Positions 1-64,000 of a stretch of 64,000 bases of DNA are shown piece by piece. The stretch spans positions 2,850,001 to 2,914,000 of the forward strand of contig NZ_CP042345.1 in the NCBI RefSeq assembly GCF_007954425.1. The letters run 5' to 3'. The notes beneath the pieces are model-generated. The model had not been told where the DNA came from. It did no database searches and was given only the letters and a program-made list of their open reading frames with translations. Position numbers and translations under genes: made by a program. Positions within the stretch are counted from its first letter, which is position 1. The number at the start of each line of letters is the position of its first letter. Source of the stretch: Novosphingobium ginsenosidimutans. GTDB lineage: Bacteria; Pseudomonadota; Alphaproteobacteria; Sphingomonadales; Sphingomonadaceae.

Positions 1-1
1 G

Positions 2-631
2 CCCTGGCCAGTGGCCAACCTGCTGTTCGCGCTCAACATCCCCGCCTGGACAATCTTTGCCGAACTGGTCGCCAATGGCGCCCATGTCTTCGCGCTGCGC
101 CACCTCACCAACCGCTGGTTGGCAGTGCTGACCATCGTTCTGGGCGGGTTGACGGTGTGGGTTGCCATGGCCTGGGGCTCGCTCGATGTGGGCGCCCGGC
201 CAGGTCATATCTGGGCGGCGATCCCGCGGGTGTTCTTTGCCTATTGCCTGGGCATCGGCCTGTGGCGCTGGCGGCAGGAGCGGGTGCTGCTCCCCCTCCC
301 CGCCGCCGTGGTCCTCGCCGCCATGTCGATTGCTATCATGGGCAGCTGGTATGGTGACTGGCGCACCTGGCAATTCGATCTGGCCTTCGTCGTGCTGCTC
401 TGCCCGCTAGTCATTTCTGCGGCGACGGCAATCACGCGCCAGACCCGGCTCGGTTGGCTCTCCGCCGCGATCTCGTTCCCACTCTTCGCGGTGCACCTGC
501 CGATCCTGGAAGCCGTCCGTGAGCTGGGTGGCAGCAAGTGGCAGGCGATCCCGCTCGCCCTTGCGACCGCTCTCACAATCGTGTGGTGGACAAACCGCCG
601 CGATGCCCGCAAGGCGCTGGCAAAGACTTAG
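2..631 (+). CDS. Acyltransferase 3 family membrane protein, C-terminal fragment
   Basis: This is the 3' end of a gene that begins before the window; the frame is open to the first base, so the GTG at 11 is probably internal. The visible 209 residues are strongly hydrophobic, with about six predicted membrane segments. The opening stretch, with NIPAWTIFAELVAN, matches the conserved segment near the middle of the OafA/YrhL-type acyltransferase 3 family, whose members transfer acyl groups to sugars or lipids at the inner membrane. The catalytic His motif lies in the missing N-terminal part. The acceptor cannot be told. The crotonase gene follows after 12 bases. Confidence 0.75.
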   Translation, partial: PWPVANLLFALNIPAWTIFAELVANGAHVFALRHLTNRWLAVLTIVLGGLTVWVAMAWGSLDVGARPGHIWAAIPRVFFAYCLGIGLWRWRQERVLLPLPAAVVLAAMSIAIMGSWYGDWRTWQFDLAFVVLLCPLVISAATAITRQTRLGWLSAAISFPLFAVHLPILEAVRELGGSKWQAIPLALATALTIVWWTNRRDARKALAKT

Positions 632-643
632 AGGAGACCCCCG

Positions 644-1450
644 ATGGAACCCGCCGTCCTGTTCGACCTTGACGATGCCGGCATCGCCACGATCACACTC
701 AACCGCCCCGATATGCGCAACCCGATCTCGGGCGACGATGTCGTCAATGGCATTTGCGATACACTGGCGGCAATGGAAGCCAATCCCAAGGTCCGCGTCG
801 CGATCCTGACTGGCGCCGGCAAGGCCTTCTCATCGGGCGGCGATATCAACGCGATGAAGCCGGGCGGCGGCGGGCTCAATGCCGGTCTCCCCGCCGGAAC
901 CCGCGGTAACTACAAGCGCGGCATCCAGCGCATTCCGTTGGCCTTTGCGGCCCTCGAAGTTCCGGTGATCGCTGCGGTCAACGGCCCGGCGATCGGCGCG
1001 GGGCTTGATCTGGCCTGCATGTGCGATCTGCGCATCGCCGGCGAAAGCGCCAAGTTTGCCGAGAGCTTCGTCAAGCTGGGGATCATTCCGGGCGATGGCG
1101 GAGCCTGGCTGCTCCAGCGTGTCGTGGGCTTCTCCAAGGCGGCGGAAATGTCGCTGACCGGGGACATGCTCGATGCTTCCGAAGCCCTGGCCTGCGGACT
1201 GGTTTCGCGCGTTGTGCCGGATGCGGACCTGCTGACCGAGGCCCGGGCGCTTGCCGCCAAGATTGCCGCCAATCCGCCGCACGCCGTGCGCATGACCAAG
1301 CGCCTGCTGTGGGAAGCGCGCCGCGCAGACCTCGCCACTGTGCTGGAGATGTCGGCCGCCATGCAGGCCGTCGCCCATGCCACCGGCGATCACGAGGAAG
1401 CGGTCAACGCCTTCCTCGAAAAGCGGAAACCCGTCTTCAAGGGTGACTGA
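644..1450 (+). CDS. Enoyl-CoA hydratase/isomerase family protein (crotonase)
   Basis: The 268-residue length is typical of a single-domain crotonase. The oxyanion-hole segments are visible: AFSSGGDINAM near residue 65 and GPAIGAGLDLACMCD near 115. The second catalytic region reads FAESFVKLGIIPGDGG, which carries the first catalytic Glu position but has Asp in place of the usual second-Glu neighbourhood, so hydratase activity is not certain. It would act on a CoA thioester in the cytoplasm. A GGAG sequence precedes the ATG. It sits between an acyltransferase and the riboflavin genes and the context gives no substrate. A different crotonase lies at 37501. Confidence 0.9.
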   Translation: MEPAVLFDLDDAGIATITLNRPDMRNPISGDDVVNGICDTLAAMEANPKVRVAILTGAGKAFSSGGDINAMKPGGGGLNAGLPAGTRGNYKRGIQRIPLAFAALEVPVIAAVNGPAIGAGLDLACMCDLRIAGESAKFAESFVKLGIIPGDGGAWLLQRVVGFSKAAEMSLTGDMLDASEALACGLVSRVVPDADLLTEARALAAKIAANPPHAVRMTKRLLWEARRADLATVLEMSAAMQAVAHATGDHEEAVNAFLEKRKPVFKGD

Positions 1451-1498
1451 ATCACATCGATGTGATTTTCCGCCTGTTGCATCACATTGTGATGTGAT
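1451..1498. promoter_or_regulatory. Two ATCACA/TGTGAT palindromes upstream of the HTH-RibBX gene
   Basis: Two inverted repeats lie in the 59-base gap before the ATG at 1510. Site 1 (1451-1466) is a perfect 16-bp palindrome, ATCACATCGATGTGAT. Site 2 (1481-1498) has 7-bp arms ATCACAT and ATGTGAT around TGTG, and can also be read as ATCACA-T-TGTGAT plus an extra TGTGAT half-site. The centres are about 31 bp apart, close to three helical turns, so bound dimers would lie on the same DNA face. The sites are AT-rich against a GC-rich background and have no T-run, so they look like operators and not a terminator. Binding by the adjacent HTH protein is inferred. Confidence 0.6.
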
Positions 1499-1509
1499 AG
1501 GCGATTCGC

Positions 1510-2811
1510 ATGTCTGCTGAACTCATCGATCGCGTCCGCCGTCTTATCAACGATGGCGGCATGTCGCGCGCCGGCCTCGCCCGCGCTGCCGGGCTCCATG
1601 CCAACACCTTGCGTGACTGCACGGAAACCGACTGGAACCCCACGGCCGAGACCCTGCGCAAGCTTGAACGCTTCCTGTGGGACAGCGACGATGAGCCGGT
1701 GCTGGTGCCGATCGAAGAGATCATCGAGGAAGCCCGCAACGGCCGCATGTTTATCCTGGTCGACGACGAAGACCGCGAGAACGAGGGCGACCTCGTCATC
1801 CCCGCGCAAATGGCCACGCCCGACGCGATCAACTTCATGGCCATGCACGGCCGCGGCCTGGTCTGCCTGACCCTGACCCGCGAACGGACCGAGCAGCTGG
1901 GCCTTGAACTGATGAGCCGCAACAATGGCACCCGGCATGAAACCGCCTTCACCGTCTCGATCGAGGCGCGCGAAGGCGTGACGACCGGGATCTCCGCTGG
2001 CGACCGCGCCCGCACTGTTGCCGTGGCGATCGATTCCAGCAAGGGCCGCCAGGATATCGTCACCCCCGGCCACGTCTTCCCGCTGATCGCGCGCGATGGC
2101 GGCGTCCTGGTACGCGCCGGCCACACAGAAGCTTCGGTCGACATTTCGCGCCTGGCCGGCCTCAATCCCTCGGGCGTGATCTGCGAGATCATGAACGAAG
2201 ACGGCACCATGGCGCGGATGGATGACCTGCTGCCCTTCGCCCGCAAGCACGGGCTGAAGATGGGCACGATCCGCGACCTCATCGCCTATCGCCGCAAGCA
2301 TGACCACCTGGTCGAAAAGCGGGCGGAACTGCGGTTCCAGAGCAAGTGGGGCGGCGAATGGACCGCCTATACCTTCTTCAACAAGGCCACCGAGGACGAG
2401 ACGATGGCCCTGGTCAAGGGCCACATCACTGCCGACAAGCCTACCCTGGTCCGAATGCACACAATGAGCATGTTCGTGGACGTGTTCGGTGAGACCAACG
2501 AGCGCTCGGGCCTGCTCTCGCGCTCGATGGAGATCATCGCCGAGGAAGGCACCGGGGTGCTGGTACTGATCAACAAGCGTATGCCAGGCATGGTGTCGCG
2601 CTTCATCGAACTGCGCCAACAGGGGAAAGGTGCCGGCGCGCCCGAAGTCGAGCAGCTGCGCGATTACGGGGTCGGCGCTCAGATCCTGGCGGAACTGGGC
2701 GTCCACGACATGATCCTTCTCACCAACACCCACCACACCCTTGCCGGGCTCGATGGCTATGGCCTGTCGATCGTCGGAGAGCGGCCCATCACCGGAACGG
2801 CAGGCGAATAA
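1510..2811 (+). CDS. ribB: HTH domain fused to 3,4-dihydroxy-2-butanone-4-phosphate synthase and a degenerate RibA domain (RibBX-type)
   Basis: The enzyme would make 3,4-dihydroxy-2-butanone 4-phosphate from ribulose 5-phosphate for riboflavin synthesis. Three parts are visible. Residues about 5-57 look like an XRE/Cro-type helix-turn-helix ([19 protein letters not shown]). Residues 66-265 are the RibB domain, with the acidic metal loop [10 protein letters not shown] at 85-94 and GHTEASVD near 204. Residues 283-425 resemble GTP cyclohydrolase II, but where RibA has its three zinc cysteines the sequence reads [12 protein letters not shown] (317-328) with no Cys, so this domain is probably not a cyclohydrolase. 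The fusion pattern matches what is called RibBX, with an added HTH. ribH overlaps by one base. No FMN riboswitch fits in the 59-base leader. Confidence 0.88.
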
Positions 2812-3230
2812 TGGCGAAATTTCTTATCGTTGAAGCGCGCTTTTACGACCACCTCAACGATCAGCTGATCGCCGGGGCCAAGGCCGCGCTGAAAGCTGCC
2901 GGGCACCAGGCTGACGTCATAACGGTCCCCGGCGCTCTGGAAATCCCCGGCGCGATCAGCCTTGCCGATCAGGCCCAGCTCTATGACGGCTATGTCGCGA
3001 TCGGCGTGGTGATCCGCGGCGAGACCTATCACTTCGAGATCGTCGCTGGCGAAAGCGCCCGCGGCATCATGGCGCTGACCATGGATGGCATGGCCATTGG
3101 CAACGGCATCCTTACGGTCGAGAACGAGCAGCAAGCCCTGGTCCGCGCCGATCCGGCCCAGAAGGACAAGGGCGGCGAAGCGGCCAAGGCGGCGATTGCA
3201 ATGCTCGAGCTGCGCGAGAAATTTACGTGA
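2811..3230 (+). CDS. ribH: 6,7-dimethyl-8-ribityllumazine synthase
   Basis: The protein condenses 5-amino-6-ribitylaminouracil with the RibB product to give lumazine, the penultimate step to riboflavin. At 139 residues it is a short-form lumazine synthase. The family signatures are present: [11 protein letters not shown] near residue 43 and [15 protein letters not shown] near 65, where the His is the usual catalytic base position. The ATG overlaps the ribBX stop in TAATG, which implies translational coupling. The product of the neighbouring gene is its direct substrate, so the two form a functional pair. Confidence 0.95.
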
Positions 3231-4162
3231 GTCATCCGGCAATTGCCGGGATTCCGCTAGTCCTGGGTGGCAACGTCTTCGGCTGGACCGCGAACCGCGA
3301 CACCAGCTTCGCCATCCTCGACGCGTTTTATGTAGCCGGCGGGCGGATGATCGATACCGCCGACGTCTATTCCGCCTGGGTGCCGGGCCACAGAGGCGGC
3401 GAGAGCGAGGCGGTGCTGGGCGATTGGCTCGAAAGCCGCGGCGTGCGCCAAGATATGCGTATCCACACCAAGACCGGCATGCTCGCACCCGGAGGCGGCG
3501 ATCCTTCGCTCTACGACCCGCAGCGGATTGCGCATTCGCTCCAGCAGTCCCTTGACCGGCTGCGGACCGATTACATCGATCTCTACTATGCCCACCGCGA
3601 TTACACAGAGCTGTCCGCCAGCGATATCGTCGCCGCCTTTACCGGTGCAGCCGAGGGCAAGGTTCGCGCGTTTGGCGTCTCGAAGTTTTCGGCGGCTCGC
3701 CTTGAAGCGGTGCTGTCCGCCAGCAAGGCCAGCGGCGGGATGGCGATCACAGCGCTGCAAAACGAATACAACCTGGTGTCACGCGCAGACTATGGCCTGG
3801 ATCTGCAGGCGATCTGCACCGCAAGCGGCGTAGCGATGCTGCCGTTCTTCGGCCTCGCCAACGGCTTTCTGTCCGGCAAGTACCGGGTGGAGGCCGACCT
3901 CGGCAAATCGGTGCGCGGCATGCGCCTGCAGCAGCTGATCGTCACCGGCAAGCCGATGCTGGCCGCGATGGATCAGATCGCCGCCGAAACCGGCGCTTCG
4001 CATGCCGCCATTGCTCTGGCCTGGCTGCGCCATCAGCCTGGCATCGCGGCTCCGATCGCCAGCGCCACCCGCGTAGAACAGCTGGTCCAGCTGATCGAAA
4101 GCGCCGCGCTTGAACTGAGCGACGATCAGGTCGAGCGCCTGAGCGCCGTTCAGCTCGGCTAG
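3227..4162 (+). CDS. Aldo/keto reductase
   Basis: The 311-residue protein has the (beta/alpha)8 aldo/keto reductase pattern. The catalytic tetrad is visible as Asp43 and Tyr48 ([11 protein letters not shown]), Lys82 (HTKTG) and His123 (LYYAHRDY). It probably reduces an aldehyde or ketone with NADPH in the cytoplasm, resembling the YajO/Tas group. It starts at GTG 3227 inside the ribH stop (GTGA), so it is probably cotranscribed with the riboflavin genes. A link to flavin chemistry is not shown by the sequence. Confidence 0.9.
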
Positions 4163-4172
4163 GCGCCCGCGA

Positions 4173-4700
4173 TCAACCCTTCACCGGGGCGCAGCTATCG
4201 GCGCGGCGGGCCTGGTCGACCTCGGCAAACAGTTCTGCGGAAGGTGCCAAGCGCCGGTCGAGGATGATCCCCTTGTCCGAGGGTGAATTCACCACCTGCA
4301 TACCCACCGGTGCCACCTGATCCTCGCGCTTCAGCACAAACCGGATGCCCTTGGGGTACTGCGTCGTGTCCAGCGCCGCGATATTGTCCGTATTCGCGGC
4401 GAATACCGAGAGCGAGACATAGCCCTGGTTGGGTGACGGTGCCGCGCTGACCAGCAACGGTCCCTTGCTGAGATCATAGACGCAGGAGGAATAGGCGAGA
4501 TCCGGCGATGGCCGCACCACGCCGCGCGAATCCTTGGTGGTGCGCGGGCCAAAACTGAACTGGTTGATCCGGGCCCCATCGCCGGACATCCGGTTCATCG
4601 CCACTTTCATCAGTGCGTGCGGTACGGCCATGACCAGCCCGACATGGCCAATCACTGCCGCGCCGACAAACAGTGCCAGCAGTTTGAGGTTGCGGGTCAT
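4173..4700 (-). CDS. DUF1254 domain-containing protein
   Basis: This 175-residue protein has one N-terminal hydrophobic segment (about residues 5-25), a membrane anchor or signal, followed by a DUF1254-like domain with INQFSFGPRTTKDSRGVVRPSPDLAYSSCVYDLS. The ATG at 4700 has a GGAGGTG Shine-Dalgarno 4-5 bases further than usual contact distance and overlaps the DUF1214 stop by four bases (ATGA), which decides the start over an in-frame codon at 4715. In many bacteria DUF1254 and DUF1214 are fused; here they are separate coupled genes. The function is unknown, and it probably lies in the envelope. Confidence 0.8.
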   Translation of the reverse strand: MTRNLKLLALFVGAAVIGHVGLVMAVPHALMKVAMNRMSGDGARINQFSFGPRTTKDSRGVVRPSPDLAYSSCVYDLSKGPLLVSAAPSPNQGYVSLSVFAANTDNIAALDTTQYPKGIRFVLKREDQVAPVGMQVVNSPSDKGIILDRRLAPSAELFAEVDQARRADSCAPVKG

Positions 4701-5281
4701 GCTGCACCTCCGCAATCAAGCTTGGTGACTTTGGGCATCGGGATCGCGTCATAATCCTGCTGCGCCTGCGGCGTCGGCTGATAGAGACGAAGGGTAATGT
4801 CGTAGTCGCCCGCCTTGTTGGTCGAGGCCCAGGGTTCGCCATCTGGCTGCTTGGGCGAAAGGATGCCGGTCCATTCCGCTTTCCCCGTCGGCTGCGCCTC
4901 GGTCTGGTCAAACGATAGGGCATCGTCGTCGTTGAGCGGCAAGTAGTTGTCGGCCGCGTAGACCGTGATCGACCACCACCGCGCCGGCATGGCCCCACCG
5001 GTCACCCGGTACCGGCAATCCTCGCGCAGGCGGGCACCGCTATCGTCGGTGTTGCGGCTGAAGTAGATCGCCTGGCTCTTGTTGAGCGCCAGTAGACCCG
5101 AAACAGCCACCCGCGCGCGGGTCCAGGGATCGGCATCGACCGAGCCGGTCACCTTGCTGCCGCTCCATCCCGAGTAGGTGTCGCCCTGCACCATGCCATG
5201 CTGCAAGGTGTACCATCCCGAAGCCGCGCCGACGGCCAGGCCGGCAAGCAGCACGCCAGCGGTAGCGAGCTTACCCGACAT
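4697..5281 (-). CDS. DUF1214 domain-containing protein
   Basis: The 194-residue protein has an N-terminal hydrophobic segment (about residues 5-22, LATAGVLLAGLAVGAASGW) and then a DUF1214-like domain. This includes CRYRVTGGAMPARWWSITVYAADNYL, a beta-rich block typical of that family, and a C-terminal run with ITLRLYQP. It overlaps the upstream gene by 11 bases and the downstream DUF1254 gene by four, so the genes form a tightly coupled operon. Both small proteins probably face the periplasm and may pair. Substrate and reaction are unknown. Confidence 0.8.
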   Translation of the reverse strand: MSGKLATAGVLLAGLAVGAASGWYTLQHGMVQGDTYSGWSGSKVTGSVDADPWTRARVAVSGLLALNKSQAIYFSRNTDDSGARLREDCRYRVTGGAMPARWWSITVYAADNYLPLNDDDALSFDQTEAQPTGKAEWTGILSPKQPDGEPWASTNKAGDYDITLRLYQPTPQAQQDYDAIPMPKVTKLDCGGAA

Positions 5282-6359
5282 CCATGAACTCCTTCAGGCC
5301 AAGGGGTTTGTAAGGCCCGATGATCAACTGCTCGAACACGCCCATCCCCTCGCCATAGCGCTCCGAGCGGACGCGCGAGACGAACTGGACATGGTAATTG
5401 TCCATCGTGCGCGGATCGCATTGCGCCAGGCCAAAGTCCTCGCGCTCGACCACCTGCTTGCCGTGGTAGAGGCCGTGGCCCCACTTGGGATGGGTATACC
5501 CAAGCCCGCGCATCTGGAATCGGCCGAGCGGCTCGAAGGTGATGGTGTCGGGGCCGTCCGGGGTTTCAACCGTGATCGTCCCGCCATCGGGCCAGCGTGT
5601 TCCCGGCATAAGCGGTGATGCCATCTGCGCAGCTGGCGTCTCGTAATGCCCTTCTCCCCCGCTGCCGTCCGGCGCGATCACGGCGCGGGTGTTCCAGGCG
5701 TGGCCACCTGCATCCGCATTGATGTGGAAGAAGACCGAGCGGTCCGCGAAGTTGAGCGGAGTCCATTGCCAGAAGAAGCCCGGGATCACGCCGTGGCCGT
5801 GGGGCTGCTCATCACGCGAGCCGACCGGGCGGACACCCCATGAGCGGTCGCGCGTCCCGGCGGTGCCGGGTGCGCAGTCCTGCCGCACGCCGTCGATCTC
5901 GATCCAGCCGGCGTAGTGGCCGTTCTGGGTCAACCGGGTGTAGTCCATGAAGGTGCGCGGCCCGATCCGATGGATGAAGCGCGGCTCCTCGATAGGAAAG
6001 GCTCGGCCCGTGAAAGTCAGGTCGGCCTTGAGCCCCTCCCCGTCAACAACGACCCGCAGTTGTTGCAGCGGCTCGATGATTTCGATCCGGATCGGCCCAA
6101 CCTGCAGGTCAAACCGTTCCATGTTGAGCTCGCGGCTGGCGTGGACGTTGTGCTGCACCCCGTCGCGGATCGCCGAGAAATGCGCGTCGGCCACGTTGAG
6201 GTGCGGGTAGATCCCCAGTGCCACGGCAAAGAAGCCCGTGCCATCGGGCGCATAGCCATTGAAGAAATAGCGATCGTAGAAGTTGCGATTGGTCCCGGCA
6301 TAGGCGACCGGTTCGGGCGTCTGGTGCAGCGGAAAATCGTCACCCTTGGTCAGAACCAT
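5271..6359 (-). CDS. Uncharacterised protein, possibly of CrtC/lipocalin-like fold
   Basis: I do not recognise a defined function. The 362-residue product lacks a signal peptide and is rich in aromatic residues and beta-strand-like alternation (FYDRYFFNGYAPDGTGFFAVALG; RDRSWGVRPVG). That pattern recalls the hydroxyneurosporene synthase/AttH-like beta-barrel superfamily, but this is fold-level inference. ATG 6359 is preferred to the adjacent TTG 6362. It begins four bases after the kinase-like gene and overlaps the DUF1214 gene, so all four are probably one transcript. Confidence 0.65.
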   Translation of the reverse strand: MVLTKGDDFPLHQTPEPVAYAGTNRNFYDRYFFNGYAPDGTGFFAVALGIYPHLNVADAHFSAIRDGVQHNVHASRELNMERFDLQVGPIRIEIIEPLQQLRVVVDGEGLKADLTFTGRAFPIEEPRFIHRIGPRTFMDYTRLTQNGHYAGWIEIDGVRQDCAPGTAGTRDRSWGVRPVGSRDEQPHGHGVIPGFFWQWTPLNFADRSVFFHINADAGGHAWNTRAVIAPDGSGGEGHYETPAAQMASPLMPGTRWPDGGTITVETPDGPDTITFEPLGRFQMRGLGYTHPKWGHGLYHGKQVVEREDFGLAQCDPRTMDNYHVQFVSRVRSERYGEGMGVFEQLIIGPYKPLGLKEFMDVG

Positions 6360-6363
6360 CAAA

Positions 6364-7437
6364 TCAGCCTTTCAGCTTGGCGATGCTGCCGTGCTGCAGC
6401 GCCAGAGCGCAGCCGCCGCGGGCCATCGAGAGGAAATTGGCATCGCCGCGCTCGGTCCGCTCGACGTAGGCGGCGCTGAACACGGCGGTGGAGACGCCGT
6501 GCAGCGCGCCAATCACGTAATCGTCCCAGATCGCGTCACGGGTCAGCGGCACGCCGCGCGCGGTCATCTCGGCGCAGTAAAGATCGAGCAGTTCGTTTTC
6601 GTGCACCCGCCGCAGTTCGTCGCCGATCCCTGTGCCAAGGAAATAGCCGATGTCGGTCATGGCATTGCCCAGCGCGACCGTCTGCCAATCGAGCACGGCA
6701 ATCGGCTCGGCGCCGCCCTTGATGTCGAACAGCATGTTGTCGAGCCGGAAATCGCCGTGGATCAGGCACTGCGGCGGATCCTGCCGCCCCATGCGCTCGG
6801 CGTTGACCTCCGCCAGTTCCTCGCAGAGCGCCATGAACTCCGGCTCAAGGCTGTCGGCATAGCGTTCGCGGAAGATCGCCTGAGCGTTGGGGTAGAGCGC
6901 GCCGATCTGGGTGATGACCTCGGGCTTGGGCTGCAGCCATTCGGTCGCCAGGATCTCGGCATGGCCCCAGCTGGGGGCATGAAGGGCTGCTGCCTGGATC
7001 ACTCCGACCCGGGCATCTTCCGCCGTGCAACCGGCGATCTGGTTGCCGCCCCGCGCCGGTCCCAGATCTTCGAACAACAGGATGAAATCGACCCCATCGG
7101 GGGCAATCTCGGCCGCAATCGTCCGCGGCACGCGCACCCCCAGGTGCTGCTGGAGCTCTCGGTAGAAGCCGACTTCCTTGGCATAGAGCCCGAACATTGC
7201 CGCCGTGCCGCGACTGGTGGGATCGGCCGCCGGGAACTTGCCCGCCAGCGTCGCCGGACCGGCTCCGGGCTGGTCATAGCTGACATGGAGGCGGACGCTG
7301 TCACCCACCTGGCCAGTGCCAATCGGCTCCCAGCGAATAGCGGTGACGGAACCACGCTCAAGCAGCCCAGCAGCGCGCAGGCGCTCGGTCAGCCAGGCAG
7401 GCGTAATCGAATCTGGGTGCGACGGTATCGCTGTCAC
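6364..7437 (-). CDS. Phosphotransferase family protein (APH/choline-kinase-like fold)
   Basis: The 357-residue protein has the aminoglycoside-phosphotransferase-like kinase pattern. Lys67 (LAGKFPA) is the likely ATP-binding Lys, HGDFRLDN at 227-234 is the catalytic loop with Asp229 and Asn234, and VLDWQ at 248-252 supplies the metal-binding Asp. Family relatives phosphorylate small hydroxyl compounds or act in acyl-CoA pathways; the substrate here is unknown. The GTG start is supported by GGAGGAGAGG just upstream. It is the first gene of the operon and begins 18 bases downstream of a double palindrome. Confidence 0.82.
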   Translation of the reverse strand: MTAIPSHPDSITPAWLTERLRAAGLLERGSVTAIRWEPIGTGQVGDSVRLHVSYDQPGAGPATLAGKFPAADPTSRGTAAMFGLYAKEVGFYRELQQHLGVRVPRTIAAEIAPDGVDFILLFEDLGPARGGNQIAGCTAEDARVGVIQAAALHAPSWGHAEILATEWLQPKPEVITQIGALYPNAQAIFRERYADSLEPEFMALCEELAEVNAERMGRQDPPQCLIHGDFRLDNMLFDIKGGAEPIAVLDWQTVALGNAMTDIGYFLGTGIGDELRRVHENELLDLYCAEMTARGVPLTRDAIWDDYVIGALHGVSTAVFSAAYVERTERGDANFLSMARGGCALALQHGSIAKLKG

Positions 7438-7454
7438 CCGGCCCTCTCCTCCGG

Positions 7455-7478
7455 TCGTTTAAACGAACGGTTAAACGA
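7455..7478. promoter_or_regulatory. Tandem palindromic operator upstream of the phosphotransferase operon
   Basis: Positions 7455-7466 read TCGTTTAAACGA, a perfect 12-bp palindrome, followed directly by ACGGTTAAACGA (7467-7478), an imperfect second copy. Read together, the outer arms TCGTTTAA and TTAAACGA form a 24-bp inverted repeat with an 8-base spacer. It lies 18 bases before the GTG of the minus-strand operon, the right place for a repressor. Size and spacing suit a TetR-family dimer pair, but no such regulator gene is adjacent. Confidence 0.55.
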
Positions 7479-7515
7479 GCCGGAGACGGGTGGCAATGGG
7501 CTTAGGCCAGAGAGC

Positions 7516-8916
<1,401 letters not shown>

Positions 8917-8958
8917 TTATTCATTGCCGCATCTTGCGGTGCAGAAAGGGTAAACATC

Positions 8959-9531
8959 ATGGCCAAGACCCCCACCGCCGCTCCGAAAAAGACCACCACC
9001 ACCGCCGCCAAGCCGGCTGCCAAGAAGCCGGCTGCCAAGGCAGCCTCGGCCGGGACTGGCGAAGCCAAGGCGAAGTTCACCAAGGCAATCGAAGAAGCCA
9101 AGGCCGGCGCTACTGCGCTGACCGCCGAAGCCAAGGCCAAGGCCGAAGGTTACCGCGACCAGCTGTCCACCAAGAGCGCGGACTGGGTCGAAGAAGCCAA
9201 GGATATTGCCGGCCAGGCCAAGGGCCGCGCGACCGACCTCGCCGTTGAAGGCAAGGCCAAGGCCAGCGATGCTATCTCGACGCTGGGCAAACTGGTGGGC
9301 GAAAATGCCACCACGATCGATGAGAAACTCGGCACCCGTTATGGCGACTATGCGCGCACCGCCGCCCGCACCATGCAGGAATCGGCTGCGAAGCTCGATT
9401 CCAAGGACCTCAATGAACTGGGCGACGATGCCAAGGAATTCGTCCGCAAGAGCCCCGGCCTCGCCGTCGGCATTGCAGCGGCATTCGGCTTCCTAGTCGC
9501 GCGTTTGTTCAAGGGATCGAACAAAGCCTGA
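8959..9531 (+). CDS. Lys/Ala-rich, YqjD/ElaB-like membrane-anchored protein
   Basis: The 190-residue product starts with a histone-H1-like Ala/Lys/Pro stretch (residues 1-35), continues as a long amphipathic helical region of repeated EAKAKA units, and ends with a glycine/alanine membrane helix (SPGLAVGIAAAFGFLVARLFKGS). The tail is typical of the DUF883/ElaB-YqjD family, which anchors to the inner membrane and in E. coli binds ribosomes; the middle also resembles phasins. ATG 8959 follows GAAAGGG. It heads a cluster with a YqjE-like holin-fold protein, supporting the YqjD reading. Confidence 0.75.
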   Translation: MAKTPTAAPKKTTTTAAKPAAKKPAAKAASAGTGEAKAKFTKAIEEAKAGATALTAEAKAKAEGYRDQLSTKSADWVEEAKDIAGQAKGRATDLAVEGKAKASDAISTLGKLVGENATTIDEKLGTRYGDYARTAARTMQESAAKLDSKDLNELGDDAKEFVRKSPGLAVGIAAAFGFLVARLFKGSNKA

Positions 9532-9558
9532 TCCGGCGAGTTTTGCCGGTACAGGACA

Positions 9559-9945
9559 ATGGAACAGCCCGATCCCTCATTGGTGAAAGAAGCCTCGGCT
9601 GATGCCGCTGAGCGTTCGCTGGTCGACGACGTGCGTGAGCTCGTCGCCGACGGGCGGACGCTGCTTGAGGCTGAACTGGCCTACCAGAAGTCCCGCGCGG
9701 CTCTGGCTGGCCGCACCGCCAAGAGCATGGCGGGCTGGATCGCTCTGGCGCTCAGCCTGGTGTTCTTCGCATTGATGGCGCTGGTTATGGGAATGTTGCT
9801 TGCCCTGGCCCCGCTGATCGGGGGACTCGGGGCCACCCTCGTGGTGGTGGCAGTCCTGCTGGCCGCTGCTGCGTTCAGCGGCTGGGTTGCGGCGAAGCGC
9901 TGGAACGCGATGTCGCGGCGGCTGAGCGAGGATGACGCGGCATGA
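9559..9945 (+). CDS. Phage holin family protein (YqjE-like)
   Basis: The 128-residue protein has an N-terminal amphipathic helix (residues 15-50) and two close membrane helices (about 55-80 and 83-108), the pattern of the YqjE/holin-X superfamily. Despite the family name there are no phage genes nearby, and YqjE homologues are ordinary inner-membrane proteins encoded next to YqjD. The stop overlaps the next start (ATGA at 9942-9945). The function is unknown; an envelope or ribosome-membrane role is inferred from its partner. Confidence 0.8.
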   Translation: MEQPDPSLVKEASADAAERSLVDDVRELVADGRTLLEAELAYQKSRAALAGRTAKSMAGWIALALSLVFFALMALVMGMLLALAPLIGGLGATLVVVAVLLAAAAFSGWVAAKRWNAMSRRLSEDDAA

Positions 9946-10280
9946 GCGGGTTCGAGATGGATCGCGCCAACCGCAAGGCAGCCTGGAGCCTGTTCGAAGG
10001 GCGTCTGGCGCAGGTCAAGGAAGACCTCGCCGCGCGAGGCATCAAAGGCCGGATCGTTGCCAAGGCCAAGGAAGACGCCCTGGCAGTTGCAAACGAGGCC
10101 GTGGCAGTCGCCAAAGACAACAAGGGCCTGGTCGCGGCCACGATCGCCGCCTTGCTTGCCTGGATGTTCCGTGAGCCCCTGTTCAATCTGCTGAAGTCGC
10201 GTCGCGATGCGCAAGGTGACGTTCAGCCGGAACCTGCCAATGACGATTTCGACGAAGCGCTTGAGGAGCCGGCCCAATGA
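9942..10280 (+). CDS. Hypothetical protein with a single membrane helix, in the YqjD/E-like cluster
   Basis: I do not recognise a family. The 112-residue product has a charged helical N-terminal half (about residues 5-55), one hydrophobic segment (VAATIAALLAWMFREPLFNLL, about 65-85) and an acidic tail. It overlaps both neighbours by four bases (ATGA), so translation is coupled through the cluster. Size and place suggest a YqjK-like third member, but no sequence motif proves it. Confidence 0.7.
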   Translation: MSGFEMDRANRKAAWSLFEGRLAQVKEDLAARGIKGRIVAKAKEDALAVANEAVAVAKDNKGLVAATIAALLAWMFREPLFNLLKSRRDAQGDVQPEPANDDFDEALEEPAQ

Positions 10281-10714
10281 GCAAGCCCGAACCCCGCCAG
10301 GAACGGATCGCAGCCAAGATCGCCGCTTCGCAAGAACGGCTTGATCGCAATAGCAGCACCCGCCCTGCCCTTCCGTCCAAGGATGCCTATCCGCCTGAGG
10401 ATTATCGCTCGCTGATCGCCGAATATCCGTGGCTGGCCGTTGCAGCCGGTGCAGGCTTGGGTCTGCTGGCCGGCGCGCTGATGCCCAAGAAGACTGGCAG
10501 CAAGTTCGGCAAGCGTGCGCTCAGCCTGGCAATCGCCGCTGGCGAAATCGGTCTGGCGCTGAGCAAGCAGGCCGGCGAACGTGCTGGTGAAGCGGGACGG
10601 GATGGGCTGTCACTGGCCAAGCAAGGCGGCAAGCAGGTCCGCTCAACCGCTCGCAACACTGGCGCAACCATCGCGCGTGAGGCGATCAAGCTGGCGGCGC
10701 GCGTCCGGAAATAG
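10277..10714 (+). CDS. Hypothetical protein with a glycine-rich membrane helix, in the YqjD/E-like cluster
   Basis: The 145-residue product has a charged N terminus (residues 1-45), a glycine-rich hydrophobic segment (EYPWLAVAAGAGLGLLAGALM, about 48-68) resembling the DUF883 membrane anchor, and a basic helical C-terminal half. It is the last of four coupled genes and is followed 10 bases later by a stable hairpin. It may be a second YqjD-like anchor protein with its membrane helix in the middle of the chain. Confidence 0.7.
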   Translation: MSKPEPRQERIAAKIAASQERLDRNSSTRPALPSKDAYPPEDYRSLIAEYPWLAVAAGAGLGLLAGALMPKKTGSKFGKRALSLAIAAGEIGLALSKQAGERAGEAGRDGLSLAKQGGKQVRSTARNTGATIAREAIKLAARVRK

Positions 10715-10723
10715 CCCGCACAC

Positions 10724-10744
10724 CCCTTGCGCGAAACGCAAGGG
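10724..10744 (+). terminator. Hairpin ending the YqjD/E-like cluster
   Basis: CCCTTGCG (10724-10731) and CGCAAGGG (10737-10744) form a perfect 8-bp stem around CGAAA, starting 10 bases after the stop. No T-run follows, so it may stabilise the mRNA end or work with Rho instead of terminating alone. Confidence 0.45.
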
Positions 10745-10786
10745 ACGCTAAAGGCGCGCCATCCACCCTCCCCCGGGATATTTGCG

Positions 10787-11020
10787 ATGAGCAGCCAGAA
10801 ACTTCACCTTGTGATGGGCGGTCGCGTCAGCGATCCGCAAACGCTTGAATTTACCGATCTTGCCGCGCTCGACCTGGTCGGCGTCTACGGCACTTACGCC
10901 GAGGCTGAGGAAGCCTGGCGCGACAAAGCGCAGCGCACGGTCGACGACGCTGAAATGAAGTATGTCGTGGTGCACCTGCACCGCCTGCTTGAGCCGGAAC
11001 AGCTCAAGCGGCCGGAATGA
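10787..11020 (+). CDS. DUF4170 domain-containing protein
   Basis: The 77-residue protein starts MSSQKLHLVMGGRVSDP and contains the DUF4170 pattern: GVYGTYAEAEEAWRDKAQRTVDDAEMKYVVVHLH. The family is small, cytoplasmic and common in alphaproteobacteria; its function is not known. An in-frame ATG at 10727 would place part of the upstream hairpin in the coding sequence, so 10787 is preferred. It converges with greA across a short hairpin. Confidence 0.85.
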   Translation: MSSQKLHLVMGGRVSDPQTLEFTDLAALDLVGVYGTYAEAEEAWRDKAQRTVDDAEMKYVVVHLHRLLEPEQLKRPE

Positions 11021-11025
11021 AGTCG

Positions 11026-11044
11026 TCCCGGACCCGTTCCGGGA
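11026..11044. terminator. Symmetric hairpin between convergent DUF4170 and greA genes
   Basis: TCCCGGA (11026-11032) and TCCGGGA (11038-11044) form a perfect 7-bp stem with loop CCCGT, filling the 24-base gap between two convergent stops. It has no T-run on either strand, so a bidirectional terminator role is only suggested by position. Confidence 0.4.
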
Positions 11045-11521
11045 TCAGACGAACTCGATCTTCTGCACCAGATAGGACCGGTCGCCTGCGGGTACGGTCA
11101 CTTCGATCTCATCCTCAACCCGGCGGCCGATCAGGGCGCGGCCGAGCGGCGAGTTGTAGCTGATCCGGCCGACCTTGGCGTCCGCCTCATAGGGGCCGAC
11201 AATCTGGTACCTCACCGGATTGTCATCGTCATCGAGCAGCGTGACGGTGGCACCAAAAATGATCTTGTCGCCCGACAGCGTCGCCGGATCGATGATCTGG
11301 GCGCGGCTGACCTTGTCCTCCAGGTCGGCGATCGACATTTCGACCTGGCCCTGGCGCTCCTTGGCGGCATGGTATTCCGCGTTTTCGGAGAGGTCACCGT
11401 GGGCGCGCGCCTCCTCGATCGCATCAACGATCTTTGGCCGCTCCTCACGCAGCGCCTTCAACTCGGCGATCAGCTTTTCATAGCCTTCCGCCAGCATCGG
11501 CAGCTTTTCGACACTTGCCAT
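11045..11521 (-). CDS. greA: Transcription elongation factor GreA
   Basis: GreA rescues backtracked RNA polymerase by stimulating transcript cleavage. The 158-residue length is standard. The N-terminal coiled coil carries the acidic tip signature [18 protein letters not shown] (about residues 38-55), with the conserved Asp and Glu that reach the polymerase active site. The C-terminal FKBP-like domain includes [17 protein letters not shown]. It lies downstream of carB on the same strand after a 107-base gap, so it may be partly cotranscribed or have its own promoter. Confidence 0.96.
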
Positions 11522-11628
11522 TCCGTCCGTTCCTTCTGACCGCCCCGTTTAGCGACTAGAACCCTGCCCCGCATCCCTCAGGGGATTGCAGGCAGTGCCG
11601 TCGCGATGTGGGGGAAAACGCGATCTAC

Positions 11629-14600
11629 TCAAGCATAATAGTCTTGCAGGCTGCGAACTTCAAGTTTCGCCCCCCGCAAGGCTGCAATCGCCTCTGCCGC
11701 CGCCACCGATGCCGCGGCCGTCGTGAAATACGGCACCTTGCCAGTAAGCGCCGAAGCGCGGATCGACTGCGAATCCTTCAGGCTCTGCCAGCCCTCGGTG
11801 GTATTGAAGATCAGCGCGACATCGCCATCGATGATCCGGTCGACGATGTGCGGCCGCCCTTCGGCCACCTTGTTGACCGCTTCGACCGGCAGGCCTGCTT
11901 CGGCAAGGTAACGCTGCGTCCCGCCCGTGGCGATGATGGTGAAGCCCAGGTCGATGAGCTGTTTGATCGCCGGCAGGATCACCGGCTTGTCGGTATCCTT
12001 GACCGAGACGAACACCACCCCGCCCTGCGGCAGGACCATGCCCGCGCCCAGCTGAGCCTTGGCGAAGGCTGTGGCGAAATTGCTGTCGATGCCCATGACT
12101 TCGCCGGTGGACTTCATCTCCGGGCTGAGCACCGGATCGACCCCCGGGAAGCGCGCAAACGGGAAGACCGCTTCCTTGACCGCCATGTAATCGAGCTCGC
12201 GCTTGAACGGCGGAAAGTCCTTGAGCTTCTCACCGGCCATGACCCGCGCCGCGATCTTGGCAACCGGCTGGCCAATGGCCTTGGCGACGAAAGGCACGGT
12301 GCGGCTGGCGCGCGGGTTGACCTCAATCAGGTAGACCGTGCCGTCCTTCACCGCGAATTGCACGTTCATCAGCCCGCGTACGCCCAGCGCCATGGCCAGG
12401 GCGTCGGCCTGACGCTCCATTTCGGCGACGATCTCTGCCGACAGGCTGTAGGGCGGCAGGGTGCAGGCGCTATCGCCCGAGTGGATCCCGGCTTCCTCGA
12501 TGTGCTGCATGACGCCCGCGACAACGACCTGATCGCCATCGCACAGGGCATCGACATCGCATTCGATCGCATCGCGCAGATACTGGTCGATCAGAACCGG
12601 GCTATCGCCCGAAACCTGCACGGCCGTGGCGATATAGTCATCGAGCTGGGCTTCGGAATCGACGATTTCCATCGCCCGGCCGCCGAGCACGTAGCTCGGC
12701 CGCATCAGCACCGGGTAACCGATGCGATTGGCGACGGCGACGGCCTCGTCCCGGCTACGGGCAATGCCGTTGAGCGGCTGCTTGAGGCCCAGCTTATTGA
12801 CCAGCGCGGCAAACCGCTCACGGTCTTCGGCGAGGTCAATCGCGTCGGGCGAGGTGCCCAGGATCGGCACGCCGTTGTCTTCGAGGGTCTGGGCGAGCTT
12901 CAGCGGGGTCTGGCCGCCGTACTGGACTATCACGCCCAGCAGCTGGCCCTTGCTCATCTCGACGCGCAGGATTTCCAGCACGTCCTCGCCGGTCAGCGGC
13001 TCGAAATAGAGCCGGTCAGAGGTATCATAGTCGGTCGAAACCGTTTCCGGGTTGCAGTTGACCATGATCGTTTCATAGCCCGCCTCCTCCAGCGCGAAGC
13101 ACGCGTGGACGCAGCAATAGTCGAACTCGATCCCCTGCCCGATCCGGTTCGGACCGCCGCCGAGGATAACCACCTTCTTGGCGTTCGACGGGGCGGATTC
13201 GCACTCTGGCGCGCCAAAGCTGGGGCCTTCGTAAGTCGAGTACATGTAGGGCGTAACCGCCTCGAACTCGGCCGCGCAGCTGTCGATCCGCTTGAACACG
13301 GGGTGCACGCCCAGCCGCTGGCGCAGCTCGCGCACTTCTTCCTCGCTGGTCGCCCCGGCCATGGCGCGCAGGGCGTCGTGAAGCAGGCCGGAGCGGCGGG
13401 CCGAGGTTTCGCCCATGCCGCCCGCGACATGGATCCCGCGCACTGCCAGGATCGCCAATCGCTTGTCGGAAAAGCCCATCGCCTTCAGCCGGCGCAGGCC
13501 AGCCGCATCGTTGGGCAGGCCGTTTTCCATGATCGCCGTCTCTTCGGCGATGATTTCGTGGATGTGGCGTAGGAACCAGGGATCGTAATGGGTGATTGCC
13601 TGGACTTCCTCGACCGTGAAGCCTTCGCGGAAGGCCTGGCCGACGATCAGCAACCGGTCCGGCGTCTGGCGGGATAGCGCGGCGACGATGGCATCGCGGC
13701 CCGCGCCTTCGAGGTGCATGACGCGGTTGAAGCCGTCGAGCCCGGTTTCCAGCCCGCGCAGCGCCTTTTGCATCGATTCCTTGAAGTTGCGGCCAATCGC
13801 CATGACCTCACCCACCGATTTCATCGCGGTGGAGAGCAGCGGCTCGGCGCCCTTGAACTTTTCAAAGGCGAAGCGCGGGATCTTGGTGACCACGTAGTCG
13901 ATGGAGGGCTCAATGCTCGCCGGGGTGGCCCCGGTGATTTCGTTGGTCAGCTCGTCCAGCGTATAGCCGACCGCCAGCTTGGCGGCGACGCGGGCAATCG
14001 GGAAGCCGGTGGCCTTGGAGGCCAGCGCCGATGAGCGCGAGACGCGCGGGTTCATCTCGATCACGATCAGGCGGCCATCCTTGGGATTGACCGCAAACTG
14101 GACGTTCGAACCGCCGGTTTCGACCCCGATCTCGCGCAGCACAGCGATGCTGGCGTTGCGCATGATCTGGTATTCCTTGTCGGTCAGCGTCAGCGCCGGG
14201 GCGACGGTGATCGAATCCCCGGTGTGGACGCCCATCGGATCGACGTTTTCGATCGAGCAGATGATGATGCAGTTGTCGTTCCGGTCCCGGACGACTTCCA
14301 TCTCGTACTCTTTCCAGCCGAGCAGCGATTCCTCGATCAGGACTTCGGTGGTCGGGCTGGCGTCCAGGCCGGTGCGGACGATGTGTTCGAACTCGGCCTT
14401 GTTATAGGCCACGCCGCCGCCGGTGCCGCCCAGGGTAAAGCTGGGGCGGATGATCGCCGGCAGGCCAGTGCGCTCCAGCACCGCAAAGGCTTCCTCGACA
14501 TTGTGGGCAATGCCGGAGCGGGCCGATTCCAGCCCGATCTTGGTCATCGCCTCACGGAACCGCATCCGGTCCTCGGCCTTGTCGATCGCATCGGCATCGG

Positions 14601-14952
14601 CGCCAATCATCTTGACGCCGAACTTCTCCAGCGTGCCGTCGTTGAACAGCGCCAGCGCGGTGTTCAGCGCGGTCTGCCCGCCCATGGTGGGCAGGACGGC
14701 ATCGGGCCGCTCCTTCTCGATGATCCGGGCGACAATCTCGGGCGTGATCGGCTCGATATAGGTCGCGTCGGCGAATTCCGGATCGGTCATGATCGTCGCC
14801 GGGTTCGAGTTGACCAGAATCACCCGGTACCCCTCTTCCTTCAGCGCCTTGATTGCCTGGGTTCCGGAATAGTCGAACTCGCAGGCCTGGCCGATAATGA
14901 TCGGGCCAGCGCCAATGACGAGGATCGAGGAGATGTCAGTGCGCTTCGGCAT
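11629..14952 (-). CDS. carB: Carbamoyl phosphate synthase, large subunit
   Basis: CarB makes carbamoyl phosphate from bicarbonate, ATP and ammonia supplied by CarA, for pyrimidine and arginine synthesis. The 1107 residues hold the expected duplicated ATP-grasp halves, starting [20 protein letters not shown] and repeating [20 protein letters not shown] near residue 590. The C-terminal allosteric domain has [21 protein letters not shown]. The ATG overlaps the carA stop by one base (TGATG). The length is slightly above the E. coli 1073 residues, as in other alphaproteobacteria. Confidence 0.97.
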
Positions 14953-16118
14953 CAGGCGAGGCCTTCGATGAATTTCTGAAAGAGATAGAAGCTGTCCATC
15001 GGCCCCGGCGATGCCTCGGGGTGATACTGCACCCCGAAAGCCTTCTTGCCCTTGATGGCGATGCCGCAGTTGCTGCCGTCGAACAGCGAAACGTGGGTTT
15101 CCTCGACATTGTCCGGCAGGGCGGTGTTATCCACCGCGAAGCCATGGTTCATCGAGGTGATCTCCACCACGCCGTCTGCCAGCCGCTTGACCGGATGGTT
15201 CGCGCCGCGGTGGCCCTGGTGCATCTTGGTGGTCTTGGCCCCGGCGGCGAGGCCGAGCATCTGGTGGCCGAGGCAGATACCGAAGACCGGAATATCGCGT
15301 TCCAGCAGGCCCTGGATAACCGGCACGGCATAGGCGCCGGTCGCGGCGGGATCGCCCGGGCCGTTGGAAAGGAACACGCCGTCCGGCTCCAGCGCCAGCA
15401 CACCGCTCAGCGGCGTCTGCGCGGGGACAACGGTAACCTTGGCACCGGCCTTCACCAGGTTGCGGAAGATGTTGTCCTTCGCGCCGTAATCGATCGCCAC
15501 CACATGCGGGCGCTTGTCATGGGGTGAGCGGCCATAGCCCTTGCCCAGGGTCCAGACGCTGCCTTCCCAGTTTTCGATCTCTTCGCGGCTGACCACGCGG
15601 GCAAGGTCCATGCCTTCCAGCCCCGGCCAGTCCTGCGCGCGCTTGATCAGGGCGGGAATGTCAAACTTGCCGTCCGGCGCATGGGCGATCACCGCGTTGG
15701 GCGCACCGGACAGGCGGATGCGGCGGGTCAATGCGCGGGTGTCGATTCCGGCGAGGCCAATCTTGCCCTTGCTGGTCAACCAATCGCCAAAGGTGCCCGT
15801 CGAGCGGAAGTTGCTGGGCGCGGTCACGTCTTCGCGCACCACACAGCCGACCGCACCATCGACGTGGCTTTCCAGGTCTTCCTCGTTCACGCCGACATTG
15901 CCGATATGCGGGAAGGTAAAGGTGACGACCTGCCCGGCATAGCTGGGATCGGTCATGACTTCCTGATAGCCGGTCATTGCGGTGTTGAAGCAAACCTCGC
16001 CCACTGCGGCACCGCTCGCGCCGAAGCCGTGGCCCCAGAGCACCGTGCCATCGGCAAGCACAAGGACTCCCGTCGCACCCTGTGGTTGGGGTGCGTGCGA
16101 AGAGGCGGCGTCGGCCAT
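14952..16118 (-). CDS. carA: Carbamoyl phosphate synthase, small (glutaminase) subunit
   Basis: CarA hydrolyses glutamine and passes ammonia to CarB. The 388-residue protein has the N-terminal CPSase_sm domain ([20 protein letters not shown], residues 27-46) and a C-terminal class I glutamine amidotransferase. The nucleophile elbow is VFGICLGHQ, and the late catalytic His/Glu are in [15 protein letters not shown] 16118 is chosen over an in-frame codon at 16196 because that longer start lies within the predicted promoter. A promoter at 16168-16196 would give a leader of about 43 bases. Confidence 0.96.
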
Positions 16119-16167
16119 GGGGAGGCGCTCCGAATAATGGGGTTCCAGCGATGTCGCTAAGGCACCG

Positions 16168-16196
16168 CCGCTAGAGGGGATGACCCCCAGCGTCAA
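16168..16196 (-). promoter_or_regulatory. Predicted sigma70 promoter of carAB
   Basis: On the minus strand TTGACG (16196-16191) is followed after 17 bases by TAGCGG (16173-16168), which places the start of transcription near 16161. The spacer contains the near-palindrome GGGGGTCATCCCC. It sits in the divergent gap with yqeY. Confidence 0.5.
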
Positions 16197-16267
16197 CCTA
16201 GGAAAAGGCGAAAAATCCGGCTAGGCGGGTTCTTTCCCCAATCCTCGCCAAAACGCTGAGAGAGATA

Positions 16268-16720
16268 ATGCTGAGAGATACCATCAAGGCCGCCCAGATC
16301 GAATCGATGAAGGCCGGCGACAAGGCCCGACTGGCCGCCGTCCGCCTGATTCTCGCCAAGCTCAAGGACAAGGACATCGAACTGCGCACCGCGGCCAATG
16401 TACCCGATGACGACGTGGTGGTGACCGATGTGCTCCAGAAGATGGCCAAGCAGCGCCGCGAATCGATCACGCTTTATGAGCAGGGCGGCCGTCAGGAGCT
16501 GGCCGAGATCGAAAAGGCCGAACTGGCCGTGATCGAGACCTTCCTGCCCCAGCAAATGGGTGAGGACGAGGTCAAGGCCGCAATCGCCGCGATCATCACC
16601 GAAACCGGCGCAGAAGGCATGAAGGATATGGGCAAGGTCGTCGGCGCACTTAAGGCCAAGCACGGGACGCAGATCGATATGGGCAAGGCCAGCCAACTCG
16701 TTAAATCCGCCTTGGCGTGA
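16268..16720 (+). CDS. GatB/YqeY domain-containing protein
   Basis: The 150-residue protein is a stand-alone YqeY domain, the helical module that in GatB binds tRNA. It begins MLRDTIKAAQIESMKAGDKARLAAVRLILAKLKDKDIELR, with the later markers LPQQMGEDEVKAAIAAII and GAEGMKDMGKVVGALK. Stand-alone YqeY proteins have no proven reaction. It commonly sits just before dnaG-rpoD; here a DUF559 gene separates them. Confidence 0.92.
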   Translation: MLRDTIKAAQIESMKAGDKARLAAVRLILAKLKDKDIELRTAANVPDDDVVVTDVLQKMAKQRRESITLYEQGGRQELAEIEKAELAVIETFLPQQMGEDEVKAAIAAIITETGAEGMKDMGKVVGALKAKHGTQIDMGKASQLVKSALA

Positions 16721-17229
16721 TTTTCAAAAACCTCCCCTCCCGCCTGCGGGAGGGGCCGGGGGAGGGCCTGTTACCGGAGCGCAAGTTGGACGAAGACTGG
16801 TTCAAGTCGAACGACAAGGGCTATTCCCGCCCAACCTTGCGTTCGCGCCAGCTCCGCCGCAATGCGACCGAGGCCGAACGCAAGCTTTGGCCACACCTAA
16901 GTGCGCGGAAACTGCGCGGTGTCCGCTTCAATCGGCAGTACCCGATCGGCCAGTTCATTTGCGACTTCGTTTCGCGTGAACGGCGGCTGGTGATTGAGCT
17001 GGATGGTGGGCAGCATGCCTTTTCCACCGAATATGACGCACGGCGCACAGCCTTCCTCGAAGTGCAGGGTTACAAGGTGCTGCGCTTCTGGAACAATGAG
17101 GTTCTCGACAATCTGGACGGTGTTTTGGCTGTGATCGGGCAGACTCTTGAAAACATGCCCTCCCCCAGCCCCTCCCGTAGGCGGGAGGGGAGCCTGTGGG
17201 CTCGCCCGCTGCGCGGCGAGAAATCCTAG
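16717..17229 (+). CDS. DUF559 endonuclease-like domain protein
   Basis: The core (about residues 40-145) has the DUF559 pattern related to very-short-patch-repair endonucleases. RQLRRNATEAERKLWPHL is followed by FNRQYPIGQFICDFVSRERRLVIELDGGQH, which carries the D-x(n)-ExDGxQH catalytic residues of the PD-(D/E)XK fold, then RTAFLEVQGYKVLRFWNNEVL. The natural substrate is unknown. The frame opens at GTG 16717 in the yqeY stop and its first and last 20-odd residues are translated inverted repeat, so the true start may lie further inside. The stop is immediately followed by the dnaG ATG. Confidence 0.8.
   Translation: MIFKNLPSRLREGPGEGLLPERKLDEDWFKSNDKGYSRPTLRSRQLRRNATEAERKLWPHLSARKLRGVRFNRQYPIGQFICDFVSRERRLVIELDGGQHAFSTEYDARRTAFLEVQGYKVLRFWNNEVLDNLDGVLAVIGQTLENMPSPSPSRRREGSLWARPLRGEKS
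16732..16772 (+). repeat. Left inverted repeat of the DUF559 element
   Basis: This 41-base arm contains a tight hairpin, CCCCTCCCG (16734-16742) with CGGGAGGGG (16747-16755), followed by CCGGGGGAGGG and CCTGTT. It matches the reverse complement of 17152-17192 at 38 of 41 positions. It is read through as the start of the DUF559 reading frame. Confidence 0.85.
17152..17192 (-). repeat. Right inverted repeat of the DUF559 element
   Basis: Reverse complement of the left arm with three mismatches. CCCCTCCCG (17169-17177) pairs with CGGGAGGGG (17182-17190) across TAGG. It encodes the tail residues SPSPSRRREGS. A further CTCGCC/GGCGAG hairpin follows at 17201-17220, just before dnaG. Confidence 0.85.
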
Positions 17230-19068
17230 ATGCTCAGCCCCCAATGGCTTGATGAACTCCGCGCCCGGGTGACGCTGTCCAGCGTCATTTCCCGGACGAC
17301 GCGGCTCACCAAGGCGGGGCATGAATTCAAGGCCTGCTGCCCGTTCCACAACGAGAAGAGCCCCAGCTTCACGGTCAACGACCAGAAGGGGTTCTATCAC
17401 TGCTTTGGCTGCGGGGCGCATGGCGATGTGATCCGCTGGATGACCGACCAGCGCGGCCTGTCGTTCATGGATGCGATCAAGGAGCTGGCGAGCGAGGCCG
17501 GGCTGGAAGTCCCCGCCCCCGATCCGCGCGCGGCCCAGGCCGCAGAGCAGCGGGACAGCCTGCACGATGTGATGAAGGCCGCGCAGGACTGGTTTGTGGC
17601 GCAGCTCGCCGGGCCGGAGGGCGATAAGGCCCGCGCCTATCTCGCCACGCGTGGGTTCGATGCCCATACATTGCAGCGCTTCGGCTTCGGCTATGCACCG
17701 GAAGGCCGCCAAGCCTTGAAGGCGGCGCTGAAGGATGTGCCCGAAGCCAAGCTGATCGAGGCGGGCCTGCGCATCGCAGTTGAAGACAAGGAACCCTATG
17801 ACCGGTTCCGCGGCCGGCTGATGCTGCCGATCGAGGACGCGCGCGGGCGCGTAATTGCCTTTGGCGGCCGTATTCTTGATGCGCAGAAGACCGATGCGCC
17901 CAAGTACCTGAACTCACCCGATACGCCTCTGTTCGACAAGGGTCGCACGCTCTACAATCTCCACCGCGCTGGCCCAGCGAGCCGCCAGACCGGGCGGATC
18001 GTGGTGGTTGAAGGCTATATGGACGTGATCGCTCTGGCCGCAGCCGGAATTGCCGATGCCGTCGCGCCGCTGGGTACCGCGCTGACCGAACGGCAGATCG
18101 AACTGCTGTGGCGATTGGTTGAAGCGCCAGTCCTCTGCTTTGACGGCGATGCTGCCGGACAGCGCGCCGCCATGCGGGCGATCACCCGCGCCCTGCCCCT
18201 ACTCCGCCCTGCTCATTCGCTCAAGATTGTCCGCCTGCCACCGGGGCTGGATCCCGATGACCTGATCAAGCAGCAGGGCGTCGCAGCGATGGAAGCCCAG
18301 CTCGCCAATGCCCGCTCGCTGATCGAGGTGCTGTGGGAACATGAGCGCGATTCCGCTCCGCTCGCCACGCCGGAGGACAAGGCCGGGCTCAAGGCGCGGC
18401 TGCTGGCCCATGTCGAGACGATTGCCGATCGCGACATCCAGGCGCTCTACCGGCGCGAACTGCTTGAGCGATTCTCAGATTTCGCTTTTCCCCGCCGCGA
18501 GAGCCGCGACGGCCGCGACTGGCGCAAGCCTTCCGCGCCGCCGCGGCGGGCCTCGGCCGTTCTTCGCGCTCCCCCGCGCGATGCGCTTTCGGCCGCGGTA
18601 CTGACCGGATTGCTGCGCTTTCCGGACCAGATTCACCGTCATGCCGAGGTGCTGGGTCAGGCGGGACTGGCCGATCCGCGCTTTGATGTACTGCTGGATG
18701 CAGCCGACTCGGCGGCAACGCTTGAAAAGGGGGCGATGGAACCCATATTGGCCAAACGGGGTATGGCTGCCCCGACCCCAGAGGAATATGCCGCAATGCG
18801 CTTTGGCTTTCTGGCCGATGCCATTCCACCGGAACAGGCCCGCGCCGAGCTTGCCCAGGCAATCGGCTTGCTGGTCGAGCGTCCGGCGCTGGAAGCGGCG
18901 TTGGCAGCGGCCACAAAGCGGTTTGAAAGCGACCTTTCCGAGGGGGCCTATGCCGAACAGCAGCGGCTGTTGAAGAGAAAACTGGAATTCGATGCGCGCT
19001 TGCGGCAAATGGCCAGCGCGCGAGCGGGGGCGGCGCTGTCTTCCCCTGCCAAACCAATGGCGGACTAA
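17230..19068 (+). CDS. dnaG: DNA primase
   Basis: DnaG makes RNA primers for replication. The 612-residue protein has the N-terminal CHC2 zinc finger with Cys37, His40, Cys58 and Cys61 ([12 protein letters not shown] through [11 protein letters not shown]). The Toprim core has [11 protein letters not shown] near residue 260 and [12 protein letters not shown] near 300, which supply the metal-binding acidic residues. The C-terminal helicase-binding part is variable. The ATG abuts the DUF559 stop, and the stop overlaps rpoD by one base (TAATG), so dnaG and rpoD are coupled; no rpsU is present. Confidence 0.97.
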
Positions 19069-21089
19069 TGGACGAAGACGATAACATCGGCGGCGGTAAT
19101 GAGGGTGGCGACGCCCCGCTGATCGATCTCAATGAAGCCTCGATCAAGAAGCTGATTGCCCGGGCCAAGCGCCGCGGGGTGATCACGGTTGACGAGCTGA
19201 ACGAGGCCCTGCCGCAGGACCAGATGACCTCTGAGCAGATCGAGGACATCATGGCCGCGATCAGCGAGATGGGCGTCAATATCGTCGAAAGCGACGAGGA
19301 TGCGGTCGATCCCGACGAGAAGGAAGTCGAGGAGATCGACGAGCAGCCGGACGGCATGGCCGAGCGGCCGGACCTCATCAAGAAGAAAGAAACGGTCGAG
19401 CGCACCGACGATCCGGTGCGGATGTACCTGCGCGAAATGGGCGCGGTCGAACTGCTCAGCCGTGAAGGCGAAATCGCCATCGCCAAGCGGATCGAGGCCG
19501 GTCGGGACACGATGATTCTCGGCCTGTGCGAAAGCCCAATCACCTTCCACGCCATCATCCAGTGGTCCGAAGCTCTCAACAACGAGGAAATGCAGCTGCG
19601 CGAGATCCTCGATCTCGATGCCATGCTTTCCAAGGAACCGGCGCCGGAAAACCTCTCAGAGGACGGCGAAGACGAAGGCGACGGGGAAATCTCTGAAGCG
19701 ACTGCCGGCCCTTCCTACAAGGAAGAGGAAGACATCGAGGAAGAGGAATCGGCCGACGAAGAGGATGAGGACGGCATCGAACGCCGCGCTCGCCGACCGG
19801 TCGAGGAAGAGGAAGAGGACAACACCCTCAGCCTCGCGCAGATGGAGGCGCAGCTCAAACCGCATGCGCTGGAGAAGTTTGCCGAGATCACCTCGCTCTT
19901 CAAGAAGTTCGAAAAGCTGCAGGCCGAACGGCTTGAGGTGATGGGCGCTGGCGGGGTGTTCTCCGCCGCCAAGGAAAAGACCTATCAGCAGCTGCGCGAA
20001 GACCTGACCGCGCAGGTTGAATCGGTTCAGTTCCACGCGACCAAGATCGAATACCTGGTCGACAACCTCTATGCCTTCAACCGCCGCCTGACCGCCCTGG
20101 GCGGCCAGATGCTGCGCCTGGCTGAGCGTCACAAGGTCAATCGCAAGGACTTCTTGGATAGCTACGTCGGACGCGAGCTGGACGATGGCTGGCTCCAGAC
20201 CATGGCGGCCAAGGACAAGAAGTGGGCCGCCTTCGCCGAGAACGAAGCCGACGCGGTTGAGCGCATCCGCGCCGAAATCGCCGACATCGCTTCGGCGACT
20301 GGCATGAGCCTCAACGAGTTCCGCCGCATCGTCAACATGGTCCAGAAGGGCGAGCGCGAGGCGCGCATCGCCAAGAAGGAAATGGTCGAGGCCAACCTGC
20401 GGCTCGTGATCTCGATCGCCAAGAAGTACACCAACCGGGGTCTGCAGTTCCTTGACCTGATCCAGGAAGGGAACATTGGCCTGATGAAGGCGGTCGACAA
20501 GTTCGAGTACCGCCGCGGCTACAAGTTCTCGACCTATGCCACCTGGTGGATCCGGCAGGCGATCACCCGTTCGATCGCCGACCAGGCGCGGACGATCCGC
20601 ATCCCGGTGCACATGATCGAAACGATCAACAAGCTGGTCCGCACCAGCCGCCAGTTCCTCCACGAACAGGGCCGCGAGCCCACGCCCGAGGAAATGGCCG
20701 AGCGCCTGTCCATGCCGCTCGAAAAGGTCCGCAAGGTGATGAAGATCGCCAAGGAACCGATCAGCCTCGAAACGCCGATTGGCGACGAGGAAGATTCGCA
20801 CCTGGGCGATTTCATCGAGGACAAGAACGCGATCATCCCGGTCGACGCCGCAATCCAGGCCAACCTCAAGGAAACGGTCACCCGGGTCCTGGCCAGCCTG
20901 ACCCCGCGCGAGGAACGCGTGCTGCGCATGCGTTTCGGCATCGGCATGAACACCGATCACACGCTGGAAGAAGTTGGCCAGCAGTTCTCGGTGACGCGCG
21001 AACGTATCCGCCAGATCGAAGCCAAGGCGCTGCGCAAGCTCAAGCACCCGAGCCGGTCACGCAAGATGCGTTCGTTCCTCGATCAATGA
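19068..21089 (+). CDS. rpoD: RNA polymerase primary sigma factor (sigma70)
   Basis: The 673-residue protein is the housekeeping sigma factor. Region 1.1 spans about residues 10-75 ([19 protein letters not shown]). Region 1.2 contains [12 protein letters not shown] long acidic non-conserved region (about 190-250) is rich in Glu and Asp. Region 2 has the -10 recognition helix with [12 protein letters not shown], and region 4 ends with [20 protein letters not shown], which reads the -35 box. The promoters proposed in this window are judged against this sigma type. Confidence 0.97.
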
Positions 21090-21243
21090 CGCACTTGGCG
21101 GCGGGGCATCGCTTGCGGTTCCCGTCGCCAGGAACTATACCGCCTTCGTTCACGTAACTGACGAGTCAGGCGGAGTACCGCCGGGGAGCGTGAAACGTAG
21201 CTGCCGCTCGTCTGGGCACCCCCGCTAAACCCTATGGTGTGCC

Positions 21244-21681
21244 ATGCGTATTGCGATCGCATCTGATCATGCTGCCGTCGACCTGAAGGCGGAACTGCGC
21301 GAATACCTGATCGAACTGGGCCATGAAGTGGCCGATCTTGGCCCAGAGACGGCCGACCGGGTCGATTATCCTGACTATGGCTATCTGCTCGCCTCGGTTA
21401 TCGCTGACGGCATGGCCGAGCGCGGCGTGGCGCTGTGCGGATCCGGGATCGGCATCTCGATCGCGGTGAACCGCAACCCGGCCTGCCGCGCCGCCCTGGT
21501 TTCAGAGCCGCTTTCGGCCGCCCTCGCCCGCGAACATAACGATGCCAATGTCATCGCGATGGGCGCGCGCCTGATCGGCAGTGACATGGCCAAGGCCTGT
21601 ATTGACGCCTTCCTGGCAACCGGCTTTGGCGAAGGTCGCCACACTGGCCGCGTTGCCAAACTCTCCAATCCGCCCGCCTGA
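21244..21681 (+). CDS. rpiB: Ribose 5-phosphate isomerase B
   Basis: RpiB interconverts ribose 5-phosphate and ribulose 5-phosphate. The 145-residue protein has [15 protein letters not shown] at the start, the substrate Asp/His region [10 protein letters not shown], the active-site loop [15 protein letters not shown] with its Cys, and [17 protein letters not shown]. It precedes glyA by 11 bases, the usual order in sphingomonads, so they are likely cotranscribed. Its product ribulose 5-phosphate is also the RibB substrate. Confidence 0.95.
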
Positions 21682-21692
21682 GGAGCCTTCCT

Positions 21693-23003
<1,311 letters not shown>

Positions 23004-23006
23004 GCC

Positions 23007-23222
23007 ATGACCGATCCGAACCGCCCGAACGACCTGCTGTCCGAAGCCCGCGATGAAATTGTCGGCATGGGCAAGCAGGGGATGGCCCATCCCTCAACCA
23101 AGCCGGTGCTGACTGGCGCTGCAGTTGGTGCGGTTGCTGCGACGGTTCTACCGGTGATTACCTGGCCGGTCGGACTGATCGCGGGGGCGGGCTTCATGCT
23201 CTACAAGCGACTGCGCCCGTAA
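23007..23222 (+). CDS. Small hypothetical membrane protein
   Basis: The 71-residue product has a charged N terminus and one or two hydrophobic segments (VLTGAAVGAVAATVLPVITWPVGLIAGAGFMLY is split by proline). It lies between glyA and nrdR with gaps of three bases on each side, so it is clearly part of that operon. I recognise no family beyond small inner-membrane proteins of sphingomonads. Confidence 0.75.
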   Translation: MTDPNRPNDLLSEARDEIVGMGKQGMAHPSTKPVLTGAAVGAVAATVLPVITWPVGLIAGAGFMLYKRLRP

Positions 23223-23225
23223 CGC

Positions 23226-23687
23226 ATGCGCTGTCCGTTCTGTGCGCACGACAACAGCCAGGTAAAGGATTCGCGGCCCACCGAGGACAACACCGCGATC
23301 CGCCGCCGCAGGCAATGTGAAGGCTGCGGGGCCCGGTTCACCACGTTCGAGCGCGTACAGCTGCGTGAAATCACCGTGGTCAAATCGGGCGACAAGCGGG
23401 AGCCGTTCGACCGTTCGAAGATCGAACAATCGGTCGCGCTCGCCTGCCGCAAGCGCGGGGTGGCGCAGGAACGGCTCGATCAACTCGTCTCCGGAATCCA
23501 GCGTCAAGTCGAAACGCTCGGCGATGGCGAAGTGAGTGCCAAGCAGATCGGCGAGATGGTGATGGACGGGCTGCGCCAGCTCGATAGCGTGGCCTATATA
23601 CGCTTTGCCTCGGTCTATCGCGATTTCAGCGAAGCCAAGGACTTTGAAGATTTTGCGAGCGCGGTGCAGGATGCCGCCAAGCAGTAA
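23226..23687 (+). CDS. nrdR: Transcriptional repressor NrdR
   Basis: NrdR senses ATP/dATP and represses ribonucleotide reductase genes. The 153-residue protein has the N-terminal zinc ribbon with Cys3, Cys6, Cys31 and Cys34 ([34 protein letters not shown]) followed by an ATP-cone domain (about 49-139). Its 3' end overlaps the next gene by 17 bases. No ribonucleotide reductase gene is in the window, so its targets are elsewhere. Confidence 0.96.
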
Positions 23688-24402
23688 CCAGCCCGCCATC
23701 GTGCTGGTCCGCCCTCAGCTGGGCGAGAATATCGGCAAGGCAGCGCGGGCCATGCTCAATTTCGGCCTGACGGACTTGCGCCTGGTTGCGCCGCGCGATG
23801 GCTGGCCCAATCCAGGTGCCGGGCCTGCCGCAGCCGGCGCCGATATCGTGCTCGAACGAGCGCGGGTCTTTGACAGTCTGGCCGAAGCCGTGGCCGATTG
23901 CGCCCATGTCTACGCCACGACAGTCCGCAAGCGCGGGGTGACCAAACCGGTAGTCGATGCCGAACAGGCAGCGCTGGCGATCCATCGGGAGCCAGGCCGC
24001 TCGGCCTATGTCTTCGGACCCGAGCGGTCGGGCCTGGAAACCGATGACGTGGCCCTGGCCCGCACGATCCTAACGGTGCCGATCAATCCAGATTTCGGTT
24101 CGCTCAACCTGGCCCAGGCGGTAATCCTCTGCGCCTACGAATGGTCGAAGCAGGCCAGTCTCGTGCAGCCGACGGTCGAGGAACTGCTTCCCCCCGCCCC
24201 GCAGGATGAACTTGAAGGGATGATTGCCCAGCTAGAGGCCATGCTGGCCCCTACCGGCTTCTATCACCCGGTCAGCCGCGCCGCAGCAACCCGGCGGACC
24301 CTGCGCGGTCTGCTGACCAAGCCGGGCTGGAATCACCTGGAAGTGCGGACCCTGCGCGGGGTGCTGTCACACCTGGCCAAGGGACCGCGGCGGCCGAACT
24401 AG
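23671..24402 (+). CDS. TrmH/SpoU-family RNA methyltransferase (TrmJ-like)
   Basis: The 243-residue protein is a SPOUT-fold 2'-O-methyltransferase. Motif 1 is [22 protein letters not shown] near the start. The knot signatures are [17 protein letters not shown] and [23 protein letters not shown]. The short C-terminal helical tail matches TrmJ, which methylates position 32 of some tRNAs; target assignment is by family. ATG 23671 gives the canonical N terminus and overlaps nrdR by 17 bases; the longer in-frame start at 23605 is rejected. Confidence 0.88.
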
Positions 24403-24480
24403 GTCGTTCGTCGAAAGTCCTTTCCGCCGCTCGGTCTCCTGCGCCATAGGCCGCTGCAATCGTTTATGGAGTTCGATTCA

Positions 24481-24750
24481 ATGCGTCACCTTGCCACCGC
24501 CCTTGTCCTTGCCCTGGTTGCCGCGCCCGCGCCGGTCCTGGCGGCCGATGCCGCGCCGACGCCGGAAGCAACCACGGCTGCCAAGCCCAAGCTGATCTGC
24601 CGTCCGCTGCCCGCCCGCACCGGCAGTCACCGCCCGCAGGGCCGCGTCTGCAAGACTGCCGCGGAATGGAAGATCCGCGACAAGGACGTCTATATGGAAG
24701 GGCGGATGGAAGACACGACCAAGGTTGAGCCGGTCGGTCCCAAGATCTGA
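24481..24750 (+). CDS. Small secreted hypothetical protein
   Basis: The 89-residue product starts with a clear Sec signal (MRHLATALVLALVAAPAPVLA) with probable cleavage after AxA near residue 21. The mature part is short and basic, with two Cys (LICRPLPARTGSHRPQGRVCKT) that could form a disulfide in the periplasm. GGAG nine bases upstream favours ATG 24481 over 24466. I recognise no named family. Confidence 0.75.
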   Translation: MRHLATALVLALVAAPAPVLAADAAPTPEATTAAKPKLICRPLPARTGSHRPQGRVCKTAAEWKIRDKDVYMEGRMEDTTKVEPVGPKI

Positions 24751-24773
24751 CGCCCTACAAAGGCGCATTTTTT
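24751..24773 (+). terminator. Weak intrinsic terminator after the small secreted protein
   Basis: CGCC (24751-24754) and GGCG (24762-24765) form a short stem, followed by a six-T run at 24768-24773. It begins right after the stop. The stem is short but the T-run is clear. Confidence 0.5.
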
Positions 24774-24774
24774 C

Positions 24775-24802
24775 TTGAATTCTGCCCCCGGCACAGCTAG
24801 GG
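24775..24802 (+). promoter_or_regulatory. Possible promoter of rpsD
   Basis: TTGAAT (24775-24780) is followed after 16 bases by CTAGGG (24797-24802), leaving a leader of about 120 bases before rpsD. The -10 is weak. The leader could hold S4 autoregulatory structure, but I see no recognisable one. Confidence 0.35.
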
Positions 24803-24928
24803 GCGCCACTTCGCAATTGACCCCGCACTCCGGTGAAGCGGCGGTCGCATCCGGCAGCAGGCCGGATGGTGCGGTTCCGGACCAGAAGCCCCGGGCAGTT
24901 CCAGGGCATGCAAATTGAAGGATGCGCC

Positions 24929-25543
24929 ATGTCGAAGCGCAATGCGTCGAAGTATAAAATTGACCGCCGGATGGGCGAAAACATCTGGGGTCGTCCCAAG
25001 AGCTCGGTGAATCGCCGCTCCTATGGCCCGGGCCAGCACGGCCAGCGTCGCAAGGGCAAGGTGTCGGACTTCGGTCTGCAGCTCCGCGCCAAGCAGAAGC
25101 TCAAGGGCTACTACGGCGACGTCACCGAAAAGCAGTTCAAGCGCACTTACCAGGAAGCCAGCCGCATGAAGGGCGATACCGGTCAGAACCTGATCGGCCT
25201 GCTCGAACAGCGCCTGGACATGGTCGTGTACCGCGCCAAGTTCGCGCCGACCATATTCTCGGCTCGCCAGATCGTTTCGCACGGCCACATCTATGTGAAC
25301 GGCGTGAAGTGCAACATCGCCAGCCGCCGCGTGCGTCCGGGCGATGTCGTCAGCCTGGGCAAGAAGGCCAAGGAAATGGCCCTGATCGCTGAAGCCCAGA
25401 CCCTGGCCGAGCGTGAAATCCCGGACTATGTCGCTGCCGACGGCACCGACAAGATCACCTTCGTTCGCGTCCCGACGCTCGACGAAGTGCCCTATCCGGT
25501 GAAGATGGAACCGAACCTGGTCGTCGAGTTCTACTCGCGCTAA
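24929..25543 (+). CDS. rpsD: 30S ribosomal protein S4
   Basis: S4 nucleates 30S assembly by binding 16S rRNA. The 204-residue protein begins [21 protein letters not shown] and carries the S4 RNA-binding domain ([34 protein letters not shown]). The start is ATG 24929 with GAAGGAT upstream; a longer frame from 24833 lacks conservation. It is a stand-alone gene, as in other alphaproteobacteria, and not part of an alpha operon. Confidence 0.97.
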
Positions 25544-25566
25544 GCTTCGGCCTTACCGAATTCAAG

Positions 25567-25594
25567 AAGGGCGGTCCTGCGGGGCCGCCCTTTT
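25567..25594 (+). terminator. Intrinsic terminator of rpsD
   Basis: AAGGGCGG (25567-25574) and CCGCCCTT (25585-25592) form an 8-bp GC-rich stem with a 10-base loop and a short T-run to 25594. It lies 23 bases after the rpsD stop and faces the convergent S9 peptidase gene. Confidence 0.8.
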
Positions 25595-25608
25595 CGATTC
25601 CCGCCCAT

Positions 25609-27603
25609 TCAGTTGGCCGGTATTCCCATCGCCTTGCGCAAAAAGGCATCGGACTGCGAGAGCAGCCGAGTTCTGGCTGCATTGCTCTGCAAATAGTGAT
25701 CCAGCTTCTGAAATTCGACCAGTTCGACCTGCTTGCCGGCATCGCGCAGCCGGTCGGCCATCAGCCTAGACTGGGTGATCTTGACGTTTGTATCCTGATC
25801 GCCGTGAAACAGCAGCACCGGCGCCTTAATCTGCCCGGCATTGCGCGCTGGCGAGCCTTCGCGGATATGCGCGCCCGTCCCGATCAGCCGATCAACCAAT
25901 GGATAGTCGGCATAGTCGATCCGGTCGGCACGCAGACCTTCGAGGTCAGTCACCGGCGCAATCGCAACAATCGCCTTGAACAATCCGGGATCGAGGACAG
26001 AGCTCTGAAGGGCAGCATAGCCGCCGTACGACCAGCCCAGGATGCCGAGCTTATCAGGTGCAGCAATCCCCTGGCTAACCAGCCAGCGGCCGGCATCATT
26101 CACATCACCGATCGCCGTCCGCCAGGACTGGAAGCCGTTGCGGCGGAACCAGGCGTTGCCATATCCCGCCGAGCCGCGGAAGTTGGGCTGAAGCACCGCA
26201 TAGCCGCGCAGCGCATAGAACTGGACCAGCCAGTCAAAACCCCATTCATCGCGGGAACCTGGTCCGCCGTGCGGCATGACAATGGCGGGCAAGTTCTTGC
26301 CAGCGCTGCCCGGCGGCAGAGTCAGATAGCCCGGGATCTGAGTGCCGTCTGCCGCCGCAAAGGTGATCGGCTTCATCTCGGCCAGTTTCATTCCGGCCAG
26401 TTCGGCGCGCACCGGCAGCAGCGGCTCCAGCTTGCGGGCTGTCTTGTCATAGCGATAGAACTGGCCGGGATCGACGTCGCTGGAGGCGAAGAGTAGCAGC
26501 TTGCTCTCATCCGCGCTCGAATCGACAAAGCTGATCGCCGGCTTGCCCGGCAAGGCCTTGCCGAGGCCCGCTGCGAGCTTCTTCAGCTCCGGATCGAAAA
26601 ATTCGATCATCCGCCGCTCGGTCGCATAGCTGGCGCCGACCACACGGTTGCTCGGACCAATCTGGATCAGCGAGTCCACATCGACGTCATTGCGGCCAAG
26701 CACCAGTTCCTTGCTGCCCAGCCCATCGAGGGACATGGCGAAAAGCGCGGAATAACCGTTATTGTCGTCAAAGCCGTAGGCTACATTGCGCGCGCCATCG
26801 ACAGCATAGGGCTCAAACCCGCCCCACAGCCCGGCGTCGCTCTGCACGACCTTGGCCAGCCCTTCCCATTCGCGCGAATCCGGTTTGCGGTACGAGTAGC
26901 TGACCTTGCCGCGCAAATAGCCATCGGCGTCGCGCGGGGTGATGCCCATGATCCGGACATTGCCATGGCCATCGCTGATATACTCCGACGCTTCTGAGCG
27001 AGGCTTTTCGATCAGTTTGCGGCTAAGCGTGGTCACGTCGACTTCTTCGACTCCCAGCCCTTCCCCCTTGGACCGGATATTGGTTCCGGACGTATCCTGT
27101 GGCAGGAAGACACGGCTCATCAGCACCTTGCCTGGCTTGCCCGGGAGATCCCAATCGATGATCCCGCCGCCATAAAAGACCCGCCCCAGCGAACGCCCGC
27201 CATTGCGCGCCGAAAGCTGCTTCACATCGGTTCCGTCGGTCGCCATCGAGAACAGCCGAGAGAAATTGAGCGTCTCGCCGCCTTCATCCATCTGCAAGGT
27301 AACCATGCAGACCAGCCGGGTGTCAGTCGCGAACTCACACCAGCGCAGTTGCTGGTCCGGCTGGCCTTGGCGCATGATCGCCTTTGGCAGGCCAGGCACC
27401 GTCAGGTCAGCCAGATAAAGCACCTGCCCGCCAGTCTTGTCAGGCGCAACGATCGAGACGTAGTTGCCGCCCGGCGACATCGAGAGCTGACGGATCGATT
27501 CCAGCGCACCGAACCTTTGCGCCAGTGTCGCAGCATCCTGCCCCGCAGCAGGCATAGCCAGGGTGACCGCAGCCGTCGCGAGCAAGCCCCTGATAATTCG
27601 CAT
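25609..27603 (-). CDS. S9 family (prolyl oligopeptidase-like) peptidase, exported
   Basis: The 664-residue protein has a Sec signal (MRIIRGLLATAAVTLAMPAAGQ), a beta-propeller-like middle and a C-terminal alpha/beta-hydrolase domain. The catalytic triad is visible as Ser525 (GILGWSYGGYAAL), Asp604 (HGDQDTNV) and His636 (KLDHYL). Relatives are periplasmic dipeptidyl- or acylaminoacyl-peptidases. ATG 27603 marks the signal peptide; the longer frame to 27699 is rejected. A GCAAT-type palindrome lies about 90 bases upstream. Confidence 0.9.
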   Translation of the reverse strand: MRIIRGLLATAAVTLAMPAAGQDAATLAQRFGALESIRQLSMSPGGNYVSIVAPDKTGGQVLYLADLTVPGLPKAIMRQGQPDQQLRWCEFATDTRLVCMVTLQMDEGGETLNFSRLFSMATDGTDVKQLSARNGGRSLGRVFYGGGIIDWDLPGKPGKVLMSRVFLPQDTSGTNIRSKGEGLGVEEVDVTTLSRKLIEKPRSEASEYISDGHGNVRIMGITPRDADGYLRGKVSYSYRKPDSREWEGLAKVVQSDAGLWGGFEPYAVDGARNVAYGFDDNNGYSALFAMSLDGLGSKELVLGRNDVDVDSLIQIGPSNRVVGASYATERRMIEFFDPELKKLAAGLGKALPGKPAISFVDSSADESKLLLFASSDVDPGQFYRYDKTARKLEPLLPVRAELAGMKLAEMKPITFAAADGTQIPGYLTLPPGSAGKNLPAIVMPHGGPGSRDEWGFDWLVQFYALRGYAVLQPNFRGSAGYGNAWFRRNGFQSWRTAIGDVNDAGRWLVSQGIAAPDKLGILGWSYGGYAALQSSVLDPGLFKAIVAIAPVTDLEGLRADRIDYADYPLVDRLIGTGAHIREGSPARNAGQIKAPVLLFHGDQDTNVKITQSRLMADRLRDAGKQVELVEFQKLDHYLQSNAARTRLLSQSDAFLRKAMGIPAN

Positions 27604-27693
27604 AGCATTCTCCCCCTGCCGGGGGTCGGCAGCGATGAGCCCCGCCCCCTTCCAATCGTAGGAGCCTATCAGCCCGCAGCGCCGTTGCAATTG

Positions 27694-27709
27694 CCGCAAT
27701 CTATTGCGG
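27694..27709. promoter_or_regulatory. CCGCAAT-CT-ATTGCGG palindrome upstream of the S9 peptidase gene
   Basis: A perfect 7-bp inverted repeat with a CT centre. The adjacent TTGCAATTG (27685-27693) repeats the GCAAT/ATTGC motif, giving a cluster of half-sites. It is about 90 bases upstream of the S9 peptidase start and just past the aldolase stop. Spacing suits a dimeric regulator such as an Lrp/AsnC protein, which is inference. Confidence 0.4.
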
Positions 27710-27723
27710 GAATCCTGCTCTGA

Positions 27724-28518
27724 TCAATTGCGGAACGAGGGATCGATCCGGTCCAGCTTGCGCAGCAGAGCCGGCCAAGCAAGGCCGTTGGCCAGCATCC
27801 CAATCCCGGCCGGCGGAGTCTGCGACTTGACCTTTTCGGGCGTGCCTTGCGGCGGGTTGTTCAGGCCATCACGCCCGGCCGACAGCATCTTGACCTGCGC
27901 ATCGCAGGCCCGCTCCAGGAAATAGAGCCGCAGGAAGCATTCGCCCACGGTCTTGCCGATCGCCAGGGTCCCATGGTTGCGCAGGATCATCACGTGCTTG
28001 TCGCCCATGTCGACCACCAGCCGGTCGCGTTCCTCGAGGTCGGTCGCGATACCTTCATAGTCGTGATAGGCGATGTCGGACCCGGCAATCATCGCAGTCT
28101 GGGTGTGCGGCAGCAATCCTTCGGACATGGCGCTGACAGCCTGGCCGGCAGGCGTGTGGAGGTGCATCACCGCGTGCGCATCCTCGCAATTCATGTGCAG
28201 CGCCGAATGGATCGTGAAGCCGGCGGGATTGACCGGGTGGGCCGTCGGGATCACCGGCTGACCTTCGACGTCGATCTTCACCAGCGAGCTGGCGGTGATC
28301 TCTTCGAACATCATGTCATAGGGGTTGATCAGGAAGTGATGCTCTGGCCCCGGCACGCGGGCGGAAAGGTGAGTGAAGATAAGATCATCCCAGCCATACA
28401 GCGCCACCAACCGATAGGCTGCCGCAAGGTCCACCCGGACCGCCCATTCTTCGGCGCTTACCGATGCACGCACATGATCGTCGTTCGTTTCGGTTCTGGT
28501 TTCAAGCACAGTGGCCAT
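27724..28518 (-). CDS. Class II aldolase/adducin family protein
   Basis: The 264-residue protein has the fuculose-phosphate-aldolase fold. The zinc-binding His pattern is visible in AVMHLHTPAGQAVSAM and in VMILRNHGTLAIGKTVGECF. It lacks signal or membrane segments. Members include sugar-phosphate aldolases and decarboxylases, and many alphaproteobacterial ones are of unknown substrate. GGAGAG precedes its ATG. No sugar pathway genes adjoin it. Confidence 0.87.
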   Translation of the reverse strand: MATVLETRTETNDDHVRASVSAEEWAVRVDLAAAYRLVALYGWDDLIFTHLSARVPGPEHHFLINPYDMMFEEITASSLVKIDVEGQPVIPTAHPVNPAGFTIHSALHMNCEDAHAVMHLHTPAGQAVSAMSEGLLPHTQTAMIAGSDIAYHDYEGIATDLEERDRLVVDMGDKHVMILRNHGTLAIGKTVGECFLRLYFLERACDAQVKMLSAGRDGLNNPPQGTPEKVKSQTPPAGIGMLANGLAWPALLRKLDRIDPSFRN

Positions 28519-28570
28519 GATCGCTCTCCTTGTCTCTTTGCGGGCAGACTAAGACGATTCGCCGCGCTTG

Positions 28571-29701
28571 TCAGGTGCCCAGGTAACTGCGCCTGAAATC
28601 GGCCGCAAAGGCTGCGAAAGTGCCTGCCGCAATCGCGCCGCGCATTGCCTGCATCAGCTGCTGGTAGAAAGTCAGGTTGTGCTCGGTCAGCAGCATGGCA
28701 CCCAGGATCTCGCCACTCTTGTGGAGGTGGTGGAGATAGGCACGGCTGTATCTGGTGCAGCAATCGCCTGGGCAGCGTTCATCCAGTGGAGCCGGATCCT
28801 CGGCATGCTTGGCGTTGCGCAGGTTGACGGGGCCATTCCAGGTAAAGCCTTGACCATTGCGGCCCGAGCGGCTTGGCAGAACGCAGTCGAACATGTCGAC
28901 CCCGCGCTCGACTGCACCGACCAGGTCATCGGGCTTGCCCACGCCCATCAGGTAGCGCGGACGGTCCGCTGGCAGCATCCCAGGCGCAAAATCGAGCGTG
29001 GCGAACATCGCTTCCTGCCCCTCACCCACGGCCAGACCGCCGATCGCATAGCCATCGAAGCCGATTTCCTGCAGCGCCTGTGCACTTTCGCGGCGCAGGT
29101 CCTCATTCAGCGCGCCCTGCTGGATCCCGAACAGGGCAGAGCGTTCGGCATGCTCTGCGCCGCTGTCGAACCCCGCGCGGCTGCGCGCGGCCCAGCGCAT
29201 CGACATCCGCATCGACTGCGCGATCGTGTCATAAGGCGCATCGGCACGCGGGCACTCGTCAAAGGCCATGACGATATCGCTGCCGAGCAGCCGCTGGATT
29301 TCCATTGAGCGCTCGGGGGTCAGCAAGTGCCGACTGCCGTCGAGGTGGCTCTTGAAGGTAACGCCCTCTTCGGTGATCTTGCGCAGGTCGGACAGGCTCA
29401 TCACCTGGTAACCGCCGCTGTCGGTCAAGATCGGACGGTCCCAGTTCATGAACTTGTGCAGGCCGCCCAGTCGCGCCACCCGCTCTGCACCCGGGCGCAG
29501 CATCAGATGATAGGTATTGCCCAGCAGGATGTCCGCTCCGGTCGCGCGGACGCTCTCCGGCTTCATCGCCTTGACTGTCGCGGCCGTACCAACTGGCATG
29601 AAGGCGGGTGTGCGAATCTCACCACGCCGCATCCGAATTGTGCCGGTACGGGCCTTGCCATCGGTGGCGTGGATTTCAAACTGGAAGCGCGGCGCTGTCA
29701 T
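28571..29701 (-). CDS. tgt: Queuine tRNA-ribosyltransferase
   Basis: Tgt swaps guanine 34 of GUN-anticodon tRNAs for preQ1, which QueA (32855) then modifies. The 376-residue protein has GSFADFRR-like ends and the core features [21 protein letters not shown] with the base-binding Asp, and [35 protein letters not shown] with the catalytic Asp. The zinc site is atypical: E. coli has CxCxxC, here the segment is [18 protein letters not shown], lacking the middle Cys but with an extra adjacent one; the distal His is present (TEHNL). Confidence 0.94.
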
Positions 29702-29710
29702 AGCGGCCCG

Positions 29711-30136
29711 CTAGACGAAACGGTTGCGCTCGACCAGCCCGACCAGTGCCCCGCGCATTTCGTCCCAGCCATGCTGCTCAGCCGCATCGATAGCCGGGAC
29801 TGCATCCTCCACCACATCGATCAGCGTATCGATCAGCCCGCGAAACCAGTCCGGCGGCACATCCAGCGCGACGCGGTGGTGCGGAACCGAGGTATCGAAA
29901 TAGATTCGCGCCTCAATCGGCGAATCGAACCAGGTCATGACGTAGTAGAGTGTGTTGCCGACCATCTCGGCCTCGAGCCGCTCCGGCCCAAGCGGAGCAT
30001 GGTGGGCAAAACTGGCGCGGGCCTGCGGGAAGCGGCGATAGTATTCAGTGATCACCGGCCTGGTCAGGTCACCAAGAACTTCGGCGGCACGTTCCAGTCG
30101 CGCTTCAATCGCGGCCTGACCCTGGCTATTCGTCAT
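29711..30136 (-). CDS. Hypothetical protein, possibly globin-like
   Basis: The 141-residue all-helical product has no recognised family signature. Its layout resembles a bacterial globin: helices separated by FPQARASFAHH (residues 36-46), then YFDTSVPHHRVALDVPPDWFRGLIDTLIDVV (80-110), where His86 or His87 followed by V-x(4)-PxxWF recalls the proximal His and F-G corner. This is fold inference from pattern only. It lies between the carotenoid oxygenase and tgt on the same strand and is probably expressed with the oxygenase. Confidence 0.65.
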   Translation of the reverse strand: MTNSQGQAAIEARLERAAEVLGDLTRPVITEYYRRFPQARASFAHHAPLGPERLEAEMVGNTLYYVMTWFDSPIEARIYFDTSVPHHRVALDVPPDWFRGLIDTLIDVVEDAVPAIDAAEQHGWDEMRGALVGLVERNRFV

Positions 30137-30191
30137 CGATCCCTCCGCCGCGCAGGCTAACCGCAGCGGAGGGTCGATGTCTTGTCAGAAA

Positions 30192-31628
30192 TCAAGCGTC
30201 GGGCAGCCAGTTGCCGTGGAAACCCGGCGGGATGCGATGCGGGATATGAACCGAGGCGACCGGCGGTGCGGCTATATTGGCCGCGTCGAGAATGACCAGA
30301 TCGGTCGTCTCGTTGGTGGTGTCGATGACATAACCCATGACCCAGCCATCGCCCTCGGGCGCATCGGTGCTGCGTGGTACGAAGACAAACTCACCCGGCA
30401 CGCGGCCCGGGCCGAAATTGTGCTGGCTGCGCTCGCCCGTCTCAAGGTCATAGCGATAGATCGGCGCTTCACCGAGGAAACCAACGTCTTCCTCGCTCGG
30501 CAGACCCATCGACCAGGAATAGCGATAGGGCTGGCCGAAGTAGCGTTCGTCTGGACGGTGAAACTCCTGCGGCGCGGAATCGAGCGTTGTCCGGACGACC
30601 TTGCCGGCGGCCGGATCGATCGACCAGCGCTCCATGCCAAGCGGTTTGCCGTTCGGGCCTTCGGGGCCACCGGCAAACATCGTTTCATGGACCGACATAT
30701 CGACGATTACCTTGCCGTCCGCCGCATCAAAGGCGTTGCTGACGTGGAAGACATAGCAGGGATCAACATCGCACCAAACGATGTCAGCCGCCGTTCCCTG
30801 ACGCGGCAACAGGCCGACGCGGGCGCGGTGGGCCGGGTTCCAGGCAAAGGGGAACTGCTCACCCGCGATCATCGCCTTCATCGAGAAGGTCACAGGCAGA
30901 TCGAATACCAGCACATACTGCTGGGTAATCGCGCATTCGTGGATCGACGGGCCATGCTCCACCGGGATCGGCGCTTCGCGCAGCACCTTGCCGTCCTTTG
31001 AAACAACGACGTGCCAGACCGTGTCGGGAGTCATGGCGTCATAGGTGATCGCGTGCAGCTCACCCGTCAGCGGGTCTTCGTGTGGGTGGGCGGTGAACGG
31101 CACATGCAGGGTGCCCCCGAAATCGGTGTAGGTAACAGTTTCGAGCTCATCATTGAGCTGCGCCGGGAATGAACCCGCTTCGACAATCGCGAGGGTCTGG
31201 CCATTGTGCTGAATCACATTGGTATTGACCAGATCACGCCGTCCGCGCCGTGGCCCTGGGGCGGCCTCAGGGCCACCCTGCGCCTCAAGCGCCTGGCTGC
31301 GGATATAACGGTTGCGATACCACAGCGCCTTGCCGCCTTGCAGCCGAACGCCGTGGACCATGCCGTCACCGATAAACCAGTGGTGCCCGCGCGGATCGGG
31401 CTTGAAGGGGTTCGGCCCGATGCGGACATAGCGGCCGGAAAGCTCAGCCGGGATCGTACCGGTGACCTTGAGGTCGGTCAGCGTCCGTTCCTCGGTCATT
31501 GGCGTGTGGATGCCGGTCAGGAACGGGTGCTGCTGCTCAGCATCCTGGCGCGCACGGTTGAAATTGGCCACGGCCATGACACCCTTGGTGACGACCCCCC
31601 GGATAACGGTCTCGACTGCGCTTGCCAT
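30192..31628 (-). CDS. Carotenoid oxygenase family protein
   Basis: The 478-residue protein is a seven-bladed propeller dioxygenase of the carotenoid/stilbene cleavage family. The four iron His ligands are visible as His181 (TAHPHEDP), His230 (PSIHECAIT), His295 (YVFHVSNAF) and His471 (PPGFHGNW). Members cleave carotenoid or stilbene double bonds with O2; the substrate here could be a carotenoid or a lignin-derived stilbene. ATG 31628 has GGAGA upstream. It is divergent from a TetR gene across a palindrome, so it is probably repressed by it. Confidence 0.9.
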
Positions 31629-31646
31629 GATGCGAATCTCCGCTTA

Positions 31647-31665
31647 ATGTTTATGGCGTAAACAT
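31647..31665. promoter_or_regulatory. TetR-type operator between carotenoid oxygenase and tetR
   Basis: ATGTTTA (31647-31653) and TAAACAT (31659-31665) are perfect 7-bp arms around TGGCG in the 44-base divergent gap. It is 8 bases before the TetR ATG and 19 before the oxygenase ATG, so one bound dimer could block both. Binding is inferred from position. Confidence 0.65.
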
Positions 31666-31672
31666 AGCAGCA

Positions 31673-32254
31673 ATGGTAACAGTGTCAACATCACCGCAAA
31701 CCCGCGCCTATCACCACGGCGACCTGCGCGCTGCGCTGGTCGATGCCGGGCTCAAGGCTCTGGAATCCGCACCGATCGAGGAACTCTCGCTGCGTGCCCT
31801 CGCCCGCGAAGTCGGCGTATCGCCGACGGCCGTCTATCGCCATTTCCCCGACAAGCAGGCATTGCTGGCTGCGCTGGCGGCTGAAGGGATCGAGCAACTG
31901 GGCCAGTACCAGCAAGCCGCTGCAGCCGGTACGGAGGGCAATAGCGATGCCTTCGGCGCAACTGGCCGGGCCTATGTCCGCTGGGCGCTCGCCAATCCGG
32001 CGCTGTTCCGTCTGGTCTTCGGGCAATGCCGCGATGTCGGCCCGTCGATCTTTGGCGACAACCTTGCCGCCCGTTTGCTGCAAGACCGGGCGCTGCACGC
32101 GGTCGGCGGCGACGCGGCCGGCGCCCAGCGGCTGATGGTCCAGGCCTGGGCGGTGGTCCACGGCCTGGCCATGCTGATGCTTGATGGACAGTTGCCGCAG
32201 GATCACGCGCTGATCGACCGGGTGATCGACCCGCGCACCCTGTTCACGCGCTAG
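31673..32254 (+). CDS. TetR/AcrR family transcriptional regulator
   Basis: The 193-residue protein has an N-terminal TetR HTH (about residues 15-60: YHHGDLRAALVDAGLKAL through LSLRALAREVGVSPTAVYRHFPDKQALLAALA) and a ligand-binding C-terminal domain of the TetR_C_33/WHG type (FRLVFGQ). It is divergent from the carotenoid oxygenase gene and probably represses it and itself through the palindrome at 31647-31665. The inducer may be the oxygenase substrate. Its 3' end overlaps the convergent membrane-protein gene by four bases. Confidence 0.93.
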   Translation: MVTVSTSPQTRAYHHGDLRAALVDAGLKALESAPIEELSLRALAREVGVSPTAVYRHFPDKQALLAALAAEGIEQLGQYQQAAAAGTEGNSDAFGATGRAYVRWALANPALFRLVFGQCRDVGPSIFGDNLAARLLQDRALHAVGGDAAGAQRLMVQAWAVVHGLAMLMLDGQLPQDHALIDRVIDPRTLFTR

Positions 32255-32763
32255 CCCGCCGCGGGCATGAACTTGGCCGCGATCCGCTTGATCGCCTCGA
32301 CGAAGACGCCGAAGAACAGCCCACCGACTACGGTCGCCAATGCGAGTTCAGCAAAATCGATCTTGAGCTGAATCAGCGGGGCAGCCGCCACCGTCAGGAA
32401 CAGCATCGCCGCGGCGTTGAACAGGAATGGCAGCACGGCGATCACCTGCAGGTAGATCGCAGCGACCATGATCAACAAGCCCAGGATCATGCCGTTGCTG
32501 CCCATCTTGCCGGTCAGGTAGACCACCTGCCAGGCCAGTCCAATGCCGACCAGTGCCCCGGCAATCGTTGCCGGCAAGCGCTTGATCTCCAGCGCCTCAA
32601 GATTGGCCCAGTGCCAAAGCAACAGGAACCCGCCGAACAGCGTCAGGTCTGAAAAAAGCGCCGTCCCGATGATCGCCCAGGCGATTACCGCAACCACAAC
32701 GATCAGAACAATGCCCAGCCCAGCAAGTGGCCCTGGCGCCGCTGTCGCAGTCGAATCCGTCAT
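32251..32763 (-). CDS. Hypothetical integral membrane protein
   Basis: The 170-residue product has about five hydrophobic segments (residues 14-36, 40-50, 62-84, 88-115 and 120-160). I recognise no named family. It ends tail-to-tail with tetR, with a four-base overlap, and lies downstream of queA on the same strand after a 91-base gap that contains a CCCGC-TTT-GCGGG hairpin (32784-32796). No catalytic motif is visible. Confidence 0.75.
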   Translation of the reverse strand: MTDSTATAAPGPLAGLGIVLIVVVAVIAWAIIGTALFSDLTLFGGFLLLWHWANLEALEIKRLPATIAGALVGIGLAWQVVYLTGKMGSNGMILGLLIMVAAIYLQVIAVLPFLFNAAAMLFLTVAAAPLIQLKIDFAELALATVVGGLFFGVFVEAIKRIAAKFMPAAG

Positions 32764-32854
32764 CTCAAATCCCCCTCCAGACCCCCGCTTTGCGGGAAGC
32801 CGGACAAGGAGACCGGAAAAGGCTGATCAGCGCAAGCGGTGTTTAGGCGCGCGA

Positions 32855-33886
32855 TTAACTCGGCAGCAGCAGCGAGGAATCGCCATAGGAATAGAACCTA
32901 TATTCGTTGGCAATGGCATGGGCATAGGCCGCCTGCATCCGATCCAGCCCCATTAGCGCGGAAACGAGCATAAACAAGGTCGACTTGGGCAGGTGGAAGT
33001 TCGTCACCAGCCCATCGATCCCCTTGAAGCGATAGCCAGGGGTGATGAAGATTGCCGTGTCACCCTCGAATGGATGGATCACCCGGTCCGCATCTGCTGC
33101 GCTCTCAAGCAGGCGTAAGCTTGTCGTACCCACTGCAACAATCCGGTTACCGCGCGCCCGGCTGGCATTCAGGCGTTCAGCCGTTTCCGCGCTGATCACA
33201 CCCCACTCAGCGTGCATCTGGTGATCATTGGTATCGTCAGCCTTGACCGGTAGAAAGGTGCCGGCGCCGACGTGGAGCGTCAGCGTCTCATGCCCGATCT
33301 CCCGCGCCGCCAGCGCTTCCATCAGCCTTGGCGTAAAGTGGAGCGCGGCCGTCGGAGCGGCGACGGCACCGTCCTTCGCCGCAAACATGGTCTGGTAATC
33401 AGACTTATCCTGCTCATCGATCGCGCGCTTGCCCGCGATGTAGGGCGGCAGCGGGACCTGGCCGGCCCGGTCGAGCAGCACCTCGACTGGCTCATCGCCC
33501 GCAAAGGCCAGCGTCCAGGAGCCATCGGCATGGCGCTCCTCCGCCACCGCGCTGACCGCGGCGGCGAACTCGATCAGGTCTCCGGCCTTCAGCCGCTTGC
33601 CGTTGCGGACAAAGGCCTGCCAACGGCGCAGGTCGATCCGCTTGTGCAGCGTCGCGCCGATCCGGGCCGCGCCGCGATAGCCTTCAAGCTGGGCCGGAAT
33701 GACCCGCGTGTCGTTGAAGACCAGCACGTCACCGGGTTCGAGCAGACTGGGCAGGTCCAACACGCCCTTGTCGGCAAAGTCCCCCTGCCCCGGCACGAAC
33801 AGCAGCCGCGCGGCGTCGCGCGGGCGGGCCGGCCGCAGGGCAATCCGGTCAGTAGGAAGCTCGAAATCGAACAGGTCAACGCGCAT
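32855..33886 (-). CDS. queA: S-adenosylmethionine:tRNA ribosyltransferase-isomerase
   Basis: QueA adds the ribosyl part of SAM to preQ1 in tRNA, giving epoxyqueuosine. The 343-residue protein begins [20 protein letters not shown], with family markers [27 protein letters not shown] and [19 protein letters not shown]. It works right after Tgt, encoded 3 kb away on the same strand. It lies downstream of a cyclophilin gene with a 48-base gap and may be part of that transcript. Confidence 0.96.
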
Positions 33887-33934
33887 GGCCGCGCCCTAGC
33901 GGGGCGTGGTCAGCGGTCAAGTCGGCAAAGTGGG

Positions 33935-34609
<675 letters not shown>

Positions 34610-34697
34610 CAGGTCAGGTCTCGGAATCTGGAGGTTCGCTCGTGCTGGCGCGGGATAGCCGCGTCAGCCTGTCGTGGCAATGAATGGCCGCAGACTA

Positions 34698-35204
34698 TTA
34701 ACCGCGCACGCCGCCCGCCTTGGCAATTTGCGCCAGGACGTCGGCGCAAACGGTGGGCGTAACGAATTTGGAGATGTCGCCACCATAGATCGCGATCTCC
34801 TTGACCAGGCGCGAGGCGATTGGCTGAAGCGAGACGTCGGCCATCAGGAAGATGGTTTCGACCCGGGCGTTGAGCTGGCGGTTCATCCCGGTGAGCTGGT
34901 ATTCGTACTCAAAGTCGGTCACCCCACGAATGCCACGGATCACCACCGATGCGCCCTGGCTTTCGGCAAAATCCATCAGCAGCGAATTGAAACCGACCAC
35001 CTCGATATTGGTGACCCCCAGGGCAGCCACCTCGCGCTTGACCATGTCGATCCGCTCGGGATCAGAAAACATCGGCGACTTGGCGATGTTGGTCGTGACG
35101 CCAATGATAAGCCGGTCGACCAGTTTCGCCCCGCGGGCGATGATATCCATGTGACCCAGCGTGATCGGGTCGAACGTCCCCGGATATACCCCAACCCGTT
35201 CCAT
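34698..35204 (-). CDS. coaD: Pantetheine-phosphate adenylyltransferase
   Basis: CoaD adenylates 4'-phosphopantetheine in the penultimate step of coenzyme A synthesis. The 168-residue protein starts MERVGVYPGTFDPITLGHMDII, with the nucleotidyl-transferase motif GTFDPITLGH, and has IRGIRGVTDFEYEYQ and GGDISKFVTP near the end. Its ATG overlaps the ispA stop by one base, so translation is coupled. The start of the gene is unambiguous. Confidence 0.96.
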   Translation of the reverse strand: MERVGVYPGTFDPITLGHMDIIARGAKLVDRLIIGVTTNIAKSPMFSDPERIDMVKREVAALGVTNIEVVGFNSLLMDFAESQGASVVIRGIRGVTDFEYEYQLTGMNRQLNARVETIFLMADVSLQPIASRLVKEIAIYGGDISKFVTPTVCADVLAQIAKAGGVRG

Positions 35205-36106
35205 CAGTGGTCCCTCTCCACAATGAACCGCGCAAGATCACGCAGCAGGTCCGCCTCTGCCCCATGCTGGCCCAGGTGCGCAATGGCCTGATCAACCAGC
35301 ATCCGCGCCTGATCGCGCGCCCGGTCCGGGCCGAGCAGCGAAACGAAGGTGGCCTTGCCGGCCGCCGCATCCTTGCCCACCGCCTTGCCAGCCTTTTCGG
35401 CATCGCCCTCGTGATCCAGCAGATCGTCGGCAATTTGGAAAGCAAGGCCGATATCGCGGGCATAGCCACGCAGGTGTGCGCGCCCCTCTTGCGGCACCCG
35501 GCCCAGCACCGCGCCCAGTTCGACCGATGCACCCAGCAAGGCCCCAGTCTTGAGCTGCTGCAGCTTGGTGATGGTATGAAGATCGAAAGTGGTGGTTTCG
35601 GCCACCATGTCCATCATCTGCCCGCCGGCCATGCCGTTCCAGCCACTGGCGGTCGCCAGGACCTGGATCAGTTCCGCCCGAACGAAAGGATCACCGCTGG
35701 TGACGGGATCGGCCAGGATCTCGAAGGCAAAGTCGTGCAGTGCATCGCCCGCCAAGACCGCCGTCGCCTCGTCGAAGGCGAGGTGGGTGGTCGCTTTGCC
35801 GTGGCGCAGGGCATCGTCATCCATGCAGGGCAGGTCATCATGGACCAGTGAATAGACATGGATCGCCTCGATCGCGCAGCCGACACGGAGCGCAGCAGAA
35901 CGGTCCACGCCATACAGCGCGGCCGTGGCAGTGACCAGCAGCGGCCGCAGCCGCTTGCCGCCGCCCAGCAGAGCGTAGCGCATGGCTTCAACAAGCCGGG
36001 CGCGCGGGTCCTCTGGCACCGGCAGCAGCGCATCGAACAAAGCGGCGACATCAGTACCGATGTCCCGGATCGCCTCAGCCAGCAGCGGCGTTGCCTTGCC
36101 GGTCAT
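35204..36106 (-). CDS. ispA: Polyprenyl synthetase (farnesyl diphosphate synthase type)
   Basis: The enzyme condenses IPP with DMAPP or GPP to make C15 (or C20) prenyl diphosphate for quinones, undecaprenyl and carotenoids. The 300-residue protein has the first Asp-rich motif as HDDLPCMDDD and the second as IADDLLDHEGD, with LLGGGKRLRPLL near the start. The insertion in the first motif matches bacterial IspA. It sits three bases after xseB, the usual IspA partner. Confidence 0.94.
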   Translation of the reverse strand: MTGKATPLLAEAIRDIGTDVAALFDALLPVPEDPRARLVEAMRYALLGGGKRLRPLLVTATAALYGVDRSAALRVGCAIEAIHVYSLVHDDLPCMDDDALRHGKATTHLAFDEATAVLAGDALHDFAFEILADPVTSGDPFVRAELIQVLATASGWNGMAGGQMMDMVAETTTFDLHTITKLQQLKTGALLGASVELGAVLGRVPQEGRAHLRGYARDIGLAFQIADDLLDHEGDAEKAGKAVGKDAAAGKATFVSLLGPDRARDQARMLVDQAIAHLGQHGAEADLLRDLARFIVERDH

Positions 36107-36109
36107 GAT

Positions 36110-36367
36110 TCAGTGTCCGGCTTCTGAATCGAACGGGCGGGTTCCGGCTGCCTGGCCGTCGGCCCCAGCAATGATCTGTTCGATCTTCAATTGGGCCGCA
36201 TCGAGCCGGGCCTGGCAATGCTGGCGCAGCTTCTCGCCCCGCTCGTAGAGCACAATTGAGCTGTCGAGCGGCACTTCCCCGCCCTCCAGCTTGCGCACGA
36301 TGTCTTCGAGTGCGCGCAGCGCGTCTTCGAAGCTCAGGTCGGCGATATCGGAATTGTCCTCGCTCAT
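36110..36367 (-). CDS. xseB: Exodeoxyribonuclease VII small subunit
   Basis: The 85-residue protein is the small subunit that assembles on XseA to degrade single-stranded DNA. The family signature is LSFEDALRALEDIVRKLEGGEVPLDSSIVLYERGEKLRQHC. The ATG at 36367 gives the normal size; the same frame stays open far upstream (to 37252) on the strand opposite other genes, and that extension is not real. It probably heads the xseB-ispA-coaD transcript. Confidence 0.93.
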   Translation of the reverse strand: MSEDNSDIADLSFEDALRALEDIVRKLEGGEVPLDSSIVLYERGEKLRQHCQARLDAAQLKIEQIIAGADGQAAGTRPFDSEAGH

Positions 36368-36379
36368 CGTCGCACAGCA

Positions 36380-36405
36380 TTGACCGCGCCCGCCGCGCCG
36401 GTCAA
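36380..36405. promoter_or_regulatory. Inverted repeat with opposed TTGACC boxes between xseB and the DUF2177 gene
   Basis: TTGACCG (36380-36386) and CGGTCAA (36399-36405) are perfect inverted arms with a 12-base GC-rich centre. Each arm contains a -35-like TTGACC, pointing in opposite directions toward the divergent genes. The matching -10 boxes are poor, so this may be an operator, a pair of promoters, or both. Confidence 0.35.
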
Positions 36406-36430
36406 GCTGATCGGCAAAGGGAGAATGTCG

Positions 36431-36832
36431 ATGCAGTGGATTACCGCCTATGTGACTGCCGCCGTGGCCTTTGGCGTGCTCGATGCGCTGTGGCTGCGCT
36501 GGGCCGCACCCAACCTTTACCGCCCGCTGATTGGGGAAATGCTGGCCGACAGTTTCAGGATGGTTCCGGCGCTGGTCTTCTACGCGCTCTATATCGCCGG
36601 GATGGTGTGGTTCGCAGTCCGGCCAGGTCTCTCGCAAGGGGTGCCCTATGGCGTGCTGAACGGCGCGCTGCTGGGGGCGCTGTGCTATGCCACCTATGAC
36701 CTGACCAACCAGGCCACGCTGAAGGTCTGGTCCACCCAGATGACTCTGATCGACATTGCCTGGGGCGCATCGGCCACGGCCTTGGCCAGCGGCCTCGCAG
36801 TCTTCGCGGTGCAGAAACTCACTTCGCAATAG
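36431..36832 (+). CDS. DUF2177 family membrane protein
   Basis: The 133-residue protein has four membrane helices and the DUF2177 pattern: FGVLDALWLRWAAPNLYRPLIGEML, GVLNGALLGALCYATYDLTNQATLKVW and a final helix. The family function is unknown. AAAGGGAG seven bases upstream favours ATG 36431 over ATG 36425. It is followed 24 bases later by another membrane protein gene on the same strand. Confidence 0.85.
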   Translation: MQWITAYVTAAVAFGVLDALWLRWAAPNLYRPLIGEMLADSFRMVPALVFYALYIAGMVWFAVRPGLSQGVPYGVLNGALLGALCYATYDLTNQATLKVWSTQMTLIDIAWGASATALASGLAVFAVQKLTSQ

Positions 36833-36856
36833 GGCTTTGACGGGAGGGGGAAAGCC

Positions 36857-37504
36857 ATGTTCATCGGTCACTGGGCGCCCGCCCTCGCCGCCGCAGCGGC
36901 CAGCAAGCGCGCGCCGAAAATCGGCGTGTTGTTCGTGGCAGCGCAGCTGGTCGACTGGGCCTTCTTTGGCCTCCTGCTGCTGGGCGTAGAGCACATGCGC
37001 TTTTCCCCCGGGATCAGCGTGATGAACCCGATGGACCTCTATCGTATGCCGATCACGCATAGCCTGCTGGGCTCGGCCGGGTTTGCGGCGGTGTTTGCCG
37101 GGCTGATCTGGCTGGGCAGCAAGGACCCCTCGGCCGCCCTGATCGGCAGCGCGGTGGTGCTGTCGCATTGGTTCCTCGACCTGCTGGTGCACGTGCCGGA
37201 CCTGACCCTTGCCGGCAATCCGCCCAAGCTCGGCTTGGGTCTTTGGAACCATCCGATGGTCGAAATACCGCTCGAACTGGGCATCACTTTCGGTGCGCTA
37301 TGGTGGTATGCGAAGGTCCGAAAGCCTGCGGGACTGCGCGTGATTGCGCTGGCCATGATCCTAATCGCACTCCAGGCGGTAAACTGGTTCGGACCGGTGG
37401 AGCCCGAAGTGACTGCCGGGACCAGCCTACTCGCCTTCTTCGCCTATGGCCTGGGGACGCTGGCCGCCTGGTGGATGGGCAAAAGCGAGAGCTCGCAGGC
37501 ATGA
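36857..37504 (+). CDS. Hypothetical membrane protein, possibly YdjM-like metal-dependent hydrolase
   Basis: The 215-residue product has about six membrane segments. FIGHWAPALAAAA near the start and MPITHSLLGSAG and LSHWFLDLLVHVPDLTL in the middle place His and Asp residues at membrane edges in the manner of the LexA-regulated inner-membrane hydrolase family (DUF457). That identity is a pattern judgement. The stop overlaps the following crotonase ATG by four bases. Confidence 0.72.
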   Translation: MFIGHWAPALAAAAASKRAPKIGVLFVAAQLVDWAFFGLLLLGVEHMRFSPGISVMNPMDLYRMPITHSLLGSAGFAAVFAGLIWLGSKDPSAALIGSAVVLSHWFLDLLVHVPDLTLAGNPPKLGLGLWNHPMVEIPLELGITFGALWWYAKVRKPAGLRVIALAMILIALQAVNWFGPVEPEVTAGTSLLAFFAYGLGTLAAWWMGKSESSQA

Positions 37505-38298
37505 GCCAGGTATCCACCCACGATAAGGGCCCGGTCCGGATCATCACGCTGACCAATCCGCCGCGCGGCTATATGAATGCAGCCAACGCGGCGCAGCTGC
37601 TGGTCGCCCTGCAGGACGCCCTCGCCGCTCCGGAAATTCGTGTGATCGTCTTCACCGGCGGCCTGCCCGGGGTGTTCATTCGGCACTATGACGTAGGCGA
37701 GATCAAGGCGGTGGCGGACGCGCTGCGGGCCGGGGCAATCCAGCCGGGCGGGGATCGAGCGGCCTCACCGGTCTATGCCCTGATCGACCTAATGCTGGCC
37801 TGCGAAAAGCCGACCATCGCCGCGATCAACGGCATCTGCATGGGCGGCGGCTGCGAATTTGCGCTGTGCTGCGACATACGGATTGCAGAGGCGGGCGATT
37901 TCACAATCGGTCTGCCCGAAACCCGCCTCGGCATCATCCCGGGCGTCGGCGGACTGCAACTGCTGGCCCGGACCGTTGGCCTATCGCGAGCCCGCGAAAT
38001 GGTGATGCGCGGCCGCGTGGTTGGCCCGGACGAGGCGCTGCGGATTGGTCTGGTCGATGAAGTTGTTCCCTCCGCCCTCGACCGCGCGCTTGAAATCGCG
38101 GCAGAGCTGGCTGCCAATCCGCCCCATGCCGTCGCCGCGGCAAAGCGGATGGCGCGGCAAGTTGCCTTTGGCGAAACGCTGGAGCAGGGCCTGCTGACCG
38201 CAGCGACCGAGTTCATGGGCACCCTGGTTGACAGCGATGAAACCCCCAAGCTGATCGATGCCTTCCTTGAAGGTGGGGAAGATATCCTCGCGGGCTAG
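37501..38298 (+). CDS. Enoyl-CoA hydratase/isomerase family protein
   Basis: The 265-residue protein is a crotonase with the oxyanion segment near VFIRHYDVGEIKAVADAL and the core GICMGGGCEFALCCDIRIAE. It also has LPETRLGIIPGVGGLQLLARTVG, where Glu is in the first catalytic position. The oxyanion loop lacks the usual AFxxGxD and reads GVFIRHYDVGE, similar to some isomerase-like members. ATG 37501 overlaps the membrane-protein stop (ATGA). It differs clearly from the crotonase at 644. Confidence 0.9.
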   Translation: MSQVSTHDKGPVRIITLTNPPRGYMNAANAAQLLVALQDALAAPEIRVIVFTGGLPGVFIRHYDVGEIKAVADALRAGAIQPGGDRAASPVYALIDLMLACEKPTIAAINGICMGGGCEFALCCDIRIAEAGDFTIGLPETRLGIIPGVGGLQLLARTVGLSRAREMVMRGRVVGPDEALRIGLVDEVVPSALDRALEIAAELAANPPHAVAAAKRMARQVAFGETLEQGLLTAATEFMGTLVDSDETPKLIDAFLEGGEDILAG

Positions 38299-38330
38299 CC
38301 TTAGCCGCAGGTGGGCGCTAAGGGCCGCCC

Positions 38331-40511
38331 ATGGCCGAGATTACTCCCCAAATCGTCGCCCAGCACGGGCTTTCCGAAGACGAGTACCAGCGCGTCCTGC
38401 ACGCCTTGGGGCGCGAGCCGAACCTGGTGGAGCTCGGCATCTTCTCCGTCATGTGGTCGGAGCATTGCTCGTACAAGTCGAGCCGGATCCACCTCAAGAA
38501 GCTGCCGACCGAGGCCCCCTGGGTGATCTGCGGCCCAGGCGAAAATGCCGGGGTGATCGACATCGGCGATGGCCAGGCCGCGATCTTCAAGATGGAGAGC
38601 CACAACCACCCGAGCTACATTGAGCCCTACCAGGGCGCGGCAACTGGCGTTGGCGGCATTCTGCGTGACGTGTTCACCATGGGCGCGCGCCCGGTCGCCA
38701 ATATGAACGCGCTGCGCTTTGGCCGGCCCGACCATCCCAAGATGAAATCGCTGGTTCAGGGCGTGGTCGCGGGCATTGGCGGCTATGGCAACTGCGTCGG
38801 CGTGCCGACCGTGGGCGGCGAGACCAACTTCCACCAGGCCTATGACGGCAACATCCTGGTCAATGCGATGACCGTGGGGATCGCCGATACCGACAAGATC
38901 TTCTATTCGGCCGCCACCGGGATCGGCAACCCGATCGTCTATGTCGGCTCCAAGACCGGGCGCGACGGGATCCACGGCGCGACCATGGCCAGCGCCGACT
39001 TCGATGAGAAGTCTGACGAGAAGCGCCCGACCGTGCAGGTCGGCGATCCCTTCACCGAAAAGCTGCTGATCGAGGCCTGCCTCGAACTGATGGCGACCGA
39101 CGCAATCGTCGCGATCCAGGATATGGGCGCGGCGGGCCTGACCTCCAGCTCGGTGGAAATGGCGACCAACGGCAAGGCTGGCATCATCCTCGACATGGAC
39201 AAGGTGCCGTGCCGCGAGGAAGGCATGACGCCTTACGAAATGATGCTGAGCGAAAGCCAGGAGCGCATGCTCATGGTGCTCAAGCCCGGCAAGGAAGCCA
39301 TGGCAGAGGCGATCTTCCGCAAGTGGGAGCTGGACTTTGCCGTGATCGGCGAAGTGACAGACACCGGCCACATGGTGCTGACCTGGCAAGGCGAGACGGT
39401 CTGCGACATTCCGCTCGGTCCATTGGCCGAGGACGCCCCGCTTTATGACCGCCCGGCGCTGAGCCTGGCGGAATACAAGGCCTGGGCCAAGGTCAAGCCT
39501 TTGGGCGAGGTGCCGCAGAGCACGGACCTGGGCGCAGACCTGCTCAAGCTGATGGCTTGCCCCGATCTCGCCAGCCGGCGCTGGATCTGGGAGCAGTATG
39601 ACAGCCAGGTTGGCGCCGACACCCTGCAGAAGAGCGGCGGCGATGCGGCAGTGGTGCGCATTCACGGGACGAAGAAGGCGCTGGCGATCAGCACCGATTG
39701 CACCCCGCGCTATTGCTATGCCGATCCCTATGAAGGCGGGAAGCAGGCCGTCGCCGAAACGTATCGCAATATCTCAGCTGTTGGCGCTAAGCCTCTGGCA
39801 ATCACCAATTGTCTGAACTTCGCCAACCCGCAGCGTCCTGAAATCATGGCACAGATCGTCGAAGCCCTGCGTGGCATGGGCGATGCCTGCCGGGCGCTCG
39901 ACTATCCTATCGTCTCAGGCAACGTCAGCCTCTACAACGAGAGCAAGGCGACCGGCGGTGGTTCGGCGATCCTTCCCACTCCGGCGATTGGCGGCGTCGG
40001 GTTGATGGCCGATTACGAGGTCATGGCCACTATCGCGTTCAAGGCCGAAGGCGAATGCCTGGCGATCATTGGCCCAAGCTATCCCGAGCTTGGCCAATCG
40101 CTGTGGCTGCGCGAAATCCATGGCCGCGAGGATGGCGATCCGCCGAAGGTCGATCTGGGCGACGAACTTTTCCATGGCGAAGTGATCCGCCAATTGATTG
40201 CCGACGGCGCAGTGACCGCCGTTCATGACATCAGCGACGGTGGCCTGCTGGTCGCGATCGCGGAAATGGCGCTGGCGGGCAATTTGGGTGCGGCGATCGA
40301 TCCAATGGATACGGCCTTCGCCTTCAACGAGACCCAGTCGCGGTATCTGGTCACCTACCCGGCCGACAAGCCGCTGGACCGCAGCAAGGTACCGTTCGAA
40401 AAGATTGGTACAGTTGGCGGCGATGCACTGGTGATCAATGGCCAGCCGGTCAAGCTGAGTGCACTGCAAGAAGCGAACGAGCGCTTCTTCCGCGACTGGA
40501 TGGAAGGCTGA
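38331..40511 (+). CDS. purL: Phosphoribosylformylglycinamidine synthase II
   Basis: PurL converts FGAR to FGAM with ATP and ammonia in purine synthesis. At 726 residues it is the small type that works with separate PurQ and PurS, neither of which is in the window. Hallmarks are [12 protein letters not shown] near residue 41, [35 protein letters not shown] and the duplicated AIR-synthase-like halves. It is followed five bases later by the DUF3052 gene. Confidence 0.97.
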
Positions 40512-40515
40512 GCCG

Positions 40516-40926
40516 GTGAGCACGGCGGGCTATTCCGGCACGCCGCTGGCCAAGAAGCTCAACCTGCGTGACGGGATGCGGGTGTGGTTCGATGCCATGC
40601 CCGAATCCGTTGCCGATGAAATCGACGAATATGCGCTGGAATTGCACTTCATCGCCGACCCGGCCGAAGGGATCGACGCCGCACATGTTTTCGTGACGGA
40701 GCGCGCAGTGCTGGAAGCGCGGCTGGGCGCGCTGCGCCACCAGATCACGCCCGATGGTCAGATCTGGGTGAGCTGGCCGAAAAAGGCCGCAAAGGTCCAG
40801 ACCGACATCACCGAGGACACGATCCGCGAAGTCTGCCTGCCGCTCGGCCTGGTCGACACCAAGGTCTGCGCGGTGGACGAAGTCTGGTCCGGCCTGAAGC
40901 TGGTGATCCGCAAGGACCTGCGTTAG
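40516..40926 (+). CDS. DUF3052 domain-containing protein
   Basis: The 136-residue protein starts with STAGYSGTPLAKKLNLRDGMRVWFDAMPESV and includes PDGQIWVSWPKKAAKVQTDITEDTIREVCLPLGLVDTKVCAVDEVWSGLKLVIRK, the DUF3052 pattern. The family is cytoplasmic and of unknown function. The start is GTG 40516, five bases after the purL stop; the longer in-frame start at 40459 is inside purL. It converges on the COQ4-like gene. Confidence 0.87.
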   Translation: MSTAGYSGTPLAKKLNLRDGMRVWFDAMPESVADEIDEYALELHFIADPAEGIDAAHVFVTERAVLEARLGALRHQITPDGQIWVSWPKKAAKVQTDITEDTIREVCLPLGLVDTKVCAVDEVWSGLKLVIRKDLR

Positions 40927-40935
40927 GCTGCCTGA

Positions 40936-41787
40936 TCAGGCGGCCTGCTTGGCTGGCGCCATCAGATCATAGGGATCGATCCCCGCCGCCCGCCACATCG
41001 CGTGCGCCTGCTGGTAGTAGCTCGGCGGCTTGATGTTGAGCTTGGCGCGCACTTCCTCGATCGGCAGCGGCAGCAGGTCGGAAATGCACATTTCAACCAG
41101 ACGCGGGCAGGCCTTACCCATCTTCTGCGCCTCGCGCACCGCACGAAACACCGGCACCTTCACCGTCTTGCGCTTGGCAATCTCCACCGCACCGGCATAG
41201 CCCAGGAACAGGTGAGCCGGACTTGGCTGCTGGCTATAGGTAAAGGCCAGCACGCACTGCTCACCCAGCGCATCGCGGCCGAAACCGGACAGGATGTGCA
41301 TCAGGTCGTGCGTGTCGCGCATCCGGTTGAAATACCAGGTGACCTGATCTTCCCAGTAGAAGTTGAGCGGGCGATCCTTGTCGAGCTCGTCCACAAGGCC
41401 GTGGGCCGAGAGACCTTCGCGCTCCATGAAGTCGCAATAGACGTGGGCCAGGCTGCCCTTGTGCATCTTGCGCAGCGTTTCGTGATCGTCAAGGAGCTTC
41501 ATCAGCGAAGGCTCCTTGCGGCGGATTTCCTGCGCACGCTCGGTCTTCAGGAAGCTTAGCGCAGCGTCATAAACTCCGCGCCACGGCAGAGCTTCGAAAA
41601 TCGGGGTGACCTTGGACGTGTCTTCCTTGTCCTTCACCAGCTCACGAAAATTGCGCCAGGCCTTGGGCAAGTCATAGCGCATTTCGGGGCGCCCCGGCAG
41701 CATCAGCGGCAGGTCCGGTGCGGCGAAATCGACATGGGCCTGGCGCAGCGAGGGCCTGGCTTCGAGCGGTGCGGTCATCATGTTCAT
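40936..41787 (-). CDS. COQ4-family ubiquinone biosynthesis protein
   Basis: The 283-residue protein matches the COQ4 family, which holds ubiquinone intermediates and, as recently shown for the family, acts in C1 oxidative decarboxylation. The zinc-type motif HDxxH-x(11)-E is visible in MRDTHDLMHILSGFGRDALGE at about residues 155-175. No signal or membrane helix is seen. A good promoter at 41798-41826 puts the transcript start about four bases before ATG 41787, so the GTG at 41796 is excluded and the mRNA may be almost leaderless. Confidence 0.85.
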   Translation of the reverse strand: MNMMTAPLEARPSLRQAHVDFAAPDLPLMLPGRPEMRYDLPKAWRNFRELVKDKEDTSKVTPIFEALPWRGVYDAALSFLKTERAQEIRRKEPSLMKLLDDHETLRKMHKGSLAHVYCDFMEREGLSAHGLVDELDKDRPLNFYWEDQVTWYFNRMRDTHDLMHILSGFGRDALGEQCVLAFTYSQQPSPAHLFLGYAGAVEIAKRKTVKVPVFRAVREAQKMGKACPRLVEMCISDLLPLPIEEVRAKLNIKPPSYYQQAHAMWRAAGIDPYDLMAPAKQAA

Positions 41788-41797
41788 AGCGAACACG

Positions 41798-41826
41798 ATA
41801 ATGCGAACTACTTACAGAAATGTCAA
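41798..41826 (-). promoter_or_regulatory. Predicted sigma70 promoter of the COQ4-family gene
   Basis: On the minus strand TTGACA (41826-41821) is followed after exactly 17 bases by CATTAT (41803-41798). Transcription would start near 41791, only a few bases before ATG 41787. A second TGACA copy lies 11 bp upstream of the -35 (TGACA-cac-TATTGACA), a possible operator. Confidence 0.6.
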
Positions 41827-41851
41827 TAGTGTGTCAGTATCAGCTAACTAT

Positions 41852-42727
41852 CTAATTCCAGTCACTTTCTGGAATCCCCAGCAGCCGCAGTACGTCGGTC
41901 AGATCGCCGCGGTCAATCGCACCGTTCGCGGCGGCGCGGGCCTTGGGTTTCGCGTGATAAGCCACGCCATAGCTGGCCGCGACCAGCATCGGGATATCGT
42001 TGGCGCCATCGCCGGTGGCCAGGCTGGCCGCCCCGCCCCGCGCTTCGACCTCGCCGCGCAATACCGCTTCCTTGACCGCGCTGTCGACGATGTCACCGAC
42101 CAGCCCGCCGGTCAGCTTGCCGTGGCTCACGGCCAGGCGGTTGCCGACCACGCGTTCAAACCCCAGCCGCTCGGCCACCGGATCGGCAAATTGGTGAAAG
42201 CCGCCCGTGACCAGCACGGTGTTGCAGCCATGGGCCTTGAGTGTTGCCACGAGCGTGCGTGCGCCCGGCATGTCGCGAATCCGCTCATCCAGGCATTGCT
42301 GGATTGCGTCCTCACCCAACCCGCCCAGCAGCCGCACGCGTTCGGTCAGGGCTTCGGCGAAATCGAGCTCGCCCTGCATGGCGCGCTCGGTAATGTCGGC
42401 GATCTGGTCCTTGAGACCCGCGAAATCGGCCAGTTCATCGATGCATTCCTGGCCAATCATGGTCGAATCCATGTCCGACACGAAGACTTGCGGAACTTGC
42501 GGCAGATGATCGGCAATCAGCAGGTCCGACGGCTGGAAGTGACGATCCAGCACGCCCCGAATTGCGGCGGGATCGCCGTCCTGCGTCATGACCTGCAGCA
42601 CCTGATCGATCGCCGGCAGCGGATCGGCGCCGATCACCCGCGCGCCCTGCGCCTCGATCGCATGGACCGCGGCATCGAGATGGGCGGACAAGATCGCCGG
42701 TTCTGCTATCACCCGGGCAATGAGCAC
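41852..42727 (-). CDS. serB: Phosphoserine phosphatase
   Basis: SerB removes phosphate from phosphoserine in the last step of serine synthesis. The 291-residue protein has an N-terminal ACT-like region ([20 protein letters not shown]) and an HAD core with [22 protein letters not shown] (DxDST nucleophile), [17 protein letters not shown] and [11 protein letters not shown]. The GTG at 42727 gives the canonical start and has AAGGGGA upstream. It overlaps the divergent miaA start by eight bases. Confidence 0.93.
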
Positions 42728-43682
42728 GCAGGATTCCCCTTCAGATTCGGACAGCGAACGGCCGCCGCTGGCGCTCATCGCAGGGCCGACCGCCAGCGGC
42801 AAGAGCGATCTGGCCGTGCGGCTGGCACTCTCCCTGAAGGCGCAGGGGCGCAAGGCGGTGGTGATCAACGCTGATAGCGCACAGGTCTATGGCGATCTTG
42901 CCATACTAAGCGCCCGTCCCTTGCAAGAAGAAATGCAAGGCGTGCCACATCGCTTGTTCGGCACTTGGGACGGCGCGACAGCCTGCTCGGCAGCCGATTG
43001 GGCAAAGGCTGCGCGGGCCGAAATTGATGCCACCCAGGCTGATGGAGCGGTCCCGATCCTGGTCGGCGGGACCGGTCTCTACCTGCGGACACTGCTGGAC
43101 GGGATTGCGCCAGTGCCGCCGATCGATCCCACAATCAGGGAAGAAGTACGCGCCCTGCCTGTGGCCGAAGCCTGGTTGGCCTTGCGACAGGAAGATCCAG
43201 ATCGGGTAGCCCTTCTCGCGGCGAATGACACGACCAGAATTGCCCGCGCGCTGGAGGTCGTCCGTTCAACCGGACAGCCGCTGGCCGCCTGGCAAGCGCG
43301 CCGGGAAGGCGGGATTGGCCAGTCCGTCTCGCTTCACGCGGTCGTGCTCCTGCCGGACCGAGCCTGGCTTTACGAGCGCTGCGACCGGCGGTTTGGGCTC
43401 ATGCTTGAGCAAGGGGCAATTGCCGAGGTCCAAGCCCTGCTCGCTCGCCAGCTTGACCCTGCCCTGCCCGTCATGCGGGCCATTGGGGTACCGGAAATCC
43501 GCGCCTTCCTGGCCGGAGAGATTACGCGACGAGAACTGCTTGAGCGCGGAGCGCAGGCAACCCGCAACTATGCCAAGCGCCAATACACCTGGTTCCGCAA
43601 CCAGCCGCCAGCCAATTGGCAGCAAATTGAGTCCCAAAATGTCGATCTAGGCCATCAATTCGCATCATTATTACAACATTAG
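42720..43682 (+). CDS. miaA: tRNA dimethylallyltransferase
   Basis: MiaA adds a dimethylallyl group to A37 of tRNAs reading UNN codons. The 320-residue protein has the P-loop [18 protein letters not shown] near residue 20, then [35 protein letters not shown] and [19 protein letters not shown] 42720 lies inside the serB 5' end on the other strand, with no better start downstream before the P-loop. Its stop immediately precedes the ilvB promoter. Confidence 0.95.
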
Positions 43683-43685
43683 CGC

Positions 43686-43714
43686 TTGACACGTTATTTA
43701 CTGTCGCTTAGGGC
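43686..43714 (+). promoter_or_regulatory. Predicted promoter of ilvBNC
   Basis: TTGACA (43686-43691) is followed after 17 bases by TAGGGC (43709-43714), four bases after the miaA stop. It would give a leader of about 110 bases that contains two hairpins before the ilvB GTG. Confidence 0.55.
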
Positions 43715-43760
43715 CAGATCACTACCTGCCCATGGCAGGCCCGCACGAGTTGGAGAGGGC

Positions 43761-43797
43761 GACCCGGCACAGGCAACTGTGCCGGGTCGGTTCTTTC
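43761..43797 (+). terminator. Candidate attenuator hairpin in the ilvB leader
   Basis: GACCCGGCACAG (43761-43772) and CTGTGCCGGGTC (43777-43788) form a perfect 12-bp stem closed by a GCAA tetraloop, followed by GGTTCTTTC. An earlier hairpin, CCTGCC-CAT-GGCAGG, is at 43725-43739. Both lie between the predicted promoter and ilvB, so the larger stem could end transcription early. No leader peptide rich in Ile, Leu or Val codons is seen, so it is not classical attenuation; it may instead terminate miaA read-through. Confidence 0.5.
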
Positions 43798-43831
43798 AAG
43801 GGTGCGGGAATACGAATGAAGGACTGTTACG

Positions 43832-45574
43832 GTGAGTGAAGAGCGCAGCGGCGCAAGCATCCTGGTCGAAAGCCTGGTCCGCCAGGGGGTCGAATTCGTC
43901 TTCGGGTATCCCGGGGGCGCTGTGCTGCCGATTTACGATGCGCTGTTCGCCGATCCCCGCATTCGCCACATCCTGGTGCGTCACGAAGCCGGGGCCGCCC
44001 ATGCCGCCGAAGGCTATGCCCGCTCAACCGGCAAGCCAGGCGTCGTGCTGGTCACATCCGGCCCCGGCGCAACCAATGCGGTTACCGGAATTGCTGATGC
44101 CTTCATGGATTCGATCCCGCTGGTCGTCATTACCGGCCAGGTCGCGACCGGCCTGATCGGCTCGGACGCGTTCCAGGAAGCCGATACGGTTGGCATCACG
44201 CGCCACTGCACCAAGCACAACTATCTGGTGAAAGACCCTTCGGACCTGGCCGCGACGATCGACGAGGCGTTCCAGATCGCAACCCAGGGCCGCCCAGGCC
44301 CGGTCGTGATCGACATTCCGAAAGACGTGCAGGTTGCGGTCGCCAGCTACACCGATGGCGCGCCGCAGCGGCCCAACCGCTACACCCCGACCCTGCGCGG
44401 TACTGACAAGGATATTGCCCGCGCAATCGAATTGCTCGCCAATGCCCGGGCCCCGATCTTCTATACCGGCGGCGGCGTGATCAATTCAGGCCCCCGCGCC
44501 ACCGAACTGCTGCGCGAGTTGCAGGCCAAGACTGGGGCACCAGTCACGTCAACGCTGATGGGCCTTGGCGCCTTCCCAGCGGACCATGCCGATTGGCTGG
44601 GCATGCTGGGCATGCATGGCACCTATGAATCCAATATGGCGATGAACAAGGCGGACCTGATCGTCTGTGTGGGCGCTCGGTTCGATGACCGGGTGACCGG
44701 GCGGCTTGACGCGTTCGCTCCCAATTCGACCAAGATCCACATCGATATCGACCGATCGTCCTTCAACAAGACCGTGCCGGTCGATCTTCCGATCCTTGGC
44801 GATTGCACCCTCGTGCTCGAGCAACTCCTCAACGCCTGGGGGACCCGCAAGGGCCAGGACCTGACCGAGTGGAAGGCCCGGATCAACGGCTGGCGCGCGC
44901 GCCAAAGCCTGGCCTATCCGGCTAACAAGCAGGCGATCATGCCGCAGCTCGCGATCGAGCGCCTGTACGAGCTGACCAAGCAACGCGACCCCGTGATCGC
45001 TACCGAAGTTGGCCAGCACCAGATGTGGGCGGCGCAGTACTTCCCCTTCTTTGCGCCCAACAAGTGGCTCACCTCGGGTGGGCTCGGCACGATGGGCTAT
45101 GGCCTGCCGGCCGCCATCGGCGCGCAGCTGGGTAACCCGGACAGCCTGGTGATCGACATTGCCGGCGATGCCTCGATCCAAATGAATATTCAGGAACTGG
45201 GCACGGCCACGCAGTACCGCTTGCCGGTCAAGGTCTTCGTGCTCAACAACGAATGGATGGGCATGGTCCGCCAATGGCAGGAACTGACGTACGAAAGCCG
45301 TTACTCGGAGAGCTATTCGGACAGCTTGCCCGATTTCGTGAAGCTGGCCGAGGCTTATGGATGGAAGGGGATCCGGATCGAGGACGAAAGTCAGCTTGAT
45401 GCCGGGATCCAGGCGATGATCGACCATGCGGGACCAGTGATCGTCGATTGCTTGGTCCACAAGGAAGCAAATTGCTTCCCGATGATCCCCAGCGGCGCGG
45501 CCCACACCGACATGATCCTCTATGGCGATTCCGTTGCCGGGACTATGGACGACGAAGCCAAGGCGCTGGTGTAA
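43832..45574 (+). CDS. ilvB: Acetolactate synthase, large (catalytic) subunit
   Basis: The enzyme makes acetolactate or acetohydroxybutyrate from pyruvate with TPP, starting branched-chain amino-acid synthesis. The 580-residue protein has the TPP-activating Glu region [42 protein letters not shown] and the TPP motif [29 protein letters not shown]. The start is GTG 43832. It is followed ten bases later by its regulatory subunit. Confidence 0.96.
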
Positions 45575-45584
45575 GGGGCAGGCC

Positions 45585-46103
45585 ATGATGAAGATCAAGC
45601 ACCAGGCGGCCGAACGCCACGTCCTGACCATCACCGTCGACAACGAGGCCGGGATTCTGGCCAAGATCGCCGGCCTGTTCACCGCGCGCGGCTATAACAT
45701 CGACAGCCTGACCGTGGCCGACATCACCGAAAACCACGCGGTCAGCCGGATCACGATCGTCACCCACGGCCCGCCGGCGGTGATCGACCAGATCCATGCC
45801 CAGCTCGAGCGGCTGGTGCCGGTCCACAAGGTGATCGACCTGACCGAGGCTGGCGACCACGTTGAGCGCGAGCTGGCACTGGTCAAGGTCAAGGGCACGG
45901 GCGACGCGCGGGTTGAGGCCTTGCGCCTGGCCGAGGTGTTCCGGGCCAAGGTGATTGACACGACCACCAGCAGCTTCGTCTTCGAACTGACCGGTGACCC
46001 CGGCAAGATCGACCGTTTCGTCGCACTGATGCGCGAGCTGGGACTGGTCGAAGTAGGCCGCACCGGGGTGGTCGGCATGATGCGCGGGGCCGAGGCGGCT
46101 TAG
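45585..46103 (+). CDS. ilvN: Acetolactate synthase, small (regulatory) subunit
   Basis: The 172-residue protein has an N-terminal ACT domain (VLTITVDNEAGILAKIAGLFTARGYNIDSLTVA) and a C-terminal ALS_ss domain (RAKVIDTTTSSFVFELTGDPGKIDRFVALMRELGLVEVGRTG). It confers valine feedback on the large subunit. The paralogue is often called IlvH when of this length; either name fits. ATG 45585 has AAGGGG upstream; the longer in-frame start at 45522 is inside ilvB. Confidence 0.94.
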   Translation: MMKIKHQAAERHVLTITVDNEAGILAKIAGLFTARGYNIDSLTVADITENHAVSRITIVTHGPPAVIDQIHAQLERLVPVHKVIDLTEAGDHVERELALVKVKGTGDARVEALRLAEVFRAKVIDTTTSSFVFELTGDPGKIDRFVALMRELGLVEVGRTGVVGMMRGAEAA

Positions 46104-46127
46104 CCGAGGAACGCATAACTCACATAC

Positions 46128-46217
46128 CGTCATCCCCGCGCAAGCGGGGACCCATCACCGGACGGTACAGCTTCACGAAAGCGCGGGAGATGGGTTCCCG
46201 CTTTCGCGGGAATGACG
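46128..46217. repeat. Palindromic intergenic repeat between ilvN and ilvC
   Basis: Two 29-base inverted arms, 46128-46156 and 46189-46217, match at 26 of 29 positions and flank a 32-base centre. Each arm is itself a hairpin (CCCCGC-GCAA-GCGGGG and CCCGC-TTTC-GCGGG) bounded by CGTCAT and CCCATC. This CGTCATTCCCGCGAAAGCGGG type of repeat is widely dispersed in proteobacterial genomes. It fills most of the ilvN-ilvC gap. Confidence 0.85.
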
Positions 46218-46223
46218 AACTGA

Positions 46224-47252
<1,029 letters not shown>

Positions 47253-47281
47253 TCGTTTACCCGCATCTGCTAGCACTGTTG

Positions 47282-47323
47282 ATGCCCGCTGCGTGATTTC
47301 GCGTGGCGGGCATTGTCAGTTTT
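47282..47323 (+). terminator. Intrinsic terminator of ilvC
   Basis: ATGCCCGC (47282-47289) and GCGGGCAT (47306-47313) form a perfect 8-bp stem, with a 16-base loop that can pair further. TGTCAGTTTT follows. It overlaps the promoter proposed for the next gene, a compact gene border. Confidence 0.65.
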
Positions 47324-47341
47324 GCACCCGGGAGCCTATAT
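47313..47341 (+). promoter_or_regulatory. Predicted promoter of the polysaccharide/secretion locus
   Basis: TTGTCA (47313-47318) is followed after 17 bases by CTATAT (47336-47341), one of the best sigma70 matches in the window. Transcription would begin near 47348, which bears on the choice of start codon for the sugar transferase. Confidence 0.6.
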
Positions 47342-47402
47342 TCGAGGTTCCTGCAGCATGGTGAGGGAACAGGAACTTGCATTCGCCCGCGAGCAGGCCG
47401 CG

Positions 47403-48770
47403 ATGAGTAATACCCGTCTGTTTGGTGACTCGCTGAACAAGCGCGAGGCCCTGCGGCTGATCAGCTACGGGTCAATGCTGCTGTGCGACCTGACTTCGAT
47501 CCAGGCTGGGTTTGCGATAGCTTCGCATTGGCGCGGGGCCTATTGGTTGCAGCTGTACGGCTTTCCAGTCTCGGTTCTGTTCTGCGTTATCTACTCCATG
47601 CTCGCACTGTCGAGCGGCAGCGTTACCCGCGATGCGTTCGGCTCGCGGCTGCGTTCGGCCATGCTGGGCGAGCGGACCTTGCTGATGGCCAGTGCCTTGT
47701 GCATCGCCATTCTGTTCTTCCAGCCGCACGGCCTGACGCTGTCGCGTCTATCGCTGCTCACCGCCATTGTCTTGTCGGCCTTGTTTATTGGTGCCGGCCG
47801 GATCATCTTCCTGACCCTGTTTCTGCACAATCGCGATGAATTCTGGACCAGTCGAATCGTCCTGCTGGATGGCGCACCGCCCCCGGCAGATCCGGGACTG
47901 ACCACTTTAGATGCGCAGGCCGAAGGCATTAGCCCTGAACGCAATGACCCAGACGTGGTCGCTCGCCTCGGTTCAGTACTGGCAGACCATGACAAGGTCG
48001 TTGTCATCTGCAACGATGCCGAGCGCGCCAGCGCCTGGAGCCTGATGCTGAAAGCCTTCGATATCCAGGCTGAGGTTGTCATGCCGTCTGACTTGCCGAT
48101 CGGTGCCATCGGGATCGGTCGCATGGGCGATCGGCCGACGCTGATCGTCAATCGCGGCCAGCTCTCCGTGGCAAGCCGGATCAAGAAGCGGCTGGTCGAT
48201 ATCCTGGTTTCGGCACTTGCCCTGCTGCTGCTGGCACCTCTGCTATTGGTAGTGGCAATTGCGATTAAGCTCGACAGTCCAGGCCCCGTGTTGTTCCGCC
48301 AGTCTCGGGTCGGCTACGGCAATCGTCCGTTCCGGATCTACAAGTTCCGCTCGCTGCGCCATGAGGCGACTGACAGCAATGGCAACAAGTCGGTTTCGGT
48401 TGGTGACAGCCGAGTGACTCGTGTCGGTGCCTTCATCCGCAAGACCTCGATCGACGAGCTACCGCAGTTGTTCAACGTCTTGCTGGGAGACATGAGTCTG
48501 GTTGGCCCCCGCCCCCATGCGCTGGGTTCGCGCGCCGGTGAGAAGCTGTTCTGGGAAATCGACCCGAACTATTGGCAACGCCATGCGTTGAAGCCCGGGA
48601 TCACCGGATTGGCGCAGATCCGGGGCTTCCGGGGCGAGACGCAAGAGCAAGAAGACCTGACCCAGCGGCTCAATTCTGACATCGAGTATCTCGAGGGTTG
48701 GACCTTGTGGCGTGATTTCCGCATCATGATCGGCACGGTGCGGGTGCTGATACACCACAAGGCGTTCTGA
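47403..48770 (+). CDS. Polyprenyl-phosphate sugar-1-phosphate transferase (exopolysaccharide priming)
   Basis: The enzyme would transfer a sugar phosphate to undecaprenyl phosphate at the inner membrane to start a polysaccharide repeat. The N-terminal half has about four membrane helices. The C-terminal bacterial sugar transferase domain (from about residue 261) carries [68 protein letters not shown] and [12 protein letters not shown]. The layout matches GumD/WcaJ and the sphingan GelB/SpsB proteins. ATG 47403 is preferred given the promoter; ATG 47358 with GAGG is possible and adds 15 residues. Confidence 0.92.
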
Positions 48771-48772
48771 CC

Positions 48773-49975
48773 ATGCCCGCCGCTGCGGCCCGCGTGCCGA
48801 TGTCCAATGTTCGTCTGATCATCGGCTTTGCCGTGGCTATAGCCCTGTTCGGGGTCCTGGCCCTGGCCTGGCAGCAGGGCCTGTTCGGCGATCCCGCTCG
48901 CACGCCCGGCGGTCAGGCGGCGCGGCAGCGCGAGCTGGCCGTCCTGCCGGGCAAGCCCGGATCAGAACCGATCGTGCAACCATCGCTCGATCCGCTCACT
49001 GCGCTCAATCAGAATGCGGCAGTGCCCTTTGTCAAAGGCCCGATCACGCCTGCCCGTGCCTTCAATTTCACTGGCTCGGCCGCTGACCGGCTTCAGGCGA
49101 CGGAATGCCTTGCGCTGACTGCCATGGCTGAGGCGGGCGGCAGCGATCCCGGCCAGCGTGCAGTGATCCAGGTCGTGCTCAACCGGGTGCGACACCCCGC
49201 ATTCCCGAAGACGATCTGCGGCGTGGTCTTCCAGGGTTCTGAGCGTGCGACTGGTTGTCAGTTTACGTATACCTGCGATGGCTCGCTCGCTCGCCGCTAT
49301 CCGGATGTGGCCTGGCAAGCCGCCCGCAAGCGGGCCCGCGAGGCCCTCGATGGCTATGTCTACAAGCCAGTAGGCCTTGCCACCCATTACCACACCAACT
49401 GGGTCTATCCTTACTGGAGCCCCAGTCTCGACAAGGTTGCCCAGGTCGATACCCACTTGTTCTTCCGCTGGCGCGGTTTCTGGGGGACGCCGGCTGCGGT
49501 CCAGTCACGCTATCGCGGTGGTGAGCCCAGCTTCACCGCCTTGGTCCAGCAGGTGCAGGTACCCGATCCGCTCGCTAGCGAATCCGCCATGGACGCGGCG
49601 AGCGAGGCGGCAGATGTGGCCAAGGTCGGCAGTCTGGCTGCTGGCAAAACCGCCGGAGAGCTGGTTATTCCCCATCCAGACGGCGGTGCCTTTCTGGTGG
49701 GGCTGAAGCCGGGGACAGGCGCATCGGGGGCGGTTGCGATGGCACGCCGGCTGTGCGGCGGCAATGGTTACTGCCGGGTCATGGCCTGGGCTGATCGCAG
49801 TGCCGTTCCGCGTGGCTATCCCGTCCCGCCCCAGGCACGTAACCGGATCAGCATGAGCTATGTCCTCGATGATCAGAACCGCGAAACGATCGAGTTCGAC
49901 TGTGCGCTGTTCAAGGGCACACCGGCCGGGCAATGCCGAGGCGGACCGGAGGCACTCCCCGTAGATAAAAAATAA
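48773..49975 (+). CDS. SleB-type cell wall hydrolase, membrane-anchored
   Basis: The 400-residue protein has an N-terminal membrane helix (about residues 14-33) and a SleB/Hydrolase_2 domain (about 115-245). TAMAEAGGSDPGQRAVIQVVLNRVRHP provides the catalytic Glu position, with GCQFTYTCDG and ATHYHTNWVYPYW following. Family members cut the glycan strands of peptidoglycan. The C-terminal third is unassigned. It starts two bases after the sugar transferase stop, so it is part of the same transcript and might open the wall for the export machinery. Confidence 0.87.
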   Translation: MPAAAARVPMSNVRLIIGFAVAIALFGVLALAWQQGLFGDPARTPGGQAARQRELAVLPGKPGSEPIVQPSLDPLTALNQNAAVPFVKGPITPARAFNFTGSAADRLQATECLALTAMAEAGGSDPGQRAVIQVVLNRVRHPAFPKTICGVVFQGSERATGCQFTYTCDGSLARRYPDVAWQAARKRAREALDGYVYKPVGLATHYHTNWVYPYWSPSLDKVAQVDTHLFFRWRGFWGTPAAVQSRYRGGEPSFTALVQQVQVPDPLASESAMDAASEAADVAKVGSLAAGKTAGELVIPHPDGGAFLVGLKPGTGASGAVAMARRLCGGNGYCRVMAWADRSAVPRGYPVPPQARNRISMSYVLDDQNRETIEFDCALFKGTPAGQCRGGPEALPVDKK

Positions 49976-50080
49976 GGGTTCGGCATTAAGTCAATCTTGA
50001 CCATGCCGACCTAATCCTCGCCTCAAAGGGGTCGTTTCCGCAGATTTGCGGGATTTGCAGCGGCTCTGGCGGAGGCAGAC

Positions 50081-51796
50081 TTGGCACTTTGGACCGGGGA
50101 ATTGGGGGCCGCGTTAAAGCGTTACCGCGCAACGCTAATAACAGTGGCCGTGCTCAGCGCAGTGCTGAACGTGCTGGTTCTGGCCGGCTCGTTCTACCTG
50201 ATGATGATTTATGATTCGGTTCTGCCAAGCCATTCGCTGCCAACACTGGTCGGACTCTTTACGCTCGTAACGATTGCGTACAGCTTCCAGGGCCTGTTTG
50301 AACATGGCCGTGGCAAGCTGCTGGCCAGCGTTGGCGCCCAGCTTGAACGCCAGCTAAGCCGCCGAGTCCAGCGTGCCATGAACGACATGGCGCGGCTCAA
50401 CGGCAAGACCGAAGGCGATGGCCTTGCCCCGATGCGTGACCTTGATCAGGTCCGCACCTTCCTGACTGGCACTGGTCCAGCCACCCTGCTCGACCTGCCG
50501 TGGATCGGCTTTTTCCTGATTGTCCTTGGTCTGCTGCATTACTGGCTGGGCCTGTTTGCACTGGCCGGGGCGATTGTTCTGATCGCTTTGGCAGTCGCCA
50601 CGCATCGGGTTGGGGCAGAGCCGAGCCGCGAACTAGGTCAGCTGATCGCCGAACGTTCAGGCCAGGCGGAGACCGCGCTGCGGCATAGCGAAGTGCTGAC
50701 CGTGCTTGGCATGCGCGGCGCGATGGAGCGCCGCTGGGACCAGGTGAACCAGCGCTATCTAATCGCGCAGGATCGCCTGTCAGCCGCCGCCGGCAAGCTG
50801 GGCAGCTTTTCCAAGGTATTTCGCCTGTTTCTGCAGTCCGCGATCCTGTCGGTCGGCGCATTGCTGGTGATCGATGGCAAGGCGAGCGGCGGGGTGATCT
50901 TCGCGTCTTCGCTGCTGTTTGGCCGCGCGCTCGCGCCGATTGATATGGCAATCGGCAACTGGCGCAGCTTTACTTCGACCAAAGCCAGCTGGGCGCGGCT
51001 CAATCAGTTGCTTGATGAGGTGCCAGCACTGGCATCCAGCAACATTGCCCTGCCCCTGCCACAGAATGAACTGCGCCTTGAGGGCGTCCAGGCCGCCCCT
51101 CCGGGCCACCCGATGCCGGCGGTCAGCAACGTCGGGTTTGCCGTAGCGGCTGGCTCGGTCGTCGGGGTGATCGGGCCGAGCGGCGCTGGCAAGTCCTCTC
51201 TCGCCCGCACGATCGTCGGCGCCTGGGCGCCTCGCCGCGGCTCAGTTCGGCTTGATGGTGCGACGATCGATCAATGGCCAGCCGAACGGCTCGGTCAGGC
51301 GATCGGTTATCTCCCGCAGTCGGTTGAGTTGTTCGACGGAACCATCGCCGAAAACATCTCGCGCTTTGCAATCAGCACCGACTCCGACGCAGTGATTGAG
51401 GCCGCCAAGCTGGCCGGCGTGCACGATATGATCGTACGGATGCCACTGGGTTACGAAACCCCGATCGGTCGCGATGGCTCTTGGCTTTCGGCCGGTCAGC
51501 GCCAGCGGATTGGTTTGGCCCGTGCGCTTTATGGCAGCCCATTCCTGCTGGTACTGGACGAGCCCAACTCGAACCTCGACCAGGAAGGCGAAGTGGCGCT
51601 GGAAACGGCCATTGCCGCGGCTCGGGACCGTGGCTGCATCGTGATCGTTGTCGCCCATCGCCCGGCAATTCTCGCCCAGGCTACGCACATCGTCCTGCTC
51701 CGCAATGGCCGGATGGAAGGGTTTGGCCCGCGCGACGAGGTGCTCGCCCCGCTACTTCGCCAGGGTGACGGTCGGAAGTTGCCCGCAGCCGCTTAA
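50081..51796 (+). CDS. Type I secretion ABC transporter (PrtD-like permease/ATPase)
   Basis: The 571-residue protein has five or six membrane helices (residues 15-300) and a C-terminal ATPase. Walker A is GPSGAGKSS near residue 366, the signature LSAGQRQRIGLA near 469 and Walker B FLLVLDEPNSNLD near 487. It lacks a C39 peptidase domain, so it is of the PrtD type that exports RTX proteins with C-terminal signals. TTG 50081 is the likely start, with GGAGG six bases upstream. With the HlyD and TolC genes it forms a full type I system. Confidence 0.93.
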   Translation: MALWTGELGAALKRYRATLITVAVLSAVLNVLVLAGSFYLMMIYDSVLPSHSLPTLVGLFTLVTIAYSFQGLFEHGRGKLLASVGAQLERQLSRRVQRAMNDMARLNGKTEGDGLAPMRDLDQVRTFLTGTGPATLLDLPWIGFFLIVLGLLHYWLGLFALAGAIVLIALAVATHRVGAEPSRELGQLIAERSGQAETALRHSEVLTVLGMRGAMERRWDQVNQRYLIAQDRLSAAAGKLGSFSKVFRLFLQSAILSVGALLVIDGKASGGVIFASSLLFGRALAPIDMAIGNWRSFTSTKASWARLNQLLDEVPALASSNIALPLPQNELRLEGVQAAPPGHPMPAVSNVGFAVAAGSVVGVIGPSGAGKSSLARTIVGAWAPRRGSVRLDGATIDQWPAERLGQAIGYLPQSVELFDGTIAENISRFAISTDSDAVIEAAKLAGVHDMIVRMPLGYETPIGRDGSWLSAGQRQRIGLARALYGSPFLLVLDEPNSNLDQEGEVALETAIAAARDRGCIVIVVAHRPAILAQATHIVLLRNGRMEGFGPRDEVLAPLLRQGDGRKLPAAA

Positions 51797-51820
51797 CCAC
51801 ATACAAGGGATCGCACCCGA

Positions 51821-53164
51821 ATGGACATGACTCACCAGTTTCCCGCCTTGGAAACTGCCGCCCCAGAGCAGGCAGCTGAACCCGAGGGTGAACTGCGCCA
51901 GCAGACGCGCAAGGTTCTTTGGGGGATTGGCATCCTAGTTCCCGTTCTGCTTGCTGCGGCAACGCTGATTCCGATTGGTGGCGCGGTGATCGGTTCGGGC
52001 CAGGTGGGGATGGAAAGCAGCGCCAAGCGCGTGACTCATCCCAACGGCGGGGTGATCGCCTATCTCTATGTTCGCAATGGTGACCGGGTGAAGGCTGGCG
52101 ATCCACTGCTGCGGTTTGACGATGGCGTTACTAGCGGCCAGTCGGAGATTTCGGCCCTCTCCGTCGATCAATTGCTGGCGAAGCGCGCGCGGCTTGAGGC
52201 CGAGCAGGTCAGCCTGCCGACCATACGTTTCCCCGATGCCCTGCTGAACTCGACCTCACCCGGCGCCAAGGAAGCGATGGAATACGAACGGCGGCTGTTC
52301 GGCCTGCGTCAGGTTGAGGAGGCCAGCCAGCGCGCCCAGCTTGGAGCCCGCGTGACGCAGCTCCAACGCGAGATATCCGGCTATCGCATCCAGATCGGTG
52401 CACTCAACCAGCAGAGCGCCTTGATTGAGCCCGAGCGCAAGGGTGTACAGGAACTCTGGGATCGCGGCCTGGTGACGATCAGCCGCAAGAACGAACTGGA
52501 GCGCACAGCAGTTGACCTAAAGGGCAATGTCGGCGCGCTCTACGCTACGATCGCCCAGACCGAGGCACGGATCGGCGAAACCCGCCAGCAGATTGTCCTC
52601 TTGGGCCAGCAGCGCCGTGCCGATGCCGGCACCGAGCTCGCCACGGTAAACGCGGCGCTGAACGAGCAGCAATTGCGCAATATTGCGGCAGCCGACAGCC
52701 AGAATCGCAGCGTCGTCAAGGCGAGCTATGCCGGGGTGGTCGAAAAGCTTGCCTTTACGGGTGTCGGCGGGGTGGTTCGTCCAGCCGAACCAATCATGGA
52801 AATCGTACCGGTAGACGATAACCTGATCGTGGAGGCGGCGATTTCGCCAGCGGATATCGAGCAGGTTCAGGTGGGACAACCAGCCCGAATCCGGTTCAGC
52901 ACAATCAATTCAACCGCCACACCGGAAATCGCCGGCAAAGTTTTCTACGTTGCGGCAGATCCAACCGTGCGTGAACGGGACGGCAGCAGCTTCTTCCCGG
53001 TCCGGGTGCGGATCGATGCCGCAATGCTGAAACGCTATCCGGAACTGAAGCTGCGGCAGGGAATGCCGGCCGAAGCCTTTATCGAGACCGGCAGCCGTTC
53101 GATGCTATCCTACCTGACCAAGCCGCTACGCGACCAGTTTGCGCGGGCCTTCAGGGACAACTGA
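51821..53164 (+). CDS. HlyD-family type I secretion adaptor
   Basis: The 447-residue membrane fusion protein links the ABC exporter to TolC. It has one N-terminal membrane helix (about residues 32-55), a lipoyl-like half (GGVIAYLYVRNGDRVKAGDPLLRF), a long coiled coil (about 110-290) and a closing lipoyl/beta-barrel part (VVKASYAGVVEKLAFTGVGGVVRPAEPIMEIVP). This order matches PrtE/AtrB-type adaptors. It starts 24 bases after the exporter. Confidence 0.93.
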   Translation: MDMTHQFPALETAAPEQAAEPEGELRQQTRKVLWGIGILVPVLLAAATLIPIGGAVIGSGQVGMESSAKRVTHPNGGVIAYLYVRNGDRVKAGDPLLRFDDGVTSGQSEISALSVDQLLAKRARLEAEQVSLPTIRFPDALLNSTSPGAKEAMEYERRLFGLRQVEEASQRAQLGARVTQLQREISGYRIQIGALNQQSALIEPERKGVQELWDRGLVTISRKNELERTAVDLKGNVGALYATIAQTEARIGETRQQIVLLGQQRRADAGTELATVNAALNEQQLRNIAAADSQNRSVVKASYAGVVEKLAFTGVGGVVRPAEPIMEIVPVDDNLIVEAAISPADIEQVQVGQPARIRFSTINSTATPEIAGKVFYVAADPTVRERDGSSFFPVRVRIDAAMLKRYPELKLRQGMPAEAFIETGSRSMLSYLTKPLRDQFARAFRDN

Positions 53165-53245
53165 CAAGTCGGGCTCAAGTCATCGCCGGATAGTGGAAAA
53201 CATCAGTGTTGCCGGTGCAAAGATTCCCGGGCTGCCGTAGCCTGT

Positions 53246-53265
53246 CCCAACTTGAAACAGTTGGG
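53246..53265 (+). other. Hairpin in the gap before the TolC-family gene
   Basis: CCCAACT (53246-53252) and AGTTGGG (53259-53265) pair perfectly around TGAAAC in the 135-base gap between the adaptor and TolC genes. There is no T-run. It could tune expression of the outer-membrane component or be an operator; nothing more is visible. Confidence 0.45.
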
Positions 53266-53299
53266 GTAAGGTCGCGCCCCGCAGCTCGGGATTCGGGAA

Positions 53300-55981
53300 A
53301 TGAAGCGTCCGATAGCAGGCTTGCTCGCCTCTGCCGCTGCCGTGCCGGGTGCCTGGCTGCTGGCCAGCGCGGATGAGCGCAGTGCCGCGCCGCCCTTGGC
53401 GCCTGAGCCAGAAGGCGCAAGCCAGCCGCAAGTTGTCGCAGATCCAGCCAAGCGGCTTGCCGCAATCGAACCGGCTTTCGGGCAAGCGCCCGCAGCGGCC
53501 GTCCCGGCAACGGAAATGCAACCGGGGTCTAAAGATTCCTTCCGGCTGCCGGAACCCACCTTTGTTCCGCCGATCGAACCGTTGACCCAAGCCGAACGAT
53601 TGGCCTTGCCAACGCTGCCGCCGCCCGACCTTGTCGCTGCCCTGCCCGCTCTAGTCGTGGCAGATCCCGAGCCATCGCCTGCTTTCGTGGCGAGGCCCGT
53701 GGTGCAGCCGCTACCAGCGCCGATAGCGGAGCCGGCCTCTTCGGTGCCGCCATTACAATCTGCGACGGTCTTGCTGGCGCAAGCCGATACTCCACCGCCG
53801 TTGTTGACCAAACCGACCGCCACCCCGAATTTTGTGGCGGAACCGCTGGTTCAGCCGCTCCCGCCTCAACCAGTGGTCCTGGCGCGCCTGGAACTGCCCC
53901 CTCAGCCCGCTGCAGTGGCCCGGGTCGATCTACTATCCGTAGCAGCCGAGGCGGCGGTGCAAGGTGAGGCTCAGGCCAGCACTCCCGCCTCGCCCTTACC
54001 AGCGCCGAAAGCGATTGACGCCCCGCACCCGGTGAAGGCCACGGCGACCCCAGCCTATCCGGTGGCAGCGAAGCCGGCACCGGCCTATGTTGCTGCCCCT
54101 GTGGTCCAGGCCGTTCCAGTCAAGCTGGCTGCGACCGAGGTGCCAAAGGCTGCATCGGCAGTGCCGCCCAGTAATCCCGCTCCTGTGTTGCCACCTAAGG
54201 CAAAGCCACTGGCCGAGGTGCTTGCCGCAGCTGCACCCAAGGCGCCAGTTCAACAGCCAGTGGCAATCCCTGCCACCCTACAGCCAGCCCCCGTCAGACC
54301 GGCCGAGCCAGTGGCCGAGCCAGTGGCCGTGCCGCGGGCGAAGCTGCCAGTGGGTGAATTGGTGCTGGCCGCATTCACGCCTGCGCCTATCGCGCAGGAG
54401 CCAACCCCGGCCGGCCCGCCGCGCCGGGTTGAAACGACTGCTGCCAAGACTGTGCCGGTGGGCGCGCCGGCACAGGTTATCTATCCCGAACCGGCCTTCG
54501 GTCCGCCCGAAGCGAAGTTCATCCCAGCGGCCTATTCCTCGATCGAGCCGCCCGAGCAGCCGACCAGCCCTGGTTCGGCCAGCACCCTCGCCCAGGCGAT
54601 CGCCTACAGTTACGAAACCAACCCGCGCCTACTGGCGGAGCGCGCCTCGAGCCGCGCCGCCGATCTCGGCTATCCGGCAGCGCGCGCCGCATTCGGACCG
54701 CGGCTCGATGCCAGTGCCAACCTGTCCTACACGCGCGATCGCGACGAGGTCCTGCCCGGCAGCTTCCTGCGCCAGCAGGGCTGGAGCGACACCGCCAGCC
54801 TGATCCTCAGCCAGCCGCTGTTGACCTTCGGCCGCTCGCAGGCGCGGGTTGGCCAGGCGGCGGCCACCATCGAGTACCGCCGCGAGTCGCTGCGACTGGT
54901 CCAGAACGAAGTGATGCTTGATGTCATCGCGGCCTATGTCGGCACACTGCGCGAGGCTGGTGCCGTCACGATCGCGCGCGAGAACGTCGCTCTGCTGCAG
55001 CGCCAGCTGGAAGAATCCAATGCCCGCTTTGCGGTGCGCGAGATTACCCTAGCGGATGTCCAGCAGGTCGAAACCCGGCTCGCTCTTGGCAAAACGGTTC
55101 TGCTCGATGCGCAGGCACGCTTGGGTGAAATCCAGTCGCGGTTCTATCGCGCGGTTGGGATGCCGCCGGGCGAACTCGCCCCGCCCGAGCCGCTGACATT
55201 GCCTGTCACCGCACTGTCTGAGGCTTATGGGCTGGCTGATACCGAAAGCCCGCTGGTCCGCGCGGCCCAGGCGCGTGAACGGGTATCGCGCGCATTTCTG
55301 GCCGGGACCCGGGCCGAGGCGGCGCCGCGCGTCGATTTCCGCGGAACGGCTGATTATGGCTCGGTCTCGGAGTACACTCGCGACCTGCGCGGCACGCGGG
55401 TTCGCGGCACGGTGACGCTGTCCGTCCCGCTGTTCGACAGCGGTGCCCGTTCAGCCGAATCCGGCCAAGCGCGCGAGGCCAATTCCGCCGATCTGCAACT
55501 GATCGCAGCCGCCCAGCGTGACAGCCGCACGGCAGTGGCGACCGGTTGGAACAACCTGCTCGCCGCGAGGATGTCGATTGATCACTATCGTCAGGCGGTG
55601 GAAAGTGCCCAGCGTGCCTACGAGAACGCACAGCGGCAGGAGCGGGCCGGGATGCGCAGCACGCTTGATGTGCTCGATTTGGCGCGCGACCTGCTGAATG
55701 TCCGCAATGCCTACAATGCGGCACTGGCTGACGAGTACCAGAGCCGCGCCACACTGCTCGCCGCCATGGGCCAGCTTGATCCGACCAAGATGTCGGATGG
55801 TCTAACACTCTATGATCCCTCCGATCACTTCCGCAGGGTCAAGGGCAAGGGGGATGTCCCGCTGCTGACCGGGACCCTATCGGCACTTGACGGAGTTACC
55901 CTCCCGAACCTCAAGTCCAGCCGCGCCTCACCCGATGCGGCGGCTCTGGTGGGGACAGCCGAAACCGTGACAGGGGAATAG
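53300..55981 (+). CDS. TolC-family outer membrane protein with a long Pro/Ala-rich N-terminal extension
   Basis: The 893-residue protein is twice the usual TolC length. A signal-like start (MKRPIAGLLASAAAVPGAWLLASA) is followed by about 400 residues rich in Pro, Ala and Val (25-425) and then a complete TolC domain (about 428-850: SASTLAQAIAYSYETNPRLLAERA; DVLDLARDLLNVRNAYNAALADEYQSRA). The extension has three copies of a 16-residue unit, SPAFVARPVVQPLPAP (126-141), TPNFVAEPLVQPLPPQ (175-190) and APAYVAAPVVQAVPVK (260-275). TolC forms the exit channel for the type I system. The extension might span periplasm and wall, which is inference. Confidence 0.9.
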   Translation: MKRPIAGLLASAAAVPGAWLLASADERSAAPPLAPEPEGASQPQVVADPAKRLAAIEPAFGQAPAAAVPATEMQPGSKDSFRLPEPTFVPPIEPLTQAERLALPTLPPPDLVAALPALVVADPEPSPAFVARPVVQPLPAPIAEPASSVPPLQSATVLLAQADTPPPLLTKPTATPNFVAEPLVQPLPPQPVVLARLELPPQPAAVARVDLLSVAAEAAVQGEAQASTPASPLPAPKAIDAPHPVKATATPAYPVAAKPAPAYVAAPVVQAVPVKLAATEVPKAASAVPPSNPAPVLPPKAKPLAEVLAAAAPKAPVQQPVAIPATLQPAPVRPAEPVAEPVAVPRAKLPVGELVLAAFTPAPIAQEPTPAGPPRRVETTAAKTVPVGAPAQVIYPEPAFGPPEAKFIPAAYSSIEPPEQPTSPGSASTLAQAIAYSYETNPRLLAERASSRAADLGYPAARAAFGPRLDASANLSYTRDRDEVLPGSFLRQQGWSDTASLILSQPLLTFGRSQARVGQAAATIEYRRESLRLVQNEVMLDVIAAYVGTLREAGAVTIARENVALLQRQLEESNARFAVREITLADVQQVETRLALGKTVLLDAQARLGEIQSRFYRAVGMPPGELAPPEPLTLPVTALSEAYGLADTESPLVRAAQARERVSRAFLAGTRAEAAPRVDFRGTADYGSVSEYTRDLRGTRVRGTVTLSVPLFDSGARSAESGQAREANSADLQLIAAAQRDSRTAVATGWNNLLAARMSIDHYRQAVESAQRAYENAQRQERAGMRSTLDVLDLARDLLNVRNAYNAALADEYQSRATLLAAMGQLDPTKMSDGLTLYDPSDHFRRVKGKGDVPLLTGTLSALDGVTLPNLKSSRASPDAAALVGTAETVTGE

Positions 55982-56036
55982 ACCGGGATTGGTAAATCCG
56001 CTCGACGTCAGCGCTCCACTCCGGCAAGCGACGATC

Positions 56037-57194
56037 ATGCTGCGGGTCCTGCACATTTCGGCTGACTATCCCGATCCGCTTCAACCGGCCAAGACGCGTG
56101 CCATTTCTAACCTGGTCGAGGCGACGGCTGGGCAGCTCGATCATCGTGTCTATTCGCTCAACCGCGCGAACGGCTGGAGAGGATGGGTGCAGCCGGGCAG
56201 CACGGAGGTTGTGGAGCGCGGCCTCGCGCTAGTGCCAATGCGCTACCACGCACCCCGTTGGGGTCTGATGCTCGCCAAATCGATGGAGGGTGTTGCGGCA
56301 GCGATCGCTGCAGACATCGCAGCGTTGGGATATGAGCCCGACGTGATCCATGCCCACAAGCTGAGCTTTGAAGGGCTGGCAGGGCAAGCTCTGGCGCGGC
56401 GCCTCGGCAAGCCCTTCGTGATGTCGCTACAGGGCAACACCGACCAGAAAGTGATCTCTGCCCGCCGCGACCTGCATCGGCACTTCAGTGCAGCGTGGCA
56501 CGATGCGGCCCATGTGTTTGCATTCAGCCCGTGGATCGCAGCCTGGTGCCAGGGCCGCTTTGGCAGGCGCCGTCGGCCGGTTTCCAATCTGCCCTGCATC
56601 GTCGCGAGCGAGCGGATCTTGGCGCCAAGCGAAAACCAAGACACGGTCTGCACGGCGTTCAATCTGGACTTCTGGCAGAATAAGAATCTGCAGACCCTGG
56701 TTAAGGCCGTTGCCCTTGCCCGCCGCGAGATCCCTGCGCTGAGGTTCAAGATTGCCGGAGCAGGCAGCAATGTCGCAACAGCCAAGGTCGGACAGCTGAT
56801 TGAAGCTGCGGGGATTGCGGAGATAACGACTCTGTCTGGCCATATCCCGCCCGAACGCATTCAGGACTGGATGAACGATGCGGCAGTGTTTGCCCTGCCC
56901 TCGCGCCGCGAAACCTTTGGCATGGTCTTTGTCGAGGCGTTGTTGGCGGGCACGCCGATAGTCCATCCTGCAGGGGCAGCCGTTGATGGCTATTTCGACA
57001 ATCTGCCCTTTGCCCTTGCCGCCCGAGCGCAAGATCCCGAGCGTGTTGGTGCTGCCTTAGTGCAAGCACTGAAATCCCAGCACGAGATCAAGACCCAGCT
57101 GGCCGGCTGGCAACTGCACGACGGCGCCCGAAGCTTTCAGCGTGAAGCGATCGTCTCCAGCTATTGCGCGGCAATCGAACGGGCGGCGGCCTGA
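56037..57194 (+). CDS. Glycosyltransferase family 4 protein
   Basis: The 385-residue protein has the GT-B pattern of GT4 retaining transferases. It opens MLRVLHISADYPDPLQPAKT, has HAHKLSFEGLAGQALARRLGKPFVMSLQGNTDQ in the N-terminal domain and AVFALPSRRETFGMVFVEALLAGTPIVHP (the E-x7-E donor-binding motif) in the C-terminal one. Donor and acceptor sugars are unknown; it probably extends the lipid-linked chain begun at 47403. ATG 56037 gives the canonical start; a TTG at 55989 would add 16 residues. Confidence 0.9.
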   Translation: MLRVLHISADYPDPLQPAKTRAISNLVEATAGQLDHRVYSLNRANGWRGWVQPGSTEVVERGLALVPMRYHAPRWGLMLAKSMEGVAAAIAADIAALGYEPDVIHAHKLSFEGLAGQALARRLGKPFVMSLQGNTDQKVISARRDLHRHFSAAWHDAAHVFAFSPWIAAWCQGRFGRRRRPVSNLPCIVASERILAPSENQDTVCTAFNLDFWQNKNLQTLVKAVALARREIPALRFKIAGAGSNVATAKVGQLIEAAGIAEITTLSGHIPPERIQDWMNDAAVFALPSRRETFGMVFVEALLAGTPIVHPAGAAVDGYFDNLPFALAARAQDPERVGAALVQALKSQHEIKTQLAGWQLHDGARSFQREAIVSSYCAAIERAAA

Positions 57195-57196
57195 TC

Positions 57197-58498
57197 ATGG
57201 GCACACTCCAAGCCAGGCTTCTGGAAAAGCTGCAGCCCTACATCATGCCGATGGCCTCGTTGGGCGTGCGCGGGCTTGGGGTGCTGGCCGGTTTTGCCGT
57301 CACGATCTATATCGGAAGACTGTTCGGCCCGGTCGCGAACGGACAGTATGCGATCGTTTCGCAGACGGCCATCTTCCTGGCCATGATCGCCATCGGCGGC
57401 CTCGATCTGGCTGTCGCCCGAGAGTTTCCGCAAGCCAAGGTCCAGGGCAAGTCGGTATCGCGTCGTAGCCTGGCCCTGGTGCTAGGCCAGTCGCTCGGGA
57501 TAGCAATCGCCCTGGCCGGAATTCTAACCGTTGCGTCCGGCCCCTTCCTCCACATGCTGGGCCGCCCTGATTTGCCGCAAGGCAGCATCCTGCTGCTCTG
57601 CCTTATCCTGTTGTCGCGCACCCTGCTGCGAATGCTGGCGACAATCCTTCGCGCCCAGTCCTACTTCCTGACCAGCCAAGCGATTGAAATGCTGTCCGTG
57701 CCACTGCTTACGGTCGTCCTGATTGCGGCAGGCCTGGCCGGAACAGTCAGCGAGATCCTGCTCGCCACCTTGATCGCCGGGTGCATTGCAGCGACTGGCG
57801 GCATGGTCGTCGCTTGGCGCGAATCCAGCGGCGCAAGCGATGCCTGGCAGGTCGACATGCGCAAGCTCTATGCAACCGCCTGGCCGTTGTGGGGCGTGGC
57901 GATCGCCCAGAACTTTGCGGACTGGTATGGCCTCGTTACCATCACAGCCATTGGCGGTCTGGCAGAGACCGGCCTGTTTCGCGTTGCGTCCCAATTCGCG
58001 GTATCGTTCTCGATCATCACGCTGGGGCTGTTGGGTACCTACTCGACGCCGGTCAGTGCCGCCTTCCATGCCAACGACAAGGAGCTCGCCGCAAAGACGG
58101 CGGGACAGGCTACCATGCTATCCCTCGCTCTTGTCCTGCCGCTGGCGCTGATTGTCCTGCTCCTTGCGCCTTACCTACTAGGCCTGGTGGGCCCAGAATT
58201 CGCCGCCAGCGCCACTGTCCTGCGCGTTCTGCTGCTGGGACAGATCGCCTTCACATTTGCCGGATCGGCCAGCATGGTCCTGGCGATGAGCGGACATCCG
58301 CGGATCAATCTGTGGGTCAATCTGATGACCACGGCCGCCATCGTGCTAACCGCTCCGTTCTTTGTCCGGACATGGGGCGCCACCGGCTTGGCCGCCTGCA
58401 TCTCTTCATTAATGGCCTTTCGCGCGATTAGCTGCGTTTTGGCGGTGCGCCGCCTTGAAGGAATCGACGTTTTGCGCGGGCGACTTATCGCTGAATAA
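57197..58498 (+). CDS. Oligosaccharide flippase (Wzx-like, MATE/MVF fold)
   Basis: The 433-residue protein has about 12 membrane helices and the polysaccharide-exporter layout: YIGRLFGPVANGQYAIVSQTAIFLAMIAIGGLD near the start, paired helices throughout, and LGLVGPEFAASATVLRVLLLGQIAFTFAG near the end. It would flip lipid-linked oligosaccharide to the periplasmic face. It starts two bases after the glycosyltransferase stop, so the two are coupled. A Wzy polymerase is not seen in the window. Confidence 0.88.
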   Translation: MGTLQARLLEKLQPYIMPMASLGVRGLGVLAGFAVTIYIGRLFGPVANGQYAIVSQTAIFLAMIAIGGLDLAVAREFPQAKVQGKSVSRRSLALVLGQSLGIAIALAGILTVASGPFLHMLGRPDLPQGSILLLCLILLSRTLLRMLATILRAQSYFLTSQAIEMLSVPLLTVVLIAAGLAGTVSEILLATLIAGCIAATGGMVVAWRESSGASDAWQVDMRKLYATAWPLWGVAIAQNFADWYGLVTITAIGGLAETGLFRVASQFAVSFSIITLGLLGTYSTPVSAAFHANDKELAAKTAGQATMLSLALVLPLALIVLLLAPYLLGLVGPEFAASATVLRVLLLGQIAFTFAGSASMVLAMSGHPRINLWVNLMTTAAIVLTAPFFVRTWGATGLAACISSLMAFRAISCVLAVRRLEGIDVLRGRLIAE

Positions 58499-58614
58499 GC
58501 GCGCAAGGTCTTGTTATGACTATGTTTACCGGACTCGGCTAACTCCGGGTGAAAGCTCATGGTGTCAAACCTGTGACTAGCGAATTAACCTGATCTTTTC
58601 CATCAAGCCTTAAT

Positions 58615-58660
58615 ACCCGGCCGGTATCCCGCCGATGAACCAAAAAGGGAAATACCGGGT
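58615..58660 (+). promoter_or_regulatory. Leader stem that could hide the ribosome site of the RTX gene
   Basis: ACCCGG (58615-58620), TAT (58625-58627) and CCC (58628-58630) can pair with CCGGGT (58655-58660), ATA (58652-58654) and GGG (58647-58649), with two small bulges. The 3' strand contains the AAGGGA ribosome site and ends one base before ATG 58662, so folding would block translation. Confidence 0.4.
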
Positions 58661-58661
58661 C

Positions 58662-60719
58662 ATGGCCATTTGGACTGTCACGAATAGCACCGAACTTGCC
58701 AACGCAATCTCGAAGGCGGCGGCAGGCGACGAGATCAAGGTTGCGGCGGGCGAATATCCGTCGTTGTCGATCCGCTACAAGCTTGCAGACACGCCAATCA
58801 AGATCACGGCCCTTGATCCGTCCAACCCGCCGGTATTCAACAGCGTGGTCATCTTCGGTTCTACCGGCATTGTCCTGGACGGCCTGACCTACAAGCTGAT
58901 CCCGAGCGCGACGAGCACCTCGGCAAGCAGCGCGATCACGATCACCCAATCCAGCGGGATCAGCGTGCTCAACTCCAAGATCACCGGCGGCCCCTCGGTC
59001 AACGGCGTGGATCCCAGCTCGACCGTGCTCGATGCAACCGGCAACGTGCTTGGCCTGCCCGTCGGCCGCGGCATCATGATCAACAAGTCGAGCGACATCC
59101 GCATCGAAGGCAACGACATTTCGCTGTTCCACAAGGGCGTCGTGATGGCGCAGTCGAATGGCGTGACCATTCACAACAACGAAATCCACGACCTCCGCTC
59201 ATCGCCAATAGTTGGCTCCGCGCTGAACGACATCACGATCTCGTCAAACCACACCTACAACTATACGCCGTGGGCCTGGGGAACCAGCTATGGCGACCAC
59301 GGCGACCTGATCCACATATGGACCGATGCCAATTACCAAACGACAGCTTCCAAGAACATCATCATCAAGGACAACTTCCTGACCCAGGGCACCGGCACAG
59401 CGATGCTGGGGATCTTCCTTGCCAACAATTCGACGCCGTTTGGCTATGAGAATGTAGTCATTCAGAACAACATCATCTCGAACGCCAACAACCAGGCGCT
59501 TCGGCTTGAGCACGTCCAAGGGATCGTGACCGGCAACACCGCGATCGCGCCTGACAACAGCATGGTCAAAGGCTCGCCCGGCCTGATCGCCGCCGAAGGC
59601 TCTTCACTGACGATCACCAATAATCTGCTGGGCCACGTCACCGTTTACACCGATTCGACGTCGGTCCAGTCGGGCAACATGATCATCACCCGCGCTGACC
59701 CCAACGCTGCAGGTTATTATGGTAAAGTTTTCATAAACGGCCTCGCCACGCTGCCAAAGCTTGAAGATCTGGCCAAGATTGACGGAATCACAGCTGGGGC
59801 CGTGCTGACCTGGGCTGGTCAGCTGGCTTGGGAAGCCTCGACCACAACGACAACGACAACGACAACGACGACGGATACGTCCGGCACAATTTCACCCGGC
59901 ACCGTCTTGGTCGAACCGGTCCCCGCCGATAGCACTACATCGGGTTCAACAAGCCCCACCTCGACGACAACCACCACCGAACCTGCACCGACACCGGCGC
60001 CAGCGCCGACGCAGCCGGTCATCAATGGAACGGCAGGCGTCGACAACTTGAGCGACAAGGGCATTGCTTCGAAGCTGTTTGGCTTGGCGGGCGATGATTT
60101 CTACACGGTAAGCGCCACCGGTACGACGGTGAACGAGGTTGCCGGCGGCGGGATCGATACGGTCAACGCCAGTGTCAATTTCACGCTGAGTGCTGAAGTC
60201 GAGCACCTGAACCTCACCGGGTCAGCGGTGAACGGAACAGGCAACGGCTTGGCCAACTACATCAATTCGGATGCAGGCAGCCAGGTCCTCAGCGGACTTG
60301 GCGGCAACGACCGGCTCAGCGCTGGTGCCGGCAACGACACTGTTTATGGCGGTGACGGCAACGACATCATCAACGGCGGTAGCGGCAACGACAAGCTTTA
60401 TGGCGGCGCCGGCAAGGACGCATTTGTCTTTGATCAGAGCAGTGTTGCGAATAACGATTTCGACGAGATCTTCGACTTCGTCAGCCGCCAGGACAAGATC
60501 GACCTGCGCGGGATCGACGCGAACAGCAACACCTCGCGCAATGACACATTCACGCCGATCTGGGGCGCCAACTTCTCGAAGAAGGCCGGAGAACTGCAGA
60601 TCAAGGCCTATGCTGGCGGCATGCTGGTCTCAGGCGACGTCAACGGTGACGGGGTGCCGGACTTCAGCATGATGGTCCATGGCGTTTCGAAACTGCTGTC
60701 GACCGACTTCAACTTCTGA
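58662..60719 (+). CDS. Right-handed beta-helix protein with RTX calcium-binding tail, type I secretion substrate
   Basis: The 685-residue protein has no signal peptide. Residues about 10-340 form a pectate-lyase-like parallel beta-helix (GIVLDGLTYKL; GVTIHNNEIHDLRSSPIVG; NVVIQNNIISNANNQALRLEH). A Thr-rich linker (about 393-445) follows, then RTX nonapeptides from residue 547 (GGNDRLSAGAGNDTVYGGDGNDIINGGSGND) and a serralysin-like C-terminal domain ending in VNGDGVPDFSMMVHG. This is the expected cargo of the exporter at 50081-55981. It may bind, cleave or epimerise a polysaccharide; catalytic residues cannot be fixed. ATG 58662 is favoured over 58635 by AAGGGA. Confidence 0.87.
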   Translation: MAIWTVTNSTELANAISKAAAGDEIKVAAGEYPSLSIRYKLADTPIKITALDPSNPPVFNSVVIFGSTGIVLDGLTYKLIPSATSTSASSAITITQSSGISVLNSKITGGPSVNGVDPSSTVLDATGNVLGLPVGRGIMINKSSDIRIEGNDISLFHKGVVMAQSNGVTIHNNEIHDLRSSPIVGSALNDITISSNHTYNYTPWAWGTSYGDHGDLIHIWTDANYQTTASKNIIIKDNFLTQGTGTAMLGIFLANNSTPFGYENVVIQNNIISNANNQALRLEHVQGIVTGNTAIAPDNSMVKGSPGLIAAEGSSLTITNNLLGHVTVYTDSTSVQSGNMIITRADPNAAGYYGKVFINGLATLPKLEDLAKIDGITAGAVLTWAGQLAWEASTTTTTTTTTTTDTSGTISPGTVLVEPVPADSTTSGSTSPTSTTTTTEPAPTPAPAPTQPVINGTAGVDNLSDKGIASKLFGLAGDDFYTVSATGTTVNEVAGGGIDTVNASVNFTLSAEVEHLNLTGSAVNGTGNGLANYINSDAGSQVLSGLGGNDRLSAGAGNDTVYGGDGNDIINGGSGNDKLYGGAGKDAFVFDQSSVANNDFDEIFDFVSRQDKIDLRGIDANSNTSRNDTFTPIWGANFSKKAGELQIKAYAGGMLVSGDVNGDGVPDFSMMVHGVSKLLSTDFNF
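59844..59873 (+). repeat. ACAACG microsatellite encoding the poly-Thr linker
   Basis: Four copies of ACAACG (59844-59867) plus ACGACG encode a run of threonines between the beta-helix and RTX parts. Unit changes would be in frame, altering linker length without breaking the gene. Confidence 0.8.
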
Positions 60720-60731
60720 TGACGATCGGAG

Positions 60732-60762
60732 CTGCGACCGCGTCGGGAAGGCGTGGTCGCAG
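60732..60762 (+). terminator. Strong hairpin after the RTX gene
   Basis: CTGCGACCGCG (60732-60742) and CGTGGTCGCAG (60752-60762) form an 11-bp stem with one G-T wobble, around a nine-base loop, 12 bases after the RTX stop. No T-run follows, so termination may be partial or Rho-dependent, or the stem may protect the RTX mRNA end. Confidence 0.5.
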
Positions 60763-60842
60763 TTGCCGACAGCTCAATTGACTTAGCAAGAGATTGCCTT
60801 GACCTTGCCCTGTCCTGAGATTCAGCAGCAAGGCGACCCATA

Positions 60843-62570
60843 GTGCGCGATACCGGCCCGATAATCTGGTCTGCCAGCTGGCCCGACCATGACCAAGGCC
60901 ATCGCCCTGCTGCGGTAGAGGCTCTTCTTGAGCAGTTGCGGGACTGGTCCATCAGCGAAGGTCCAGGCTGGATTGTTGGAGCGAACCGGCAAGACTGCAT
61001 CGTTGAACTGGGCGATTGGGTGGTCGCCACTCCGACACGGCAATTCGTAAATCGCGCAAGAGGCCTGTTGATGTCGCGGGCCGACGTCGGCAGGGCGCTG
61101 GTTCGCAACGGCCCCGAATGGGTCATGGACCTAGCACCGCCGTTCCGGCTGCTGACCGTCGATCGCAGCGCAAACCGTCCCACCGTGCACTTTGACCAGT
61201 TCGGGCTCGGACACTGGTTCGAAGGCCGCTCCGACGGCGTACTCTTCACCGCGTCGTCAGCCCGGCTTGTCGCCCGAGCGATCGGTGCTGAACCTGACAC
61301 TGGCGCGCTGCTTGGTTATTCGCAGCTGGGCGTCTTCGCCTTCTCGGCCACGCCCTACCTGGGGGTCAGCAAGCTGCTGCCTCCCGATCCCTGGGCGGAT
61401 CAGTACGCCGCCAGCTCCCAAAGCCAGGCCAAAGATTTAAATCATCACGTGGAATCGACGTTCCGCAATGCGGTGCAAGCGCTGCTATCAGCGGCGCCGT
61501 CTGCGGCGCTTGAGCTGAGTGGCGGACTCGACAGTCGGCTGATCCTGGCCGCTATGACTCCCGAGCAACGGGCCGGACGAAGTGCCCTGACCCTTGGCAG
61601 CCCCGGAGAGATCAGCCCGGACCAGCGCATCGCCAGCAGGTTGGCTAGCGACTACGGGTTAGTTCACCAGATCAACCAGCCGCCCGCCACCCCCTGGGAC
61701 GATCCCGCGGTGCTTTTCGCAACCTTGGCCGACGCATGCGACGGCTATCAGGGCATGGGCAATCCCGTCGACAAGGCAACACTGCTGGCGGCCGGCGAAG
61801 ACAGCACTGAACTAATCCGGTTCGGCGGCCAGAACGGTGAAATCCTGCGCGGCTTCTATCACGCGATGCAACCGCTTGGCTTGCCCGCCTCTGAGAGCCT
61901 GTGGGCCAATCTTGTCGACTGGCGATTGACGGCCAACGACAAGGTTTCAGCGCGATTGCTGTCAAAGCATGCGCGCGATGCAATGATCCCGACGCAGCGC
62001 CAGGCATTGCTGGCAGAACTGGGCAATTTCGCGGGCGAATGGGGGCAGGTGCTGGATCGGCTCTATCTCAGATTGCGCATGCAGGCGTGGGTGGGGAACG
62101 CAGCCAGTAGCAACCTGGTTAAACGTACGATGCTGATGCCCTTCTTTGATCCGAGTTTTGTTGCCGCAGCCATGGCTCTTCCGGCTTCCAGCCGCAGCCA
62201 ATCGATAGCTGCATACCGTCTTTTGCACGACATCGATCCCATGCTGGCCAGGATCCCGCTCGATAGCGGCAGGACGCCCGCGAGTTTCCTGAACCCAGGA
62301 CTGGGGACGAAGTTGGAGAGTCTGCGCGGCACTGCCCGTAAGCTGGCCCGCAAGGTTGGGCAACGGATCCGGCCGCGCTCTGGTGCGGCGCTGGGAAGCG
62401 CAGCGGTTGTCGAGGCGTGGCGCCAGCACGGCGGCGCCGATCGGCTCGATTTCGGACGCCTCGATCGCCTCGGCATCTTTGATCCGGCCATGCTCGATGC
62501 GCTGCAGACCCGCAAGTTCGTGCCTGACCGGAGCGAGCTTGGCTTCTTGCTTATCTGCAACAATCTGTAA
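60843..62570 (+). CDS. Asparagine synthase-related protein without a functional glutaminase site
   Basis: The 575-residue protein has the C-terminal AANH-type ATP pyrophosphatase domain with the PP-loop ELSGGLDSRLILAA (near residue 224) and downstream helical part. The N-terminal region resembles the Ntn glutaminase fold but begins with RDTGPIIW and so lacks the essential Cys2 of asparagine synthetase. It may adenylate a carboxylate and join it to an amine or to free ammonia. In polysaccharide loci such proteins are proposed to amidate uronic acids. The start is GTG 60843; it follows the RTX gene. Confidence 0.85.
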   Translation: MRDTGPIIWSASWPDHDQGHRPAAVEALLEQLRDWSISEGPGWIVGANRQDCIVELGDWVVATPTRQFVNRARGLLMSRADVGRALVRNGPEWVMDLAPPFRLLTVDRSANRPTVHFDQFGLGHWFEGRSDGVLFTASSARLVARAIGAEPDTGALLGYSQLGVFAFSATPYLGVSKLLPPDPWADQYAASSQSQAKDLNHHVESTFRNAVQALLSAAPSAALELSGGLDSRLILAAMTPEQRAGRSALTLGSPGEISPDQRIASRLASDYGLVHQINQPPATPWDDPAVLFATLADACDGYQGMGNPVDKATLLAAGEDSTELIRFGGQNGEILRGFYHAMQPLGLPASESLWANLVDWRLTANDKVSARLLSKHARDAMIPTQRQALLAELGNFAGEWGQVLDRLYLRLRMQAWVGNAASSNLVKRTMLMPFFDPSFVAAAMALPASSRSQSIAAYRLLHDIDPMLARIPLDSGRTPASFLNPGLGTKLESLRGTARKLARKVGQRIRPRSGAALGSAAVVEAWRQHGGADRLDFGRLDRLGIFDPAMLDALQTRKFVPDRSELGFLLICNNL

Positions 62571-62577
62571 TCCTGTG

Positions 62578-64000
62578 ATGATGAAACTGGGTTGGATCAT
62601 TGTCGCCGCAATCTCGTTGGCACTGGGCAGTTTCGCTGTGGCACAGAACGGCAAAACACGGACGGCAGCCCATTTCCACGTCGATTACGAGCGCGGTAAC
62701 GATCAGAACGATGGCCTTTCGCCGCAGCGGAGCTGGAAGCACGCGCCCGGCGATCCCAACGCAACCGGCCAGCCCAAGGGTCTGCGGCTGGTTCCGGGTG
62801 ACAAGGTCACCTTTGCGGCCGGCGTAACCTATCGCGGCAGCATCGTCGTAAGTGACAGCGGCACCCAGCCCGCGCCGATTGTCTTTGAAGCCGCGGCGGG
62901 AGCGCCCGCGATTATCAACGGGTCCGAACCGGTCGAGGCGATCCCGTGCGGGTCACAACCGGAGTGCCAGGGCCTGGCCGGCAAAGCGGTGCTGCTGCGG
63001 ATCGATCGCCACGCGGCGCTGGCGGGAACGATCTTCGACAGCGCGGGACCCATGCGGCTGGCCCAGGATCCGAATCCCGAATCCGCGCAGTATCCTGACG
63101 AAATCACGCAATTCCGTTCGATCGCAACCAGCCGGATCCAGGCCGGCGAATTCCCCCTGCCGATCCGCAGTCCGGATTGCGCCGGCGATTGCGGGATGGA
63201 GCTGGCCTTGTGGGTCCAGCGCAATGTCGTGGTGAGCAAACCGGTCCTTTCGATCAAGAATGGTGTGGCCCAGTTTGATCCCGCTGGCCTGCGCTTCTAC
63301 ACTGATCGCGATACGCGCTATGCCTTGCGCGGATTGCCTCAGTTTCTTGATGAGCCTGGCGAGTACCTGCCAGTCAGCGACGGACTGGTGCTGGCCCTGC
63401 CCCGGCAGGCGGGAAGCAAGTTCGCGTTCGCTTCCGGCCGCGGCGGGATCATGGTCAGAAATGCTTCTTGGGTGACGATCAGGAACCTTGGTTTTGAGCA
63501 GATGGGTGACGGCGGGGCCTATGGAAAAGGCATCGGAGTGTTCGTCAACACGCCCGGCATTCGCGGCCTGACAATCAGCAACAATCGCTTGCGGCACTTG
63601 GACTTGCGATCGGGCACGGGTGCTATCAATCTGCGCGGGGTCAGCGATCTCACGATAGTGGGCAACCAGATCGAAGGTATTGTCCGGGGCTCTGGCATTC
63701 GCCTTGCCGGGCCATCGGTCAATACGCGTATCTCGGGCAACACCATCGTCGGCATTGGTCGCACAGCAATTTATGTTGCCGAGGCCAAGGACGTTGAAGT
63801 GACCGACAACTTCATCGCCGACGTCAAGGGTGTCCACGGCAACGGACTGACCGCCTATCAAGGCAACAATAATGTCGCTTTCCGGCGCAATACGGTGATC
63901 GATGCCAAACAGGCGGTGACATTCCAGGGCAACAACGAGAAGACCGCAACGCCTCAAGCGCTGGTCTTCGAAAACAATCTGCTGGTCTCAACCCCGGATT
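62578..64000 (+). CDS. Right-handed parallel beta-helix protein, exported, 3' end beyond the window
   Basis: The frame starts at ATG 62578 (MMKLGWIIVAAISLALGSFAVAQ, a Sec signal with AxA cleavage) and stays open for 474 codons to the last base. The mature part opens FHVDYERGNDQNDGLSPQRSWKH, the usual N-terminal cap of secreted beta-helix proteins, and later has coils such as VTIRNLGFEQMGDGG, LTISNNRLRHLDLRSG and TRISGNTIVGIGRTAIYVAE. It is probably a periplasmic or surface polysaccharide lyase or epimerase, but no catalytic residues can be assigned. It starts eight bases after the asparagine-synthase-like gene. Confidence 0.87.
   Translation, partial: MMKLGWIIVAAISLALGSFAVAQNGKTRTAAHFHVDYERGNDQNDGLSPQRSWKHAPGDPNATGQPKGLRLVPGDKVTFAAGVTYRGSIVVSDSGTQPAPIVFEAAAGAPAIINGSEPVEAIPCGSQPECQGLAGKAVLLRIDRHAALAGTIFDSAGPMRLAQDPNPESAQYPDEITQFRSIATSRIQAGEFPLPIRSPDCAGDCGMELALWVQRNVVVSKPVLSIKNGVAQFDPAGLRFYTDRDTRYALRGLPQFLDEPGEYLPVSDGLVLALPRQAGSKFAFASGRGGIMVRNASWVTIRNLGFEQMGDGGAYGKGIGVFVNTPGIRGLTISNNRLRHLDLRSGTGAINLRGVSDLTIVGNQIEGIVRGSGIRLAGPSVNTRISGNTIVGIGRTAIYVAEAKDVEVTDNFIADVKGVHGNGLTAYQGNNNVAFRRNTVIDAKQAVTFQGNNEKTATPQALVFENNLLVSTPD

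Follow-up and report, generated by a model that had tools for sequence, protein, structure and literature searches.

Sequence comparison makes it quite probable that HTH-RibBX, the protein encoded at 1510-2811 of the window (the whole 64,000-nucleotide stretch of Novosphingobium ginsenosidimutans DNA analysed here), is an autorepressing enzyme that would act mainly on its own ribBX-ribH genes. The first-pass annotation of this DNA had predicted that a palindrome in front of the gene would go with its helix-turn-helix (HTH), and this is what was found among 158 distinct RibB(X) genes: the site TCACATNNNNATGTGA lies just upstream, at no more than two mismatches, in 102 of the 104 with an HTH and in 0 of the 54 without one. 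The features discussed below are as follows.

1451..1466, no strand: distal putative operator ATCACATCGATGTGAT, a palindrome in the 59-bp gap
1477..1503, + strand: predicted promoter core, from the family alignment; weak in the window itself
1477-1479, + strand: putative -35-like TTG, with the operator core as spacer
1481..1498, no strand: proximal putative operator ATCACATTGTGATGTGAT, whose conserved core, 1482-1497, is TCACATTGTGATGTGA
1498-1499, + strand: putative start of a -10-like element, TA
1510..2811, + strand: HTH-RibBX (HTH, DHBP synthase and degenerate GTP cyclohydrolase II), 433 aa
1510..1695, + strand: HTH domain, residues 1-62
1714..2289, + strand: DHBP synthase (RibB) domain, residues 69-260, with two motifs kept, one of them GHTEA
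2320..2784, + strand: RibX, GTP cyclohydrolase II-like domain, residues 271-425, with zero cysteines
2811..3230, + strand: ribH, lumazine synthase, its ATG overlapping the HTH-ribBX stop
3227..4162, + strand: aldo-keto reductase-like ORF, overlapping the end of ribH

The HTH-RibBX Protein and Its Locus

Both the sequence and a structure model place the DNA-binding and catalytic domains on one chain; the full-length model was itself dropped as poor (mean pLDDT 53). The HTH is Cro/C1-like and is real though weak in Pfam, where HTH_3 and HTH_31 match the isolated domain with an E of about 0.002, under the cut-offs (18.7 bits for HTH_3 on the window's domain, against a curated cut-off of 23). Relatives match with a best E of 4.7e-7, and 9 of 21 members do so at 0.01. 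Residues 28-36, GLHANTLRD, are invariant in 14 same-genus rows and likely form the recognition segment.

The DHBP synthase domain is intact, scoring 280 bits with PF00926, and its DDEDREN-like and GHTEA-like motifs are kept in all 104 HTH-bearing proteins. RibX, by comparison, reaches 54 bits with TIGR00505 (cut-off 206), no cysteine follows residue 225 of HTH-RibBX, and the zinc motif of GTP cyclohydrolase II is found in 0 of the 104. Apart from the weak HTH hits, the only models matched are PF00926 and PF00925, and a CTP-dependent riboflavin kinase domain is absent. The claim that an HTH is fused to a RibB-type enzyme starting at 1510 thus holds, the chain being composed of HTH, intact RibB and degenerate RibX. 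Elsewhere in the window's genome (G000) there is one GTP cyclohydrolase II-like match, a distant one at G000:C1:915692-916123 with 34% identity over residues 295-425.

The gene begins 59 bases past the stop of an enoyl-CoA hydratase-like ORF (644-1450), and ribH is probably co-operonic with it because the ribH ATG overlaps the HTH-ribBX stop. The aldo-keto reductase-like ORF is a possible third operon gene, and an ORF resembling it also follows ribH in G163 and G068. Directly upstream of the RibB(X) gene, the C-terminal motif of ribE (riboflavin synthase) was found in 41 of 54 HTH-less genes versus 19 of 104 HTH genes, so genes that carry the HTH and operator tend to belong to a transcription unit of their own. 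Two short metagenome ORFs, P0194 and P0198, have the HTH joined to an apparent riboflavin synthase C-terminus, on contigs of 1282 and 617 bases, so the join may be an assembly artefact.

Two Unequal Palindromes in the Upstream Gap

Two palindromes with centres about 31 bp apart had been reported in the 59-base gap, and the coordinates bear this out (1451-1466 versus the core at 1482-1497, 31 bp). The pattern ATCACAN{0,8}TGTGAT has 2 matches in the window versus 0.02 expected from shuffles; with gaps of up to 12 allowed, the whole 3.12 Mb genome contains both of these sites and one other, which lies inside another ORF. The description of the pair as matching palindromes was right in that both are present, but across relatives they are unequal, the proximal site being the strong one and the distal site a real, looser copy.

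The consensus of the proximal site, aTCACATTNNAATGTGATA, was taken from 97 aligned rows, comprising 30 same-genus and 76 further loci minus 9. Those 9 of 106 rows were left out because their assigned start is not preceded by a site at 9-22 nt; in each, a site with 0-2 mismatches stands 7-59 nt ahead of that start. For the distal copy, the best match falls 30-33 bp upstream of the proximal site in 71 of the 97 rows, versus 15% of shuffles.

Co-Occurrence of the HTH and the Site

A profile search for the HTH gave hits in 160 of the 199 genomes of the Sphingomonadaceae sample, spread over 75 of its 96 genera; G070, one of the 160, matched weakly and gave no RibB match. The 39 family genomes lacking an HTH match comprise 34 with a RibB-like match, 2 with a weak RibA-like match only and 3 with no match. 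Two genomes of the same family, G085 and G127 (96 and 98% complete), gave no match to the RibBX query and are possibly riboflavin auxotrophs.

By mismatches to the site, the HTH-bearing genes divide into 49 at 0, 34 at 1, 19 at 2 and 2 at 3, while 2 of the 54 HTH-less genes have it at 3. Orthologues that keep the HTH and miss the palindrome, which the first-pass annotation had named as evidence against its reading, therefore did not turn up, the last two of the 104 having the site at three mismatches. Counted by locus, the 120 bp upstream contain a site with up to two mismatches in 30/30 same-genus and 74/76 further loci (mostly one per genus), with the remaining 2 at three mismatches. When 330 bp were searched in front of 27 HTH-less orthologues of the family, 0 had the site at up to two mismatches and 2 had it at three. 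About 0.4% of shuffled HTH-gene upstream stretches reach two mismatches or fewer, and all 79 named-genome loci with enough upstream DNA (of 80) do so. HTH-less RibB(X) copies stand beside HTH-ribBX in five same-genus genomes (G015, G027, G029, G030 and G032), and these copies (L271, L272, L273, L274, L275 and L277) have no site at up to two mismatches.

In searches of whole genomes, the exact site is present in 85 of the 160 family genomes with an HTH match and in 0 of the 39 without, and the reversed site used as a control occurs in 0 of 199. Among the exact-site matches listed, 70 of 75 are just upstream of an HTH gene (68 placed there by their coordinates, those of G067 and G234 by inspection of the sequence). 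Stray exact sites lie about 2.6 kb beyond the HTH in G163, within the 3' part of ribBX in G212, within an ORF in G164, and, in G225, before an ORF resembling by eye an outer-membrane protein. Another, in G161:C21:9700-12700 (L298), is upstream of an ORF that by eye resembles a phage terminase.

The window's genome contains the exact site once, zero sites at one mismatch, and 13 at two mismatches versus 4 for the reversed control, an excess that leaves weak extra targets possible. None of the 13 is, by coordinates, near riboflavin synthase, ribF or RibA-like genes. On these sequence matches there is likely to be one main target. A wider regulon was considered and rejected, given the single exact site in the window's genome and no shared second target in relatives. 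The 13 two-mismatch sites are loci L252-L264, and one of them, G000:C1:2867416, falls in the window at 17416-17431.

Close relatives whose ribBX genes differ in having or lacking the HTH provide a natural experiment, and one genus, g113, includes genomes of both kinds, some having an HTH match and some lacking one. A quick maximum-likelihood tree was built from the RibBX part, with the HTH omitted; on it the HTH label switches 10 times, and at least 4 of the changes are forced by well-supported branches. Of 4 independent pairs, an average of 3.9 have the site tracking the HTH (median p 0.125); since independent supported pairs number only 4, no significance is attainable. Repeated joint gain or loss of HTH and site is thus likely from the sequences, though not statistically secured.

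Position of the Site and Absence of an FMN Riboswitch

In the family alignment, 72 of 97 rows have a TTG 2-9 nt ahead of the proximal site (versus 10% when shuffled), and in 48 of 97 a TA stands immediately behind it. From site to start codon the distance is mostly 11-14 nt, in rows that had been chosen for that distance, and a Shine-Dalgarno core lies between the two in 10 of the 97. A sigma-70 consensus scan of 1400-1600 found no promoter, so the overlap of promoter and operator is read from the family alignment and not from the window itself. On this alignment the proximal operator probably fills the promoter spacer, and the ribBX mRNA would be nearly leaderless. A site placed between TTG- and TA-containing elements near the start codon has the position expected of a repressor site.

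In other bacteria, rib operons are controlled by the FMN riboswitch. The gap had been said to have no room for one, which is true but argues weakly by itself, as family members that lack the HTH are also without a riboswitch; for the same reason, riboswitch loss was rejected as a general explanation. RF00050 has no match in window positions 1-5000 and, under stricter filters, none in the whole of the window's genome. Under those filters a match was found in 69 of 385 sampled genomes of Alphaproteobacteria, and because FMN riboswitches are sparse across the class, their absence alone argues little.

Within the family, an FMN riboswitch match was obtained in 1 of 199 genomes, G224, with 198 lacking it. 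This genome has no HTH and no exact site, and carries a ribD-ribE-ribBA-ribH-like operon behind the riboswitch (L265, G224:C1:1154000-1163500), while its congeners G068 and G162 have both the HTH and the exact site. The RibBA of G224 is 46% identical over the match to the window's RibBX, which suggests replacement by horizontal transfer. As a single case, it is suggestive of one control system standing in for another.

Proposed Mechanism and Alternative Readings

DHBP synthase is dimeric in solved homologues. A RibB dimer of HTH-RibBX would present two HTHs, which could grip both half-sites of the proximal operator, lying about one DNA turn apart, and a second dimer might occupy the distal copy, which is weaker and sits about three turns upstream. 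With the proximal operator presumably in the spacer between -35 and -10, protein bound there should exclude RNA polymerase and turn ribBX-ribH off, so that further synthesis would stop once enough enzyme is present. Dimer binding, repression and cooperativity are all conjectured here from the arrangement of domains and sites.

The autorepressor reading can be refined in two ways, according to whether a ligand takes part. In the first, which has a substantial if somewhat less than even chance, HTH-RibBX binds its own operator with no ligand effect and repression is set by the amount of enzyme, as a concentration homeostat. A single main target promoter suits such self-control, and RibX is conserved to the same degree whether or not the HTH is present (mean pairwise identity 0.52 with it versus 0.53 without, and 0.82 versus 0.84 for RibB). 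Against it, in known enzyme-regulators DNA binding is usually tied to a ligand, and an active enzyme binds its own substrate anyway. In the second, put forward tentatively and with some doubt, an HTH-plus-operator cassette was added to RibBX and freed ribBX-ribH from the ribDE operon; the product would be an enzyme-borne, metabolite-sensing riboflavin repressor, functionally interchangeable with the FMN riboswitch, with RibX or the RibB active site as its sensor. That ribulose 5-phosphate or flavin shifts the affinity, making the protein a metabolic sensor and not a simple homeostat, is speculative. No RibX position compared between the HTH and HTH-less groups differs systematically, and its equal conservation in both lends no support to RibX as sensor, a role that was rejected for want of HTH-specific conservation. 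Sensing at the RibB site and plain protein dosage are equally possible.

Aside from autorepression, HTH-RibBX might activate the promoter or bend the spacer DNA open, as MerR-type regulators bend promoter-spacer DNA to open a promoter. An operator filling the spacer between promoter-like elements is what is seen at MerR-type promoters, and sequence by itself gives no discrimination between repression and activation. However, the spacing implied by the alignment is about normal (16-17 bp) and not stretched, and a self-activating biosynthetic gene would need another brake, which together make activation improbable. It is still harder to credit that a different regulator binds the palindromes and that the HTH has some other role, since site and HTH co-occur across one family, and such a regulator should have left some sites in genomes without an HTH match, where the exact site was never found.

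A role for the palindromes in RNA, whether they terminate the gene before them or fold as a leader hairpin, is hardly credible: inverted repeats do sit in an intergenic gap, but no terminator-like site was found at the locus, the letters themselves are conserved and not pairing only, transcription from the predicted promoter would start downstream of the proximal site, and Rfam, with E values up to 1 allowed, gave for window positions 1-5000 a single match, a sub-threshold snoRNA distant from the gap.

Distribution and Comparison with Known Systems

Among 296 order-level and 385 class-level genomes, the long HTH-RibBX frame was found only in Sphingomonadaceae, with frames listed for G047 and 12 class genomes among the weaker outside hits. 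In the order sample, 3 of 185 matching genomes lie outside the family (G047, G643 and G682), as do 12 of 16 in the class sample, all with weaker hits. The frames of those 12 measure 78 to 749 aa, none of them 410-500, and that of G047 94 aa; in G081, G096 and G047, hits to the HTH alone have no RibB match close by. In the literature searched, mostly by title and the start of the abstract and with few subscription journals, no description of an HTH-RibB fusion was recognised.

The archaeal RbkR is an HTH fused to a CTP-dependent riboflavin kinase, and its targets are rib genes. HTH-RibBX resembles it in uniting a DNA-binding domain and a flavin-pathway enzyme in one protein, but is bacterial, has DHBP synthase in place of a kinase and carries a Cro/C1-like HTH, so that the domains differ. 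Control of a riboflavin operon by RbkR is mentioned in PMC10746257. A term search of the main text of a 2025 review (PMC12542839) returned no RbkR, HTH or helix-turn-helix. Compared with Cro/C1-type HTH proteins such as HipB, SinR, C.Esp1396I and P22 c2, the window's HTH has no convincing sequence relative among solved structures, the best match being a T4 lysozyme at E 0.029.

RibBX itself was reportedly treated by Brutinel in 2013. The window protein shares the same RibB and RibX body, with the zinc site lost, and differs from it by an added N-terminal HTH and a putative operator at its own promoter. In PMC10012899, RibBX is described as DHBP synthase with a degenerate GTP cyclohydrolase II. 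The FMN riboswitch is an RNA element, unlike the HTH-ribBX system of protein and DNA sites. Most sampled Alphaproteobacteria have no match to that riboswitch (316 of 385, under the stricter filters); to the question of how they control vitamin B2 synthesis, HTH-RibBX would be a concrete answer in one family.

PutA, BirA and NadR are DNA-binding trigger enzymes, in which an enzyme doubles as repressor of pathway genes; to our knowledge, none of them is a DHBP synthase. HTH-RibBX is proposed to be likewise enzyme and repressor, with the difference that here HTH and operator come and go together, and on its sequence it would be new among such enzymes. As a flavin enzyme with a possible hand in controlling its own pathway, it would be a second case beside archaeal RbkR.
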